This document shows, one piece after another, positions 1 to 64,000 of a DNA stretch of 64,000 nt. The DNA is from Aureimonas frigidaquae. GTDB taxonomy: Bacteria; Pseudomonadota; Alphaproteobacteria; Rhizobiales; Rhizobiaceae. Numbering within the stretch: position 1 is the first letter of the stretch; each line of letters begins with the position of its first letter. Under the pieces are notes generated by a model, which was not told the origin of the DNA, did no database searches, and saw only the letters and a program-made list of their open reading frames with translations. The stretch covers positions 1 to 64,000 of the forward strand of contig NZ_BBWR01000012.1 in assembly GCF_001463905.1 (NCBI RefSeq), given 5' to 3'. The position numbers were made by a program, and so were the translations under genes.

Positions 1-193
1 AGGTCGAGAAGAGACCCGAGTCACGGTTGAAGGCGACGCCAGCCTGGCCACCGACATAGAAGCCGGTCCAGGTGAAGGCCGGCTCGAAAGCGACGACCGG
101 CGCCGCTGCAACCGGCTCCTCATAGATGACGTCAGCGGCAACAGCCGGCGTTACGAAAGCGGCCGAAGCCAGAAGAAGCGCGAAACGGTTCAT
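1..193 (-). CDS. Outer-membrane beta-barrel protein (Omp25/Omp31-like), partial
   Basis: Only the first 64 codons are inside the window; the gene runs off the left edge. The start is ATG read from 193 on the minus strand, with a purine-rich AAGGGG a few bases upstream. The protein begins with a classic Sec signal peptide (MNRFALLLASAAF, ending at AVAA), followed by a short Ala/Pro/Val segment and then FTWTGFYVGGQAGVAF. That WTGFYVGG segment is the usual first beta-strand of the rhizobial/Brucella Omp25/Omp31 small porin-like family (OmpA-like beta-barrel fold). The expected location is the outer membrane. Family assignment rests on the N-terminus only, so the exact paralogue is unknown. Confidence 0.8.
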   Translation of the reverse strand, partial: MNRFALLLASAAFVTPAVAADVIYEEPVAAAPVVAFEPAFTWTGFYVGGQAGVAFNRDSGLFST

Positions 194-648
194 CTCTGAA
201 ACCCCTTGTTGATGGCCTGCTCGCGGTGGAGCGCTTGGTCTCTCGCCGAGCCAGGCCGTTACTCTTGATCGTTGCGTACCGACAATTTGTACCTGCCGCC
301 AGTTGAAAAAAGGGGTCTTCAGGAGAACTGCAGCGGGTGTTGCACAACAATCACAAGTTGTTAGGCGGCAGGCATAACAGTGTTTAAAATACCGTTACCG
401 AAATACAATGCGCCTGTGGCGGCCTGTCGCAGTACAGGGTCGGAATACGGTTTCATTTACAACAAAGTTAAGCAAAGCTTTACGTGGGCGCTGTCCCCGG
501 ACGGGTCGGCGCGGCGGGAGGCGCACACCGGGTATTGCGGTTTATTCCTTTGCGCGCCTGTATTAAAAGGCGTGGGGCGGCACCCAATGCGCCACGGTGC
601 CGAACCGGCACCCCGAGGGTACCTCTGCGGCGCTGGCCCGGCGCAACC
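194..648. other. Intergenic region between divergent omp and fnrN genes
   Basis: No convincing gene is seen here. The part from about 300 to 480 is noticeably richer in A and T than the flanks and should hold the two divergent promoters. One small inverted repeat is visible at 346-362 (AACAA, 7-base spacer, TTGTT). I see no FNR box in this stretch, so autoregulation of fnrN by its own product is not supported here. Confidence 0.5.
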
Positions 649-1410
649 ATGCGGACGTTTGACATGGCCCATATCATCCCGCTCGGCCGGGACCGGCCTG
701 CCCCCCTTGCGCTGAAGGACAGCACCTGCACCGGTTGCGCCGTGCGTTCGATCGCCCTGTGTGGCGCGCTCGGTTGCCACGAGGCGGAGATGTTACAGAG
801 CATCGCCAGCACCCGCCGGCTCGATCCCGACGACATTCTGTATCAGGAAGGCGACAAGCGCCTGCGCGTCTATACGCTGACGGAAGGGGTGCTGCGCCTG
901 TCCAGCCTTCTCGCCGATGGGCGCCGGCAGATTACCGGCTTCCTGATGCCGGGCGACTTCCTGGGCCTTGCCGACGACGAAACCTACGCATCCGATGTCG
1001 AAGCGGTGACGGCCTGCACCTTGTGCAGCTTCACCGTGGCCGACATGGACCGGTTGATGAGCCGCCGCCCCGAACTCGGCGCACGCCTGTTGCAGTTGAC
1101 CCGCACGGCGCTGCGCCAGGCGCGGGAGGGGCAGATCATGCTGGGGCGCCTGGCCCCGGTCGAGAAATTGTCGAGCTTTCTTCTGCTCCTGTCGGCGCGC
1201 GCCGAAGAGCGCGGGCTCGGCGCGAGCCCGGTTCATCTTCCGATGTCCCGCACGGATATTGCCGATTATCTTGGCCTGACCATCGAGACAGTCAGCCGCA
1301 GCTTCACCAAACTGCGCAATCAGGGCCTCATCAGCCTGACCGACGCGCATATGGTCCATATCCCCGATCTGCGGGCGCTGTCGGCCGTGGCGGGAGTGAA
1401 CCCGCGCTAG
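649..1410 (+). CDS. fnrN: FNR-type oxygen-responsive Crp/Fnr-family regulator
   Basis: This is a 253-residue transcription factor of the Crp/Fnr family with an N-terminal cysteine cluster. Cys27, Cys30 and Cys38 form C-x2-C-x7-C (CTGC...LCGAL), and a fourth cysteine lies at about residue 123 (VTAC), matching the four ligands of an oxygen-labile [4Fe-4S] cluster in FNR/FnrN proteins. A cyclic-nucleotide-like beta-roll fills the middle. The C-terminal helix-turn-helix reads DIADYLGLTIETVSRSFTKL, with the E..SR residues that contact TTGAT half-sites. Start: ATG at 649 is chosen; an in-frame ATG at 664 is the alternative, and both keep the cysteines. A perfect FNR box lies at 6526-6539 between cydDC and cydAB, so those genes are likely targets. 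FnrL is an equally good name. Confidence 0.93.
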   Translation: MRTFDMAHIIPLGRDRPAPLALKDSTCTGCAVRSIALCGALGCHEAEMLQSIASTRRLDPDDILYQEGDKRLRVYTLTEGVLRLSSLLADGRRQITGFLMPGDFLGLADDETYASDVEAVTACTLCSFTVADMDRLMSRRPELGARLLQLTRTALRQAREGQIMLGRLAPVEKLSSFLLLLSARAEERGLGASPVHLPMSRTDIADYLGLTIETVSRSFTKLRNQGLISLTDAHMVHIPDLRALSAVAGVNPR

Positions 1411-1432
1411 GCGGCGGCAGACCCGATCCGCC

Positions 1433-2224
1433 TCACATCGCCATGGGCGCGCCGTGACGCGGCCCGACCAGGCCGAAACGGGCCGCTTCCCGATCCTCCG
1501 CGACCATGGAGAAAGCGCCGCCCGGAATCTCCAGGGGCTCCTGAACGACCCTGCCACCGCTCTGCGTGACACGGGCCAGCGCGGCATCGATATCGTCCAC
1601 CACGAAATAGACCTGCCAACCCGGACGGCTCCCCGGCACCGGCCCCATGATCGCGCCGATGCAATCGGCGCCGGCATGGATGAAGCGGTACATGCCGAGG
1701 TCACCCATCGGCATTGCGCCCTCGGCGCGGATGGACAGGAGAGAAGTGTAGAAGCCGAGCGCGGCATCCGGCTCCGGGGCGCACAGTTCGTTCCATGCGG
1801 CATGCCCCGGCGCGGCGTCGAGGCCGCAGGCAAAGGCGTCCGCCGCCGCCCCGTCATCCCTGCGCAGCAGATAGAAGGGTTGCCCCTGCGGATCGGTCAG
1901 GAAGGCGAACCGCCCGACGCCCGGTATGTCGGTGGGCGGCACATGGACAGCCGCGCCAAGACCGGATGCGGCGGCAGCGCGTGCATCGACATCATCCACC
2001 GCGAAGTAGATGAGCCAGCGCGGCATCATCGACGTGTCCTGCCCCAGCGGCATCATGCCCGCCACCGGGGTCTGGCCGGCCAGCGCCATGCGATAGCCGG
2101 ACGGGCCGGCGCCGGGCGGCGTGGTGAACCGCCAGTTCAGGACATCGGCATAGAAGCCCTCTGCAGCGGCCGGCTCTTCCGAAACCAGTTCGTACCAGAC
2201 CGGCCGGCCTTCAGGCGTCGCCAT
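1433..2224 (-). CDS. VOC-superfamily protein with two glyoxalase-like domains
   Basis: A 263-residue protein of the vicinal-oxygen-chelate superfamily, built from two successive VOC units (about residues 8-125 and 135-260). Each has the family pattern: an N-terminal pair of substrate-like strands (PVWYELVSEEPAAAEGFYADVL; HAAWNELCAPEPDAALGFYTSL), a central YFxVDDxDAA strand and helix, and a C-terminal DPxGxPF or SMVAEDREAARFGL segment. Members are metal-dependent lyases, dioxygenases or resistance proteins; the substrate cannot be told. The start (ATG from 2224) has AGGGGAA just upstream. It overlaps the 3' end of the DUF1428 gene by 14 bp on the same strand, so the two are co-transcribed and probably translationally coupled. 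Confidence 0.85.
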   Translation of the reverse strand: MATPEGRPVWYELVSEEPAAAEGFYADVLNWRFTTPPGAGPSGYRMALAGQTPVAGMMPLGQDTSMMPRWLIYFAVDDVDARAAAASGLGAAVHVPPTDIPGVGRFAFLTDPQGQPFYLLRRDDGAAADAFACGLDAAPGHAAWNELCAPEPDAALGFYTSLLSIRAEGAMPMGDLGMYRFIHAGADCIGAIMGPVPGSRPGWQVYFVVDDIDAALARVTQSGGRVVQEPLEIPGGAFSMVAEDREAARFGLVGPRHGAPMAM

Positions 2225-2942
2225 GGCTGTTCCCCTGCGGCACGACGGCAAAGCCGCCATAGATCATGCGCTGGCCGTCAAAGGGCATCGGATTGTCGTC
2301 CCCGCCCGATTCCATCTGTTGGAAGACCTGCTTCAGACCGGCATCGCGGGTGGCCTTGTCCGGCCATTCGATCCACGAGAAACAGACCGTCTCGTCCGGT
2401 CTGGCCTGGACCGCGCGCTGGAAATCCGTGACTTTGCCCTGCGGCACATCCACGCCCCAGCATTCGACATGGCGTGTGGCGCCATTGTCCAGAAAGAGCG
2501 GCGCCGCCTGGCGGCAGTGCCGTATGAAGATGTCGCGGTTGGCCGTGGGCACGGCCAGCACGAACCCGTCCACATAACCGAAATCGCCACCCGGCCCTTC
2601 CTCCACCACGGGCTCGAACCCGCCGAAGATCATCCGCTGCCCGTCAAAGGCCATGTCCGACATATCCATGCCCGGATCCGCCATCATGGCCGCCTCACCC
2701 TCGGCGCGCGCCGCCGCGTCGGGCCATGCGATCCAGCCGAAGCCGATGCTCTCACCCTCCCGCGCCGCAACGGAACGGTAGAAATCCGTGACCTTGCCCG
2801 GCGGAACATCGTCGCCGATGGCATCGACGACGGCGAGCGCGCCGTGCCGGCGCATGGCTGGAACGGCCTTTCGGGCCTGCTCGATGAAATGATCCTGACG
2901 CGCGGCGTCGATCGGGAACACGCATCCGACGATGTAGGACAT
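2211..2942 (-). CDS. Protein with two tandem DUF1428 (YbaA-like) domains
   Basis: The 243-residue product carries two copies of the DUF1428 fold. Copy one spans about residues 1-118 and copy two about 122-240. Each contains the same landmarks: a start like YxxGxVxxV, HGA, DVPxGKVTDFxR, an FxWIxWPD segment, and the closing MxFDGQRMIxGGF. Most known DUF1428 proteins are single units of about 115-120 residues, so this is a head-to-tail fusion. The biochemical role of DUF1428 is unknown; the fold is ferredoxin-like (dimeric alpha-beta barrel). The ATG from 2942 has GAGGAGG upstream. It is the first gene of an operon with the VOC protein, and an operator-like dyad sits at 2980-3003. Confidence 0.82.
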   Translation of the reverse strand: MSYIVGCVFPIDAARQDHFIEQARKAVPAMRRHGALAVVDAIGDDVPPGKVTDFYRSVAAREGESIGFGWIAWPDAAARAEGEAAMMADPGMDMSDMAFDGQRMIFGGFEPVVEEGPGGDFGYVDGFVLAVPTANRDIFIRHCRQAAPLFLDNGATRHVECWGVDVPQGKVTDFQRAVQARPDETVCFSWIEWPDKATRDAGLKQVFQQMESGGDDNPMPFDGQRMIYGGFAVVPQGNSHGDA

Positions 2943-2979
2943 ATCCGGGAGCCTCCTCTTTACCCCCTTGTCCCACAGG

Positions 2980-3003
2980 CTATGGGTTGATGTCAACCTA
3001 TTG
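2980..3003. promoter_or_regulatory. Operator-like inverted repeat upstream of the DUF1428-VOC operon
   Basis: GGGTTGA and TCAACCT face each other around a central TG, with outer bases extending the match to about 9 of 11 pairs. On the minus strand the right arm also supplies a TTGACA that would serve as a -35 hexamer for the DUF1428 gene. Layout and dyad resemble operators of small winged-helix repressors (ArsR/MarR/HxlR type), but no such regulator is encoded nearby. Confidence 0.45.
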
Positions 3004-3038
3004 AGTTAGCACCTGTATGCATCCGTCTCGTTCGGGCG

Positions 3039-4703
3039 TCAGCGATCCATGGCTTCGGCGTCCAGCCGCCCGTCACGCAAGGTCCAGACCGCATCCACCG
3101 CATGTGCGGGAAGCTCGGCATGGGTGGCGAGCACCACCGTGCGCCCGGCGCAGGCGCGGCGAAGATCGCGCAGGAAGGCATCTTCCGCCTGCCCGTCGAG
3201 GCCCGATGTCGGCTCGTCCAGGAGCAGGATCCGCGCCGGCGTCAACAGAATGCGGGCCAGGGCAAGGCGGCGCCCCTCGCCGGTCGACAGCGTGTGGCCG
3301 GCTTCCCCCACTGGCGCATCCAGACCACCCGGCAGGCTGCGCACGAGCTGGTCCAGGCGCGCACGCTCGAGCGCCTGCCACAGGGCGTCGTCCGGCGCCT
3401 GTGGCGCGGCCAGAGCGAGATTGTCGCGAATCGTCCCGATGAAGACGGGCGCGTCCTGCTCCAGAAGCGCGACCGTTCCGTAAAGCGTATCGGCAGACAG
3501 TTCGGCAATATCGACGCCGCCGATCGTGACCCGCCCCTCCAACGGCGGCAGTAGCGCAAGGATGGACAGGAGAAGCGTCGACTTGCCGCTGCCGCTCGGG
3601 CCCTTTACGGCAACGAGCGCGGCGGGCCGGACGGTCAGCGTCACCGGGCCGAGGGCGGCCCGCCCGGCATGGCCGACACACAGGCGCTCGAGGCGCAGTG
3701 CGCCGGACGGCACGTCGGTCAGCCGGCCCGGCAGCTTGCGTGACAGGGGCGCGTCGGCAATGTCGGACAGGCGCTGTGCGGCTGCGGCCGCCGCGCCGAG
3801 GCGCGCCACGCTGCGGGTGATCGTGGCCGTGGCCTCGAAACTGCCGATCGTGGCGAGCAGCAGACCGGCCAGGCCGGGGCCGCCGAGCTGACCCGCCGAA
3901 ACGGCGAGGATGCCCGGGACGAGGACGGCCACCAGCGCGGCCCCGGTCAGGATATGGACCCCGGCCTGGGCCAGCGCGGCGCGCCGCCCGATGGAAAGAC
4001 GCGCCCGTGCAAGCGCCTGCGCAGCGCCGTCGAGGCCTTCGAAGAACCGGTCCTGCGCGCCCAGCGCCAGAATGTCGGTCCGGCCGGCGGCGCCGTCCAG
4101 CGCCTCGCCACGCAGGGCTCCCGCGGCCTCCACGGCCGCAGCGCCCGCCCGCCGGGTGGCCCGCACGAGAAGCAGCGGCACCCCCAAGGCCGCAGCCAGG
4201 AAGGCGAGCGCAAAGCCGGGGGCGGCCAGCGGCAGGAGAAACGCCAGGATGACCGTCATGCCGAGCCCTGCCACGAGGGCGGTGAGCATGGGTCCGAAGG
4301 CGAGCAGAAACACGACATCGAGCGTATCCACATCGGCGGTCAGCCGCGCGACGAGCTCGCCGCGCTTCAGGCCGCTGCCGACAGGGCCGGCGCGGGGCAG
4401 AAGCCGCGCGAAGAGCCAGGCACGAATGTCCGTCAGCAGTTTCAGAGTCGCGTCATGGCCGCTCAGCCGCTCGCCATAGCGGGCGGCGATGCGCAGGAAG
4501 GACAGGCCGCGCACAGCGGCGGAGGGACCGAACAGGTTGAAGCTCGCCGCCGCGCCGGCCAGGAAGGCCGCCGTCAGGAACCAGCCCGAAACCGCCAGAA
4601 GCCCGATCCCGGCCGCCAGCGTGATAAGAGACAGGCTCAAGGCCGCCAGGAAGGCGCCGCGATGGCGCGCAAAGAGCGGCAGGAAACGCGACAGGGCACT
4701 CAT
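3039..4703 (-). CDS. cydC: Cytochrome bd assembly ABC exporter subunit CydC
   Basis: A 554-residue half of the heterodimeric CydDC ABC exporter, which moves thiols (glutathione/cysteine) and binds heme, and is needed to assemble cytochrome bd. Residues 1-310 form the six-helix ABC exporter membrane domain; residues 330-550 are the nucleotide-binding domain. Visible motifs are Walker A GPSGSGKST near residue 367, Walker B LLLDEPTSGLDG near 496, and the switch histidine in ATHAE. The ABC signature is LSTGEGRR rather than LSGGQ-like, a degenerate form. Its start codon overlaps the stop of cydD (ATGA, 4700-4703), so the pair is translationally coupled. It is the distal gene of the operon driven from the FNR box region. 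Confidence 0.95.
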   Translation of the reverse strand: MSALSRFLPLFARHRGAFLAALSLSLITLAAGIGLLAVSGWFLTAAFLAGAAASFNLFGPSAAVRGLSFLRIAARYGERLSGHDATLKLLTDIRAWLFARLLPRAGPVGSGLKRGELVARLTADVDTLDVVFLLAFGPMLTALVAGLGMTVILAFLLPLAAPGFALAFLAAALGVPLLLVRATRRAGAAAVEAAGALRGEALDGAAGRTDILALGAQDRFFEGLDGAAQALARARLSIGRRAALAQAGVHILTGAALVAVLVPGILAVSAGQLGGPGLAGLLLATIGSFEATATITRSVARLGAAAAAAQRLSDIADAPLSRKLPGRLTDVPSGALRLERLCVGHAGRAALGPVTLTVRPAALVAVKGPSGSGKSTLLLSILALLPPLEGRVTIGGVDIAELSADTLYGTVALLEQDAPVFIGTIRDNLALAAPQAPDDALWQALERARLDQLVRSLPGGLDAPVGEAGHTLSTGEGRRLALARILLTPARILLLDEPTSGLDGQAEDAFLRDLRRACAGRTVVLATHAELPAHAVDAVWTLRDGRLDAEAMDR

Positions 4704-6469
4704 GCAGCTTGCGCCCGGATCAGGCGGATCGCATCACGCGCCGCAGGGCCGAAGGGTTGCAGACGGTGGCCGCTCATGCCCAGACGCAAGGACAGGCGCT
4801 GCGTCAGGGCCGCGGAGTGGGTGGCGGCGATCATCGTGCGCCCCTTTGCAAATTCCATAAGATTGTCGATGAGCTGCGCTTCGGTCTGCGCATCCAGATG
4901 CGCGGTCGGCTCGTCCAGGAGCACCAGGCCCGGATCGCGCAGGAACAGCCGCGCCAGGCCGACCCGGTGGGCCTGCCCGCCCGACAGGCCGTACCCGCCC
5001 TCGCCCACCATGGTGTCCAGCCCGTCCGGCAACCCGTCGGTGAAGGCGGTAACGAGCGCAAGCCGCGCCGCCTCCTGCACCGCGCGGGCATCGGCATCCT
5101 CGCGGCCGAAGCGGATGTTGTCGGCGATGGTGCCGCGGAACAGGCGTGGCTTCTGCCCGATATAGGCGATGGCCCCGGCGCGCTCCGCCGGCGCCTGCAG
5201 GCAAAGCTCGACCCCGCCGATTCGCAGGCACCCCTCGGCAGGACGCAGACCCGCCAGCGTTTCGATCAGGCTGGTCTTGCCGCAGCCGCTCGGCCCGACC
5301 AGCGCCACATGGCGCCCGGCCTCGATATGCAGGGCCGTCTGGCGCAGGAGGATCCGGCCCGTCGGCGTTGCAAGGCAAAGCGCGTCCGCATCGATGGCGA
5401 GCGGCCCCGCGGGCAGGCCCGCGGCGGCCTGGCCCGCAAAGCGGGGAAGGTCCGGCCCGGCCTCCGGCAGGCGGGTCAGCGCCGCTTCCATCTGCGCCAC
5501 GGCGGCCAGTGCGCCGGCGCGGTCGTGGTAGTGGGCGGCCAGAAGCCGCAGGGGCTGGTAAACCTCCGGCGCCATCAGGAGGCAGAACAGCCCGGCGGAG
5601 AGCGTTGCGCCCGCTCCCGCAGATCCGACCATGCCGAGATAGGCAAGCCCGATATACAGTGCGACACCGGCCACGCCGAGCGCCGCGAAGAACTCCAGGA
5701 CGGCCGAGGACAGAAAGGCGATCCGCAGGACCCGGAAGGTTCGGGCGCGCAGCTCGTCGCTCCGCTGGCGCATGGCCAGGACCTCGTCCTCCCCGCGCCG
5801 CATGAGCGCCAGGGTGACGAGGCCGGACAGGCGGTCGGCGAAATAGGCTGACAGGCGGGTCAGGGCGGTGGCCTGCGTATCGCTGGCGGCCTGCGCCCCC
5901 CAGCCGACCAGCGCCATGAAGAGAATGATGAGCGGCGCCGTCAGGACGAAGATCACCGCGACGACCCAGTCGAGGGGCGCCACCACGGCCGCGAAGGCAA
6001 GCGGCAGGACGGCCGCCTGCGTCATGGCCGGCAGGAAGCGCACGAGGAAGCCGTCCAGCGCATCCACCTGATCGACGAGGAGCGCGGCCACAGCGCCGCT
6101 GGACCGGTCGGCATCGGCGCGGGGCGGGTCCTGCAGCACGCCGGCCATCAGCGACAGCCTGAGCGCGCGCTTGATGCGCTCGGCCGCCGCCAGGGCGGCA
6201 TGTTCACCGATGAGCGCGAGCCCGGCACGCGCCGCGAACAGCGCAAAGACGCCTGCGATCGGGGCCGCCAGCGCGGCCGGATCGGTGGGCTCGCGCAGGA
6301 CGGCATCCACGATCCCCGCCAGGAGCCAGGCCTGCGGGATGAGCAGGAGCCCGGACAGGACCGGCAGGACCGTCGCGAGCCGAAGGGCGAACCCGCCGCC
6401 CCGGGAAAGGCGCCGCAGCCAGCGTCCATGTTCGCGCCGCTGCGCGTGCCCTGCCCCAAGCGTGCTCAT
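4700..6469 (-). CDS. cydD: Cytochrome bd assembly ABC exporter subunit CydD
   Basis: A 589-residue ABC exporter half-transporter, partner of CydC. The N-terminal half has the hydrophobic segments of an ABC exporter; the C-terminal domain carries Walker A GPSGCGKTS near residue 391, a canonical LSGGQAHRVGLAR signature near 493, and Walker B LVLLDEPTAHLD near 520. The ATG from 6469 is chosen because it begins a natural hydrophilic N-terminus before the first helix; upstream codons in frame run into the FNR box. The gene is divergent from cydA with the shared box at 6526-6539 in between, about 57 bp ahead of the start. Confidence 0.95.
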   Translation of the reverse strand: MSTLGAGHAQRREHGRWLRRLSRGGGFALRLATVLPVLSGLLLIPQAWLLAGIVDAVLREPTDPAALAAPIAGVFALFAARAGLALIGEHAALAAAERIKRALRLSLMAGVLQDPPRADADRSSGAVAALLVDQVDALDGFLVRFLPAMTQAAVLPLAFAAVVAPLDWVVAVIFVLTAPLIILFMALVGWGAQAASDTQATALTRLSAYFADRLSGLVTLALMRRGEDEVLAMRQRSDELRARTFRVLRIAFLSSAVLEFFAALGVAGVALYIGLAYLGMVGSAGAGATLSAGLFCLLMAPEVYQPLRLLAAHYHDRAGALAAVAQMEAALTRLPEAGPDLPRFAGQAAAGLPAGPLAIDADALCLATPTGRILLRQTALHIEAGRHVALVGPSGCGKTSLIETLAGLRPAEGCLRIGGVELCLQAPAERAGAIAYIGQKPRLFRGTIADNIRFGREDADARAVQEAARLALVTAFTDGLPDGLDTMVGEGGYGLSGGQAHRVGLARLFLRDPGLVLLDEPTAHLDAQTEAQLIDNLMEFAKGRTMIAATHSAALTQRLSLRLGMSGHRLQPFGPAARDAIRLIRAQAA

Positions 6470-6525
6470 CGAACCTCGTCTCCAGCCATGTCGATGGGCT
6501 TTAGGCCGGCCCCGCCCGGACATCA

Positions 6526-6539
6526 TTGATCTCAATCAA
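6526..6539. promoter_or_regulatory. Perfect FNR/FixK box shared by cydDC and cydABX-hemN
   Basis: The 14-mer TTGATCTCAATCAA is a complete TTGAT-N4-ATCAA match, the binding site of FNR/FixK/FnrN proteins. It lies in the only gap between divergent cydD and cydA. If each promoter is class II (box centred near -41.5), transcription would start near 6491 (minus) and 6574 (plus), both inside the gap and ahead of the start codons. I see no strong -10 in either direction, as expected for activator-dependent promoters. The cognate regulator fnrN is encoded 5 kb away in the same window. Confidence 0.85.
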
Positions 6540-6625
6540 TGCGGGCACCGCGTTCCGGGGCCAAAGGCTGGATGGAGAACCGGCAAATGGCGCCGGCCCG
6601 ACCTTTGAAGAAGGCGAACCCTGCA

Positions 6626-8212
6626 ATGATCGATATGACGGTCGTCGACCTGTCGCGGCTGCAATTCGCGGCCACGGCCATGTACCACTTCCTGTTCGTG
6701 CCGCTGACCCTGGGCCTGGCGTTCCTCCTGGCCATCATGGAGAGCGTCTACGTGATGACGGGCCGGGAGATCTGGCGCCGCATGACCATGTTCTGGGGCA
6801 CGCTCTTCGGCATCAACTTCGCCATGGGCGTGGCCACGGGCATCGTGATGGAGTTCCAGTTCGGCATGAACTGGGCCTATTACAGCCATTATGTCGGCGA
6901 CGTCTTCGGCGCCCCGCTGGCCATCGAAGGCCTCATGGCCTTCTTCCTGGAGGCGACCTTCATCGGCCTCTTCTTCTTTGGCTGGGACCGGCTCAGCCGC
7001 GTCCAGCACCTTTGCGTCACCTGGCTCATGGCGCTCGGCGCCAACTTTTCGGCGCTGTGGATCCTGATCGCCAATGGCTGGATGCAGAATCCCGTCGGCT
7101 CGGTCTTCAATCCGGACACGATGCGCATGGAGATCACGGATTTCATGGCCGTCATCTTCAACCCGGTCGCGCAGGCCAAGTTCGTCCATACGGTCAGCGC
7201 GGGCTATGTCACCGGCGCGGTCTTCGTCATCACGGTGAGCGCCTGGTTCATCCTGCGCGGACGCCATCTGGATCTTGCCAAGCGCTCCATCGCGGTGGCG
7301 GCCAGCTTCGGCCTTGCCGCGTCGCTGTCGGTCGTCGTCCTGGGCGACGAAAGCGGCTATGCCGCGACCCAGCACCAGAAGATGAAGCTGGCCGCTATGG
7401 AGGCCATGTGGCACACCGAGGCGGCCCCGGCCGGCTTCAACCTCTTCGCCATTCCCGGCCAGGGGCACAATAGCTGGGAATTGCAGGTCCCCTATGCTCT
7501 CGGCATCATCGCGACGCGCTCCTTGAGCGGCGAGGTGCCCGGTATTCTCGATCTCGTCGAGGTGGCCGGCCAGCGGATCCGCAGCGGGCTGAACGCCTAT
7601 GGCGCGCTGCAGGACATCCGGGCCGATGGCAGCAACGAAGCGGCGCGCACGCGCTTTGCGCAGAGCTGGCAGGATCTCGGCTATGCGCTCCTGTTGAAGC
7701 GCTACCGCTCCGACATCCTCAACGCCACGCCGGAAGAGATCACGCAGGCAGCCTTCGATACCGTCCCCGGCGTCGCGCCGCTCTTCTGGTCCTTCCGGAT
7801 CATGGTCGCGCTCGGCTTCTTCTTCATCGGCTTCTTCGCCTTCGCCTTCTTCCTCGCCTGCAAGCATCAGATCGTGGAAAGCCGGCGCTTCCTGCGGCTG
7901 GCGGTCGTCACGCTGCCGCTGCCCTGGGTCGCCATCGAAGCGGGCTGGTTCATCGCCGAATATGGCCGCCAGCCCTGGGCCGTGGAGGGCGTGCTGCCCA
8001 CCTTCTATGCGGCGTCCGACCTGTCGGTCACCAGCCTTGCCATCAGCCTCGCCTTCTTCGTGACGCTCTACACGGCGCTGGCGATCATCATGGTCTTCCT
8101 GATGCTGAAGGTCATCAAGGCCGGCCCAGGCGATCGCAACCCGCTGATCGACGGGCTGACGGGCGGCGCGCACCTGCCGCAGACCGCCGCCGCCGCGCCC
8201 GACCGCCACTAA
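6626..8212 (+). CDS. cydA: Cytochrome bd ubiquinol oxidase subunit I
   Basis: A 528-residue membrane protein and catalytic subunit of the bd-type quinol oxidase, reducing O2 to water with quinol electrons at low oxygen. The N-terminus RLQFAATAMYHFLFVPLTLG holds the conserved heme b595 ligand (His21). Other landmarks are the GREIWRR loop, FQFGMNW, the acidic-residue helix FLEATFIGLFFFGW, HTVSAGY with the heme b558 histidine, and the GRQPWAVEG motif. The region between about residues 250 and 320 is short, so this is probably a short-Q-loop enzyme. The ATG at 6626 follows AAGAAGG; upstream in-frame ATGs exist but add no conserved sequence. First gene of cydA-cydB-cydX-hemN. Confidence 0.97.
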   Translation: MIDMTVVDLSRLQFAATAMYHFLFVPLTLGLAFLLAIMESVYVMTGREIWRRMTMFWGTLFGINFAMGVATGIVMEFQFGMNWAYYSHYVGDVFGAPLAIEGLMAFFLEATFIGLFFFGWDRLSRVQHLCVTWLMALGANFSALWILIANGWMQNPVGSVFNPDTMRMEITDFMAVIFNPVAQAKFVHTVSAGYVTGAVFVITVSAWFILRGRHLDLAKRSIAVAASFGLAASLSVVVLGDESGYAATQHQKMKLAAMEAMWHTEAAPAGFNLFAIPGQGHNSWELQVPYALGIIATRSLSGEVPGILDLVEVAGQRIRSGLNAYGALQDIRADGSNEAARTRFAQSWQDLGYALLLKRYRSDILNATPEEITQAAFDTVPGVAPLFWSFRIMVALGFFFIGFFAFAFFLACKHQIVESRRFLRLAVVTLPLPWVAIEAGWFIAEYGRQPWAVEGVLPTFYAASDLSVTSLAISLAFFVTLYTALAIIMVFLMLKVIKAGPGDRNPLIDGLTGGAHLPQTAAAAPDRH

Positions 8213-8239
8213 AAACCCGCCACGAAAGACGTCACGGAC

Positions 8240-9388
8240 ATGACATCCATCCCTCTCGACTATGAAACGATGCGGCTCATCTGGTGGGCGCTGCTCGGCA
8301 TCCTGCTCATCGGCTTCGCCATTGCCGGCGGCTACGACCTCGGCGTCGGAGCGCTCCTGCCCTTCGTCGCCCGCACGGATGCCGAACGTCGGATCCTTCT
8401 CAACCTGATCGGCCCGACCTGGGAAGGAAACCAGGTCTGGCTGGTGCTCGGCGGCGGCGCCATATTCGCGGCCTGGCCGATGCTCTACGCCGTCTCCTTC
8501 AGCGGCTTCTACCTTGCCATGATCACCGTCCTCCTGGCGCTCATCCTGCGCCCGGTCGGCTTCAAGTTCCGGGGCAAGATGCCCGGCGCGCGCTGGCGGC
8601 AAAGCTGGGACTGGGCGCTCTTCATCGGCGGTTTCGTGCCGGCGCTGATCTTCGGCGTGGCCGTGGGCAACGTGATAACCGGCGTCCCCTTCGGGCTCGA
8701 TGCGGCATTGCGCCCGCGCTATACGGGCAGCTTCTTCGGGCTGCTGCAGCCCTTCGCGCTCCTGTGCGGCCTCGTCAGCGTCTCCATGCTCGTCATGCAT
8801 GCGGGCGGCATCATCGCCGCGCGCACGCAAGGTCCCGTGGCGCGCCGCGCCGCTCTTTATGGCCGCATGGCCGCGGTGGCGACCATCGTGCTCTTCGCCC
8901 TCGGTGGCGTGTGGGTGGCCTACGGCATTTCCGGCTACAGCCTGACCAGCGCCGTCATGGCCGCACTTCCCTCCAACCCGCTTGCCAAGACGGTCGCGGT
9001 GCAGGACGGCGCCTGGCTCGCCAATTACGCCGCCCATCCCTGGATGCTGGCCGCCCCGGCGCTGGGTTTTGCCGGCGCGGTGCTCGGCCTGTTGCTGATC
9101 GGCAGCCGGCAGACGGTCCTCACCATCCTCGCCTCCAGCCTGTCGATCTTCGGCATCATCGCGACGGTCGGCCTGTCGATCTTTCCGTTCCTGCTGCCGT
9201 CTTCGCTCGATCCGGCCATGAGCCTGACCGTCTGGGACGCTTCGTCCAGCCATCTCACGCTCTTCATCATGCTGGCCGCGACCATCGTCTTCCTGCCGCT
9301 GGTGCTCGTCTACACCGCCTGGGTCTACCGCGTGATGCGCGGACCCGTCACGGCGGACTCGATCGCCCGCAACCCCAACGCCTACTGA
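8240..9388 (+). CDS. cydB: Cytochrome bd ubiquinol oxidase subunit II
   Basis: A 382-residue polytopic membrane protein, the structural partner of CydA. It starts with the family hallmark [28 protein letters not shown] and keeps [33 protein letters not shown] and the C-terminal [10 protein letters not shown] segment. About eight transmembrane helices are evident. It follows cydA after 27 bp and precedes cydX after 13 bp, so all three subunits come from one transcript downstream of the FNR box. Confidence 0.97.
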
Positions 9389-9401
9389 GGACGGACCGAA
9401 C

Positions 9402-9557
9402 ATGTGGTATTTTTCGTGGATCCTGGGCGTCGGCCTTGCCTGCGCCTTCGCCATCCTGAACGCGATGTGGTTCGAGATGCGGGAGGACCGGGCCGCCTCC
9501 GCCCTTCCGCAGCCCACCGTCGAACCGGGCGGGCGTGGCACAGGGCGTCCCGCGTGA
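9402..9557 (+). CDS. cydX: Cytochrome bd small subunit CydX
   Basis: A 51-residue protein that is easily missed. It begins MWYFSWILGVGLACAFAILNAMW, a single transmembrane helix with the CydX signature (W near the start, G-x-G-x-A face, ending NAMW-E), then a hydrophilic tail (MREDRAASALPQ). CydX is the third subunit that stabilises the hemes of cytochrome bd. It sits 13 bp after cydB, the usual position. Its TGA stop (9555-9557) overlaps the GTG start of hemN (9554-9556) in a GTGA junction, so the heme enzyme is probably translated by re-initiation. Confidence 0.93.
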   Translation: MWYFSWILGVGLACAFAILNAMWFEMREDRAASALPQPTVEPGGRGTGRPA

Positions 9558-10885
9558 GCCCGGATCCGGCCGCCCGTTACGCCGGCCAGTCCGTGCCGCG
9601 CTATACCTCCTACCCCACGGCAGCCGATTTCAGCGCCGCCGTGGGGCCGGCCGAGTACCGCAGCTGGCTGTCGGCCCTGCCGCTGGGCGAGGCCGTCTCG
9701 ATTTACCTCCACGTGCCCTATTGCCGGCAGCTCTGCCACTATTGCGGATGCCACGCCAAGGTGGCGCGGCGTGACCACGTGATCGAGACCTACCGCCGGC
9801 ACCTCGTCGCGGAAATCGGGCTGGTGGCCGACGCCCTGCCCGGCCGCATCCCGGCGGCGCGCATCGCCTGGGGCGGCGGCACGCCGTCCATCCTGGGCCC
9901 GGAAGGGTTGGCCGATGTCCACGCTGCCCTGGCGCAGGCCTTCGATTTCGGCGCGCTGGTCGAGCACGCGATCGAGCTCGACCCACGCCAGGTGACGCCG
10001 CTCCTTTGCGACGGGCTGGCCCGCATGGGCGTGAACCGGGCGAGCCTCGGCGTGCAGGATACGCACCCCGCCGTGCAGGAAGCGATCGGCCGGCTCCAGC
10101 CCATGGAGACGGTTGCGACGGCGGTGTCCATGCTGCGGGGCGTCGGCATTTCCCGGATCAACATGGACCTGATCTACGGCCTGCCCGGCCAGAGCGTCGA
10201 AAGCCTCGACGCCACGTGCCAGGCGGTCGCCGCGCTGTCGCCCGACCGCATTGCCTGCTACGGCTACGCGCATCTGCCGGAACGCCGCGCCAATCAGCGC
10301 CTGATCGATGCGGCCCGTCTGCCGGGCCCGGCGGAACGCCTGAAGCTGCACGATACGGTATCGGCCCGGCTCGCCCATTTCGGCTACGTACCCATCGGGA
10401 TCGATCATTTCGCACGCTTCTGCGACCCCTTGGCCAAGGCCGCCCGCTCCGGCCGGCTGCATCGCAATTTCCAGGGCTATACGGATGACGATCGGCCGAC
10501 GCTGATCGGATTGGGCGCCTCGGCCATCTCGCAGCTTCCCGGCGGCTTCGCCCAATCCGAGCCGGAGATCGGCGCCTATGGACGCAGCATTGCCGGCGGC
10601 ACGCTCGCAACCCGGCGCGGCCATGCGCTCGGCCTGGACGACCGGCGCCGCGCCGCCATCATCGAGGCACTCATGTGCAATTTCCGGGCGGATCTCGGCA
10701 GCCTGGCAAGCGGCTTCGCGGACGAGATGGCGCTGCTGCGCCCCTTCGTCCTGGACGGGCTGGTGGAGATTGCGGACGGGGTCATTGCCGTCACCAGGGC
10801 GGGCCGGCCCTTCGTGCGGCTCGTCTCGGCCGTCTTCGACCGCTTCCGGCTCGAAGCCACGCGCCGCTTCAGCGGCGCGGTGTAG
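9554..10885 (+). CDS. hemN: Oxygen-independent coproporphyrinogen III dehydrogenase
   Basis: A 443-residue radical-SAM enzyme that converts coproporphyrinogen III to protoporphyrinogen IX without O2. The motif YCRQLCHYCGC (Cys57, Cys61, Cys64 binding the 4Fe-4S cluster, plus Cys66) is the true HemN pattern rather than that of HemW. Also visible are WGGGTPS, the N-terminal PRYTSYPTA segment that anchors the second SAM, the GVQD motif and the C-terminal HemN domain. The GTG start at 9554 is chosen because the conserved PRYTSYP region follows it by about 15 residues and it overlaps the cydX stop. Co-transcription with cytochrome bd links heme supply to the oxidase. Its 3' end overlaps the convergent gene at 10869 by 17 bp. 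Confidence 0.95.
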   Translation: MSPDPAARYAGQSVPRYTSYPTAADFSAAVGPAEYRSWLSALPLGEAVSIYLHVPYCRQLCHYCGCHAKVARRDHVIETYRRHLVAEIGLVADALPGRIPAARIAWGGGTPSILGPEGLADVHAALAQAFDFGALVEHAIELDPRQVTPLLCDGLARMGVNRASLGVQDTHPAVQEAIGRLQPMETVATAVSMLRGVGISRINMDLIYGLPGQSVESLDATCQAVAALSPDRIACYGYAHLPERRANQRLIDAARLPGPAERLKLHDTVSARLAHFGYVPIGIDHFARFCDPLAKAARSGRLHRNFQGYTDDDRPTLIGLGASAISQLPGGFAQSEPEIGAYGRSIAGGTLATRRGHALGLDDRRRAAIIEALMCNFRADLGSLASGFADEMALLRPFVLDGLVEIADGVIAVTRAGRPFVRLVSAVFDRFRLEATRRFSGAV

Positions 10886-11519
10886 CCAGGCAGGAACGCG
10901 GATCCTCGGCCGCGCCGGCATTCTGCCGCAGGGCGGCGCCGAAGACATGGACGCTGAGGCAAAGCAGAACCGCATAGCCCAGCGTCTCGAACGTCTCCTC
11001 CAGGAAGACGCCGAGCTCCGGCATGGGCAGATGCGGGACCGACGCTTCGGCGGCAGCGCCCAGAAGCACGAGCACGGCGGCGACGACGAAGGGCCAGCCG
11101 CGCAGCTTGACGGCATAGGACCAGAATTCGGGCAGAAGCCGCAGGCGCAAGGCAAGATAGGGCAGGAGCAGCGCCAGGATGGCGATGGTTTCGTGCAGCC
11201 GGAACGCATCGGTGTTCAGATAGGCCGTCACCGGGCCACGGACCGGAAGCTCCAGCTCGCGCAGGAAGAAGACGATCCCCAGGAGCACCAATCCAAAGCT
11301 CGCCAGCCGCCCCGCGCCCCGTTGCCAGATGGTCGCGCCGATGAAGAACACGACCGTCGCGCCCAGGATGATCTCCTGCCCGCGCTCCAGCGGCCCTTCC
11401 TCGATCGAGGACGGCCCGAAGCCGATCGTCGCGGCGATGGCGAGAGCCAGAAGGACGATACCCGTCAGGACGATGGCGAGGCGCCCGGCAAACTGGCGGC
11501 CGACATGGAACGTATTCAT
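10869..11519 (-). CDS. Uncharacterised polytopic membrane protein (216 aa)
   Basis: I do not recognise a named family. The 216-residue product has about six hydrophobic helices (for example IVLTGIVLLALAIAATIGF, IILGATVVFFIGATIW, FGLVLLGIVFFL, LALLLPYLALRL, FVVAAVLVLLGAA, TLGYAVLLCLSVHVF), so it is an inner-membrane protein. The loop FRLHETIAILAL and the acidic LGVFLEETFETL before the last helix are the most distinctive hydrophilic parts. The ATG from 11519 is preceded by AAGGG at good spacing. It converges on hemN with a 17-bp overlap of coding sequence and is divergent from the DUF305 gene. Confidence 0.72.
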   Translation of the reverse strand: MNTFHVGRQFAGRLAIVLTGIVLLALAIAATIGFGPSSIEEGPLERGQEIILGATVVFFIGATIWQRGAGRLASFGLVLLGIVFFLRELELPVRGPVTAYLNTDAFRLHETIAILALLLPYLALRLRLLPEFWSYAVKLRGWPFVVAAVLVLLGAAAEASVPHLPMPELGVFLEETFETLGYAVLLCLSVHVFGAALRQNAGAAEDPRSCLATPRR

Positions 11520-11646
11520 AAGACACCCTTAAGATGGGATGTTCTGAACCCATCACCGCAAGTGGCGCAAGTTGTTTTTTTAGGAGCGTATACTGAACCG
11601 AAGGTTACCGGCGCCCCGGCCTCCTCGCAGGCCATGCTCCGCTCTC

Positions 11647-11670
11647 TTGACCTTACCATCATGGCAAGGT
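11647..11670 (+). promoter_or_regulatory. MerR-family (CueR/HmrR-like) copper operator with -35 box
   Basis: ACCTT (11650-11654) and AAGGT (11666-11670) flank CCATCATGG, giving a nearly perfect 21-bp dyad that overlaps a TTGACC -35 hexamer at 11647-11652. This is the arrangement of copper-responsive CueR/HmrR promoters, where the operator fills an over-long spacer. The expected -10, 19-20 bp after the -35, is weak (around 11672). The downstream gene is a DUF305 protein of the copper-binding type, which fits. No merR-family gene is present in the window. Confidence 0.65.
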
Positions 11671-11725
11671 GCAGCTCGGGGCCTGCGTCCGATCTGACGG
11701 ACCGAACTTTCAGGAGAGATGATTC

Positions 11726-12148
11726 ATGTCCCGCAAAGCCTTTTTCGCCCTTCTCGTCCTCGGTGCCCTGGCTGGCCCCGGCGCGGCTCAGACCGCGGAG
11801 CAGAACCATGCCGGCCACGGCGCCATGGCCGATAGCGAGGTGGCAGCGCCAGGGGCCGGGGTCGGGGACGAGGCCGGAGCCGACTATGCGGCGGCCATGG
11901 AGCGGATGCATGGGCCGATGATGGAGGGGATCGCCAATCCCGACCCCGATGTCGCCTTCGTCCTCGGGATGATCCCGCATCATCAGGGCGCCATCGACAT
12001 GGCACAGATCGTCCTCAAGCACGGCAAGGATCCGTTCACCCGCCATCTCGCGCAGGAGGTGATCACCGCGCAGGAACAGGAGATCGGCCAGATGCGCGAC
12101 TGGCTTGCCGCACGCGGGATCACGGTGCCCGACGCTGCCGCCCAGTAA
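11726..12148 (+). CDS. Exported DUF305 protein, probable copper-binding (CopM-like)
   Basis: A 140-residue protein with a Sec signal peptide (MSRKAFFALLVLGALAGPGAAQ) and a DUF305 domain over about residues 50-135. The core motifs are MERMHGPMMEG and the diagnostic MIPHHQGAIDMAQ, with a Met/His-rich N-terminal stretch (NHAGHGAM). In studied members (CopM) these His and Met residues bind Cu(I)/Cu(II) in the periplasm. The ATG follows AGGAGA at about 9 bases. The CueR-like dyad upstream supports copper-induced expression. The exact metal and role are inferred from the family. Confidence 0.85.
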   Translation: MSRKAFFALLVLGALAGPGAAQTAEQNHAGHGAMADSEVAAPGAGVGDEAGADYAAAMERMHGPMMEGIANPDPDVAFVLGMIPHHQGAIDMAQIVLKHGKDPFTRHLAQEVITAQEQEIGQMRDWLAARGITVPDAAAQ

Positions 12149-12225
12149 GGCCGGGCCGATCGCCGCATGGAACAGAATGCCGCACACCGCGTTGCATGAT
12201 CCGACACAAACAGGAGAGTATCGCG

Positions 12226-12297
12226 GTGAATATCTTCTACATCATCGGCGTCATCGTCGTCGTCATTGCCATTCTCAGCTTCCTCGGTCTCGCCTGA
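12226..12297 (+). CDS. 23-residue hydrophobic membrane peptide
   Basis: A very short reading frame, GTG start, preceded by CAGGAGAG at good spacing. The product begins VNIFYIIGVIVVVIAIL and ends FLGLA, so it is a single short transmembrane helix with almost no soluble part. Similar Asn-Ile-x-Tyr-Ile-Ile-Gly peptides are, from memory, widely annotated in Rhizobiales without a function. A Rho-independent terminator follows at 12346-12370, consistent with a real short transcript. Whether it shares the copper-linked promoter of the DUF305 gene 77 bp upstream is unknown. Confidence 0.6.
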   Translation: MNIFYIIGVIVVVIAILSFLGLA

Positions 12298-12345
12298 TAC
12301 AGGATCGGGGGATGCCGGTGCACTCTGCGCCGGGATGATAGAGAA

Positions 12346-12374
12346 GGCTCCGGTCCATCAGGCCGGAGCCTTTC
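12346..12374 (+). terminator. Rho-independent terminator
   Basis: GGCTCCGG and CCGGAGCC form an 8-bp perfect stem around a 9-base loop, extended by flanking AGAA/TTTCT pairing and followed by TTTCTCGTTT. It ends the DUF305/peptide unit and may also stop the converging lacI-family gene. Confidence 0.75.
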
Positions 12375-12382
12375 TCGTTTGA

Positions 12383-13402
12383 TCAGGCGGTGGCGCCCGG
12401 AACGAGGGTGAAGCCCACCGCGACGCGCTGCGCCGGCCCCTGCGCAAAGACCAGCCGGGCGGCCATTTCGCCCACCTCGACGCGCGGGGTCAGCAGCGTC
12501 GTCAGCGGGAGCGGGGCCGAGCGGCCGATATCCAGCCCGTTGCACCCCATGATGCCGAGACGGCCCGGCACGGCGATTCCCTTTGCCATGCAATGAAAAA
12601 GTGCTCCGACGGCATAGTCATCGTTGGAGCAGAAGAAGGCGTCGATGGACGGGTGGCGTTCGATGAGCCGCCCGGCTGCCGCCCGGCCTGCCTCGGTCGA
12701 GGATTCGCCCTCCAGCTGTTCGATCGCCACGAAATCCAGCCCTTCCGCGCGCAGGACCGAACGGAACCCTTCGCAGCGCTTGCCGCTGCGCGTGTCGTTG
12801 GCAAAATCACGCCCGATAAAGGCGATGCGCCGGTACCCACGCGACAGAAGGTGACGGGCCGACTCGCGCCCTGCCTGCGCATGGGAAAAGCCGATGACGA
12901 TGTCGATCCCCTCCCCGTCCAGGTCGAGCAGTTCGGCAATGCGGATATGAGATGCCGCCAACATGCGCCGCGTGCCCGGCGTATGGTCGAGCCCGACGAC
13001 CATCAAGGCCGCAGGCCGCCAGGCGAGCATGGAGGCGATGAGCGCTTCCTCACGCTCTTTTGAATAATCCGTGACGGCGATCACCGCCTGGTGCCCGGTC
13101 TGGTCGAGCTGGCGCGTCACGCCCTGGAGGAGGTCCGGAAACACGACATTGTGTAGCGAAGGAATGACGATGCCGACAAGGTTCGATCCGGCCGAAGCCA
13201 GCCCTCCCGCGAGGCGGTTGGGCACGTAGCCGAGCTTCTGGATGGCGGCCATGACACGGTCGCGCGTCGGGGGCGAAACAGACCCCTTCTTGCGCACCAC
13301 GCGTGACACTGTACTGGCGCCGACGCCGGCCTCCAGGCTGACATCCTGCAACGTCACGGCGGCTGTTTCCAGCCCGCGCAACCCACGGTCCTTCCTGCTC
13401 AA
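12383..13402 (-). CDS. LacI-family transcriptional repressor
   Basis: A 339-residue regulator. The N-terminal helix-turn-helix TLQDVSLEAGVGASTVSRVV (about residues 17-37) and hinge LGYVPNRLAGGLAS are typical of LacI/GalR proteins; residues 70-339 form a periplasmic-binding-protein-like effector domain of the GntR-like subgroup. Start: no ATG lies near the HTH, so the TTG read from 13402 is chosen because GGGGAGGGG sits just upstream; a GTG at the T of TLQDV is possible. It is divergent from a dehydrogenase/SDR/sugar ABC operon. Two palindromes in the gap (13480-13493 and 13536-13547) are probable binding sites, one over its own promoter. The inducer is not known. Confidence 0.88.
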   Translation of the reverse strand: MSRKDRGLRGLETAAVTLQDVSLEAGVGASTVSRVVRKKGSVSPPTRDRVMAAIQKLGYVPNRLAGGLASAGSNLVGIVIPSLHNVVFPDLLQGVTRQLDQTGHQAVIAVTDYSKEREEALIASMLAWRPAALMVVGLDHTPGTRRMLAASHIRIAELLDLDGEGIDIVIGFSHAQAGRESARHLLSRGYRRIAFIGRDFANDTRSGKRCEGFRSVLRAEGLDFVAIEQLEGESSTEAGRAAAGRLIERHPSIDAFFCSNDDYAVGALFHCMAKGIAVPGRLGIMGCNGLDIGRSAPLPLTTLLTPRVEVGEMAARLVFAQGPAQRVAVGFTLVPGATA

Positions 13403-13479
13403 CGGCCCCTCCCCAGGAGCGGACGACGTGGCGTCCGAAGGCCGGCCTGATCGGCCGATCCTTATCATCATACTTTTTT

Positions 13480-13493
13480 TGGCAGCGCTGCCA
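13480..13493. promoter_or_regulatory. LacI-family operator 1
   Basis: TGGCAGCGCTGCCA is a perfect 14-bp palindrome with a central CG, the hallmark of LacI/GalR-family operators. It overlaps the -10 to -35 spacer expected for the divergent repressor gene, so it probably mediates autorepression. Confidence 0.7.
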
Positions 13494-13533
13494 GATGACG
13501 CTTGGCAGAGTGATCGCAATTCGCTAGGCCTAA

Positions 13534-13550
13534 TGCAAGCGCTGCCAAGG
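13534..13550. promoter_or_regulatory. LacI-family operator 2
   Basis: TGCAAGCGCTGCCAAGG shares GCGCTGCCA with operator 1 and is centred on the same AGCGCT core. The centre-to-centre distance is 54 bp, about five helical turns, a phasing suited to a looped or cooperatively bound repressor. A degenerate third half-site (TTGGCAG) lies at 13502-13508. Confidence 0.6.
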
Positions 13551-13810
13551 CGCATGTGCAAGAAGGCCGCAACAGGCGGCCCTGCAGGAGACACGGCCCG
13601 GTCGCAGGACCCGCAAAGCGGGCTTCGCCGGACCATGATGGGGGGAAACGATGTCAGTCCATGACCGTCGGCACGTTTGGCATATGCTGCGCTCGCAAGC
13701 CGCGCGGCGCCGTGCGAACGCAGCCCCCGCGGGCTGACCCCTCCCCAGACCACGCAAGATCGTAGCAGTGCCCCGGCGGCGGTGCCCCGGGCAAGGAGCG
13801 GATAGAAGCG

Positions 13811-14800
13811 ATGCATCTACTGATGATCGGCGCGGCAGGCATGGTCGGCCGCAAGATCCTGGACAAGATCGCGGCCGAGCCGGCCGTTCTCGGCCAGCCG
13901 GTCGAGCGGTTCACTCTGGTGGACGTGGTGGCCCCGACGGCCCCCGCATCCCTGGCCGCGACAGCGGCCTGCGAGGCGGCGGACCTGTCGGATGCCGGCG
14001 TGGCGGAACGGCTGATCGCCGGCCGGCCGGACCTGATCATCCATCTGGCAGCGGTCGTGTCGGGAGAGGCCGAGGCCGATTTCGACAAGGGCTACCGCGT
14101 CAACCTGGCCGGCACCCAGGCGCTGCTCGAGGCAATCCGCCAGGAGGGCCTGAAGGCGCCCTACCAGCCGCGCGTCGTCTATGCATCTTCCATCGCCGTC
14201 TATGGCGCGCCGTTCGAGGAAACGATCGCGGAGGATTTCGCGCTCTACCCCCTCACCAGCTACGGCACCCAGAAGGCCATCGGCGAACTGCTCCTGGCCG
14301 ATTATTCCCGCAAGGGGTTCCTGCAGGGGATCGGCATCCGCCTGCCGACCATCTGCATCCGTCCCGGCACGCCGAACAAGGCCGCGTCGGGCTTCTTCTC
14401 CAACATCCTGCGCGAGCCGCTGGTCGGCCAGGAGGCCGTGTTGCCGGTGGACGAGAGCGTCCGCCACTGGTTCGCCAGCCCGCGCTCTGCCGTCGGCTTC
14501 TTCATCCATGCCGCGACCATGGACCTGGCGCCCGTCGGACCGCGCATCAACCTGACCATGCCCGGCCTGTCGGCCACGGTGGGCGAGGAGATCGAAGCGC
14601 TGCGCCGCGTGGCGGGCGACAAGGCCGTCCGGCTGATCCGCCACGAGCCCGACGCCACCATCCAGCGTATCGTCGCGGGCTGGGCCACCAATTTCGAGGC
14701 GCGCCGCGCCCGCGAACTCGGCTTCACGGCCGAGACCGATTTCGACGCCATCATCCGCGCCCATATCGAGGATGAGCTCGGCGGCAAGGTCGCGGCATAG
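13811..14800 (+). CDS. NAD-dependent epimerase/dehydrogenase, DenD-like (D-erythronate dehydrogenase family)
   Basis: A 329-residue extended short-chain dehydrogenase. The N-terminal [20 protein letters not shown] contains the GxxGxxG NAD-binding loop, [25 protein letters not shown] follows near residue 80, and the catalytic YGTQKAIGE motif (Y-x3-K) is near residue 155. Overall pattern and length fit the DenD family, which oxidises D-erythronate; that exact substrate is not proved, since the partner kinases and isomerases of erythronate catabolism are absent. It is the first gene of an operon with an SDR and a CUT1 sugar ABC transporter, facing a LacI-type repressor, so it probably acts on a sugar acid or sugar imported by that system. 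Confidence 0.8.
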
Positions 14801-14814
14801 GCGCAAGGCAGGGC

Positions 14815-15612
14815 ATGAGCGGGACAGAGATGGAGAGCGTATCGATGGCGCAGGAGCGCAGGGGCACGGGCAAGATCGCCATCGTCACCGGCGGGGGAAC
14901 CGGGGTCGGCAAGGCCATCGCGCGGGAACTGGCGCGCGACGGCTACGGCGTCGTGATCACCGGACGGCGCATCGACGTATTGGAAGCGGCCGCACAGGAA
15001 CTGTCGGACGTCGGCCAGGTGGCGGCGATCGCCGCAGACATCACCCGGCCCGATGCGGTCGCGGCGCTCTTTTCCAGCGTGGTCGAGCGCTTCGGACGGC
15101 TGGATCTCCTCGTCAACAATGCCGGGGTGAACGCCCCGTCCAAGATGATCGAGGACCTGACCTTCGAAGAGTGGAACACCGTGGTCGCCGCCAATCTGAC
15201 GGGCGCCTTCCTGTGCACACAGGCCGCGATCCGGCAGTTCAAGGCGCAGTCGCCCCAAGGCGGCCGCATCGTCAACAACGGCTCCATCTCGGCGACGACG
15301 CCGCGCCCCAACTCGGCGCCCTATGCGGCGACCAAGCATGCGATCACGGGGCTGACCAAGGCGACCTCGCTGGACGGCCGCAGCTTCGACATCGCCTGCG
15401 GCCAGATCGATATCGGCAATGCCGCCAGCGACATGACCCAATCCATGTCGAAGGGCGTCCTGCAGGCGGATGGCGGCTATGCGGCCGAGCCGACGATCGA
15501 CCCGCGCCTGGTCGGCGAAGCGGTCGTCTACATGGCCGGGCTGCCGCTGAGCGCCAATGTGCTGACCATGACCGTCATGGCCAACAGAATGCCCTTCGTC
15601 GGGCGCGGCTGA
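14815..15612 (+). CDS. Short-chain dehydrogenase/reductase
   Basis: A 265-residue classical SDR. It has the cofactor loop TGGGTGVG near residue 26, the NNAG motif near residue 103, and the catalytic YAATK near residue 164, with Ser in SISATTP ahead of it. The 15-residue N-terminal extension may not be translated, as in-frame ATGs at 14830 and 14845 are also possible. It lies 14 bp after the DenD-like gene and belongs to the same operon. A polyol or sugar-acid oxidoreductase role is inferred from context; the substrate is unknown. Confidence 0.85.
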
Positions 15613-15708
15613 GACGCTGCGCCCTTCGAGGGCGCCGCGGCAAGGGGAGCGAAGTTAAGCGGAGACGGGACGCGCCATGGCGCGCCGCCCGCGAGGGAGG
15701 AAACGTAA

Positions 15709-16776
<1,068 letters not shown>

Positions 16777-16852
16777 CGATACGGGGCACCGCGTCGCTTC
16801 GGGTGCGCGGGACCCTCTGGGAGGAAACCCGGAGACTGGGAGGAAACGAACC

Positions 16853-18169
16853 ATGAAGATCACGCGCAGAAACGTGCTCGCCGGAACGGCGGGCCTGGCC
16901 GCGGGAGCGGCCTTCGGCGGGCGCTTCACTATCGGCAATGCCTTCGCCCAGGCGGCGGAACCCACCTACACGCCCGAGGCGGGCGCCTCGCTGCGCGTCC
17001 TGCGCTGGGTGCCCTTCGTACCGGCAGAGGAAGAAGCCTTCCTGGCCAATACGAAGGCCTTCACGGAGGCGACGGGCGTCGAGGTGCGCATCGACAAGGA
17101 AAGCTGGGAGGACGTCCGTCCGAAGGCGGCCGTCGCGGCCAATGTCGGCTCCGGCCCGGACATCGTGATGAGCTGGTTCGACGATCCGCACCAGTACCCC
17201 GACAAGCTCCTGGACCTGACCGAGCTCGGCGAGTATCTCGGCGCGCGGGATGGCGGCTGGTACCCCGGCCTGGAAGGCTATGCCAAGCGCGACAACACCT
17301 TCATCGCGCTGCCGCTCTGCGCCATCGGCAACGCCATCTGCTACCGCGACAGCCACATGAAGGCCGCCGGCTTCAGCGAGTTCCCCAAGGACACGGACGG
17401 CTTCCTGGAACTTTGCAAGGCGATGCAGGCCAAGGGAACGCCGGCCGGCTTCCCGCACGGCAAGGCTGTGGGCGATGGCAACAACTACGCCCACTGGCTC
17501 CTGTGGAGCCATGGCGGCAAGATGGTCGACGAACAGGGCAACGTGACCATCAACAGCCCGGAGACCCTGGCGGCCATCCGCTACGCGCAGGAGCTCTACA
17601 AGACCTTCATCCCCGGCACGGAAAGCTGGCTGGACGTCAACAACAACCGCGCCTTCCTGGCCGGCCAGGTGTCGCTGACGGCCAATGGCGTGTCCATGTA
17701 CTACGCCGCGCTGAAGGATCCGGCGCTCGCCGAGCTTGCCGCGGACATGCGTTCGGTCAACCTGCCGATCGGCCCGGTGGGCGAGTCGGTGGAGCTGCAC
17801 CAGGCATCGACCATGTCGGTCTTCCAGCACACGCAGTATCCGGAAGCTGCCAAGGCCTATCTGAAGTTCATCTACGGCAATGACCAGATGAACGCCTGGG
17901 TGCAGGGCGCTAACGCCTATTGCTGCCAGCCGCTCCGGGCCTATGAGAGCAATCCGGTCTGGACGTCGAACCCGATCCATGTGCCGTATTCGCGCGCGTC
18001 GGCCAGCCTGCGGCCGAACGGCTATGCCGGCCCGCTCGGCTCCGCCTCGGCCGGAACCATGGCCGATTACGTGCTGGTCGACATGTTCGCCGAAGCGGTG
18101 ACCGGCCAGCGCAGCCCGGAAGAGGCGATGTCCAACGCCGAGCGCCGGGCCAGCCGCTACTACCGTTGA
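16853..18169 (+). CDS. Sugar ABC transporter substrate-binding protein, Tat-type signal
   Basis: A 438-residue periplasmic binding protein of the CUT1 (family 1) sugar transporters. The N-terminus MKITRRNVLAGTAGLAAGAA has the twin-arginine motif TRRNVL followed by a hydrophobic stretch and AFAQA, so it is probably exported folded by Tat. The mature part shows the two-lobe pattern with PDIVMSWFDDPHQYP, NAICYRDSHMKAAGF and KAYLKFIYGNDQMNAW. TGGGAGGAAACGAACC precedes the ATG. The ligand cannot be read from the sequence. A perfect 11-bp stem follows the gene at 18196-18221. Confidence 0.9.
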   Translation: MKITRRNVLAGTAGLAAGAAFGGRFTIGNAFAQAAEPTYTPEAGASLRVLRWVPFVPAEEEAFLANTKAFTEATGVEVRIDKESWEDVRPKAAVAANVGSGPDIVMSWFDDPHQYPDKLLDLTELGEYLGARDGGWYPGLEGYAKRDNTFIALPLCAIGNAICYRDSHMKAAGFSEFPKDTDGFLELCKAMQAKGTPAGFPHGKAVGDGNNYAHWLLWSHGGKMVDEQGNVTINSPETLAAIRYAQELYKTFIPGTESWLDVNNNRAFLAGQVSLTANGVSMYYAALKDPALAELAADMRSVNLPIGPVGESVELHQASTMSVFQHTQYPEAAKAYLKFIYGNDQMNAWVQGANAYCCQPLRAYESNPVWTSNPIHVPYSRASASLRPNGYAGPLGSASAGTMADYVLVDMFAEAVTGQRSPEEAMSNAERRASRYYR

Positions 18170-18195
18170 CCTGACCCATACGACGACGCGTCGAT

Positions 18196-18221
18196 GGCCG
18201 GGCCCCGCCAGGGGCCCGGCC
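18196..18221 (+). other. Strong intercistronic hairpin between binding protein and permease
   Basis: GGCCGGGCCCC pairs perfectly with GGGGCCCGGCC across a GCCA loop. No U-tract follows, so it is more likely an mRNA-stabilising stem or partial attenuator that lets the binding protein be made in excess over the permeases, a common arrangement after binding-protein genes, than a true terminator. Confidence 0.65.
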
Positions 18222-18252
18222 ACCCCTGCCCCATCAACGGGAAGTGACCACC

Positions 18253-19185
18253 ATGTCCGATACGCAGAGTGCCGCCAGACCCTCATTCCTCGAGCGCCTT
18301 TCGCAAAGCCGAAACGGCCTCGGGCTCATGTTCATGTTGCCGGCGGCCGTCTTCCTTCTCTGCTTCCTGACCTACCCGCTGGGTCTGGGCGTGTGGCTGG
18401 GCTTCACCGATACGCGGATCGGCCGGCCGGGCATCTTCATCGGGCTCGAGAACTACGCCTATCTTCTCGATGATTCCGTGTTCTGGATGTCGGTCTTCAA
18501 CACCATCCTCTACACCTTCGTCGCCTCGGTCCTGAAGTTCGGCCTCGGCCTGTGGCTCGCCATCATCCTGAACGAGCATCTGCCGTTCAAGAACCTCGTC
18601 CGGGCCATCATCCTGCTTCCGTGGGTCGTGCCGACCGTCCTGTCGGCGCTGGCCTTCTGGTGGATCTTCGACAGCCAGTTCTCGATCATCTCCTGGGTGC
18701 TGATGCAGTGGGGCATCATCGACGCGCCCATCAACTTCCTGGGTGATCCGACCAATGCCCGGGCCTCGGTCATCGCCGCCAATGTCTGGCGCGGCATTCC
18801 CTTCGTGGCGATCTCGCTCCTGGCCGGACTGCAGACCATCCCGCAATCCCTGCACGAGGCAGCCGCGCTGGACGGGGCCACCTCCTGGCAGCGGTTCCGC
18901 AACGTGACGCTGCCGCTCCTCACCCCCATCATCGCGGTGGTCATGACCTTCTCGGTCCTGTTCACCTTCACAGACTTCCAGCTCATCTACGTTCTGACGC
19001 GCGGCGGCCCGGTCAATGCGACGCATCTGATGGCCACCCTGTCCTTCCAGCGCGGCATTCCGGGGGGTCAGCTCGGCGAGGGCGCGGCCATCGCCGTGGC
19101 GATGATCCCCTTCCTGCTCGCCGCCATCCTGTTCAGCTTCTTCGGCCTGCAGCGCCGCAAGTGGCAGCAGGGCGGCTCCGATTGA
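18253..19185 (+). CDS. Sugar ABC transporter permease 1
   Basis: A 310-residue inner-membrane permease of the MalF/UgpA class. Six hydrophobic segments are seen, beginning GLMFMLPAAVFLLCFLTYPLGLG, and the cytoplasmic EAA loop reads EAAALDGATSWQRFRNVTLPLL near residue 205, the contact site for the ATPase. The ATG at 18253 has GGGAAG upstream; a GTG three codons earlier is in frame. It is separated from the binding-protein gene by the hairpin at 18196-18221 and followed after 28 bp by permease 2. Confidence 0.92.
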   Translation: MSDTQSAARPSFLERLSQSRNGLGLMFMLPAAVFLLCFLTYPLGLGVWLGFTDTRIGRPGIFIGLENYAYLLDDSVFWMSVFNTILYTFVASVLKFGLGLWLAIILNEHLPFKNLVRAIILLPWVVPTVLSALAFWWIFDSQFSIISWVLMQWGIIDAPINFLGDPTNARASVIAANVWRGIPFVAISLLAGLQTIPQSLHEAAALDGATSWQRFRNVTLPLLTPIIAVVMTFSVLFTFTDFQLIYVLTRGGPVNATHLMATLSFQRGIPGGQLGEGAAIAVAMIPFLLAAILFSFFGLQRRKWQQGGSD

Positions 19186-19213
19186 TCCAGACGCGCGAGA
19201 GGCTCTTTCCATT

Positions 19214-20110
19214 ATGACCGATACGACCCAGAACAGCCCCGTCGTCGTCGACGACATCGTCGGCATGTCGCATCACGATACGCTGGCACGACGCATCCTC
19301 GTCATCTACCTGCCGCTCGTCGTCTTCCTGTTCGTGCTGCTCTTCCCCTTCTACTGGATGGCCATCACGGCGGTGAAGCCGAACGATCAGCTCACCAATT
19401 ACCAGGCCTACAGCCCCTTCTGGGTGGTGCGCCCGACGCTCGACCACATCCGCTACCTCCTGTTCGAGACCTCCTATCCGGGCTGGCTGTGGAACACGAT
19501 GATCGTCGCGGTGGCCTCCACGTTCCTGTCGCTCGGCGCGTCGGTCTTCGCGGCCTATGCCATCGAGCGGGTGCGCTTCACGGGCGCCCGGGTGACGGGC
19601 CTTATGATCTTCCTGGCCTATCTCGTGCCGCCATCCATCCTGTTCATCCCGCTCGCCTTCATCGTCTTCCAGGTCGGCATCTTCGATTCGCGCCTGGCCC
19701 TTATCCTCACCTACCCGACCTTCCTCATCCCCTTCTGCACCTGGCTCCTGATGGGCTATTTCCGCTCCATCCCCTTCGAGCTGGAAGAAAGCGCGCTGGT
19801 CGACGGTGCGACGCGCTGGCAGATCCTGACCAAGATCGTCCTGCCGCTGGCGATCCCCGGCCTGATTTCGGCCGGCATCTTCGCCTTCACCCTGTCCTGG
19901 AACGAGTTCATCTACGCGCTGACCTTCATCCAGTCGTCCGAGAACAAGACCATCCCGGTCGGCGTCCTGACCGAACTCGTGCGCGGCGACGTCTATGAAT
20001 GGGGCTCGCTCATGGCGGGCGCGCTGCTCGGCTCGCTCCCGGTCGTGATCCTCTATTCCTTCTTCGTGGACTATTACGTCTCGTCCATGACGGGCGCCGT
20101 GAAGGAATAG
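19214..20110 (+). CDS. Sugar ABC transporter permease 2
   Basis: A 298-residue permease of the MalG/UgpE class and the last gene of the operon. It has six membrane segments, the first being YLPLVVFLFVLLFPFYWMAI, and the EAA-type loop EESALVDGATRWQILTKIVL near residue 192, followed by the typical SWNEFIYAL helix. It pairs with permease 1 to form the channel. The 158 bp after it hold no clear gene or strong terminator before the next small protein. Confidence 0.92.
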   Translation: MTDTTQNSPVVVDDIVGMSHHDTLARRILVIYLPLVVFLFVLLFPFYWMAITAVKPNDQLTNYQAYSPFWVVRPTLDHIRYLLFETSYPGWLWNTMIVAVASTFLSLGASVFAAYAIERVRFTGARVTGLMIFLAYLVPPSILFIPLAFIVFQVGIFDSRLALILTYPTFLIPFCTWLLMGYFRSIPFELEESALVDGATRWQILTKIVLPLAIPGLISAGIFAFTLSWNEFIYALTFIQSSENKTIPVGVLTELVRGDVYEWGSLMAGALLGSLPVVILYSFFVDYYVSSMTGAVKE

Positions 20111-20268
20111 GCCGGGCGGCTGACGAAATAAGACCCCCGACCGGACAGGCCCGGCCCACCGGCCTCGCATTGGGCCTGCTCTGGGCCGGTTCGGGTAAAG
20201 CGCTGCACCCGCCTGTCCGCCGCCGTCCAGCTTCCTATTCTTGGCCTTGGACAGGAAAGGAAAGCTGC

Positions 20269-20472
20269 ATGGCTCAGGAACACCCCTCCCCGGACGACAA
20301 GGTCAAACCGGACACCGCATCCGATGGGCAGACGCCGCACGAAGGCGACACCCCGCCTGCGGCCGGGCCGCATGCAAAGCCCGAACTCACCAATCCCGAC
20401 GCGACGCCCGGCAGCGGTGCGCTCCCGCCGGTGGAGGGTGATGAGGAGAGCGACATGGGATCGACCGGCTGA
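20269..20472 (+). CDS. Small acidic, proline-rich hypothetical protein (67 aa)
   Basis: The 67-residue product begins MAQEHPSPDDKVKPDTASDG and is rich in Asp, Glu, Pro and Gly with no hydrophobic segment, so it is soluble and probably disordered. AGGAAAGG precedes the ATG. It stands alone between the sugar operon and the convergent Gre-type gene. Small proteins of this composition are common hypotheticals in Rhizobiales; no function can be assigned. Confidence 0.55.
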   Translation: MAQEHPSPDDKVKPDTASDGQTPHEGDTPPAAGPHAKPELTNPDATPGSGALPPVEGDEESDMGSTG

Positions 20473-20499
20473 ACGCCGGTGCCTTTCAGGCGCGCCACA

Positions 20500-21000
20500 T
20501 CAGCCGTGTCGCGACGGTTCCGGCGCGTCTTCCGGAAGGGCGATCGCCAGGATGCGCGCCGTGTCGGGCCCGATGCGGACCGTCTCGCCCTCTTCCTTGC
20601 CGACGAGCTGGCGGGCCAGCGGCGACAGATAGGAAATCAGCCCCCGCGCCGGATCGGCCTCGTCAATCCCGACGATCTGGAAGGTCTGCACCGTGCCCTT
20701 GGCCCGGCCGATCGACACGCGATGCCCGAACTGGACGGTGTCGCTGTCCGGCTGCGGCGTGACGGGCTGGGCCGTGGAGCGGCGGGCGCGGAAATAGCGC
20801 AGGTCCCGGTTGATCATGGCCATGGCGATCTTGTCGCCGGCGGCGCGTGCAAGGTCCAGCTTTTCCTCGTTGCCGTCGATCTCCGCGTCCAGGAGGGCAA
20901 GGCCACGCGGGGTCACGAAATTCGGCTCGCTTCCCAGTTCGCGCTCCGGCAGCGCCTCGACCTGGTCCTCGTTCGGCTCCTTCACGAAGGCGACGCTCAT
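20500..21000 (-). CDS. GreA/GreB-family transcription elongation factor-like protein
   Basis: A 166-residue protein with the two-part Gre layout. An N-terminal coiled-coil hairpin (about residues 18-75: TPRGLALLDAEIDGNEEKLDLARA...) precedes a C-terminal FKBP-like domain with VQFGHRVSIGRAKGTVQTFQIVGIDEADPARGLISYLSPLARQLVGKEEGE, the region found in GreA/GreB/Rnk proteins. Such factors bind in the RNA polymerase secondary channel and promote transcript cleavage. The hairpin tip residues differ from textbook GreA, so it may be a GreB-like paralogue. The ATG from 21000 is chosen as GGAAGG lies upstream. Confidence 0.82.
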   Translation of the reverse strand: MSVAFVKEPNEDQVEALPERELGSEPNFVTPRGLALLDAEIDGNEEKLDLARAAGDKIAMAMINRDLRYFRARRSTAQPVTPQPDSDTVQFGHRVSIGRAKGTVQTFQIVGIDEADPARGLISYLSPLARQLVGKEEGETVRIGPDTARILAIALPEDAPEPSRHG

Positions 21001-21160
21001 CTCATTCAACCTTCCGATGGTCTGTGGCCGCGCTGGCCCATGCTCATATATATAGGTCCGCCCGTATCGATATCCCATGGACGAGCCGTCTTCACACGGC
21101 TGCTTGATCTGCGTTCGGCAAGACTATCCGTGGCGCCGCCGCTCGCCTAACGTGCGGGCG

Positions 21161-22231
21161 ATGAACCGACGACAACTGATCCGATTGACGGGCTTCTCGG
21201 CCCTTGCCGCCACGATGGGGCTCGGCATGCGACATGCGCAAGCGGGCAACCGCTATTATTCGGGGCCCGTCAGCGACCATTTCGACGGGACGCGCTTCTT
21301 CAATCCCGGCGGCGAAGAGCCCCGCGCTTTCCTGGACCTTCTGCGCTGGCGCTTCAACGGCGCGCGCGCCACCTGGCCGAGCCGGGTCGAGAGCCCCTAC
21401 CCCTCCGCCGTTCCGCAACCGCGCATCGACGATCTGCGGATCACCATGGTCGGCCACGCGACCATGCTCATCCAGGTGGCGGGCCTCAACATTCTGACCG
21501 ACCCCGTCTGGTCTGAACGCGCATCCCCGGTCCGCTTCGCCGGCCCGAAGCGGGTCATCGAGCCCGGTATCGCCTTCGGCGCCCTGCCGAAGATCGACCT
21601 CATCCTCCTCAGCCACAATCACTACGATCATCTGGACGTGGAGACGCTGCGCCAGCTCCATGCCGCGCACGATCCGCTGGTCGTCACGCCGCTCGGCAAC
21701 GATACGATCCTCGCCGATTCCGTGCCGGGCATGCGCGTCATCACGGGCGACTGGGGCGACAAGGTTGCGGTGAACGAAAGGGCGACCGTTCATATCGAAC
21801 CGGCGCATCACTGGTCGGCCCGCGGCACGCGGGACCGCCGCATGGCGCTGTGGGCGAGTTTTGTGGTCGAGACGCCGGCCGGCCGGATCTACCATATCGG
21901 CGATACCGGCTTTCACGACGGCATCAATTACCGGGAGGCCGCCCGCCTATATGGCAGCTTCCGCCTGGCCGTGCTGCCGATCGGCGCCTATGAGCCGCGC
22001 TGGTTCATGAAAGGCCAGCACCAGGGGCCGGAAGAAGCGGTGGAGGGCATGGTCCTGTGCAATGCCGCCTTTGCCGCCGGGCACCACTGGTCCACCTTCC
22101 AGTTAACGGACGAAGCCATCGACGCGCCCCGCCAAGCGCTTCTGGCGGCGCTGGCGGCCCGTGACATTGCCGCGTCACGTTTCCGGCCCATGCTCGCGGG
22201 CGAAAGCTGGGACGTGCCGCCCCGCGCCTGA
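21161..22231 (+). CDS. Metallo-beta-lactamase-fold hydrolase, exported (RomA/UlaG/NAPE-PLD-like)
   Basis: A 356-residue protein with a twin-arginine-like leader MNRRQLIRLTGFSALAATMG and a metallo-beta-lactamase domain. The metal motif SHNHYDHLD lies near residues 150-158, VGHATMLIQ precedes it at the start of the fold, and later ligands are EPAHHWSARG and HIGDTGFHDG. Its pattern (GPKRV, HHWS, YEPRWFMK) belongs to the group with RomA and mammalian NAPE-phospholipase D, so a phosphodiesterase acting on lipid or phosphoester substrates is plausible but unproved. It converges on an Lrp-type gene. Confidence 0.85.
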   Translation: MNRRQLIRLTGFSALAATMGLGMRHAQAGNRYYSGPVSDHFDGTRFFNPGGEEPRAFLDLLRWRFNGARATWPSRVESPYPSAVPQPRIDDLRITMVGHATMLIQVAGLNILTDPVWSERASPVRFAGPKRVIEPGIAFGALPKIDLILLSHNHYDHLDVETLRQLHAAHDPLVVTPLGNDTILADSVPGMRVITGDWGDKVAVNERATVHIEPAHHWSARGTRDRRMALWASFVVETPAGRIYHIGDTGFHDGINYREAARLYGSFRLAVLPIGAYEPRWFMKGQHQGPEEAVEGMVLCNAAFAAGHHWSTFQLTDEAIDAPRQALLAALAARDIAASRFRPMLAGESWDVPPRA

Positions 22232-22234
22232 ACG

Positions 22235-22675
22235 CTACAGTACGCTGCGGATCGCGAAGGCCGAGTTGATGCGCGTCACGCCCGGCAGGCGGGACAGGAT
22301 CTCCTTGTGGACGCGCTCATAATCGCCCGCGCCGCCGACCTCCAGCCGGATCAGGTAATCTTCCTCGCCGGTCATCAGGTAGCATTCGCGGATTTCCGGA
22401 TGTTTCAGGACTTCGGCCTCGAAGCGGTTCAACACATCCTCCGTTTGCCGCTCCAGGCTGATGCGGACGATCACCACATGGGTATCGGCCGCAGCGGGGC
22501 CGGACACCAGGGCCGTATAGCCCCGGATGATCCGCCGCTCCTCCAGAAGCTGCACCCGGCGCAGGCAGGCAGATGCCGACAGGCCGACCGTCTGGGCCAG
22601 GGCCGCGTTGGTCATGCGCCCATCCTGGCGCAGGGCCCGGATGATTGCCCGGTCGATCCGGTCGAGTTGGGCCAT
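22235..22675 (-). CDS. Lrp/AsnC-family regulator, probably of alanine catabolism
   Basis: A 146-residue regulator with an N-terminal helix-turn-helix (AALAQTVGLSASACLRRVQLLE, about residues 24-45) and a C-terminal RAM ligand-binding domain (GEEDYLIRLEVGGAGDYERV). The start MAQLDRIDRAIIRALRQDGR is the usual Lrp opening. It is divergent from alr-dadA, the same arrangement as DadR controlling alanine racemase and D-amino-acid dehydrogenase, so L-alanine is the likely effector. A short dyad ATTC-GAT-GAAT at 22717-22727 in the gap may be an Lrp-type site. Confidence 0.88.
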   Translation of the reverse strand: MAQLDRIDRAIIRALRQDGRMTNAALAQTVGLSASACLRRVQLLEERRIIRGYTALVSGPAAADTHVVIVRISLERQTEDVLNRFEAEVLKHPEIRECYLMTGEEDYLIRLEVGGAGDYERVHKEILSRLPGVTRINSAFAIRSVL

Positions 22676-22806
22676 TCTTGTGCAGCTTTCGCAGACTGTT
22701 GCGTTTGGCTCATCATATTCGATGAATCGTCGCATGGAAGGCAAAACATTCGCCGCTTCTTCCGTCATTCTGTCCCGTGCAGCAACCGTTGGTCGGGGTT
22801 CGGGTC

Positions 22807-23979
22807 ATGGCCATTCCAAGCGACATGCCACAGGGCGAGACGCCTGACGTCGTGACGGGTGCGGGCCGCCTGACGGTCGATCTGTCGGCGCTGCGCCGCA
22901 ACTACCGGCGGCTCGTCCAGGCCGCGCATGGGGCCGCTGTCGCCGGCATCGTCAAGGCGGATGCCTATGGGCTGGGCGCGGTGCCGGTGGCGCAGACGCT
23001 TGTCCGGGAAGGTTGCACCAGCTTCTTCGTGGCACAGCTTGGCGAGGCCATCGCATTGCGCGAGGCGCTGGGCGGATCGGCGGAAATCCTTGTCCTGAAC
23101 GGGCTTCAGCCGGGCGCGGAGGAGCTTGCCTACCGGGCCGGCGTCACGCCCGTCCTGAACGCCCTCCACCAGATCGCCGCATGGCGCCGCCTGGCGCACC
23201 GGCACGGGCAGCGCCTTCCCGCGGTGATCCAGCTGGATAGTGGCATGTCGCGCCTTGGCCTCCCGCCCGAGGACGCCGCATGGCTGGCGGCGCAGTCGGA
23301 CGGGCTGGACGGGCTGGACGGGCTGGAGTTGACCCTCGTCATGAGCCACCTGGCCTGCGCCGATATGCCGGACCACCCGGCCAATGATGCGCAGCTCAAC
23401 ACCTTCCGCGAGATTGCAGGCCGCTTTCCGCCTGCCCGGCGCTCGCTGGCCAATTCGGGCGGCCTTTTCCTGGGGCCCGACTATCGCTTCGACCTCGTGC
23501 GGCCGGGCATCGCGCTGTATGGCGGCGCACCCCATCCGGGCGCCGAAGTTGCCATAGGGGTGGGCAATCCCATGGAGGCGGTCGTCACCGTGGAGGCGCC
23601 CGTCACGCAGCTGCGCACGGTGCCGGCCGGCGCGGGGATCGGCTACGGTTTCACGCGGCGGGCCGAGCGCCCCATGCGCCTGGCGACGATTCCGGTCGGC
23701 TATGCCGATGGCTGGCATCGCAGCCAGTCGAACTGCGGCGCCGCCCTGTGGCAGGGCCGCAGGCTGGATTTCATCGGCCGGGTCTCGATGGACAGCATCA
23801 TCCTCGATGCGACGCACGCGCCCGATCTGCAACCCGGCGACATGGTCGAGCTGATCGGCCCGGGGCGCAGCCTCGACGCCGTTGCGCAGGATGCCGGCAC
23901 CATATCCTATGAAATCCTGACGTCGCTGGGATCGCGCTTCCAGCGCCGCTTCGTCGATCCGCAAGGAGCCAGGCCATGA
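22807..23979 (+). CDS. alr: Alanine racemase (catabolic, DadX role)
   Basis: A 390-residue PLP enzyme interconverting L- and D-alanine. The PLP lysine is in VKADAYGLG (Lys50); the opposing base tyrosine is in GIGYGFTR, and IGRVSMDSI near the C-terminus completes the active site. The ATG at 22807 is chosen; a GTG at 22777 would add 10 residues with no conserved content. The stop overlaps the start of dadA (ATGA at 23976-23979). With dadA and the divergent Lrp regulator it forms an L-alanine to D-alanine to pyruvate route, although it may also feed peptidoglycan. A run of three 9-bp repeats (Asp-Gly-Leu) lies at 23298-23324. Confidence 0.95.
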
Positions 23980-25229
23980 AGATCGCAGTTCTCGGCGGCG
24001 GCGTCGTCGGCATCACCACCGCATGGTACCTCAATGCGGCCGGTCATACGGTGACGGTCTATGAACGTCAGGCCGGGCCGGCTTTGGAGACGAGCTTCGC
24101 CAATGCCGGCCAGGTTTCCTTCGGCTATGCCTCGCCCTGGGCAGCGCCCGGCATTCCGCGCAAGGCGCTGACCTGGCTCTTCATGGAGCACGCGCCGCTG
24201 ATCCTGCGGCCCAAGCCAGACCTCGCCATGCTGAACTGGCTGCTGCGCATGCTCGCCAATTGCAACGCACGCGATTACGCGATCAACAAGAGCCGCATGC
24301 TGCGGCTGGCGAGCTACAGCCGGGAGTGCTTGGCCGAACTGCGCGGGCAGACAGGCATCGCCTACGATGCGGGACAGAAGGGCACGCTCCAGCTCTTCCG
24401 CACGCAGGCCCAGGTGGATGCATCGGCCAAGGACGTCAAGGCGCTGGCCGCCGACGGCGTCGCATACGAGATCCTGGATCCGGCAGGCTGCATCGCCACC
24501 GAGCCCGCGCTGGCGCGGGTGGCGCACAAGATCGCCGGCGGGCTGCGCACGCCGCAGGACGAAACGGGCGATTGCCATATCTTCACGACGGCGCTGGCCG
24601 CGATGGCCGAGCAGCGGGGCGTCACGCTGAACTACGCCACCCCGGTCCACGCCATCCGCCAGGCGGGCGGCACGGTCACCGGCGTGACGACCGACCGGGG
24701 CGCGGAAGATCACGACGCCGTGGTGGTGGCACTCGGCAGCCACTCGCCCGGCATGGTGCGCCCCTTCGGTATCCGGTTGCCGGTCTATCCGGTCAAGGGC
24801 TACTCGCTCACCATTCCCATCCGCGATGCGGCGCTGGCGCCGGTCTCCACCGTCATGGACGAAAGCTACAAGATCGCCATCACACGGCTCGGGGATCGCA
24901 TCCGCGTGGGCGGCATGGCCGAGATTTCCGGCTTTTCGACCGATCTGCCGCCGGCCCGGCGGCGCACGCTGGAGCATTCGGTCGGCGATCTGTTTCCCGG
25001 CGGCGACCTTGCCGCGGCGCGCTTCTGGTCGGGCCTGCGCCCGATGACGCCGGACTCCACCCCGGTGATCGGCGCCACGGCCATCCGCAATCTTTACCTG
25101 AACACGGGCCACGGCACGCTCGGCTGGACCATGAGCTGCGGGTCCGGCCGGCTGATCGCCGATGTCATCGACGGCCGCCCGACGGATATCGACAGCCGGG
25201 ACCTGGCGATTGCCCGCTACGGGCGCTGA
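23976..25229 (+). CDS. dadA: D-amino-acid dehydrogenase small subunit
   Basis: A 417-residue FAD-dependent dehydrogenase that oxidises D-alanine to pyruvate and ammonia, passing electrons to the respiratory chain at the inner membrane. It opens with [19 protein letters not shown] (GxGxxG FAD loop, residues 6-13), has the [22 protein letters not shown] motif near residue 38 that is diagnostic for DadA, and ends with [18 protein letters not shown]. Translationally coupled to alr by the 4-bp overlap. Confidence 0.95.
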
Positions 25230-25329
25230 CGAGCGCTCAAAGACATAAGGATTTTGTTATATACGGCTTGCGGGTCGGTCTCGGAGTCTGGTAGGCACGG
25301 TCCAGTTTCAAGATCGGGATTCATTCGCC

Positions 25330-26727
25330 ATGACCGCACAAGACTACGTCGTCCACGACATCGGGCTCGCCGACTGGGGCCGCAAGGAACTCACCATCGC
25401 CGAGACCGAGATGCCGGGCCTGATGGCCTGCCGCGACGAGTTCGGTGCCGATCAGCCCTTGAAGGGCGCCCGCATCGCCGGCTCGCTGCACATGACCATC
25501 CAGACCGGCGTCCTGATCGAGACGCTGAAAGTCCTGGGTGCGGATGTGCGCTGGGCCTCCTGCAACATCTTTTCCACGCAGGACCATGCCGCGGCGGCCA
25601 TTGCCGCCACGGGCACGCCCGTCTTCGCCATCAAAGGCGAAAGCCTTGAAGAATACTGGACCTATACGGACCGGATCTTCCAGTGGCCGGACGGCCAGCC
25701 CGCCAACATGATCCTGGATGATGGCGGCGACGCCACCATGTACATCCTGATCGGCGCCCGCGCCGAGGCGGGGGAGGACGTCCTGTCCAATCCCGGCAAC
25801 GAGGAGGAGGAAATCCTCTTCCGGCAGATCCGCAAGCGCATGGCCGAGACACCCGGCTTCTTCGCCCGCCAGCGCGATGCCATCCGGGGCGTGACCGAGG
25901 AAACGACGACCGGCGTCAACCGCCTCTACCAGCTGCAGAAGAAGGGCCTCCTGCCCTTCCCCGCCATCAACGTCAATGACAGCGTGACCAAGTCGAAATT
26001 CGACAACAAGTATGGCTGCAAGGAATCCCTGGTGGACGGCATCCGCCGCGGCACCGACGTGATGATGGCTGGCAAGGTCGCCATCGTCTGCGGCTATGGC
26101 GATGTGGGCAAGGGCTCCGCTGCCTCGCTCGCCGGCGCCGGCGCGCGCGTCAAGGTGACGGAGGTCGACCCGATCTGCGCCCTGCAGGCGGCGATGGACG
26201 GTTTCGAGGTCGTCACGCTGGAAGAGGCCGGCCCCACCGCCGACATCGTCATCACCACGACGGGCAACAAGGACGTCGTCCGGCTGGAGCATATGCGCAG
26301 CTTCAAGGACATGTGCATCGTCGGCAATATCGGCCATTTCGACAATGAGATTCAGGTCGGCGCCCTGCGCAACCTGAAGTGGACCAACGTGAAGCCGCAG
26401 GTCGATCTGGTGGAGTTTGCCGACGGCAAGCGCATCCTGCTCCTGTCGGAAGGGCGGCTCCTGAACCTCGGCAATGCGACGGGCCATCCGTCCTTCGTCA
26501 TGTCGGCGAGCTTCACCAACCAGACGCTCGCGCAGATCGAGCTCTTCACCAAGGGCGATGTCTACCAGAACCAGGTCTATGTCCTGCCCAAGCACCTGGA
26601 CGAGAAAGTGGCCCGGCTGCACCTGGCCAAGCTCGGCGCGCGGTTGAGCGAACTGTCACAGGAACAGGCCGATTATATCGGCGTTTCGCCGCAGGGACCG
26701 TTCAAGAGCGACCAGTACCGCTACTGA
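25330..26727 (+). CDS. ahcY: Adenosylhomocysteinase
   Basis: A 465-residue cytosolic enzyme that splits S-adenosylhomocysteine into adenosine and homocysteine, removing the product inhibitor of all SAM-dependent methylation. Length and motifs are those of the tetrameric family: [19 protein letters not shown] near residue 42, [18 protein letters not shown], the NAD loop [13 protein letters not shown] near residue 255, and the C-terminal KSDQYRY that closes over the cofactor of the neighbouring subunit. A small hairpin terminator follows (26728-26745). Placement directly before divL is the usual Rhizobiales order. Confidence 0.98.
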
Positions 26728-26749
26728 TCGCCCGCGCTCGGGCGAACCT
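26728..26749 (+). terminator. Short hairpin terminator after ahcY
   Basis: TCGCCCG and CGGGCGA form a 7-bp perfect stem with a CGCT loop, followed by ACCTTGT. The T-tract is weak, so termination may be partial. Confidence 0.5.
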
Positions 26750-26873
26750 TGTCGACGACATGGGGCGCCAGCGATTCCACCCTGCCGGGAAACCGTCTAG
26801 GATCGTCGAATCATGGGGCCCCTCGCGCGGCGCCATGATCATCGCACGGGGACGCGGCGCAAGGGGTCGGTGA

Positions 26874-29252
26874 ATGCAGGGTCAGACGCAGGCGGGACAA
26901 CTGGCGGCCAACGCCAGCCCGGAGATGGTACTTGCGCTCGCCTTGGCGGCGCTGGTCCTCGCCGGGGCCCTGCTGATGGCCGTCTGGCATATCCGCCAGC
27001 GCGCCCGCCTCCTGGAAGAGGCGGAGCGGCTGCGCGGCGAGCTGGCCGATGCGCAGAGCCTGGCCGAGCTGCGGGCCGGCATCATCGCCACCGCCGAACA
27101 GCGTGTCGTGGCCTATGCCGGCCGCACGGCGCCCGAAGTCCTCGGCCAGATCCCGCGGGAATACGATGCCCCGCGCGAGCCGGCCGCCTTCCTGTCCTTC
27201 CGCGACTGGATGCCGGCCTATGACGCTATGGCGCTGGAGCGCGAGATCGACCGTCTGCGCGCCGCGGCCGAGCCCTTCCGCCGCGAGGTCGAGCTTGCCA
27301 ATGGCCGCCCGCTCGAAGTGGTCGGGCGCACGGTCGGGGCGCTGGCCGTGGTCCGCTTCACGCCCATGTCGGGCATGCGGGAGGAGCTGGCCTCGCTGCG
27401 CATCGAGCGCCAGCGCACGACCGCCACCATCGAAACCATGCAAAGCCTGTTCGATGCCGCGCCCATGCCCATGTGGCTGCGCGCACGCACCAACGCGCTC
27501 GTCTGGGTCAACACGGCCTTCGCCCGCAGCGTCGAGGCCGAAAGCGTGGACGCCGCGATCGACCGCCAGGTCGAGTTCTTCAATGCCCAGGACCGGGCCG
27601 CCATCGCCTCGGCAGTCGGCGGCAAAGGCGCCTTTCGCGGCGGACTCACCGCCGTCGTGGAGGGGGACCGCCGCAACTTCGACGTGATCGAGGCTGCCGG
27701 CCCGCTCGGCTCGGCCGGGCTGGCGGTGGACGTATCGGCGGTGGAGGCCGTCCGGCGCGAGTTGAAGGAGACGCTGCGCAGCCATTCCGAAACGCTCGAC
27801 CATCTGACCACGGCCGTGGCGCGCTTCGATGCCAGGACGCAGCTCACCTATTACAATGCCGAGTTCCAGAAGCTGTTCGACCTGTCCGAATCCTACCTGG
27901 ACGGCAAGCCCGACCATGTCGCCATCATGGATCAGCTCCGCACCCGCGGCATCATGCCCGAGGACCGGCCGCTGCGGGATCTGAAGGACGAGATCATGGC
28001 CGCCTACCGTGCGGCTCGGCCTACCGACGCGCTGTGGCACCTGGCCGACGGGCGGACGCTGCGCGTCTTTGCCAGCCCCGAGCCGCAGGGCGGCGCGACC
28101 TGGGTCTTCGAGGATCTGACCGAGAAGTTCCAGCTCGAAAGCCGCCTCAACGCCCTGGTGCGGTTGCAGGGCGAAACGCTGGACTATCTGAAGGAAGCCG
28201 TCGCGGTGTTCGGCCAGGACGGGCGGCTGCGCCTGTCCAACCCGACCTTCGCCGAAATGTGGGACTTCTCGCGCGAGTTCCTGGCGGCCAAGCCGCATAT
28301 CCGGGCCTTTGCCGCGGCCACCCCTTACGCGATCCGCGACGAGGCGGTGTCCTGGGGGCGCTTTGCCAATTCCGTCACCGCCTTCGAGGAAGGCGCGCGC
28401 CTGACCGAAAGCGGCGAGTTCGCCCTGGATGACGGGCGCATGCAGAGCTACGGCATCGTGCCGCTGCCCAACGGGCAGACCATGCTGACCTTCTCGGACG
28501 TGTCGGTGGCGCGCCAGGCCGAGCGCATGCTGCGCGAGCGCAACGAAGCCCTGGAAGAAGCCGACCGGATCAAGAACGACTTCGTCCAGCATGTCAGCTA
28601 CGAGCTGCGCTCGCCGCTGACCAACATCATCGGCTTCTCGCAGCTCCTGCGCTCCTTCGATACGGGCCCCCTGAACGCGCGCCAGAGCGAGTATCTGGAC
28701 TACATCATCACCTCGACCCGCGCGCTGATGACCATCGTCAACGACATTCTGGACCTTGCCTCCATCGATGCCGGCACGCTCCAGCTCGACCTGTCCGACG
28801 TCGATATTGCGCGCACGCTGGAACAGGCCGTGGAAGCGGTGGAGGACAAGCTCCAGCACAACAACATCCGCATCGAAACCGATCTTGCCGGCGCGGGAAC
28901 CACCATGCGCGCCGACGGCAAGCGCGTGGTCCAGATCCTGTTCAACCTTCTGTCCAATGCGGTCAATTTCACGCCGGCCGGCGGCACGGTGCGCCTGACG
29001 GTGCGCCAGTCCGGCGGCGTGACCGAGTTCGCCGTGGCGGACGAAGGGCCGGGCATGGCGCCCGATGCCCTGGCGCGCGCCTTCGAGCGCTTCGAGCAGA
29101 ACGCCGTGGGCGGCCGAAAGTCGGGCGCGGGCCTCGGCCTCTCCATCGTCAAGAGCTTCGTCGAGCTGCACCAGGGCGAGGTCGAGATCAACAGCAGCCA
29201 GGGCAGCGGCACCATCGTGACCTGCCGGTTCCCCGCCATCGAGGAGGCCTGA
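26874..29252 (+). CDS. divL: DivL-type cell-cycle sensor pseudokinase (tyrosine H-box)
   Basis: A 792-residue membrane-anchored histidine-kinase relative. Residues 18-42 form one transmembrane helix; PAS-like sensor modules follow over about residues 140-545. The dimerisation helix reads FVQHVSYELRSPLTNIIGF, where Tyr576 stands in place of the phospho-accepting histidine of ordinary kinases, the defining feature of DivL. The ATPase domain is intact: N-box LFNLLSNAVNFTPAGG, G1 DEGPGM, G2 GAGLGLSIVKS. In Caulobacter and Rhizobiales DivL binds DivK and steers CckA, and hence CtrA activity. Two GANTC methylation sites lie in the 110 bp before the start. It is followed 3 bp later by the tsaE fusion gene, whose ribosome binding site lies inside divL. 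Confidence 0.95.
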   Translation: MQGQTQAGQLAANASPEMVLALALAALVLAGALLMAVWHIRQRARLLEEAERLRGELADAQSLAELRAGIIATAEQRVVAYAGRTAPEVLGQIPREYDAPREPAAFLSFRDWMPAYDAMALEREIDRLRAAAEPFRREVELANGRPLEVVGRTVGALAVVRFTPMSGMREELASLRIERQRTTATIETMQSLFDAAPMPMWLRARTNALVWVNTAFARSVEAESVDAAIDRQVEFFNAQDRAAIASAVGGKGAFRGGLTAVVEGDRRNFDVIEAAGPLGSAGLAVDVSAVEAVRRELKETLRSHSETLDHLTTAVARFDARTQLTYYNAEFQKLFDLSESYLDGKPDHVAIMDQLRTRGIMPEDRPLRDLKDEIMAAYRAARPTDALWHLADGRTLRVFASPEPQGGATWVFEDLTEKFQLESRLNALVRLQGETLDYLKEAVAVFGQDGRLRLSNPTFAEMWDFSREFLAAKPHIRAFAAATPYAIRDEAVSWGRFANSVTAFEEGARLTESGEFALDDGRMQSYGIVPLPNGQTMLTFSDVSVARQAERMLRERNEALEEADRIKNDFVQHVSYELRSPLTNIIGFSQLLRSFDTGPLNARQSEYLDYIITSTRALMTIVNDILDLASIDAGTLQLDLSDVDIARTLEQAVEAVEDKLQHNNIRIETDLAGAGTTMRADGKRVVQILFNLLSNAVNFTPAGGTVRLTVRQSGGVTEFAVADEGPGMAPDALARAFERFEQNAVGGRKSGAGLGLSIVKSFVELHQGEVEINSSQGSGTIVTCRFPAIEEA

Positions 29253-29255
29253 AAC

Positions 29256-30779
29256 ATGCGTTTTCACGCCGCTGTCGCCGAGCCGGCCACCGGCCGCACC
29301 ATCGAACTGCCCGACGAGGCGGCATCCGCGCGTCTGGCTGCGGACCTGGCCTCGATCCTGCGCACCGGCGACATCGTGGCCCTGTCGGGCGATCTGGGCG
29401 CCGGCAAGACCACGCTGGCCCGCGCCCTGATCCGGCAGGCTGCCGGCGAGCCGGAGCTCGAGGTGCCCTCGCCCACCTATACGCTGGCGCAGACCTATGA
29501 GACGCAGCCCAAGATCACCCATTTCGATCTCTACCGCCTTGGCGATGCATCGGAGCTGGAAGAACTGGGCTTTGAGGAAGCTGCGGAAACCGGCATCGTC
29601 ATCGTCGAATGGCCCGAGCGGGCGCCGGCCATTCTGGAAGACGCCAATCTGCGCCTGTCCCTCGACATGGCGCCGGGCGGCGGCCGCGTGGCGCAGCTGG
29701 AGACGACGCCGGAGCTGGCGCTCCGGCTCGGACACAGCCTGTCGATCCGCCGCTTCCTCGACCGCGCCGGATACATGGACGCCGTGCGCAGGCCCTTTCC
29801 GGCCGATGCCAGCGTGCGGCGCTATGAGCGCATCCTGGCCGGGCCCCGCTCCATGATCCTGATGGATGCGCCGGCCCAGGAGCCCGGGCCGCCCGTCCGC
29901 GATGGGCTGGCCTATACGCAGATCGCCCATATCGCGCGCGACGTGCGCCCCTTCGTCGCCGTCGCGCAAGCCCTGGCGGGTGAAGGCTTCACCGCGCCTG
30001 CCATCCTGTCCGCCGACATCGAGAACGGGCTTCTCCTCCTGGAGGATCTCGGGACCGAGGGCATCCTGTCGCAGGAAGGCCGGCCCTTGCCGGAGCGTTA
30101 CCTGGCCAGTGCGCAGGCGCTGGCGCAGATCCACGCACGGGACTTCACCCGGCCCATCGCCACCCGCCACGGCTTTGACTGGCAGATCCCCCCCTTCGAC
30201 CGGGCGGCCATGTCCATCGAGGTGGAGCTTCTGCCCGAATGGTTCTGGCCGCGGGCCCGCGGCCAAAGCCCGGCCCCGGCCGATCGGGAAGCTTTCCGCA
30301 CGGCCTGGGCGGCGCTGTTCGAGAAGGCGGCGAAAGGGCGTCAGACGCTGGTCCTGCGGGACTTTCATTCGCCCAACATCATCTGGCAGGCCGACAAGGC
30401 CGGCGCCGCGCGGATCGGCCTCCTGGACTTCCAGGACAGCATGATCGGTCCTGCGGCTTACGACCTCGCCTCGCTGGCGCAGGACGCACGGGTGGACGTG
30501 CCGGCCGATCTCGAAAAGGACGTGGTGAACGCCTATATCGCGGAATGCGACAGGATCGGCACCCCGCTGGACAGGGATGCCTTCACCGCACAATACGCCA
30601 TCATGGCCGCCCAGCGCGCGACCAAGCTTCTCGGTCTTTTCGTGCGGCTCCATGAACGTGACGGAAAACCGCAATATCTGCGTCACATTCCGCGTATTCA
30701 GGATTACTTGAGCCGATCGCTCGCCCATCCGGTCAATGCCGGCTTGAAGGCGATCTATGACGAATGGGGCGTTGTCTGA
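29256..30779 (+). CDS. TsaE-AmgK-like fusion: tRNA t6A ATPase plus sugar kinase
   Basis: A 507-residue two-domain protein. Residues 1-150 are TsaE (YjeE), the ATPase of the t6A37 tRNA modification complex, with Walker A GDLGAGKTT at residues 45-53 and the SPTYTLAQTYE and THFDLYRL motifs. Residues 160-507 are an aminoglycoside-phosphotransferase-fold kinase with LRDFHSPNIIW near residue 367 and DFQDSMIGPAAYDLASL near 395. That kinase resembles AmgK, the N-acetylmuramate/N-acetylglucosamine anomeric kinase of peptidoglycan recycling, and the next gene is its partner murU. Such fusions are, to my knowledge, usual in Rhizobiales. The assignment of the TsaE half is firm; the kinase half is likely, helped by context. 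Confidence 0.9.
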   Translation: MRFHAAVAEPATGRTIELPDEAASARLAADLASILRTGDIVALSGDLGAGKTTLARALIRQAAGEPELEVPSPTYTLAQTYETQPKITHFDLYRLGDASELEELGFEEAAETGIVIVEWPERAPAILEDANLRLSLDMAPGGGRVAQLETTPELALRLGHSLSIRRFLDRAGYMDAVRRPFPADASVRRYERILAGPRSMILMDAPAQEPGPPVRDGLAYTQIAHIARDVRPFVAVAQALAGEGFTAPAILSADIENGLLLLEDLGTEGILSQEGRPLPERYLASAQALAQIHARDFTRPIATRHGFDWQIPPFDRAAMSIEVELLPEWFWPRARGQSPAPADREAFRTAWAALFEKAAKGRQTLVLRDFHSPNIIWQADKAGAARIGLLDFQDSMIGPAAYDLASLAQDARVDVPADLEKDVVNAYIAECDRIGTPLDRDAFTAQYAIMAAQRATKLLGLFVRLHERDGKPQYLRHIPRIQDYLSRSLAHPVNAGLKAIYDEWGVV

Positions 30780-30805
30780 CGGCGCCGGCAAAAGACAGTC
30801 GACAC

Positions 30806-31537
30806 ATGGAACACAAGCAAGGCAAGCCGCGAACGGCGATGGTGCTGGCGGCAGGGCTGGGCAAGCGGATGCGCCCGGTCACCGCGATGATCCCCAAGCC
30901 CCTGGTGGAGGTGGGTGGCAAGGCGCTGATCGACTATGGCGTGGACGCGCTCTTGCGCAACGGCGTCAGCCGCATCGTGGTCAATGTCCATTACCTGCCC
31001 GATCTCCTGCGTGCGCACATGCGCAAGCGGCGTGGGGCCGAGATCGTCATTTCGGACGAAACCGACATGCTCCTGGAAAGCGGCGGCGGGATCGTCAAGG
31101 CCCTGCCGGAGCTCGGGCCGGACCCGTTCTACGTGATCAACAGCGATACGTTCTGGATCGACGGCTACCGCGACAATCTGGACCTCATGGCCCAGATGTG
31201 GGACGCGTCCCGCATGGACGTGCTGCTTCTGATCGCCGATATGAAGCGTTCGACCGGCTATGAGGGGCGGGGCGATTTCCATATGGACGTGGAAGGCCGG
31301 CTGACCCGGGTGGGCGAACGGGATATGTCGCCCTTTATCTATGGCGGGGCGGCGATCATCCATCCGCGCGTCTTTGCCGGCCAGGCCGTGGAGACCTTTT
31401 CCCTCAACCGCATCTTCGACCGCGCCATCGCAGAAGGCCGCCTGTTCGGCGTGCGCCTGGACGGCTTGTGGCTGACGGTCGGCACGCCGGCTGCCATCGT
31501 CGATGCGGAGCGCGTGCTCATGGCCAGTGCGGCCTGA
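30806..31537 (+). CDS. murU: N-acetylmuramate-1-phosphate uridylyltransferase-type nucleotidyltransferase
   Basis: A 243-residue sugar-nucleotide transferase. The signature AMVLAAGLGKRMRPVTAMIPKPLVEVGGK is at residues 9-37, the metal-binding VINSDTFW near residue 112, and the C-terminal WLTVGTPAAIVDAE near residue 220. Similarity to MurU, together with the AmgK-like kinase just upstream, points to conversion of recycled MurNAc-1-phosphate to UDP-MurNAc, a route that bypasses fosfomycin-sensitive MurA. The ATG at 30806 is 26 bp after the kinase stop; an in-frame start at 30764 would overlap the kinase gene and adds nothing conserved. Other sugar-1-phosphate specificity cannot be excluded. Confidence 0.82.
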   Translation: MEHKQGKPRTAMVLAAGLGKRMRPVTAMIPKPLVEVGGKALIDYGVDALLRNGVSRIVVNVHYLPDLLRAHMRKRRGAEIVISDETDMLLESGGGIVKALPELGPDPFYVINSDTFWIDGYRDNLDLMAQMWDASRMDVLLLIADMKRSTGYEGRGDFHMDVEGRLTRVGERDMSPFIYGGAAIIHPRVFAGQAVETFSLNRIFDRAIAEGRLFGVRLDGLWLTVGTPAAIVDAERVLMASAA

Positions 31538-31547
31538 GGCGCCGGCC

Positions 31548-34500
31548 TTGCGCGTCACCTCCATCCCGCCGAGCCTGCCCTTTCTGCCGACCCTGGCGGA
31601 GGAGATCCTCAGCGGCAGGCTCCTGCCGGGCTTTCCGGGGCCACAGGCCGACCCGCTGCGGCTGGCCGCGCTGACCGTCTATGTCCCCACACGCCGTGCC
31701 GGCCGCACGCTCGCCGCAGCCTTCTCCGCCCGGCTGGGCGGCGCTGCCGCCATCCTGCCGCGCATCCGCACCTTAAGCGAGGAAGACGAACAGGACAGTT
31801 TCCTCGGCCCTGCGGCGGACGCCCTCCTGCCGGCCATGACGCCGCTGCACCGCCGCCTCATCCTGGCGCGGCTCATCCGCTTCTGGAAGGCGCAACTGGC
31901 CGGCGCCGCACTCGACATGTTCGGGGATGCCGATATCGTGCTGCCGGCCTCGGCCTCCGACGCGCTGTGGCTGGCCGGCGATCTGGCGACGCTGATGGAC
32001 GAGGCGACCGACGAGGGCGTCGATCTGGCCGCGCTCGCCCGGCTGGATCTGGAAGATCGCCTGACCGGCTGGTGGCAGCTCACCCGGACTTTCCTCAGCA
32101 TCGTCACCGAGCACTGGCCGGCCGAGCTGGAGCGGCTCGGCCTTGCCGATGCCGCGCGCCTGCGCCTGGCCGGCGCGGAGCGGATGGCCGCCCGGCTCGA
32201 TGCCGAAGGCAGCGCCGAGCCCATCGTGATCGCCGGCGCGCTGACGACGGTCGGCCCGACCCTGTCCTTGATGCGGGCGGTCGCGCAGCTGACCAACGGC
32301 GCCGTCGTGCTGCCGGGCCTCGACACGCGGCTCGACGATGAAAGCTTCCGGGCCATCGCCCTGCGCGCGGCGCCGGCGGCGGCCGGGCATCCGCAATATG
32401 CGCTGTCGCGCATGCTGGCGGGAATGGGGATCGACCGGGCCGACGTGGCCGAGATCGGCCCGCCGCCCGATCCCCTCCTGACAGCGCGCCAGACGCTATT
32501 TTCGGAAGCGATGCGCCCCGCGCAGACGACGGACCATTGGCGCCTGATCGACGACGCCACCCGCGCGGCGCTCGACGGCGTGGTCCTGATGGAAGCCCCC
32601 GACGAGGCGGCGGAAGCCCGGGCCATCGCCGTCGCCATGCGCGATGCCTTGGCAGCAGCCGATACGGTGGTGGCGCTCGCCACGCCGGACCGCGCTTTGG
32701 CCCAGCGCGTGGCGGCCGAGCTGGAGCGCTTCGGCATCCTGGCCAATGACTCGGCCGGCCGGCCGCTCGGGGCGACGCCGCCCGGCGAGCTGGCGCGGCT
32801 GGCGCTGGAGGCGGCGCTCCGCCCCGGCGATCCGGTGGTGCTGATCTCGCTCCTCAAGCACCCGCTGACGCGCATGGGCCTCGACCCCGCGGCGGCGCGG
32901 CGCGGTGCCCGCGCCATCGAGCTCGTGGCGCTGCGCGGCGGCACGGGCGTTGCCGACGCGGCCGAGCTCCCCGCCCTTTATGCCCGGCGCCTGTCGGCGC
33001 GCCAGGCACAGGGCCGCCGCATGCCCCGTGCCGTTCGACTGCTCGGTGCCGATGACCTCGCCCTCGGCCAGCGCATGGCCGAAGGGCTCGCTGCGGCCTT
33101 GCAGCCGCTGATCGCGCTGCGCCACGAGCCGGCGCTGGAGGTCGGTCCGCAGGCCCGCGCGCTGACGCTGGCCCTCGAAGCCCTGGCGGCGGGCACCGAC
33201 GGCGCGCCGGATGTGCTCTATGCGGAAGAGGCCGGCATCGCGCTCGCCGACTGGCTGCGTGGGTTGATCGCAGCGCCCAGCGTGGAGTTTCCCTTCAGCC
33301 CGGACGAGTTACCTGACGTCGCCGCCGCGCTGATGACCGATATGCGGGTGGCGCCACGGGGCGGCCTGTCCCGGCGGGTCTTCATCTGGGGTGCCCTGGA
33401 AGCGCGGCTGCAGCATGCCGATACGCTGATCCTGGGTGGCCTGAACGAAGGGAGCTGGCCGCAGGCGGCCCGCGCCGACGCGTTCCTGTCACGCCTCATG
33501 CGTGCGGAAATTCTTCTGGACCCGCCCGAACGCCGGATCGGGCTGGCCGCGCACGATATCTGGATGTCGCTGGGCAGCCGGCGGCTCGTTCTGTCGCGCG
33601 CCGAACGCAAGGGCGGTGCGCCGGCCATCGCCTCGCGCTGGCTCCAGCGCCTCCTGGCGGTGGCGGACGAGGCGGCCATCGCCCGGGCACGCCAGGACGG
33701 CGCGGCCATCCTGTCGGCCGCAGCGCGCCTGGACCGGACGGCGGAAGCACCCCGCCATCCGCGCCCGGAGCCCCGTCCGCCCCTAGCAGCGCGGCCGGCC
33801 ACGCTGTCGGTGACGGAGGTGGAGCGGCTGGTGCGCGATCCCTACGCCGTCCACGCCCGCCGCATCCTGCATCTGGAACCGCTGGAGCCGTTGATCCGCG
33901 CGCCGGGGGCGGCCGAACGCGGCACGCTCTTCCACGACATTCTCGCCCGCGCCGTGGCGCTTGGCATATCGCCGCAGCAGGACGACGCGCTCGAGCGCCT
34001 CCTGGCCGCCGCCCGGGAGGGGTTCACGGAAGCCAACCTGCCGCCCGAGGTCGAGGCAGTCTGGTGGCCGCGCATGGAGGCCATGGCGGCCCGCTATCTC
34101 GACTGGGAGCGCTCCCGCGACGAGCGCGTGGCGGCGCGCATCGCCGAGGCCGGGGGGCGCCACGCTTTCGCCGATCTCGGCATCACGCTGACCGGCTATG
34201 CCGACCGCATCGACATCCAGACGGACGGCTCTGCCGAGATCATCGATTTCAAGACGGGCACCGAGCCGTCGATCAAGCAGGCACGCAGCTTGATGGCGCC
34301 GCAATTGCCGCTGGAGGGTGCGATGCTGCGGCTCGGCGCCTTCGAGGGTATTCCGGCGCAAACCCCGCTCGGCGCGCTGACCTATGTGCGGCTGCGCGAG
34401 CGCGACCTCTACGAGGAAGGGCTGGACAAGCCCGGCACGGCGCGCAGCGAAGCCATCAGCGTCGATATGCTGGCCGATGACGCACTGGCCCGCTTCCGCG

Positions 34501-34649
34501 GCCTTGCCGCCGCCTACCGCAATCCCGACAAGGGCTATCTGTCACGCGCGCGCCCCTTCCGCGCCGGCGTGATGGACGGCGATTACGACCATCTGGCCCG
34601 GGCCCGCGAATGGGCGGTCGTCGAGGATGGCGGCGAGGACGAGGCATGA
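31548..34649 (+). CDS. addB: Double-strand break repair helicase-nuclease subunit AddB
   Basis: A 1033-residue subunit of the AddAB recombination machine that processes DNA ends and recognises Chi-like sites. The N-terminus SIPPSLPFLPTLAEEILSG is typical of alphaproteobacterial AddB. No Walker A is present (VPTRRAGRT occupies the place), so this subunit is not expected to hydrolyse ATP. The C-terminal RecB-type nuclease shows ERGTLFHDILARA near residue 787, then ADRIDIQTDGSAEIIDFKTG near 885. I see no cysteines in the chain, so the iron-sulfur staple of Bacillus AddB is absent. Start uncertain: TTG at 31548 has a GAGG upstream; GTG at 31527 overlapping murU is the alternative. Confidence 0.92.
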   Translation: MRVTSIPPSLPFLPTLAEEILSGRLLPGFPGPQADPLRLAALTVYVPTRRAGRTLAAAFSARLGGAAAILPRIRTLSEEDEQDSFLGPAADALLPAMTPLHRRLILARLIRFWKAQLAGAALDMFGDADIVLPASASDALWLAGDLATLMDEATDEGVDLAALARLDLEDRLTGWWQLTRTFLSIVTEHWPAELERLGLADAARLRLAGAERMAARLDAEGSAEPIVIAGALTTVGPTLSLMRAVAQLTNGAVVLPGLDTRLDDESFRAIALRAAPAAAGHPQYALSRMLAGMGIDRADVAEIGPPPDPLLTARQTLFSEAMRPAQTTDHWRLIDDATRAALDGVVLMEAPDEAAEARAIAVAMRDALAAADTVVALATPDRALAQRVAAELERFGILANDSAGRPLGATPPGELARLALEAALRPGDPVVLISLLKHPLTRMGLDPAAARRGARAIELVALRGGTGVADAAELPALYARRLSARQAQGRRMPRAVRLLGADDLALGQRMAEGLAAALQPLIALRHEPALEVGPQARALTLALEALAAGTDGAPDVLYAEEAGIALADWLRGLIAAPSVEFPFSPDELPDVAAALMTDMRVAPRGGLSRRVFIWGALEARLQHADTLILGGLNEGSWPQAARADAFLSRLMRAEILLDPPERRIGLAAHDIWMSLGSRRLVLSRAERKGGAPAIASRWLQRLLAVADEAAIARARQDGAAILSAAARLDRTAEAPRHPRPEPRPPLAARPATLSVTEVERLVRDPYAVHARRILHLEPLEPLIRAPGAAERGTLFHDILARAVALGISPQQDDALERLLAAAREGFTEANLPPEVEAVWWPRMEAMAARYLDWERSRDERVAARIAEAGGRHAFADLGITLTGYADRIDIQTDGSAEIIDFKTGTEPSIKQARSLMAPQLPLEGAMLRLGAFEGIPAQTPLGALTYVRLRERDLYEEGLDKPGTARSEAISVDMLADDALARFRGLAAAYRNPDKGYLSRARPFRAGVMDGDYDHLARAREWAVVEDGGEDEA

Positions 34650-37600
34650 GCCCGCTTTCTGTTTCCCGCGAGACGCAGCATGCGCAGGACCGCGCCTCCG
34701 ATCCCGGCCGGTCGGTCTTCGTGGCCGCCAATGCCGGCTCGGGCAAGACGCATGTCCTCACCATGCGTGTGGTGCGGCTGCTCCTGTCCGGCGTGGAGCC
34801 CGGCCGCATCCTGTGTCTGACCTATACCAAGGCCGCGGCCGCCGAGATGCAGGCCCGCGTCTTCGCGCGCCTGTCGCGCTGGACGCGCCTTTCGGATGCG
34901 GAGTTGCAGGCGGAGCTGGCCGCCCTTGGCGGGGCGGACGAGCCTGTCACGCTTGCCCGTGCGCGCCAGCTTTTCGCGACCGCGCTGGAAACACCGGGCG
35001 GCCTGAAGATCCAGACCATCCACGCCTTTTGCGAGGCGATCCTGCACCAGTTCCCGCTGGAAGCGAACGTGCCCGGCCATTTCGAGGTGCTGGACGACAG
35101 CGAAAGTGCGCTGCTTTTGGCCGAAGCGCGGCGGATGCTGATCGTCAATGCCCGCCCAGGCACCGCTCGGCCGGAGGATGCGGGCCTTGCCGAAGCCTTC
35201 GCCGATGCGCTGGCGCATGGCGGCGAAGCCGGCCTCGATCGGCTGGTGGGCGAATGCATCGCCGCGCGTGACCGGATCGGCGAGTTCATCGCCGTTTGCG
35301 GCGGCCTGCCCGATGCGATCGATCTATTGCAGGAAGCGCTCGGCGTCGACCCGGCCGCCGACCCCTATGCCGGGATCGACACGCCCCCCGGCTTCGACGC
35401 CGAGTTCCGTGCGGAACTGGCTGACGCGGCTGCGCGGAGCCACGCGTCCACCGACGCCAAACTGGTTGAAAAGCTCGCTGCCTTTGCGGCTGCGCGCGAC
35501 GGGGAAGCGCGCTGCGCCGCGCTCAGCGCCATCGTCTTCACCCAGAAGGGGGAGCGCTGCAGTCTGCGCAGCGTCGCCACCAAGGCCGTCGTCGACCGGT
35601 TCCCGGATCTGGTGGAGCGCGTGGGGGCCCTTGCCGATGCGCTGGAGGACGTCGCCGACCGCGTAGCGACGGCCCGGCTCTTTGCGGCCAGCCGCGCGGC
35701 CCTGACCATCGCCGACCGGCTGGAGCGCGATTACCGCGATCTCAAGCAGCGCCGCGGCCGGCTGGATTTCGAGGATCTCATCGTACGCACCGCGGAACTT
35801 CTGTTGCGGCGCGAAGCCTCGGCCTGGGTCCATTACAAGCTCGACCGCGGGATCGACCATGTGCTGGTGGACGAAGCGCAGGATACGAGCCGGCGCCAGT
35901 GGCAGGTCGTGCGGGCCCTGGTCGACGAATTCTTCCAGGATGCCGAGGAGACCGGGCGCAGGCGGACGGTCTTCGCCGTGGGCGACGAGAAGCAGTCCAT
36001 CTATTCCTTCCAGGGTGCCTCGCCCGCCATGTTCGCCGCCGAGCGGCGGCGGCTCGAAGCCATGGCGCGCCAGTCGGGCAAGCCCTTCGATCATGTCGGA
36101 CTGCACCAGTCCTTCCGCTCGGCCGCCGATATCCTGGCGGCGGTGGATCGCATTTTCCATCAGGATGCGCATCGCCGCGGCCTGTCCAGCGAAGGGCAGC
36201 CGCCGGTTCATGTTTCGGCCAGAGCGCAGGCCCCGGGCCTTGTGGAACTGTGGCCGACGGTCCGCCCGCTTCCCGTGGCGGCAGAGGATGACTGGCTCGC
36301 GCCCATCGACCACCAGCCTCAGGATGCGCCGATCCATCGCCTGGCGGCCCGCATCGCCCAGACCGTGCGGGACTGGGTCGGAACGCCGATCGCCGCACGC
36401 GACGGCGTCCGGCGGCTGGATGCCGGCGACATCATCATCCTGGTGCGCAAGCGGTCGGCCTTCGTGGCGGCCATGGGCGCTGCCCTGCGCGCGCTCGGTG
36501 CACCGGACATCCGCGTGGCGGGCGCCGACAGGCTGACCATCACCGAGCATCTGGCCGTACAGGATCTGGTGGCCCTGGGGCGGGCCGTGTCGAATGCGGA
36601 AGACGAGCTCTCGCTCGCCGCCGTCCTGAAGAGCCCGCTCTTCGGCTTCAGCGACGACGAACTCATGGCCATCGCCCTGTCGCGGACCGGGCCGCAGCCG
36701 GGGCCACTCTATCGCCAGCTTCGCCGCCTGGCCGAGCCGGACGGCGCCGCGCTCCTTGCCGACACCCTGGCCGACCGGCAAGGCCTGGCCGAGCGCATCG
36801 GCCGGGCCGTCGAACGCTTCGAGGAACTGCGCGACAGGGCGGGTTATCTCGGTGTCTATGGCTTCTATGCCCGGCTTCTCGGCCCCGAAGGCGGGCGGGC
36901 CGCCCTGGCCGCGCGGCTCGGTCGCGACACGGCAGAGGTTGTCGACGCCTTTCTGGACCTGGCGCTCGCATCCGATTCGGACGGCCGCCGGGGCCTCGAC
37001 GCCTTCCTGGCCGATCTTGCCGCCAACCCGCCGGTGATCCGCCGGGAAATGACGGCCCAGCCGGGCGAGGTCCGGATCATGACCGTACATGCCGCCAAGG
37101 GGCTCGAGGCGCCGGTGGTCTTTCTGGTCGATCCGGGCTCCGAGCCTTTTTCGGCCACGCATGCGGCGCGGCTGATGAGCTGGGATGGGATGCCGGGACT
37201 GCCGTCCGAGGCGCCCCCGGGCCTTCTCTGGTGCCCCGATGCCGCCTGCCGCAACCGCGTGGTCGATGGGTTGCGGGCGCAGGAAAGGGACCGTGCCGAG
37301 GACGAGTATCGCCGCCTTCTCTATGTCGGCCTGACCCGCGCGGCGGACCGGCTGGTCGTCTGCGGCACCGCCGGCTCGCGCGATCCGGGGCCCGATACCT
37401 GGGCCCGCCATGTCCATGAAGCGCTGGGGCCCGACTGCACCCCCGTCCACGATGCATCGGGAGAGGTGATCGCGCTGCGCTTCGGGGCGCTGGCGCAGAT
37501 CGAGCCGCTGGGGCCTGCAGCGGCACCGGCCGCCCCGCAGTTGCCACCCCGCGCCATCGATCTGACACCCCTGCCGCCGGAAGAGATCGGCCCGCGCCCC

Positions 37601-38218
37601 CTGGTCCCGTCGGGGCCGGGGCCGCAGAGCATCGTCGATTTCGGGGGGCGCGCCTGGCGCTCGCCGGTTCTCGAACCGCAGGAGGACTCCAGCCGTGCGA
37701 TCCGGCGCGGGCAGATGGCCCATCGCCTCCTGCAGGTCCTGCCGGACCTGCCGGAAGCGGCGCGCGCAGCCGCCGCGGCGCGCTTCCTGTCCCGTTCCGC
37801 ACCGGACTGGACGGTCGCCGACCGCGACGCTCTGGCCGCACGCATCCTCGATATTCTGGCCGCGCCGCACTATGCCGACCTGTTCCGCCCGGGCAGCCGG
37901 GCCGAGGTGGCGATCACCGGCATGGTCACGATCGACACGCGCTCCGTCCCGGTCAACGGCCTGATCGACCGGCTCGCCATCGACGGGGACAGGGTTCTTC
38001 TGGTGGATTACAAGACGAGCCGCCCTGTGCCGGAACGGCTCGCAGAGGTGCCGCCGGCGCATCTGCGCCAGATGGCGCTCTATACGGCGCTGCTTGCGCC
38101 GCTCTACCCCGAGGCCCGGATCGAACCGGCGCTCCTCTATACCGAAGGGCCTGTCCTGATGCCGCTGCCGCAGGAGGCGCTCAGCTTGAATGCGACCGTC
38201 GAAGGTTCTAGATATTGA
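34646..38218 (+). CDS. addA: Double-strand break repair helicase-nuclease subunit AddA
   Basis: A 1190-residue UvrD/RecB-type helicase with nuclease domain. Walker [15 protein letters not shown] is near residue 33, motif Ia [15 protein letters not shown] near 62, motif [15 protein letters not shown] near 410, helicase motif [18 protein letters not shown] near 815, and [13 protein letters not shown] near 895. The C-terminal nuclease has QMAHRLLQ near 1030 and [10 protein letters not shown] near 1118. The start overlaps the addB stop (ATGA), so equal synthesis by coupling is likely. Followed by trxA after about 97 bp. Confidence 0.97.
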
Positions 38219-38315
38219 GGCAGAATGGCCGGGCGTCCACAAGGAATCGCCAGACGGCCGAATGCGCATTCACCGGCACGCCGCACTCTGCGGGCGTGCG
38301 ATAGCGGAGCCCCAA

Positions 38316-38639
38316 ATGGCAACGAAGAAAACCGACAAGACCTCCTTTCAGGCAGACGTCCTCCAGTCCTCCAAGCCCGTCGTCGTGGATTTCTGGGCGG
38401 AGTGGTGCGGCCCCTGCAAGATGATCGCGCCGAGCCTCGAGGAAATTTCCGAGGAAAACGACGCCGTGGCCATCGTGAAGGTCAATATCGACGAGAATCC
38501 CGATCTCGCGGCCCAGTTCGGCGTGCGGTCCATCCCCACGCTGATGCTGTTCAAGGATGGCCAGCAGGCTTCGGTCCAGGTCGGCGCCGCGCCCAAGTCC
38601 AAATTGGTGGCCTGGATCAACTCCAACCTCGCCGCCTGA
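38316..38639 (+). CDS. trxA: Thioredoxin
   Basis: A 107-residue cytosolic thiol-disulfide reductase with the full thioredoxin fold. The redox motif is WCGPC (Cys31 and Cys34); the cis-proline is in RSIPTLMLF, and the buried Asp is in VVVDFWAEW. The ATG at 38316 gives the standard length. Position after addAB matches the usual Rhizobiales order. A strong terminator follows at 38668-38698. Confidence 0.97.
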
Positions 38640-38667
38640 GGGCTCGCCGCCTTCACGCTGTCATCAG

Positions 38668-38702
38668 GGCCCCCGCATCCAGGCCGGATGCGGGGGCCTT
38701 GT
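38668..38702 (+). terminator. Strong Rho-independent terminator after trxA
   Basis: GGCCCCCGCATCC and GGATGCGGGGGCC pair perfectly over 13 bp around an AGGCC loop, followed by TTGT. It closes the divL-to-trxA gene run. Confidence 0.85.
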
Positions 38703-38820
38703 CGTATGGCCCTAACGCTTGCGTTGGCCGAACGATCATGGCTTGTGCGCCGGCCCCGGCAACGGCAAGTTGCAGGCCATCGCGGTCGCGGATCGCCGGG
38801 CTGTCATGAAGGGAATAGCG

Positions 38821-39786
38821 ATGCCGGACAGGAGTGCCACGCCCTCGCGCGTACCGCAGCTCGATCGGCTGCTGGGCCTGGCCGATGCCGCCGCACCGGC
38901 ACGCACGGCTGTCGTCCACCCGGTGGACGCCGTTTCCCTGGAAGGCGCGGTGGAAGCGGCGCGGATCGGGCTGATCGAGCCTATCCTCGTCGGCCCGCGA
39001 AGCCGCATCGTCCGCGCCGCCGAGGATGCGGGAATCGACATATCCGCACTGCCCATCGAAAATGTCGAGCACAGCCACGCGGCGGCGGAAACCGCCTGTC
39101 GTCTGGCGCGGTCCGGCGCGGTGGAGGCCCTGATGAAGGGCAGCCTGCACACCGACGAGTTGCTCGGCGCCGTGGTCGACCGCAGCCAAGGCTTACGCAC
39201 GGACAGGCGCATGTCGCATGTCTTCATCATGGACGTTCCGACCTATCCCCGCCCGCTCTTCATCTCGGACGCGGCCATCAACATCTCTCCCGATCTGGCC
39301 GCCAAGGCCGACATCGTGCGCAACGCCATCGACTGCGCCCGGGCGCTGGGCGTCGGCATGCCGCGCGTCGCCCTTCTGGCCGCGGTCGAAACCGTCCATG
39401 CCAGCATGCCGGCGACGCTCGATGCCGCCGCGCTCTGCAAGATGGCCGATCGCGGGCAGATCACTGGCGGCATCCTCGACGGGCCGCTGGCCTTCGACAA
39501 TGCGGTTTCGCCGGAAGCCGCCGAGCGCAAGGGAATCCGCTCGCCCGTCGCGGGGGCTGCGGACATCCTGATCGTGCCGGACATCGAGTCGGGCAACATG
39601 ATGGCCAAGCAGCTCTTCTACCTGGCCGGGGCGGAATCGGCGGGCATCGTCATGGGCGCGCGCGTGCCGATCATGCTGACCAGCCGGGCCGATGGGCGCA
39701 TGTCGCGCCTGGCCTCCGCCGCTGCCGCGCTTCTGGTGGCGCGCCGCCGGCGGGAAGGGCTGAACAATGAGGACCGCCCCGCATGA
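38821..39786 (+). CDS. Phosphate acetyl/butyryltransferase family enzyme
   Basis: A 321-residue acyl-CoA:phosphate acyltransferase of the Pta/Ptb family. Family landmarks are LMKGSLHTDELLGAVVD near residue 104, the MDVPTYPRPLFISDAAINI segment near 140, TGGILDGPLAFDNAVSPEAA near 218, and DILIVPDIESGNMMAKQLFYL near 246. This short form lacks the regulatory N-terminal domains of long Pta. GAAGGGA sits just before the ATG at 38821; further in-frame starts upstream are less likely. Its stop overlaps the ackA start (ATGA), so the pair makes acyl-phosphate and then ATP, or the reverse. The chain-length preference is not visible; acetyl is likely given ackA. Confidence 0.9.
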   Translation: MPDRSATPSRVPQLDRLLGLADAAAPARTAVVHPVDAVSLEGAVEAARIGLIEPILVGPRSRIVRAAEDAGIDISALPIENVEHSHAAAETACRLARSGAVEALMKGSLHTDELLGAVVDRSQGLRTDRRMSHVFIMDVPTYPRPLFISDAAINISPDLAAKADIVRNAIDCARALGVGMPRVALLAAVETVHASMPATLDAAALCKMADRGQITGGILDGPLAFDNAVSPEAAERKGIRSPVAGAADILIVPDIESGNMMAKQLFYLAGAESAGIVMGARVPIMLTSRADGRMSRLASAAAALLVARRRREGLNNEDRPA

Positions 39787-40946
39787 CCCGTCGCCTCGTC
39801 CTCAATGCCGGATCGTCCAGCCTCAAAGTCGCGCTGTTCGATCAAGGCGCCGTCGAGGTCGGGCGCGGCGCCCTGACCGGCCTCGGCCACGAGCCGGCAT
39901 TCAAATTCCAGTGGGCGGGCAGCGATAAAGCGCTGCGCCACAGCTTCGACGTCACTGCCCTGCACATGGATGAGGCGCTCGATTTCGTCTTTGCCGAACT
40001 CGGCCGGGCCGGCGCGCTGGACGGGCTCGGGGCCATTGGCCATCGCATCGTCCATGGCGGGCGCAAGCTCACCGCGCCGACGCTGCTCGACGACGCTGTC
40101 CTGACCTATCTGCGGTCCCTGGCGCCACTGGCCCCGCTGCATCAGCCCTATAATCTGGCCATCGTGGACGCCGCGCGCGGCCGCTTCAAGGACCTGCCCC
40201 AGGTGGGCGCCTTCGATACGGCCTTCCATGCGACGCGGCCGCCGCTCCAGCGCCTCTACGGCCTGCCCCGCGCGATCCTGGAGGCGGGGGTGGAATCCTA
40301 CGGCTTCCATGGCCTGTCCTTCGATGCCATTGCCGGGCGCCTGCGAACGCGGTTCGGAGAGGCGGCCGGCGGCCGGGTGATCGTCCTGCACCTCGGCGGC
40401 GGCTCCAGCCTGTGCGCCCTGGCAGAGGGGCGCAGCATGGCCACGACCATGGGGTTCTCCCCGCTGGACGGGCCCGTCATGGCCACACGGTGCGGGGCCA
40501 TCGATCCCGGCGTCATCCTGCACCTGATCCGGCGCCAGGGCATGGATGCCGCCGCGGTGGAGGATATGCTCTATCGCCAGGCGGGCCTGGCCGGCCTGTC
40601 GGGCCTGACCGGCGACATGCGCGAACTCGTCGCGAGCGATGCGCCACAGGCGCAGGAGGCGCTGGACTATTTCGTCCTGACCGTCTGCCGCCAGATCGGG
40701 GCGCTTGTGGCCACGCTTGGCGGGGTCGACAGGCTCGTCTTCACGGCGGGCATCGGCGAGAATGCGCCCGAGGTCCGGGCGCGGATCGCCGGCAAGCTCG
40801 GCTGGCTCGGGATCGAACTGGACCCTGCGGCGAACCGCGCCGGGCTAGAGGATATTGGCCATCGCGATGGTGTGCCGGCGCTTCATGTCCTGCGCACGGA
40901 CGAGGAGCGTGTCGTGGCGGAGGGGATGGACGCCTGCCTGGCGTAA
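39783..40946 (+). CDS. ackA: Acetate kinase
   Basis: A 387-residue kinase interconverting acetate plus ATP with acetyl phosphate. The opening RRLVLNAGSSSLKVALF is the N-terminal signature; IGHRIVHGG, FDTAFHATRPPLQRLYGLPR, YGFHGLSFD and HLGGGSSLCAL follow in family order, and FTAGIGENAPEVRARI is near the end. All point to AckA rather than butyrate or propionate kinase, though propionate use cannot be excluded. Coupled by 4 bp to the phosphotransacylase gene upstream; glpK follows after 39 bp. Confidence 0.95.
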   Translation: MTRRLVLNAGSSSLKVALFDQGAVEVGRGALTGLGHEPAFKFQWAGSDKALRHSFDVTALHMDEALDFVFAELGRAGALDGLGAIGHRIVHGGRKLTAPTLLDDAVLTYLRSLAPLAPLHQPYNLAIVDAARGRFKDLPQVGAFDTAFHATRPPLQRLYGLPRAILEAGVESYGFHGLSFDAIAGRLRTRFGEAAGGRVIVLHLGGGSSLCALAEGRSMATTMGFSPLDGPVMATRCGAIDPGVILHLIRRQGMDAAAVEDMLYRQAGLAGLSGLTGDMRELVASDAPQAQEALDYFVLTVCRQIGALVATLGGVDRLVFTAGIGENAPEVRARIAGKLGWLGIELDPAANRAGLEDIGHRDGVPALHVLRTDEERVVAEGMDACLA

Positions 40947-40985
40947 TCTCGGCCCGCCGCACGAAATGGGAGGAGGAGAGACGCC

Positions 40986-42497
40986 ATGTCCGACTATGTG
41001 CTCGCGCTCGATCAGGGCACGACATCCACCCGCGCCATCGTCTTCGATGGGCGCCTGCGCGTGCGCGGCGTCGGGCAGCAGGAATTTCCCCAGCACTTCC
41101 CCCGCCCCGGCTGGGTCGAACACGATGCGGACGACATCTGGGCCAGCGCCTGCACCACGATCCGCGCCGCACTGGCCGACGCGGCGATCACCGCTGCCGA
41201 TGTGGCGGGAATCGGCATGACCAACCAGCGCGAGACGGTCCTTCTCTGGGAGCGGGAAAGCGGCAAGGTCCTTCACCGCGCCATCGTCTGGCAGGATCGG
41301 CGCACGGCCGGCCTGTGCCGTGACCTGGCGGCGGACGGGGTCGAAGCGGACGTCACGGAGCGGACGGGCCTTTTGCTCGACCCCTATTTCTCGGCAACCA
41401 AGCTGGCCTGGCTTCTGGACAATGTGGACGGGGCCCGCGCGCGGGCACAAGCGGGCGAACTGGCCTTCGGAACGGTGGACAGCTTCCTTCTGTGGCGGCT
41501 GACCGGCGGCCGCGTCCATGCGACCGACGCCACCAATGCCGCCCGCACGCTCCTCTTCGACATCGACCGGCAGGCTTGGGACGACGATCTCCTGCGCCTG
41601 TTCCGCATTCCGCCCGCCCTTCTGCCAGACGTGCGGGACTGCGCCGCAAGCTTCGGCCAGACGGACAAGGATCTGTTCGGGGCCGCCATCCCGATCCTCG
41701 GCATGGCCGGAGATCAGCACGCCGCCACGCTCGGCCAGGCCTGTTTTTCCCCCGGCATGGTCAAGAGCACCTATGGCACCGGCTGCTTCGCCGTCCTCAA
41801 CACCGGGGAGAAGCGCGCCCGATCCGGCAACCGCCTTCTGTCCACCGTGGCCTACCGGCTGGACGGCAAGGTCACCTATGCGCTCGAAGGATCGATCTTC
41901 GTGGCCGGCGCCTCGGTCCAGTGGCTGCGGGACGGGCTGGGGCTGATCCGGCGGGCGGACGAAACCGGACCGATGGCGGCCCGCTCGGACCCGGACGAAG
42001 CGGTCTATCTGGTGCCGGCCTTCACCGGGCTCGGTGCACCCTATTGGGATTCGGAGGCGCGCGGGGCCATTTACGGGCTGACGCGCAAGACCGGGCCCGA
42101 CGAACTGGCCCGCGCTGCGCTGGAAGCGGTTTCGTACCAGACCGCCGATCTGATCTCGGCCATGCACCGGGACTTCCCCGCCGCGGCCGATACGGTGCTG
42201 CGCGTCGATGGCGGGATGGTGGCATCCGACTGGACCATGCAGTTCCTGGCGGACATCACCGGCGCGCCGGTGGACAGGCCCATGATTCTGGAGACGACGG
42301 CGCTGGGCGCGGCGTGGCTGGCCGGGCGCGAGGCCGGCGTCTGGCCCGACATGGAGGGCTTCTCCAAGCTCTGGCAGCTGCAGAAGCGCTTTACGCCGGC
42401 CATGGAGGCCGGGCAAAGGAACGCGCGCCTGGCCGGCTGGCGCGATGCGGTCCGGCGCACTTTGTCCCGTCCCGATTCTGCCCGGACAGAAGCCTGA
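40986..42497 (+). CDS. glpK: Glycerol kinase
   Basis: A 503-residue FGGY-family kinase that phosphorylates glycerol to sn-glycerol-3-phosphate. The N-terminal [17 protein letters not shown], then [45 protein letters not shown] and the C-terminal [19 protein letters not shown] are characteristic of glycerol kinase, not of xylulokinase. GGGAGGAGGAGAG is a very strong ribosome binding site. It lies 39 bp after ackA and may be in the same transcript; no glpF or glpD is nearby. A short hairpin follows at 42501-42515. Confidence 0.96.
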
Positions 42498-42500
42498 CCG

Positions 42501-42518
42501 GGGCGTCAGGCGCCCTTT
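42501..42518. terminator. Short hairpin between convergent glpK and rmuC
   Basis: GGGCG and CGCCC pair around TCAGG and are followed by TTT. The stem is only 5 bp, so this is a weak candidate for a shared terminator. Confidence 0.4.
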
Positions 42519-42533
42519 AGCAATACTGCGGAG

Positions 42534-43904
42534 TTATTCCGCGGCGTCGTCCAGCCCGTCCATCAGGCCGGTGGCATAGGGGAGCCGGTCGGCCGCCCGC
42601 GCCTCCGGCAGGCCCTCGACGGCGCGCAACTGCCGGTCCATGGCCCGGCCGCGCGTCCGGGCGCCATCCACGGCATTCTGCGCCTCGCCGAGCTTCTTCT
42701 GAACCTTGTCGAGCACGTCGCCGAAGCGCGAAAACTCCGACTTTACGCCCGCCAGGACCTGCCACACCTCGCTCGAGCGCTTCTGGATCGCAAGCGAGCG
42801 AAAGCCCATGCGCAGCGAGGTCAGGAGCGCCATCAGCGTCGTCGGACCGGTCACCACCACGCGGCACTCGCGCTGCAGATGGTCGATCAGGCCGGGGCGC
42901 CGCACGACCTCGGCGAAGAGCCCCTCCGTCGGCAGGAACATGACGGCGAAGTCGGTCGTATGCGGCGGCTGGACATACTTGGCGGCAATGTCGGCGCCGG
43001 CCTTGCGAATGGCGCGCTCGAGGCCCTTCCCGGCCTCGTCGACCCCGGCGGCATCGCCGCGTTCGGAGGCGAGTACCAGACGTTCGTAATCCTCGGTCGG
43101 CAGCTTCGCGTCGATGGGGAGCCAGACCGTTTCCGTGCCATCGCCCGGCAGGCGGATCGCATATTCGACGCGCTGGCCCGAATGCGGGCGCACCTCGACA
43201 TTCAGCGCATATTGCTCCGGCGTCATGACCTGTTCCAGAAGCATGCCGAGCGTCGCCTCGCCCCAGCCGCCCCGCGACTTCACATTGGTCAGGACACGCT
43301 TCAGATCGCCGACGCCAGTGGCGATGGCCTGCATCTCCCCGACCGAGCGGAAGACGCGCTCCAGATTCTCGTTGACCGTATTGAAGGACGCGCCGAGCCG
43401 CTGTTCCAGCGTGCCCTGCAGCTTCTCGTCCACGGTCAGGCGCATCTCTTCCAGCTTGGCCGCGTTCTCGTGGCGCAGGCTGTCCAGCCGCGCCTCCACC
43501 GACTGGCGCAGAGCCTCCTGGCGGCGGTCGTTGCCTTCGGCCAGGGCATCGAGCCGTCCCGTCACCGCCCGCAGCGCTTCGGCCTGCCGCAGCGTCGCCG
43601 CATCCAGTGTGGTCATCATCTGCGTGCCGAGGCGGTGGAGCGAGGCGCCGACCTCCTCCCGCAGGGCGCGGCCTTCGCCGCGCGCATGCCCGGCATTGAG
43701 CGAGACATCCTCCCGGACCGCGGTCAGCCCGGCCTGGACGACGCTCTGCGTTTCGGCAATCCGCGCATCGAGCTGGTCGAGCGCTTCGGCCACGCTGTCG
43801 GCTGCGGTCTCCTGTCGGCTCAGCCGGACCATCATCCAGCACAGGAGAATAAGGTTCACGCCGGCCAGCGCCGCAACGAGAAGGTCCGTATCGACAAACG
43901 ACAT
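42534..43904 (-). CDS. rmuC: RmuC-family DNA recombination protein
   Basis: A 456-residue member of the RmuC family, which limits DNA inversions at short repeats and has a PD-(D/E)XK nuclease fold. An N-terminal membrane helix (LLVAALAGVNLILLCWMMVRL, residues 7-27) is followed by a long coiled coil to about residue 190, then the RmuC domain with GGWGEATLGMLLEQVMTPEQY, VWLPIDAKLPTEDYERLV (the catalytic D-A-K) and DFAVMFLPTEGLFAEVV. The ATG from 43904 gives the natural N-terminus before the helix. It is divergent from the rhodanese-dnaA unit across a 700-bp gap. Confidence 0.94.
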   Translation of the reverse strand: MSFVDTDLLVAALAGVNLILLCWMMVRLSRQETAADSVAEALDQLDARIAETQSVVQAGLTAVREDVSLNAGHARGEGRALREEVGASLHRLGTQMMTTLDAATLRQAEALRAVTGRLDALAEGNDRRQEALRQSVEARLDSLRHENAAKLEEMRLTVDEKLQGTLEQRLGASFNTVNENLERVFRSVGEMQAIATGVGDLKRVLTNVKSRGGWGEATLGMLLEQVMTPEQYALNVEVRPHSGQRVEYAIRLPGDGTETVWLPIDAKLPTEDYERLVLASERGDAAGVDEAGKGLERAIRKAGADIAAKYVQPPHTTDFAVMFLPTEGLFAEVVRRPGLIDHLQRECRVVVTGPTTLMALLTSLRMGFRSLAIQKRSSEVWQVLAGVKSEFSRFGDVLDKVQKKLGEAQNAVDGARTRGRAMDRQLRAVEGLPEARAADRLPYATGLMDGLDDAAE

Positions 43905-44607
43905 AAAGTGCGGCCCCGGCTTCGACGCGATCTGATCCTGTTTTGTTCTCTCTCCGATCGCTTGCTGCGTCAAGGAGTGCGATTCCTGTGGGTGACGGTC
44001 CAGCCGAATCGAGCGGGGGGTCCGAGGCCATGGAACAAAGCGTCACACATACGACAAGTTGAATCCGGCACGATTCTGCCCACGTCACGCGCAGCAAAAA
44101 TAAGCGAACAGTGTCAATGGTTTACCGAAGGTCGCCGCGACTCTGTTTTGTCATCTTGCGGGCGTCCAGCGGGTTCACGAGAGTCAAGCAAGCGGCGGCG
44201 AAATAAAGTCAAAAAAATCACGCCGCGACGAGATCGGGATGGCGCCCTAACGAATCCGTTGCGGAATCAGCCCATTAATCAAACCGGCTGCAATGTGGCT
44301 TTGTCGTCTCCGCCACAGTGCCACCCCCGCCGAGTCACTTTGCGCGATTCGAAGCTTGCCCCAACCTGTCGCAATGCGTAGCTTCCTCCCAGCGACAAGA
44401 GCTGGCGAAAACGAAGTGTGGGGACAACGCGTGTTTTCCAGAACAAAGTACAAAATCTGGAACAACTCCAGGTCTGAACCAACCGTCGCATAAGCTCTCG
44501 CTATCCCCGAACAGGCATCCGCGCTTCGTTGCGGCGATGCCGACCCGTGTTCTGTTTTCTGTTTCATGCCTGTCGGCCCTGTCGACAGGCCCGTGGAGAC
44601 TATCGCC
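43905..44607. other. Non-coding dnaA upstream region with ten GANTC sites
   Basis: These 703 bp have no convincing gene on either strand and are less GC-rich than the neighbours (for example near 44095-44125 and 44200-44220). They contain ten GANTC motifs, the CcrM methyltransferase recognition site, at 43981, 44006, 44061, 44072, 44139, 44181, 44252, 44264, 44332 and 44346. Base composition predicts between one and two in that span. The region should contain the divergent rmuC and rhodanese-dnaA promoters, and may be a methylation-controlled cell-cycle or replication region. I find no exact TTATCCACA DnaA box, so calling it oriC would go beyond the evidence. Confidence 0.6.
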
Positions 44608-45042
44608 GTGAACAAGGCCTACAAGGACGATGTGACGGTCCAGCAATGCTGGGACGACCTCACAGCCAGCCGGGACGCGTTCCTGATCGACGTGCGGACC
44701 ATGGCGGAATGGAATTTCGTCGGCTTTCCGCTGGCGCCCGACAGCGCGCAGGAGCCCATCTTCATGGAGTGGCAGAGCTTTCCCACCATGTCGGTGAACC
44801 CCGCCTTCGCCGAACGTGTCGCCGCGACGGTGCGCGAGCGTGGCGGCTCGGAGTCCTCCCGCCTCTACTTCCTGTGCCGCTCCGGGGCCAGGTCCATGGC
44901 CAGCGCTGCCGCGCTGACCGCAGCGGGCTTTCAGAACGCGTTCAACATACTGGATGGCTTCGAAGGTCCGGCCGACGAGGAAGGCCATCGTGGCCGCGTG
45001 GCCGGGTGGAAGGCTGCCGGCCTGTCCTGGGTGCAGAAATGA
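44608..45042 (+). CDS. Rhodanese-like domain protein upstream of dnaA
   Basis: A 144-residue single-domain rhodanese. The domain opening [17 protein letters not shown] is near residue 30, and the active loop [13 protein letters not shown] (catalytic Cys in CRSGARS) near residue 93; [29 protein letters not shown] closes the fold. It may transfer sulfane sulfur or sense redox state; no partner is obvious. The GTG at 44608 with GGAGA upstream is chosen; an in-frame ATG at 44566 would add 14 residues. Its stop overlaps an ATG of dnaA by 4 bp, so initiator synthesis is potentially coupled to this gene. Confidence 0.88.
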
Positions 45043-46556
45043 GTCTGGCGACGGGCGGCTTTGGCCGCATCCCCCATCCGGCCGCTGCGGCGGGCCATCA
45101 CGAAGGAACGGAACGCTCGATGCGGACGATGCCGGCGCGCAGCGAAGACGAAGTCATGGAGCGCGTGCGTGCGCGCATCAAGGCTCAGCTTGGGCAGGAT
45201 ATCTACGCTTCCTGGTTCCAGCGCATGAAACTCGATGCGATCCAGCGTGGCTCCGTGCAGCTTTCGGTTCCCACCGCCTTCCTGAAGACCTGGATCAACG
45301 GCCACTATAAGGACTTCCTGCAGGAGATCTTCGCCGAGGAGGTGCCGGGTACGATCCGGGTGGATGTCCAGGTGCGCAGTGCGGCCCGCGCCGCGCCGCC
45401 CGCCGGCGTCCAGCCGATCATGCCCGTGCCGGCCGCCGCCAATGACGGCGATGCGAGCGCCGCGCCGCGCCCGCAGGCCCTGCCGGCCATCGCGATCGAG
45501 CGGCCGGCGAGCGAGTTCGGCTCGCCGCTCGATTCGCGCTATGTCTTCGACGGTTTCGTGGAGGGCGCCAGCAACCGCGTGGCGCTGGCGGCGGCGCGCT
45601 CCGTGGCCGAGAACGGCCCGCATTCTGTCCGCTTCAATCCGCTCTTCATCCATGCCTCGGTCGGGCTCGGCAAGACGCATCTCCTGCAGGCCATCGCCAA
45701 CGGGGCCCTCGCCCGCGCCGACCGGCCGCGCGTCGTGTACCTGACGGCCGAATATTTCATGTGGCGCTTCGCGGCGGCGATCCGCGACAACCAGGCGCTG
45801 GATTTCAAGCAGAACCTGCGTGGCATCGACATCCTGATCATCGATGACATGCAGTTTCTGCAAGGGCGCTCGATCCAGCAGGAATTCTGCCACCTGCTCA
45901 ATGCCCTGATCGACAGCGCACGGCAGGTGATCGTGGCGGCCGACCGGCCGGCCTTCGAACTGGAATCCCTCGACCAGCGCGTGCGCTCACGCCTGACGGG
46001 CGGCGTTTCGGTGGAGATCGCGGCGCCCGACTACGAGATGCGCCGCACCATCCTGAACAAGCGCGCCAGCGACATGCGCGCCGAGGATGCTTCCTTCGAC
46101 ATTCCGGACGAGGTGGTCGACACCATTGCGCGGCGGATCACCGGGTCCGGGCGGGATCTGGAGGGCGCCTTCAACCAGATCGCCTTCCGCCACTCGGTCG
46201 GACAGCCCTTGTCCAGCGAGCATCTGAACGATCTTCTGAACCAGCTTACGCGCAACAATGTCGAGAAGCGCGTGCGGATCGAGGATATCCTGAAGTTCGT
46301 CTCGCGCCACTACAACGTGTCGCGCGCCGATATTCTCTCGGCCCGCCGCACGCGCACCATCGTGCGGCCGCGCCAGATCGCCATGTATCTGGCCAAGACC
46401 ATGACGCCGCGCTCGCTGCCGGAAATCGGACGGCGTTTCGGAGGGCGGGATCATACGACCGTGCTTCACGCCGTGCGCAAGATCGAAGCCGAGCGCGCAG
46501 GCGACGCCAAGCTGTCGGACGAGCTCGACATCATTCGCCGCATGATCGAGGAATAG
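45039..46556 (+). CDS. dnaA: Chromosomal replication initiator DnaA
   Basis: A 505-residue AAA+ initiator that binds the origin and melts it. Domain I begins [25 protein letters not shown]; a variable linker follows; domain III has Walker A in [10 protein letters not shown] near residue 208, Walker [13 protein letters not shown] near 266 and the sensor RVRSRLTGG; domain IV has the DnaA signature [16 protein letters not shown] near residue 467. Two starts are possible: ATG at 45039, overlapping the rhodanese stop (ATGA), and ATG at 45120 preceded by GAAGGAAC, giving 478 residues. The extra 27 residues of the longer form show no conserved pattern. The upstream GANTC-rich gap suggests cell-cycle control by methylation. 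Confidence 0.97.
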
Positions 46557-46675
46557 GCGCTGCCCTGCCGTGAAACCATCACGGTTCCAATTGCCACGCC
46601 CTTGTTCTAATACAGGTTCCTGCCATGCCGGGCGCAGATGCCCGGTGCCCGAACCGAACGGTCTGTCCTGACGTC

Positions 46676-47800
46676 ATGCGTATCATCATCGAGCGGTCCA
46701 ATCTCCTCAAGGCTCTTGGCCATGTCCACCGTGTCGTGGAGCGGCGGAACACGATCCCGATCCTGTCCAACGTTCTCCTGAAGAGCGAGGACGGGGCCCT
46801 GCGCCTGAAGGCGACCGATCTCGACATCGAAGTGACCGAGCGCGTGACGGCGATCGACGAGCAGCCGGGCGGCACGACCGTGCCGGCCTATCTCCTCTAC
46901 GACATCGTGCGCAAACTCTCCGACGGTTCCGAGGTGAGCCTTGCCACCAGCGAGGACGGCGCCCAGCTCGTCGTCTCGTCGGGCCGTTCACGCTTCCGCC
47001 TCCAATGCCTGCCGGAGGTCGACTTTCCCGACATCACCGCCGGGGCCATGTCGCACAGCTTCTCCGTGCCGGCGGTCGATCTTGCCCGGCTGATCGAGCG
47101 CACCCAGTTCGCCATTTCCACCGAGGAAACGCGCTACTACCTGAACGGCATCTTCTTCCACACGATCGAATCCGGCGGCGATCTGCAGCTGCGCGCCGTG
47201 GCCACCGACGGCCACCGCCTCGCCCGGGCGGAGACCCGCGCTCCGAGCGGGTCGGAGGGCATGCCCGGCATCATCGTGCCGCGCAAGACGGTGAGTGAAT
47301 TGCAGAAGCTGATCGGCGATGCCGCGGCCGACAGCGCGGTCGAGATCCAGCTCTCCGATTCCAAGATCCGCTTCACCATCGGCGACGTGGTCATCACCTC
47401 CAAGCTGATCGACGGGACCTTCCCGGATTACCAGCGCGTCATTCCGACCGGCAACGACAAGGCCCTGACGCTGGACCGGCAGAGCTTTGCCCAGGCGGTC
47501 GACCGCGTATCGACCATCTCGTCGGAGCGCGGGCGCGCCGTGAAGCTGGCGGTCGGCGGCGGCCAGCTCGTCCTGACGGTGAACTCCCCCGATGCCGGCA
47601 CCGCCACCGAGGAACTGGCCGTCGGCTACGAGGCAGACGACATCGAAATCGGCTTCAACGCGCGGTACCTCCTGGACATCACCGGGCAGCTCGCGGGCGA
47701 GGAGGCCGTCTTCATGCTGGCCGATCCCGGCTCGCCCACGCTGATCCGCGACGGGGGCGACACCGGCACGCTCTACGTGCTGATGCCCATGCGGGTCTGA
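46676..47800 (+). CDS. dnaN: DNA polymerase III beta subunit (sliding clamp)
   Basis: A 374-residue ring-forming clamp that tethers replicative polymerase to DNA. It opens MRIIIERSNLLKALGHVHRVVERRNTIPILSNVLL and carries three repeats of the clamp fold; the ligand pocket at the C-terminus ends DTGTLYVLMPMRV, the usual M-P-M-R tail. The ATG at 46676 gives the normal length. It follows dnaA after 119 bp, a standard dnaA-dnaN-recF cluster. Confidence 0.98.
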   Translation: MRIIIERSNLLKALGHVHRVVERRNTIPILSNVLLKSEDGALRLKATDLDIEVTERVTAIDEQPGGTTVPAYLLYDIVRKLSDGSEVSLATSEDGAQLVVSSGRSRFRLQCLPEVDFPDITAGAMSHSFSVPAVDLARLIERTQFAISTEETRYYLNGIFFHTIESGGDLQLRAVATDGHRLARAETRAPSGSEGMPGIIVPRKTVSELQKLIGDAAADSAVEIQLSDSKIRFTIGDVVITSKLIDGTFPDYQRVIPTGNDKALTLDRQSFAQAVDRVSTISSERGRAVKLAVGGGQLVLTVNSPDAGTATEELAVGYEADDIEIGFNARYLLDITGQLAGEEAVFMLADPGSPTLIRDGGDTGTLYVLMPMRV

Positions 47801-47819
47801 CCCTACGGAACGTGACGCC

Positions 47820-48959
47820 ATGGACGCGCTCTGGCCGGGCTCCATCGGCGAACTCCGGCTGGCGGATTTCCGCAACTATACGAGCCTGCGCCTGCCCGTC
47901 ACCTCGCGCTTCGTGGTTTTGGCGGGCGACAACGGCGCCGGCAAGACGAACCTCCTCGAGGCCATCTCGCTCCTCAATCCGGGGCGTGGCATGCGCCGCG
48001 CCACCTATGGCGATATGGCCCGCGTCGGCGGCCAGCTCGGCTTTTCGGTGCGCGCCGCTATTCACCGGCAAGACGATGCGCCGGCCGATGTGCTGACGCT
48101 GGTGCGGGCCGATGCCGGCGAGGGGCGGCAGCGGCAGGTGCGGATCGACGATGTCACCGCCCGCAGTGCCGACGATCTTTTGGCGCTTTGCCGTCTCATC
48201 TGGCTGTCGCCGGCCATGGACGGGCTCTTCGGCGGCCCGGCGGGCGACCGCCGGCGCTTCCTGGACCGGCTCGTCCTGACCTTGCATCCCGAACATGGGC
48301 GCCGGGCGCTCGATTACGAAAAGGCCATGCGCGGCCGCAACCGCCTTCTGGCGGATGGCCGGATGGACGATGCCTGGCTGACCGGGATCGAGCTGCAGCT
48401 TGCCGAACTCGGCCTTGCCATCGCGCTGGCGCGGGCGCAAACGGTGCATGGCCTGGCGATGGCCATCCGCTCCGGCCCCACGGTGGACGGCACCTTCCCG
48501 CAGGCGGGGCTGGATCTGGCGAGCGGCTATGAGGGCCTCGACCTGTCCCGGCCGGGGGTCGATGTGGAAGACGAAATCGCGGCGCGGCTGCGCGCCGGCC
48601 GCGGCCAGGACAGGGCCGCCGGGCGCACGCTGGAAGGCCCGCACCGGGCCGACCTCATCGTGACGCATCTCATGAAGGCCATGCCCGCCGCGCTCGCCTC
48701 CACCGGGGAGCAGAAGGCGCTTCTGATCGGCCTGATCCTTGCCCATGCGGCGTTGACACGCCAGGTGTCCGGATTGCCGCCCATCCTGCTTCTGGACGAG
48801 ATCGCCGCCCATCTCGATCCCTCACGGCGCGCCGCGCTTTTCGACATACTCGATGCGCTCGGCGTACAAAGCTTCATGACCGGGACCGATCGTGCCCTGT
48901 TCGCGGCCCTTGAAGGCCGTGCGCAGATCCTGACCGCGTCGCAGGGCATGCTGACATGA
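47820..48959 (+). CDS. recF: DNA repair and recombination protein RecF
   Basis: A 379-residue SMC-like ATPase that helps load RecA at single-strand gaps. The N-terminal LRLADFRNYTSLRL is the family start; Walker A is GDNGAGKTNLLEAIS near residue 40, with MDGLFGGPAGDRRRFLDRLVL near 133. The ABC-like signature appears in LASTGEQKALLIGLILAHA near residue 295, and Walker B is ILLLDEIAAHLD near 322. It starts 19 bp after dnaN, with the adenylyltransferase-like gene 7 bp downstream. Confidence 0.97.
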   Translation: MDALWPGSIGELRLADFRNYTSLRLPVTSRFVVLAGDNGAGKTNLLEAISLLNPGRGMRRATYGDMARVGGQLGFSVRAAIHRQDDAPADVLTLVRADAGEGRQRQVRIDDVTARSADDLLALCRLIWLSPAMDGLFGGPAGDRRRFLDRLVLTLHPEHGRRALDYEKAMRGRNRLLADGRMDDAWLTGIELQLAELGLAIALARAQTVHGLAMAIRSGPTVDGTFPQAGLDLASGYEGLDLSRPGVDVEDEIAARLRAGRGQDRAAGRTLEGPHRADLIVTHLMKAMPAALASTGEQKALLIGLILAHAALTRQVSGLPPILLLDEIAAHLDPSRRAALFDILDALGVQSFMTGTDRALFAALEGRAQILTASQGMLT

Positions 48960-48966
48960 GGGTGCG

Positions 48967-49731
48967 ATGAGCTTCACCGACGCGGAACTGCAGCGCTATG
49001 CGCGCCACCTGATGCTGCCGGAAATCGGGGGGCCCGGCCAGCAGGCCCTGCGCAAGGCCCGCATCCTCCTGATCGGCGCCGGCGGTCTCGGCTCCCCGGC
49101 CGCGCTCTATCTGGCCGCGGCCGGCATCGGCACGCTCGGCCTGGTGGACGACGATACGGTGAGCCTGTCCAACCTGCAGCGCCAGATCCTGCACGGCACG
49201 GCCGATGTCGGGCGCTCCAAGCTCGACAGCGCGCGTGACAGGATCGCGGCCCTGAACCCGCATGTGAGCGTCGTGGCCCATTCGCTGCGCCTGACGCGGG
49301 ACAATGGCGCCGATCTTCTGGCGGGTTACGACCTCGTCATCGACGGATCGGACAATTTCGACACGCGCTATGCGGCGGCCGAACTGTGCGAGCGGATGCA
49401 GCGCCCGCTCGTCCAGGCCGCCGTCCAGCGCTTTTCGGGCTCGCTCACCCTCCTGGCCCCCTTCGCCACGCTCGATGGCGCCCCGGCGCCCCGGCTGACG
49501 GATCTCTTCCCGTCCCCTCCGCCGGACGGAACGGTGCCGAGCTGCGCAGAGGCCGGCATCCTCGGCGTGACCACCGGAATCCTCGGCACGCTGGCGGCGG
49601 CCGAGGCGATCAAGCATGTCTGCGGCATCGGCGAGCCGCTGATCGGCCGCCTCTTGATGGTGGATGTTCTGGCCATGCGGTTCACGACCATCCGCTACCG
49701 CCGCTCCGGCCCTCCGGGCACGCAGGGCTGA
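48967..49731 (+). CDS. MoeB/ThiF/HesA-type E1 adenylyltransferase lacking zinc cysteines
   Basis: A 254-residue ubiquitin-E1-like protein. The nucleotide motif LLIGAGGLGSPAALYLAAAG is at residues 31-50, the NLQRQILH arginine finger near 75, the DGSDNFDTRY acceptor-binding loop near 123, and the conserved Cys in VPSCAEAGILG near 196. These proteins adenylate the C-terminus of MoaD- or ThiS-like sulfur carriers. The two C-x2-C pairs that bind zinc in MoeB are missing: LTDLFPSPPPDG replaces the first and the C-terminus has none. GAGGG precedes the ATG. Its position just after recF agrees with my recollection of the Brucella order. The molybdopterin role is likely but not proved. Confidence 0.85.
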   Translation: MSFTDAELQRYARHLMLPEIGGPGQQALRKARILLIGAGGLGSPAALYLAAAGIGTLGLVDDDTVSLSNLQRQILHGTADVGRSKLDSARDRIAALNPHVSVVAHSLRLTRDNGADLLAGYDLVIDGSDNFDTRYAAAELCERMQRPLVQAAVQRFSGSLTLLAPFATLDGAPAPRLTDLFPSPPPDGTVPSCAEAGILGVTTGILGTLAAAEAIKHVCGIGEPLIGRLLMVDVLAMRFTTIRYRRSGPPGTQG

Positions 49732-49736
49732 CAGCG

Positions 49737-50741
49737 TCAGGGGCGGCCGGGAAGGACCCGGTCGGGCGGGCGATGCCCGTCCATGAAGGTGCGGATGTTG
49801 ATGATGACCTTTTCGCCCATGTCCAGCCGCGCCTCACGCGTGGCCGATGCCATGTGCGGCAGAAGGATGACGCGGTCCTGGGCGGCCAGGCGGACGAGCC
49901 GCTCGTCGAGCCGCGGCTGCGCCTCGAAGACGTCGAGGCCGGCCCCGGCCAGCCGTCCCTCTTCCAGAATATCGATCAGCGCCGGCTCGTCGATGATCTC
50001 GCCGCGCGCGGTGTTGACGATGAAGCTGCCGGCCTGCAGCAGGGCCAGCCGGCGCCGCGACAGGAGATGATAGGTGGCCGGGGTATAGGGGCAATTGACC
50101 GACAGGATATCCACCCGCGCCAGCATCTGGTCCAGGCTGTCCCAATAGGTGGCGCCGAGTTCGGCCTCGGTCCGGGCGCTGGCGCGCGAGCGGTTGTGAT
50201 AGTGGATCTCCAGCCCGAAGGCGCGGGCGCGCCGGGCGACGGCCGTGCCGATGCGCCCCATGCCGACAATGCCGAGCCGCCGGCCGGACAGGCGGCTGCC
50301 GAGCATGGCGTCGGGCGCCCAGCCGGGCCAGGTTCCCTTGTCCAGAAGTTCGCGGCTGCCTTCGACCAGCCGCCGCGACACGGCCAGGATCAGCGCCATG
50401 GTCATGTCGGCAGTGTCCTCGTTGAGGACATTGGGCGTGTTGGTGACGGTGATGCCCGCCCGATGCGCCGCCTCGATGTCGATATTGTCGATGCCCGCGC
50501 CATACTGCGCGATCAGCCGCAGCCGTGGGCGCGCCTCCGACAGAAGGCGGGCGTCGATCTTGTCGCTGAGCGTCGTGACGAGGACGTCGGACCGGTCCAT
50601 GGCGGCGGCCAGTTCCCGCTGCGTCATCGGCCGGTCGTGCGGATGCACGATCACCTCGAAGAGCTCCGCCATGCGGCGCTCGATCTCCTCCGGCAGCCGA
50701 CGTGTCAGCGCAACAACCCATGCTGGACGGTCCGTCGTCAT
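49737..50741 (-). CDS. D-isomer-specific 2-hydroxyacid dehydrogenase (glyoxylate/hydroxypyruvate reductase type)
   Basis: A 334-residue NAD(P)-dependent dehydrogenase. The catalytic triad is visible as Arg in IVNTARGEIIDE, Glu in AGLDVFEAQPRLDE and His in LLPHMASATREAR. The cofactor loop is LGIVGMGRIGTAVARRARAFG near residue 160, and the substrate-binding AQYGAGIDNID is near 80. The set resembles GyaR-type glyoxylate reductase or D-glycerate dehydrogenase, and the exact substrate is not determined. It is convergent with the MoeB-like gene, 5 bp apart. Confidence 0.9.
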   Translation of the reverse strand: MTTDRPAWVVALTRRLPEEIERRMAELFEVIVHPHDRPMTQRELAAAMDRSDVLVTTLSDKIDARLLSEARPRLRLIAQYGAGIDNIDIEAAHRAGITVTNTPNVLNEDTADMTMALILAVSRRLVEGSRELLDKGTWPGWAPDAMLGSRLSGRRLGIVGMGRIGTAVARRARAFGLEIHYHNRSRASARTEAELGATYWDSLDQMLARVDILSVNCPYTPATYHLLSRRRLALLQAGSFIVNTARGEIIDEPALIDILEEGRLAGAGLDVFEAQPRLDERLVRLAAQDRVILLPHMASATREARLDMGEKVIINIRTFMDGHRPPDRVLPGRP

Positions 50742-50873
50742 GTCGCTCGCCTGTCCTCCCTCGCCGTGCCTTGCTCAGTGAAAGCTTGTTAACCTGAACC
50801 GTTGGATAATGGCAGCGAAAAGACCGTCCGGCCCGCCGGACAAGCTTCGGGATGAATCGCAGACGTGCCTGAA

Positions 50874-51452
50874 ATGTCCCTGATCCACCGCGCGCTCGCG
50901 CCCCTTCGGTTCCGCGTCCGGAACCGTGTCCTGACCAAACCTCTTCTCGTCGCCTTGAGCGTCCTGGCGCTCGCGCTGCCGGTCGCCGCCCAGCAGGCGA
51001 ACGAGGATGCCGCCGATCCCGACCGCCTCCCCCTGCCGCGCTTCGTGTCCTTCAAGTCGGAGCCGGTCAATCTGCGCGTCGGCCCGGGCCGCGACTTTCC
51101 CATTGCCTGGCGCTATGCCAAGCGCGGCCTGCCGATGGAGATCATCCAGGAGTTCGAGCAGTGGCGGCGCGTGCGGGATTCGGAAGGATCAGAAGGCTGG
51201 GTCTATTACTCGCTCCTGTCCGGCCAGCGCACGGCGCTTGCCGCACCCTGGCGCAAGGGCGAGGACGTGAAGCTCAATGTCCGCCGTGCGGCTGCGGCCG
51301 AAAGTGCGCCGGTGGCGCTGCTGGAGCCGGGCGTCGTCGTGCGGGTGGAAGAATGCACGGGCACGGTCTGCCGGGTGCAGGTCGCCGATCGGACAGGATG
51401 GATGGACCAGAATCAGCTCTGGGGCGTCTATCCGGGCGAAAGCTTCCGCTGA
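50874..51452 (+). CDS. Exported bacterial SH3-domain protein
   Basis: A 192-residue protein with a Sec-type leader (LLVALSVLALALPVAAQQ, cleavage expected after about residue 40) and two SH3b-like repeats. The first is VNLRVGPGRDFPIAWRYAKRGLPMEIIQEFEQWRRVRD...GWVYYSLL; the second is KLNVRRAAAAESAPVALLEPGVVVRVEE...GWMDQNQLWGVYPGE. SH3b domains usually bind peptidoglycan or cell-wall peptides in the periplasm. A GTG three codons earlier is also in frame. It ends at a bidirectional hairpin shared with irr. Confidence 0.88.
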   Translation: MSLIHRALAPLRFRVRNRVLTKPLLVALSVLALALPVAAQQANEDAADPDRLPLPRFVSFKSEPVNLRVGPGRDFPIAWRYAKRGLPMEIIQEFEQWRRVRDSEGSEGWVYYSLLSGQRTALAAPWRKGEDVKLNVRRAAAAESAPVALLEPGVVVRVEECTGTVCRVQVADRTGWMDQNQLWGVYPGESFR

Positions 51453-51458
51453 GCGGAC

Positions 51459-51480
51459 GGCCTGCGGGAAGCCGCAGGCC
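51459..51480. terminator. Hairpin between convergent SH3 gene and irr
   Basis: GGCCTGCGG and CCGCAGGCC pair perfectly over 9 bp with a GAAG tetraloop. There is no T-tract on either side, so it may act weakly in both directions. Confidence 0.55.
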
Positions 51481-51488
51481 CTAGGCGG

Positions 51489-51944
51489 TCAGGAGCGCTT
51501 GCGGCGCAGCCGAACCACCACATCCACATTGACGATCTCCATACCGTCCGGCGGCGCCGGCAGGTCGGCAATGGCGATCGTGCCGTCCGGAATGTCGATC
51601 ATCATGTTTTCCTCTTCCAGGAAGAAGTGATGATGGTCGGACGTGTTGGTGTCGAAATAGGTGCGCTGCCCTTCGCCGGAGAGCGGCCGGACAAGGCCGG
51701 CATCCGTGAACTGATGCAACGTGTTGTAGACGGTGGCGAGCGACACGGGCTCGCCGGCCTTGTGCGCTTCCTCGTGGAGTTCTTCGGCCGACAGGTGCCG
51801 ATCCCCCGCCCCGAACAGGAGGTTGCACAGCGCCACACGCTGGCGCGTCGGCCGCAGGCCCGCCGCGCGCAGGCGCTCGAACACGCAGAAGGAGGACGCG
51901 TGCCCACCGGCTACGGATTTCGCAAACGCACGCTGTTCCATCAC
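51489..51944 (-). CDS. irr: Iron response regulator Irr (Fur family)
   Basis: A 151-residue Fur-superfamily repressor. The winged helix has LRAAGLRPTRQRVALCNLLFG and SLATVYNTLHQFTDAGLV; the metal/heme-binding HHHFFLEEENMMIDIPD is the hallmark of rhizobial Irr and differs from the HHDH of true Fur. Irr is active under iron or heme limitation and represses heme synthesis and iron-rich proteins; it is degraded or released when heme is present. I see no GCP heme regulatory motif near the N-terminus, unlike Bradyrhizobium Irr. The second ATG (51941) is an equally good start. A TTGAAC/TAAAAG pair about 80-100 bp upstream is a plausible promoter. Confidence 0.93.
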   Translation of the reverse strand: MMEQRAFAKSVAGGHASSFCVFERLRAAGLRPTRQRVALCNLLFGAGDRHLSAEELHEEAHKAGEPVSLATVYNTLHQFTDAGLVRPLSGEGQRTYFDTNTSDHHHFFLEEENMMIDIPDGTIAIADLPAPPDGMEIVNVDVVVRLRRKRS

Positions 51945-52061
51945 TCAGACACCATCTAATAACTTGACTGGGATGATCCACTTTTACGGAGTTTCCGATC
52001 CCTGTTCAAGAGATAGTCTTTCTAAAAGCGAAAGACAAACGGGAACAATGGCTCAAGCGGC

Positions 52062-52505
52062 TTACGCGCAGGCCTGGCGCAGCCTGGACACACCGGCCGC
52101 GCTGCCGGACAAGGGGAGCCGCCACCGCCCGGTCGGGCCGGCCACCTCGACCTCCCGGCCCTTCGCGAGCGCGGCAAGGAGCGGCTCGATGGCTGTCATG
52201 GGCGCCACCGCCATGAAGTCGGTGCGTGCGCCGGAGCCGAAGGCGGGCGCGGTGGACAGGATGAAGGCAAGCCCGTCGACCGACAGGGATACCGTATATG
52301 ACCGCTCGGGATCGAAGCGGGCGCCGTTTCCCGGCACCAGGATCGCGATCTGGCGTGACCCCACGCAGCGCAGCGACGGCCGGAAATCGCCCTCATCGAA
52401 GGACAGGGCGCCCTGCCTCCCGTCGAAGCGCCAGCCGGCGGCCTCGGCCGGTACGGCGGCCCCCATCGTAAAAAAACCGATAATGCAGACGATGATGCGC
52501 CACAT
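52062..52505 (-). CDS. Exported hypothetical protein (147 aa)
   Basis: I do not recognise a named family. The 147-residue product has a signal peptide ([23 protein letters not shown]) and a mature part rich in beta-strand character ([36 protein letters not shown]...[17 protein letters not shown]). The two cysteines in the mature part (RCVG near residue 47 and the final RQACA) could form a disulfide in the periplasm. It lies between irr (same strand, 117 bp downstream) and the divergent fabA. Not part of the usual irr-fabA order as I know it. Confidence 0.65.
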
Positions 52506-52703
52506 GCCCTGGAAAGCCTCCCGCGCCGCCAATCTACAGGATCCGGCCAGCGGGGGCGATGCAGAAAAGGCGGCACATATGGCTTTGGGGCCAAGGCTCG
52601 GGATTTGCCACGCGGCCCGTGCATGGTAAGGGGCACTCCAGAAACGGTCGTCCCGGGTGGCCGACGCATGCCGGATCAAGAAGCGGGAAGAGAAACGGAC
52701 AGC

Positions 52704-53225
52704 ATGATGCAGACCAGACAGACGCAGTTCGGCAAGGAGGAGATTCTCGCCTGCGGCCGGGGGGAACTGTTTGGGCCAGGCAACGCCCAGCTTCCGCTGC
52801 CGCCCATGCTGATGTTCGATCGCATCACCGAGGTGACCGAAGACGGGGGCCAGTTCGGCAAGGGTTCGATCCGCGCCGAGTTCGACGTGTCGCCCGACCT
52901 CTGGTTCTTCGATTGCCACTTCCAGGGTGATCCGGTCATGCCCGGCTGCCTCGGCCTCGACGCGCTGTGGCAGTTGACGGGCTTCTATCTCGGCTGGCTG
53001 GGCGAGCCGGGACGCGGCCGCGCCCTCGGCGTGGGCGAAGTGAAGTTCTCCGGCCAGGTCACGCCCAAGGTCAAGCTGGTCGAATACGGCGTCGAGTTCC
53101 GGCGGGTCATGCGCTCGCGGCTGAAGCTCGGCATCGCCGAGGGCTGGATGAAGGCCGATGGCGAGATCATATACCGGGCCAGCGACCTGCGCGTGGGCTT
53201 GTTCCAGGATACGGACGCTGCTTAA
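52704..53225 (+). CDS. fabA: 3-hydroxydecanoyl-ACP dehydratase/isomerase
   Basis: A 173-residue hot-dog-fold enzyme that dehydrates beta-hydroxydecanoyl-ACP and isomerises it to cis-3-decenoyl-ACP, opening the unsaturated fatty-acid branch. The catalytic His is in [28 protein letters not shown] near residue 72, with the partner Asp in GLDALWQ near 86. The ATG at 52704 gives the standard length; in-frame starts upstream add about 33 non-conserved residues. First gene of fabA-fabB-fabI. Confidence 0.97.
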
Positions 53226-53261
53226 GCCGGAAACGGCGCATATCGTCAGGAGGCCGGCATC

Positions 53262-54476
<1,215 letters not shown>

Positions 54477-54502
54477 CGAGAATGGGAAGTGAGGGATCGG
54501 CC

Positions 54503-55360
54503 ATGGGCGACCTGATGAAGGGAAAGCGCGGCCTCGTCATGGGCGTTGCGAACCACAATTCCATCGCCTGGGGCATTGCGCGCACCCTGGCCGGCCATGG
54601 CGCGGAGATCGCCCTGACCTACCAGGGCGAAGCCTTCGGCAAGCGCGTCCGCCCGCTCGCCCAGGAAATCGGCTCCGACATCCTGATCAATTGCGATGTG
54701 GAGGATGTCGCCACGGTCGATGCCGTGTTCGACGAGCTGGAGCGGCGCTGGGGCCGGATCGACTTCGTCGTCCATGCCGTGGCCTTCTCCGACAAGAACG
54801 AGTTGAAGGGGCTCTATGCCGACACCACGCGTGAAAATTTCACGCGGACCATGGTGATTTCCTGCTTCTCCTTCACGGAGGTCGCCAGGCGGGCGGCGCG
54901 CATCCTGAACAATGGCGGCGCGCTCCTGACACTGACCTATGACGGCTCGCAGCGCGTCATGCCGAACTACAACGTCATGGGTGTCGCCAAGGCGGCGCTG
55001 GAGGCGTCGGTGCGCTATCTGGCGGCCGATTTCGGCCCGCGCAACATCCGCGTCAATGCCGTGTCGGCCGGCCCCGTCCGGACCCTGGCGGGCGCGGGCG
55101 TGTCGGATGCCCGGCTGATGCTCAACTATCAGCGGCGCAATGCGCCCATGCGCCGCAACGTGACGATCGACGAGGTCGGCGGCGCGTCGCTCTACCTCCT
55201 GTCGGATCTTGCCAACGGCGTGACAGGCGAGATCCATTACGTCGACAGCGGCTACAACATCATGTCGATGCCGGCGCTGGACGAGTTAAAGGAACAGGAG
55301 CGCCGCGCGGTCCTGACCGGCGAGGTCGAGGCCAGCGCCGAGGCGCCCGCCGTCAAGTAG
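54503..55360 (+). CDS. fabI: Enoyl-ACP reductase
   Basis: A 285-residue NADH-dependent reductase and the last enzyme of each fatty-acid elongation round, target of triclosan. The cofactor start is GLVMGVANHNSIAWGIA and the catalytic pair is Tyr and Lys in MPNYNVMGVAKAALEAS (Y-x6-K). INCDVEDVATVDAVFDELE and SDLANGVTGEIHYVDSGYNIM are also typical. GAGGG lies before the ATG at 54503; an upstream ATG at 54482 adds seven residues. A short acidic C-terminal tail (about 15 residues) extends beyond the fold. Confidence 0.97.
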   Translation: MGDLMKGKRGLVMGVANHNSIAWGIARTLAGHGAEIALTYQGEAFGKRVRPLAQEIGSDILINCDVEDVATVDAVFDELERRWGRIDFVVHAVAFSDKNELKGLYADTTRENFTRTMVISCFSFTEVARRAARILNNGGALLTLTYDGSQRVMPNYNVMGVAKAALEASVRYLAADFGPRNIRVNAVSAGPVRTLAGAGVSDARLMLNYQRRNAPMRRNVTIDEVGGASLYLLSDLANGVTGEIHYVDSGYNIMSMPALDELKEQERRAVLTGEVEASAEAPAVK

Positions 55361-55414
55361 CCTCCGCTCAGCGGGGCCCTGTCGAAGCCATGGCGGGCCG
55401 CACCCGCCACGGCC

Positions 55415-56293
55415 TTAGCGCGTGGGTACGGGCGATGCCCCGCGATAGTCGTAGAAGCCGCGCCCCGCCTTGCGTCCGAGCCAGCCGGCCTCGACATATT
55501 TGACTAGCAGCGGACATGGCCGATACTTCGAATCGGCCAGGCCGTCATGCAGGACCTGCATGATGGACAGGCACGTATCGAGCCCGATGAAGTCGGCGAG
55601 CTGCAACGGCCCCATCGGATGGTTGGCGCCGAGCCGCATCGAGTTGTCGATGCTTTCGACCGATCCGACACCTTCATACAGCGTGTAGATGGCCTCGTTG
55701 ATCATCGGCATGAGGATCCGGTTCACGATGAAGGCCGGAAAATCCTCCGAAACGGTCGTCACCTTGTCGAGGCGGGTCGCGAAGGTCCGGGCCGCCTGGA
55801 AGGTCGCATCCTCGGTGGCGATGCCCCGCACGAGCTCGACCAGCTTCATGAGAGGGACCGGGTTCATGAAGTGAATGCCCAGGAACCGTTCGGGCCGATC
55901 CGTGGCCGAGGCAAGCCGCGTGATGGAGATGGAGGAGGTATTGGTGGCCAGGATTGCCTCGGGCTTCAGCTCCGGGCAGATCTGCTGGAAGATCCGGCGC
56001 TTGACGGCCTCCTCTTCCGTGGCCGCCTCGATGACGAGGTCGGCATCCTTCAGCGCGGTGGCGCCATCGGCCGGCGTGATCCGCGCCAGGGCGGCGGCGC
56101 GCTGTTCCTCCGACAATTTGCCGGAGGCCACCTGCCGGGCCAGATTGGCGCCGACGCGCTCCACGCCGGCCCGCGCACGCTCCAGGCTGACATCCAGGAG
56201 CAGAACGTCGTAACCGCCCAAGGCGACGACGTGGGCGATGCCGATCCCCATCTGCCCCGCGCCGACGACGCCCACCGTGCGGATTTCCAGCAT
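55415..56293 (-). CDS. hbdA: 3-hydroxybutyryl-CoA dehydrogenase
   Basis: A 292-residue NAD-dependent dehydrogenase oxidising 3-hydroxyacyl-CoA. The cofactor loop is VGVVGAGQMGIGIAHVVALGGYDVLLLD near residue 7; the catalytic His is in FLGIHFMNPVPLMKLVELVRG near 140, and LGANHPMGPLQLADFIGLDTCLSIM closes the C-terminal domain. It follows etfB-etfA on the same strand, the standard Rhizobiales order, and acts in fatty-acid or polyhydroxybutyrate turnover. GAGGGGG precedes the ATG. Confidence 0.95.
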   Translation of the reverse strand: MLEIRTVGVVGAGQMGIGIAHVVALGGYDVLLLDVSLERARAGVERVGANLARQVASGKLSEEQRAAALARITPADGATALKDADLVIEAATEEEAVKRRIFQQICPELKPEAILATNTSSISITRLASATDRPERFLGIHFMNPVPLMKLVELVRGIATEDATFQAARTFATRLDKVTTVSEDFPAFIVNRILMPMINEAIYTLYEGVGSVESIDNSMRLGANHPMGPLQLADFIGLDTCLSIMQVLHDGLADSKYRPCPLLVKYVEAGWLGRKAGRGFYDYRGASPVPTR

Positions 56294-56358
56294 TGTCCGT
56301 GCCCCCTCGAGCCTGTGTCCGCCGGGCGCCCCGCCGGCGCCCCGTTCGCCCATGGCCG

Positions 56359-57288
56359 TTAGATCTTGTCCTTCAGTTCCGGAACGATCTGGAACAGATC
56401 CCCGACAAGTCCGTAATCGGCCACCTGGAAGATGGGCGCGTCCCCATCCTTGTTGATGGCCACGATGATACGCGAATCCTTCATTCCGGCCAGATGCTGA
56501 ATGGCGCCGGAAATGCCGACGGCGAAGTAGAGTGCGGGGGCCACGACCTTGCCCGTCTGGCCCACCTGCCAATCATTGGGCGCAAAGCCCGCATCCACCG
56601 CCGCGCGCGACGCGCCGACGGCAGCGCCGAGGCGGTCGGCCAGCGGCAGGATGACCTCCTCGAACTTCTCGCGCGAGCCGAGCGCCCGCCCGCCGGAAAC
56701 GACGATGGTGGCGGCCGACAACTCCGGCCGCTCGGAGGCGGCGACATCTTCCCGCAGGAAGGCGGAGGTTTCGCTGGCCGGGGTGGCGGACACCGTCTCG
56801 ATGGGGGCCGCACCGCCGCCCGCGGCTTGCTCGAAGGCCGTCGTGCGGACCGTCAGCACCTTCACGCGGTCACGCGAGCGGACCGTCTCGATCGCATTGC
56901 CGGCATAGATCGGCCGTTGGAACGTGTCGGGCCCGTCAACCGCGATGACATCGGAAACCTGCATGACGTCGAGCAGCGCGGCGACGCGCGGCAGGACGTT
57001 CTTGCCGCTCGTCGTCGCCGGCGCCACGATCGCCGCGTAGCGATCCGCCAGCGACAGGACGAGATCGGCCAGCGGCTCGGCCAGTGCGTGGCCATAGGCC
57101 GGGGCATCGGCCAGGAGCACCGTTTCCACGCCGGAGAGCGCAGCCGCGCTGGCGGCGACATCGCCGACGCCATCGCCCGCCACGAGGATATGGACCGGGC
57201 TGCCGAGCGCGGCCGCGGCGGTCAGCGCCTTGGCGGTTTCGACGGACAGGGCGCCGTCATGGTGTTCTGCAATCAGGAGGGTGGTCAT
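56359..57288 (-). CDS. etfA: Electron transfer flavoprotein alpha subunit
   Basis: A 309-residue FAD-binding subunit that, with EtfB, carries electrons from acyl-CoA dehydrogenases to the quinone pool through ETF-QO. The C-terminal FAD domain shows VSGGRALGSREKFEEVILPLADRLGAAVGASRAAVDAG and the signature QTGKVVAPALYFAVGISGAIQHLAGM near residue 247, ending INKDGDAPIFQVADYGLVGDLF. It starts 21 bp after the etfB stop. Confidence 0.97.
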   Translation of the reverse strand: MTTLLIAEHHDGALSVETAKALTAAAALGSPVHILVAGDGVGDVAASAAALSGVETVLLADAPAYGHALAEPLADLVLSLADRYAAIVAPATTSGKNVLPRVAALLDVMQVSDVIAVDGPDTFQRPIYAGNAIETVRSRDRVKVLTVRTTAFEQAAGGGAAPIETVSATPASETSAFLREDVAASERPELSAATIVVSGGRALGSREKFEEVILPLADRLGAAVGASRAAVDAGFAPNDWQVGQTGKVVAPALYFAVGISGAIQHLAGMKDSRIIVAINKDGDAPIFQVADYGLVGDLFQIVPELKDKI

Positions 57289-57309
57289 AAAAGCGATCCT
57301 CGCAAGGTC

Positions 57310-58062
57310 TCAGAGCACGCCGGCTTCGTTCTTCAGCTTGTCGACCAGCTCGTCGACCGTTGTGACGCGCACGCCCGCCTTGCGCGCATCGGGCTCGGCC
57401 GTGCGCAGGACCTCGAGCCGGGGGGTCGTATCGACGCCGAACTCGGCGGCCGATCGCTCCTCGAGCGGCTTCTTCTTGGCCTTCATGATGTTGGGAAGCG
57501 ATGCGTAGCGCGGCTCGTTCAGCCGCAGATCCGTGGTCACCACGGCCGGCAGGGTGAGCGACACGGTCTGCAGACCGCCATCCACCTCCCGCACCACTTC
57601 GGCCTTGCCCTCTGCGATGGTCAAGGCCGACGCGAAAGTGCCCTGGGGCCAGCCCAGAAGCGCCGCGAGCATCTGGCCCGTCTGGTTGCAATCATCGTCG
57701 ATGGCCTGCTTGCCCAGGATGACGAGATCGGGCGCTTCCGCCGCAACGACGGCTTTGAGGATCTTGGCGACGGCCAGCGGCTCCACGCGCCCGTCATCGG
57801 CGCGCACCAGAATGGCGCGGTCGGCGCCCATGGCCAGCGCGGTGCGCAGCGTTTCCTGCGCCTGTGCAGGCCCGACGGACACGGCGATGATCTCGTCCAC
57901 GCCACCCTTTTCCTTCAGGCGGATGGCCTCTTCCACGGCGATTTCGTCGAAGGGGTTCATGCTCATCTTGACGTTGGCGAGCTCGACCCCGCTGCCGTCG
58001 GACTTGACCCGGATCTTCACGTTGTAATCCACAACGCGCTTCACACAGACGAGTATCTTCAT
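57310..58062 (-). CDS. etfB: Electron transfer flavoprotein beta subunit
   Basis: A 250-residue partner of EtfA that binds AMP and contacts dehydrogenases. It opens [20 protein letters not shown] and carries [18 protein letters not shown] near residue 36 and the recognition-loop region [22 protein letters not shown] near 182. First gene of the etfB-etfA-hbdA operon; a promoter is visible at 58119-58147. Confidence 0.97.
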
Positions 58063-58118
58063 GGTCGTGCGTCCACTCCCTCAGCCTTGCCCGCCAGAAG
58101 GGCGGAAAATCCGCTTCG

Positions 58119-58147
58119 GGCATAAATGCAAATGACCTTCACGTCAA
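58119..58147 (-). promoter_or_regulatory. Sigma-70-like promoter of etfB
   Basis: On the minus strand TTGACG (-35, at 58142-58147) and TATGCC (-10, at 58119-58124) are separated by exactly 17 bp, about 57 bp before the etfB start. The 154-bp gap has no other feature. Confidence 0.5.
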
Positions 58148-58216
58148 AATTAGCCCGGCCTGGAACCGTGGTGTCGCCCGTTTGCGCTGCAATCACAAGA
58201 GTGCGCCGCACCCCGC

Positions 58217-58789
58217 TCAGCGATTTGCGCCCGGCACCCACAGGACATCGCCACGCCCGTCATCATTGGCGTGGCGGGCGGCCACGAAGAGCCAGTCGGA
58301 CAGGCGGTTGATGTAGCGCAGCGCCGGGTCGGAGACCGCCTCCCCCGGCTGGCGGGCCAGGCGAACCATCAGCCGCTCGGCGCGGCGCGCCACGGTGCGG
58401 GCATGGTGCAGATGCGCGGAAGCGGGCGTTCCGGCCGGCAGCACGAAGGAATTGAGCGGCGACAGCGCGGCATTCATGCTGTCGATCTCCTGCTCCAGCC
58501 GGTCCACCTGCGCGGGGACGACGGCCAGCCGCTCATAGGGCAGCGGCTCGTCCGTCTGCGGCGTCGCCAGATCGGCGCCCAGGTCGAAGAGATCGTTCTG
58601 GACGGCGGCGAGGAGACGGTCGGTCTGCGCATCGGCGACCGTGCGCGCCACGCCGATCACGGCATTGAGCTCGTCCACGGTGCCGTAGGCCTCGATCCGC
58701 AGATCGTCCTTGACGCGGCGCTCGCCGCTGCCGAGCGCCGTCGTGCCCCGGTCTCCGGTGCGGGTGTAGATGCGTGTCAGGCGAACCAT
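58217..58789 (-). CDS. pduO: Cob(I)yrinic acid a,c-diamide adenosyltransferase, PduO type
   Basis: A 190-residue ATP:cob(I)alamin adenosyltransferase that makes coenzyme B12. The N-terminal RIYTRTGDRGTTALGSGERRVKDD binds ATP, EAYGTVDELNAVIGVAR follows near residue 33, and the helical core ends HARTVARRAERLMVRLARQ and YINRLSDWLFVAARHAN, all diagnostic for the PduO/MMAB class rather than CobA or EutT. It sits upstream of etfB on the same strand, a conserved neighbourhood in Rhizobiales. Confidence 0.94.
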   Translation of the reverse strand: MVRLTRIYTRTGDRGTTALGSGERRVKDDLRIEAYGTVDELNAVIGVARTVADAQTDRLLAAVQNDLFDLGADLATPQTDEPLPYERLAVVPAQVDRLEQEIDSMNAALSPLNSFVLPAGTPASAHLHHARTVARRAERLMVRLARQPGEAVSDPALRYINRLSDWLFVAARHANDDGRGDVLWVPGANR

Positions 58790-58799
58790 GGCGGCCTCG

Positions 58800-58988
58800 T
58801 CAGCGGGCGAAGAGGAGGAACAGGACGATCACCAGGACGGCGAGCGCCTGCAGCATCACGCGCAGGCGCATCAACTTCTGCGAGCGGTTGCCCGGCCCGC
58901 CGACCAGCATGTTGCGCAAGCCGGCCACGAGCACGAGCGCAACCGCGATCATGAGGGCCAGCGCGAGATAGGTAAGGAAAGAGGACAT
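58800..58988 (-). CDS. Twin-transmembrane (HIG1-like) small protein
   Basis: A 62-residue inner-membrane protein made of two helices (LTYLALALMIAVALVLVAGL and LRVMLQALAVLVIVLFLLFA) joined by a short basic/polar loop NMLVGGPGNRSQKLMR. This is the twin-TM/HIG1-type family often found upstream of the adenosyltransferase gene in Rhizobiales. HIG1 relatives stabilise respiratory complexes; the bacterial role is unproved. It ends 10 bp before the adenosyltransferase start, so the two are co-transcribed. Confidence 0.85.
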   Translation of the reverse strand: MSSFLTYLALALMIAVALVLVAGLRNMLVGGPGNRSQKLMRLRVMLQALAVLVIVLFLLFAR

Positions 58989-59039
58989 GCCGTCGCCTTG
59001 CGTGGGTGTTGGCGGGATATAGGCCACCTGCCGGCGCTT

Positions 59040-59915
59040 TTAAACGGGACGGCGACCGGCGCGCATCGCCGCATGGACGCCGGCGCCGGCCAGCACAAGA
59101 CCGGCGAGCTGGACCGCGCTGAGGCTTTCCCCGAACAGGAGAAAAGCCATGACGGCCGTGACCCCCGGCGTCAGATACATGAGCGAGGCCACCTTCGACA
59201 CGGCGCCTTCGCGGATCATGAAGAGCAGGAGGAAGATGGCGCCGATCGACAGGACGACGGTCAGCCAGACCAGGGCGAAGACGAGCTCGCCCGTCCAGTC
59301 GACGACCCGCGTCTCGAACAGAAGGGCGGCGAGCGCCGTCGGCACCAGCGCCCCGACATATTGGAGCGCGGTGCCCGTGCGCAGATCGGCGCCGGTGACG
59401 AAGCGCTTCTGCCAGACGGTCCCGAGCGAAATGGCGATGGCCGACAGGACGACCGGCCCGAGCGTCAGGACGCGATAGTCACCGCCCGCTCCGAGCTTGG
59501 GCGCGACGACGAGCGCGACCCCGGCCAGCCCCAGCGCCAGCCCGACCCAATGCCGGGCGGTGACGCGCTCCCCGAGCATGGCGGCGGCCATCAGGGCGGT
59601 CAGTATCGGCTGCAGCCCGACGATGAGCGCGGCGATCCCCGCCGGCAATCCGTGCCGGACTGCAAAGAAGACGCCCCCCAGATAGACGCCGTGGATCAGC
59701 GCCCCGGCAATCATGGCATGGCCTGCGGCGGCTGGCCGGGGCCAGGGCAACCGCGCCAGCATGACCCAAGGCACGAGAATCAGAAGCGCCAGCGCGAAGC
59801 GCATGGCCAGGAAGGTGAAGGGCTCGGCATGCGGCATGGCGTAGCGCGCGCCGATGAAGCCGGTCGACCAGAGCAGCACGAACAGCGCAGGAAACCAGGA
59901 AACATACCTGTGCAT
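59040..59915 (-). CDS. EamA/DMT-family membrane transporter
   Basis: A 291-residue inner-membrane protein with about ten helices arranged as two EamA repeats (residues about 7-137 and 150-285). The opening WFPALFVLLWSTGFIGARYAM and the closing segment SLMYLTPGVTAVMAFLLFGESLS are characteristic of drug/metabolite exporters. The substrate cannot be told. The ATG from 59915 is chosen as the last start before the first helix. Confidence 0.88.
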   Translation of the reverse strand: MHRYVSWFPALFVLLWSTGFIGARYAMPHAEPFTFLAMRFALALLILVPWVMLARLPWPRPAAAGHAMIAGALIHGVYLGGVFFAVRHGLPAGIAALIVGLQPILTALMAAAMLGERVTARHWVGLALGLAGVALVVAPKLGAGGDYRVLTLGPVVLSAIAISLGTVWQKRFVTGADLRTGTALQYVGALVPTALAALLFETRVVDWTGELVFALVWLTVVLSIGAIFLLLFMIREGAVSKVASLMYLTPGVTAVMAFLLFGESLSAVQLAGLVLAGAGVHAAMRAGRRPV

Positions 59916-60062
59916 GATGGGCCTCCGACCGCGCAATGCCCACGCGTCCAGCCCGCTGGGGTCCGGCCCCCTTGGCTCCGCAAGGGGTGGCACTGCGTCG
60001 GTGCATCTCGTATCAGGCGGGTTGGCGGGTGCAAAGCGCGCTCAGGTAGCGGAGACGGCCGG

Positions 60063-61019
60063 GTGGCGTTGATCCTGTTCATCATCGTGCCGATTTTCGG
60101 GCTCATCGCGCTCGGCTACGCGGCCGGGCGCAGTCGCATCCTGCCCGACAGCGCGCCGGAGGCCCTGTCGGCCTTCGTCTTCGTGATCGGCATGCCGACC
60201 GTCCTGTTCCGCACCCTGGCCACGGCCAGCTTCGAGGGTGGCAGCCCACTGGCCTTGTGGGCGACCTATTTTGCGGCCGTCGCGCTGACCTATGGCCTCG
60301 GCATCGTCGCGGCGCGCCGTTTCGGCCGGGTGGACCGGCGCGCCGCGGTGATCGCAGGGCTGGGCGCAAGCTTCTCCAACCTCGTCTTCGTCGGCGTCCC
60401 GGTGGCGAGTCTCGCCTTCGGGGAGGCCGGGCTCAGCAAGCTGGCCATGCTCCTGGCGATCCATCTTCCGCTGATGATGATGGCCTCCACCCTCCTCGTC
60501 GAACGCGCCGCGCTCCTGGACCGCCGGGATGCCGGAGACAGCGATGCGCAGGGGCTTGCCGTCGGCGCCATCGTCCTTCGGGTCGGCCGCAATCTCGTGC
60601 GCAGTCCGCTCATCCTCGGCGTCTTTGCGGGCCTTGCCTGGCGGGCGACGGGCCTGCCATTGGGCGGTCCCCTGGGAGAGATCGTGCGCATGCTGGCCAC
60701 GGCGACGGGGCCGCTGGCGCTTTTCGCGCTGGGGCTGACCATGACGCGGTTCAAGGTGCGGGGCGATCTGCGCATGGGGCTGATCATCGCCTTCCTGGCG
60801 CTCGTCCTGCAGCCGGCCGCCGCCCTAGTCGTCGGCACATTCCTGCTGCCGCCCGACTGGCTGGTCCTCTGCGTCGCCATGGCGGCCTGCCCTTCCGGCG
60901 CCAATGCCTGGCTGTTCGCCAATTACTTCCGCAGCGGCGAAAGCCTTGCGGCCACGGTGATCGTCACCACCACGGCCCTGTCGGCCGTCACGCTGAGCTT
61001 CTGGCTCGTCGCCCTTTAG
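60063..61019 (+). CDS. AEC-family (auxin efflux carrier-like) transporter
   Basis: A 318-residue inner-membrane carrier with about ten helices. It starts VALILFIIVPIFGLIALGYAAGR; the family pattern includes FSNLVFVGVPVASLAFGEAG in the middle and MAACPSGANAWLFANYFRSGES near the end. AEC proteins move carboxylates, hormones or drugs across the membrane. The GTG at 60063 follows GGAGA. Its stop overlaps the convergent gluQ stop by 4 bp. Confidence 0.88.
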   Translation: MALILFIIVPIFGLIALGYAAGRSRILPDSAPEALSAFVFVIGMPTVLFRTLATASFEGGSPLALWATYFAAVALTYGLGIVAARRFGRVDRRAAVIAGLGASFSNLVFVGVPVASLAFGEAGLSKLAMLLAIHLPLMMMASTLLVERAALLDRRDAGDSDAQGLAVGAIVLRVGRNLVRSPLILGVFAGLAWRATGLPLGGPLGEIVRMLATATGPLALFALGLTMTRFKVRGDLRMGLIIAFLALVLQPAAALVVGTFLLPPDWLVLCVAMAACPSGANAWLFANYFRSGESLAATVIVTTTALSAVTLSFWLVAL

Positions 61020-61897
61020 CCAAGGCCGACCATCCGGGCAATGTCGGCCGGTGTCAGGCCCGCGCCCCGCAGCACACTGAGGGCGGTCGAATCGCGGCTC
61101 TTCGACAGTTTCCGCCCCTCGGCGTCGAGGATCAGCGGATGGTGCCGATAGGTCGGCGCCGGCAGGCCCAGAAGTGTCTGGAGCACTCGGTGGACAGAGG
61201 TCGACTGGATCAGGTCGGCGCCCCGCACGACATGGCTGATCCCCTGCAGCGCATCGTCCACCACGACGGACAGGTGGTAGCTCGTCGGCACGTCGCGGCG
61301 CGCCAGGATCACGTCCCCCCAATCCTGCGGCTCGGCCACGATCTCCTGCGCCGATCCGCCGGCATCCGTTTCCAAAAAGGTCAAGGGGCCTGTGCGGGTA
61401 AGGGCGGCCGCCATGTCGAGCCGGATCGCATAGGGGCGATCCTGCTGCATCAAGGCGCGGCGCTCCCCGGCGGACAGGTCGCGCTCCGTGCCGGGATAGT
61501 GCGGTGCGCCATCCGGGTCCCGCGGCCAGGGCATGCCGGTCTGTGTTTCCATGCGGGCCACATGGGCCCGCACCTCGCCGCGCGTAAGGACCGATGGATA
61601 GGCAAGGCCTGCCTCCACCAGCGCATCGATGCAGGCGGCGTAATCGTCCATATGCTCGGACTGGCGGCGATAGGGCGGTGGCGGCAGGGCGCCCAGCCAA
61701 TCGAGATCGGCGATCATGGCGCGCTCCAGCGCCGGGGTGCAGCGCGCCCTGTCGATATCCTCGATGCGCAAGAGATACGAGCCGCCCCACTCGGCCGCCA
61801 GCTGCCGGTTGAGAAGGGCGCTATAGGCATGGCCGAGATGGAGGCCCCCGTTGGGGCTCGGCGCAAAGCGCAGGCGGGGCGCAGAACCGGGATCCAT
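61016..61897 (-). CDS. gluQ: Glutamyl-Q tRNA(Asp) synthetase
   Basis: A 293-residue paralogue of the catalytic core of glutamyl-tRNA synthetase. It charges glutamate onto the queuosine base of tRNA-Asp. RFAPSPNGGLHLGHAYSALLN carries the HIGH motif, and LDAEGRKLSKSRDS is the KMSKS-like loop; there is no anticodon-binding domain, as expected for GluQ. The zinc-binding C-x-C of E. coli GluQ (YadB) is replaced by YPSVLTRGEV, so metal binding appears lost. The ATG from 61897 is chosen; one at 61927 adds ten residues. Confidence 0.93.
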   Translation of the reverse strand: MDPGSAPRLRFAPSPNGGLHLGHAYSALLNRQLAAEWGGSYLLRIEDIDRARCTPALERAMIADLDWLGALPPPPYRRQSEHMDDYAACIDALVEAGLAYPSVLTRGEVRAHVARMETQTGMPWPRDPDGAPHYPGTERDLSAGERRALMQQDRPYAIRLDMAAALTRTGPLTFLETDAGGSAQEIVAEPQDWGDVILARRDVPTSYHLSVVVDDALQGISHVVRGADLIQSTSVHRVLQTLLGLPAPTYRHHPLILDAEGRKLSKSRDSTALSVLRGAGLTPADIARMVGLG

Positions 61898-62076
61898 TCC
61901 TGAAGATTCCTCCCGAACCCAGGCCATGCGCCCTGTCTAATCTGTGCCGTGGCGAGCGTCCATCGGCCGCGTCACAACACGGACCCGTGACCTGTGCGTG
62001 AGATTACGATTGCGAAGCGGAGACTCTGCGCGTATCGCCTGCGGCCGTACGCCGCGTAAAAGGGGACGCCGCCATC

Positions 62077-63192
62077 ATGTCGATAGAAGCAAGTGCAGGC
62101 TTCGGCCAGGCGATGCAGGTCCGGCGGTCTCCAGGCGAGATTCCGCTCTTCATCGCCGTGCTCATCTTCTCGCTCATCATCTGGGCGTTGCTCCTGGCGG
62201 GCAGCCTGGGGCTGATTCTCATCTATGTGATCCTGATTGCGGTTTTCCTGTTCTGCGCGCAACTCGTCTATATCGTGCACCTGCGCGGCAATGCGGTGCT
62301 GGCCGGGCCGGACCAGTTCCCGCAGATCTACGACCGTGTTGCCGAACTGTCGCGCAAGGCCGGCCTGCGCACGGTGCCGCGCACCTACCTCCTGCAGGCG
62401 GACGGCGCCTTGAACGCCTTGGCGACCAAACTGTTCCGGGGGCAGTATGTCGTCCTCTACACCGATCTCCTGGAGGCTTGCGGCACCGACACCGTCGCCC
62501 GGGACATGATCATCGGCCATGAGATCGGGCACTTGCGCTCGGGGCATCTGAACTGGTTCATCCTGACGGCCCCCGGGCGCTTCATGCCGTTCCTCGGCAC
62601 GGCCTATTCGCGCGCCTGCGAATATACGTGCGACCGCTGGGGCGCCGCCCTGTGCGGCGACGAGGCCGGCGCGCGCCGGGGCCTTCTGGTGCTGGCCGGC
62701 GGGCGGGCGCTGACCCGCGACATCAATGTCGAGGCCTATATCCGCCAGCAGCAGGACCTCGATACCGGCTGGATGACGATCGCCCGCTGGCTGTCGAACT
62801 ATCCGCCCCTGTCCGCGCGCGTCGATGCGTTGACGGCGCCCTACGGGTCGATCCACCGTTCCGCCCGCGGACCGCTTCGCGCGGTGGCGATCATGCTGAC
62901 CATCGTCGCACTAACCGTTGCCGTCCCCTACGGCATCGTCCAGGCATTGCCGCATATTCCGGCCCTGACCGGGCTCGTGGCGGGCAGTGGCATCCTGCCC
63001 GTCACGCCGGAGGCGGACACGCAGCCAGCCGATCTGGACGGCCTGATCACCGCCTGCCGGGAAGGCGACATGCAGGCCTGCGACGACCTCTATTACGCCG
63101 CGCCGGTGGACAGCGACGAGGAAGAGTTCGGAAACAGTTGCGGCGGCCGCGTCCCGGACAATACCCAACTCTGTGCGAATATGGACTTCTAG
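62077..63192 (+). CDS. M48-family membrane metallopeptidase with extra C-terminal domain
   Basis: A 371-residue HtpX/Ste24-like zinc protease. Two N-terminal helices (residues 23-70) anchor it. The zinc site is GHEIGHLRSGH (His148, Glu149, His152), and the third ligand Glu is in SRACEYTCDRWG near residue 182. A third hydrophobic segment at about 265-285 leads to a short C-terminal region: DLDGLITACREGDMQACDDLYYAAPVDSDEEEFGNSCGGR. That cysteine-containing tail is not part of the peptidase and resembles domains attached to other secreted proteins. AAAAGGGGAC precedes the ATG. Confidence 0.88.
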   Translation: MSIEASAGFGQAMQVRRSPGEIPLFIAVLIFSLIIWALLLAGSLGLILIYVILIAVFLFCAQLVYIVHLRGNAVLAGPDQFPQIYDRVAELSRKAGLRTVPRTYLLQADGALNALATKLFRGQYVVLYTDLLEACGTDTVARDMIIGHEIGHLRSGHLNWFILTAPGRFMPFLGTAYSRACEYTCDRWGAALCGDEAGARRGLLVLAGGRALTRDINVEAYIRQQQDLDTGWMTIARWLSNYPPLSARVDALTAPYGSIHRSARGPLRAVAIMLTIVALTVAVPYGIVQALPHIPALTGLVAGSGILPVTPEADTQPADLDGLITACREGDMQACDDLYYAAPVDSDEEEFGNSCGGRVPDNTQLCANMDF

Positions 63193-63273
63193 CCAGGCCC
63201 ATCGTCCTGCACGCGATCGCATCCGGGGCGCCCTGCCCTAGCTCCATGTGCAGGACGCGAGCGGGAGGGTGGT

Positions 63274-63942
63274 ATGATCCGCCAGGATGAGGATCTGGCA
63301 GACGGGCTGGCGGCGCTGGTCGCGCTGGACGCGCGGCTCGGACCCATCGCCGCCCAGGCGGGCGTGCTGCCACTGCGCAAGGGCCTGCAGGCGATGCCGG
63401 GGCTGATATCCGTCATGGTGGCGCAGCAGGTGTCACGGGCGAGCGCCGCGGCCATCTTCGAGCGGCTCGCCGGCCTGGTGGACCTGACCGACGCTGCCGC
63501 CATCCTGGCGCTGGACGATGCGCAATTCCGGCAGGCGGGACTGTCCCGCGCCAAGGAGCGGACGCTTCTGGCGATCGCCGCGGCGGTCATCACCGGCACG
63601 CTCGATTTCGAGCGCGTCGCGCAGGCGGAGGTGGCAGCCGCGCTGCGCGAGCTGACCGCCATTCCGGGCATCGGCCCCTGGACGGCGGAAAGCTATCTTC
63701 TCTTCTCGCTCGGCCACGCGGACGTCTTCCCCGCCGGCGACCTGGCGCTGCAGATTGCCGTGGCGGACGGGCTGGGGCTGGAGGGGCGCCCCTCGGACAA
63801 GGCGCTGCGCGCCATAGCGGAATTCTGGTCGCCCTACCGCTCCGTCGCGGCCCGGCTGTTCTGGGCCTATTACGCCACGATCACCCGGCGTGATGCCGCG
63901 CCGGCCGCAATGGCGGAAGGCTTCACAAAGCCGACACGATAG
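63274..63942 (+). CDS. alkA: DNA-3-methyladenine glycosylase II (AlkA-like)
   Basis: A 222-residue HhH-GPD DNA glycosylase that excises alkylated bases. The helix-hairpin-helix and glycosylase loop read AIPGIGPWTAESYLLFSLGHADVFPAGDLALQ near residues 128-160, with the catalytic Asp in AGDLAL. ISVMVAQQVSRASAAAIFERL near residue 45 is the typical first helix pair. The short, single-domain form lacks the N-terminal domain of E. coli AlkA. The ATG at 63274 has GGAGGG before it. Confidence 0.92.
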   Translation: MIRQDEDLADGLAALVALDARLGPIAAQAGVLPLRKGLQAMPGLISVMVAQQVSRASAAAIFERLAGLVDLTDAAAILALDDAQFRQAGLSRAKERTLLAIAAAVITGTLDFERVAQAEVAAALRELTAIPGIGPWTAESYLLFSLGHADVFPAGDLALQIAVADGLGLEGRPSDKALRAIAEFWSPYRSVAARLFWAYYATITRRDAAPAAMAEGFTKPTR

Positions 63943-64000
63943 GCCACGATAGTGGTTGAGAAGATTTCGGGCATGAGCTTCGGCAGAGGAGACCCTCCTT
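63943..64000. other. Right-edge fragment, no callable gene
   Basis: Only 58 bp remain. An ATG at 63974 and a GTG at 63952 could begin the next gene, but too little is present to support a product. Confidence 0.3.

Follow-up and report, generated by a model that had tools for sequence, protein, structure and literature searches.

A conserved GANTC array upstream of dnaA in Aureimonas frigidaquae and its possible role in methylation-timed replication control

Gene context and density of the GANTC array

We analysed a window of 64,000 nucleotides (C12:1-64000) from the 4.10-Mb draft genome of Aureimonas frigidaquae, which is assembled in 30 contigs. Its DnaA is nearest to that of Aureimonas, with 85% over the best segment for A. 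altamirensis, and we therefore treat the organism as a member of the Aurantimonadaceae, order Hyphomicrobiales (Rhizobiales). Around dnaA the gene order is rmuC (minus strand), a gap, a rhodanese-domain gene, dnaA, dnaN and a RecF-like gene (Table 1). Gene order and a distance of 77 bp suggest that the rhodanese gene and dnaA form one predicted operon. In all 28 Aurantimonadaceae relatives dnaA is immediately preceded by the rhodanese gene, which none of the 52 other loci has there, and by this comparison its presence between the array and dnaA is specific to the family. The rmuC gene (window positions 42534-43904) adjoins the dnaA upstream region here and in both A. altamirensis loci, that is, in 2 of the 80 relatives' loci, and an rpsT-like frame is found upstream instead in 10 of the 11 loci with open frames printed, which suggests that the placement of rmuC beside dnaA is a local rearrangement. 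Since rmuC is present there in only 2 of 80 loci, the array travels with dnaA and without rmuC, which is an incidental neighbour. The genome also contains a CcrM gene (methylase plus RAMA), a GcrA gene, a MucR gene and three HU/IHF-type genes that are candidates for IHF; CcrM is widespread in Alphaproteobacteria. Searches of the window with Rfam at gathering scores and for tRNAs gave no match, and repeats searched for in the dnaA gap did not account for the GANTC sites.

Table 1. Coordinates of genes and sequence features in and around the dnaA upstream gap (window positions)
Feature	Position	Strand	Basis
Intergenic control region separating rmuC from the predicted rhodanese-dnaA operon	about 43905..44565	.	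gap of ~660 bp
Array of ten GANTC sites	43981..44350	.	direct count
IHF-like word, one mismatch, at a conserved place upstream of the GAGTCAAG element	44112..44124	+	word match, alignment
GAGTCAAG element	44181..44188	+	conservation
A/T-rich tract after the GAGTCAAG element	44200..44219	.	alignment
Paired GANTC sites, spacing 12 bp	44252..44268	+	family and Rhizobiaceae comparison
Exact IHF-consensus match WATCARNNNNTTR, overlapping the GANTC at 44264	44265..44277	+	word match
GATTC directly upstream of the -35 word, at -10 from its first base	44346..44350	+	family comparison
Predicted sigma-70-like promoter of rhodanese-dnaA, TTGCCC - 17 bp - TAGCTT	44356..44384	+	conservation
Pair of weak DnaA-box-like words in the predicted leader, each with two mismatches	44419..44442	.	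alignment
Rhodanese-domain gene	44566..45042	+	first gene of the predicted operon
dnaA	45120..46556	+	gene search

The initial annotation had described ten GANTC sites in the gap between rmuC and rhodanese-dnaA, where it expected about one to two. Both the gap and the sites lie where it placed them, with all ten recovered at 43981, 44006, 44061, 44072, 44139, 44181, 44252, 44264, 44332 and 44346, a span of about 770-1140 bp before dnaA. Its expectation also agrees with a first-order Markov model of the gap, which gives 1.6 GANTC per 370 bp and produced ten or more in 0 of 5000 simulations, and the real background is lower still at 1.04 per kb (818 GANTC in 784 kb). This background was taken from the window plus 36 hand-chosen stretches of 20 kb, together 19% of the genome, with two of the stretches placed over gcrA and ccrM and one placed to reach past hemE. 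GANTC is avoided by this genome, and the 64-kb window contains 75 in total versus a mean of 276 in dinucleotide shuffles. The dnaA gap has the top GANTC density in the 784-kb sample with 10 per 370 bp, followed by one place with 6, one with 5 and seven with 4. Among 142 windows of 370 bp at GC ≤0.58 on a fixed grid, the gap's own included, the gap reaches 8 and the maximum elsewhere is 4. The excess is also observed across the 29 family regions, which contain 239 GANTC relative to 87.9 expected from base composition, and when 24 same-composition pentamers were ranked by excess GANTC came first at a ratio of 2.72 with the runner-up at 1.54. The initial annotation had allowed that many intergenic gaps might be equally dense or that close relatives might lack the cluster; no equal cluster occurs in the 784-kb sample, and the relatives keep it, as described below.

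Several other places in the genome also carry GANTC sites close together. The second cluster of the sample (L093:11856-12186, contig C7 at about 91.9 kb, 6 GANTC per 370 bp) sits upstream of a gene for an OmpR-type response regulator, with a Trans_reg_C match and a receiver domain under the cut-off, which we take to resemble Rem of rhizobia. The third cluster, with 5 GANTC per 370 bp, lies upstream of hemE in a stretch (L086:17760-18186) that is origin-like, having 7 GANTC, a one-mismatch DnaA box and several weaker boxes, and an exact CtrA 8-mer is present at L086:18115. Outside of the sample, the GAGTCAAG word occurs together with 5 GANTC within 370 bp at C19:26724 (L232:1501), with lgt and YbjN-domain genes nearby. 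It is also found with 3 GANTC within 370 bp on contig C5 at about 165.7 kb (L223:1501), just downstream of a DNA primase gene, a place that is presumably the dnaG-rpoD gap, the second gene being named from synteny. Finally, three GANTC are located within about 165 bp upstream of gcrA (L094:11280-11427, contig C8).

Conservation and arrangement of the sites among relatives

The loci L002-L029 were counted as Aurantimonadaceae, an assignment that we base on their names. Upstream of dnaA, each of these 28 relatives has 5-10 GANTC per 370 bp, a density not equalled at any other place in the about 9-13 kb compared per locus. For Fulvimarina pelagi the dnaA region holds 6 GANTC per 370 bp, which is barely above background, as 20 stretches of 20 kb from this genome average 2.06 GANTC per kb and 6 of the 20, including the hemE stretch, reach 5 per 370 bp. 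Among Hyphomicrobiales outside of the family, at least 5 GANTC per 370 bp are found in 32 of 52 loci and 4 or fewer in 20 of 52; the dnaA upstream region is the densest place in 38 of these loci, tied in 6 and not leading in 8. Loci of Nitratireductor, Chelativorans and Phyllobacterium usually have 2-4 sites, with 6 in L032. An even draw across the order comprised 61 genomes with A. frigidaquae included, of which 40 were hand-picked and 39 retained because one stretch was too short, and 13 of these 39 reach at least 5 GANTC per 370 bp while 8 of 39 beat shuffles at 0.05. In other orders, 40 genomes were hand-picked by rank and by about 2 kb of upstream sequence from 147 with a DnaA match. Of these, 5 of the 20 with RAMA and 3 of the 20 lacking it have at least 5 GANTC per 370 bp, and 100 Markov shuffles are exceeded at 0.05 by 3 of the former and none of the latter, where some of the RAMA-lacking calls are absences from a list of 107 matches and one RAMA-lacking stretch retained in the count (L188) starts inside dnaA with a partial match. 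A class-wide dependence of the array on CcrM is not claimed, as 5/20 versus 3/20 and 3/20 versus 0/20 are too few. These patchy counts therefore indicate that the dense array belongs to parts of the Hyphomicrobiales plus scattered cases and that it is no rule for CcrM bearers.

Site positions were compared by anchoring each of the 29 family loci at its best match to the -35 and -10 words of the window, with distances taken from the first base of the match; L012, L014 and L027 matched poorly. A GANTC lies within 1 bp of -9 in 24 of 29 loci and within 1 bp of -176 in 28 of 29, and with the same tolerance sites recur at -18 (15/29), -50 (14/29), -93 (17/29) and -105 (13/29). By comparison, 200 random placements gave at most 8 of 29 loci sharing any position, and ten of eleven control pentamers reached at most 11 of 29 at any position; the remaining one, TCNAG, reached 27 of 29 at -173 and is itself part of the GAGTCAAG block. 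Near -9 the GANTC is kept while flanks and middle bases vary. A helical phasing of the conserved positions (10.5-bp period, R 0.59, 8 positions, p about 0.065) was not accepted.

The promoter-like pair, with a predicted transcription start near 44391, is likewise conserved: all 18 aligned sequences, out of the 29 from the family, share TTGC and two T in the -10 word. The spacer between the -35 and -10 words is free of listed GANTC in all 29 family loci. In Caulobacter, cell-cycle transcription starts that have a GANTC up to 50 bp upstream and outside of the spacer show a minimum at 40-60 min (PMC4287350, excerpt). The S. meliloti dnaA gene has a long putative 5' leader (PMC4414408, excerpt), which agrees with a promoter far upstream of dnaA. 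The two box-like words in the predicted leader recur in many of these 18 sequences and might possibly serve DnaA autoregulation.

The -176 GANTC is inside of an invariant GAGTCAA that is present in 29 of 29 Aurantimonadaceae regions and in 33 of 52 other Hyphomicrobiales regions, and that occurs, counted on the plus strand only, in 2 of 864 bins of 800 bp from the A. frigidaquae sample. The GAGTCAAG word has 12 copies genome-wide versus 28 of the word reversed, and the carriers at these 12 places of the genome constitute no clear regulon. The A/T-rich tract that follows the element has ATTTTTATTTTTT as its Rhizobiaceae counterpart. The IHF consensus is WATCARNNNNTTR. Applied after the aligned words had been inspected, it has exact matches in 15 of the 29 family regions and in 14 of the 52 others, on the plus strand every time, relative to a background of 0.0044 per 800 bp in an own-genome sample that is GC-richer than the regions. 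GAGTCAA is preceded at 40-110 bp by an IHF word with at most one mismatch in 21 of 29 family loci. Outside of the family 33 loci have GAGTCAA (19 are without it), and 27 of them carry such a word at that distance, compared with 4 of 178 lower-GC places of the A. frigidaquae genome.

An alignment of 21 Rhizobiaceae-type loci at 80% consensus revealed similar kinds of blocks to those of the family, in the order of a CA..TT..AGG word, GAGTCAAG with the A/T tract, TTGATTC-N6-GATTC, GAGTCAA and a promoter-like word. The Rhizobiaceae GANTC pair is 11 bp apart and occupies a similar place to the 12-bp pair of the window.

Alternative readings of the array

The conserved words could be sites of another regulator, recognizing TTGANTC/GANTCAA, or of IHF, that happen to include GANTC, with methylation as a side effect. 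A TT before or an AA after GANTC is found at 24% of 239 family sites, at 48% of 262 sites in the other 52 loci and at 32% of 166 sites in 40 stretches from the order, as opposed to 3.5% of 742 sites in the genome sample and 5% of 547 sites in flanks of 31 relatives, and the GANTC at 44264 lies partly within a match to the IHF consensus. However, most family sites are without the TT/AA context and yet GANTC itself is in excess, and the persistence of GANTC near -9 amid differing flanks and middle bases also argues against such a regulator, which leaves this reading rather unlikely.

A second alternative is that MucR or another A/T-tract binder shields GAGTCAAG from CcrM and thereby creates a locally hypomethylated switch. 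The genome has a MucR gene, the invariant GANTC adjoins the A/T tract, and shielding of GANTC sites by MucR is known from both S. meliloti and Caulobacter (PMC5172544, excerpt). Against this, dnaA is not among the MucR targets named in the excerpted text, and shielding would concern one element of ten through a binding event that is putative here, so we regard it as distinctly unlikely. It is very unlikely that the gap is nothing special, with GANTC purged from genes and merely tolerated in a long intergenic region. CcrM bearers in general do show intergenic over-representation of GANTC (PMC3973325, excerpt) and other places in the Fulvimarina genome come close, but the other low-GC windows of the A. 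frigidaquae sample do not exceed 4 sites and the positions of the sites are conserved.

The initial annotation had offered either a methylation clock for initiator synthesis or an origin, and it held missing DnaA boxes against a textbook oriC. The latter point is borne out, as positions 43901-45120 contain no DnaA box within one mismatch (three words have two mismatches) and no full CtrA site, TTAA-N7-TTAA, within one mismatch (one 8-mer has one mismatch). The Sinorhizobium origin is at hemE, and in A. frigidaquae hemE is on contig C3 with the window on C12; upstream of this hemE are the seven GANTC, the one-mismatch box and the exact CtrA 8-mer described above. The distance from dnaA to hemE is about 0.33, 0.39, 0.50 and 0.65 Mb in four relatives, if C1 is the dnaA contig, and 1.7-2.0 Mb on the Fulvimarina scaffold. 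An origin would fit the GANTC array, the A/T tract, the IHF-like words and the nearby dnaA. In F. pelagi, too, the 1 kb at the start of hemE, where the origin is expected, holds 8 GANTC but lacks DnaA boxes at up to one mismatch. Neither the window nor 20 sampled F. pelagi stretches gave a clear switch in GC skew. Because positions 43901-45120 have neither a DnaA box nor a full CtrA site within one mismatch and hemE is elsewhere, the origin reading is unsupported and extremely improbable. The other half of the proposal fared better in that CcrM-responsive control of dnaA is the best-supported reading, with the clock being what we infer from it.

Probable CcrM-responsive control of dnaA and comparison with known systems

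CcrM-responsive control of dnaA is best supported because the genome has CcrM and GcrA genes, because the number and position of the sites are conserved, and because GANTC shows the top excess. The array is thus probably the upstream CcrM/GcrA/IHF control region of the predicted rhodanese-dnaA operon, and it is best read, by analogy, as a many-site version of the Caulobacter dnaA promoter. CcrM would methylate the array sites late in the cell cycle, and once the replication fork has passed all sites would be hemimethylated and stay so until CcrM is present again. Transcription of dnaA would then be altered by a reader that senses methylation, most likely GcrA beside the -35 word, with the upstream DNA presumably bent by IHF. 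If the Caulobacter dnaA promoter is a guide, full methylation would give more output and hemimethylation less, and initiator synthesis would fall once dnaA has been replicated; many sites would make for a steeper switch that relies less on any single site. The array thereby suggests that DNA methylation helps time production of the replication initiator. A wider and fairly doubtful proposal is that Aurantimonadaceae and Rhizobiaceae share an IHF-organised 'methylation array' in which the TTGANTC/GANTCAA sites are read jointly, perhaps by a protein other than GcrA, and in which hemimethylation of the whole array as the fork passes would act as a steep, redundant initiator timer far from the origin.

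Published work bears on CcrM-responsive control of dnaA in both directions. In Caulobacter, CcrM activates the dnaA promoter (PMC2877005, excerpt) and the effect of promoter methylation on dnaA transcription is small but significant (PMC3973325, excerpt). GcrA of S. meliloti and of B. abortus binds tightest to fully methylated DNA (PMC3667746, excerpt). On the other hand, the article on A. tumefaciens CcrM nowhere in its main text calls dnaA CcrM-regulated (PMC11514494), a figure legend gives DnaA levels as unchanged in Caulobacter lacking ccrM (PMC3667746), which speaks against a large effect, and an excerpt on S. meliloti cell-cycle promoters reports that GANTC is not enriched (PMC8725594). 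The case for CcrM-responsive control is also weakened because 20 of the 52 non-family loci have at most 4 sites, only 13 of the 39 order genomes reach 5 and the contrast in Fulvimarina is weak. Methylation might also act in the opposite direction: in the A. tumefaciens gcrA promoter region, where 6 GANTC are present in 250 bp, it is repressive (PMC11514494, excerpt).

Among the titles and abstract openings listed by literature searches, we found no GANTC array at dnaA in Hyphomicrobiales. As far as we have seen, the principle is known and the many-site, IHF-linked and positionally conserved form at dnaA is apparently undescribed. To our knowledge, little has been described of how CcrM is linked to replication control outside of Caulobacter, and the conserved array at the dnaA promoter, with up to ten sites, is a direct and testable candidate for such a link. 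Its fixed architecture, consisting of the -9, -93 and -176 sites, the IHF-like word and GAGTCAA, allows each site to be mutated separately. A previous survey of alphaproteobacterial cell-cycle promoters scored GANTC from -400 to +100 bp around the start codon (PMC2877005, excerpt), and a count of this type would miss the array since its nearest site is 774 bp before dnaA, beyond 400 bp.

Comparison with known systems places the region among several relatives in kind. It resembles a Cori-type origin beside hemE in having several GANTC and IHF-like words, and IHF acts at Cori; it differs in that DnaA boxes and full CtrA sites are missing at up to one mismatch and hemE is elsewhere. It resembles MucR-shielded promoters in that a GANTC adjoins an A/T tract in a MucR-bearing organism, whereas the GANTC there is bound and hypomethylated (PMC5172544, excerpt), features that are putative here. 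The A. tumefaciens gcrA promoter is likewise a dense, multi-site region at a cell-cycle gene of the same order, with the differences that the gene is another one and that repression by methylation is a feature of that promoter (PMC11514494, excerpt); its 6 GANTC in 250 bp also exceed the three in about 165 bp upstream of the A. frigidaquae gcrA. With the Caulobacter crescentus dnaA promoter the region shares GANTC upstream of dnaA in an organism that has CcrM and GcrA, the sensitivity to full as against hemimethylation being a prediction here. The Caulobacter dnaA gene has few GANTC, near the gene, whereas in A. frigidaquae ten sites extend over 370 bp in front of a rhodanese gene.
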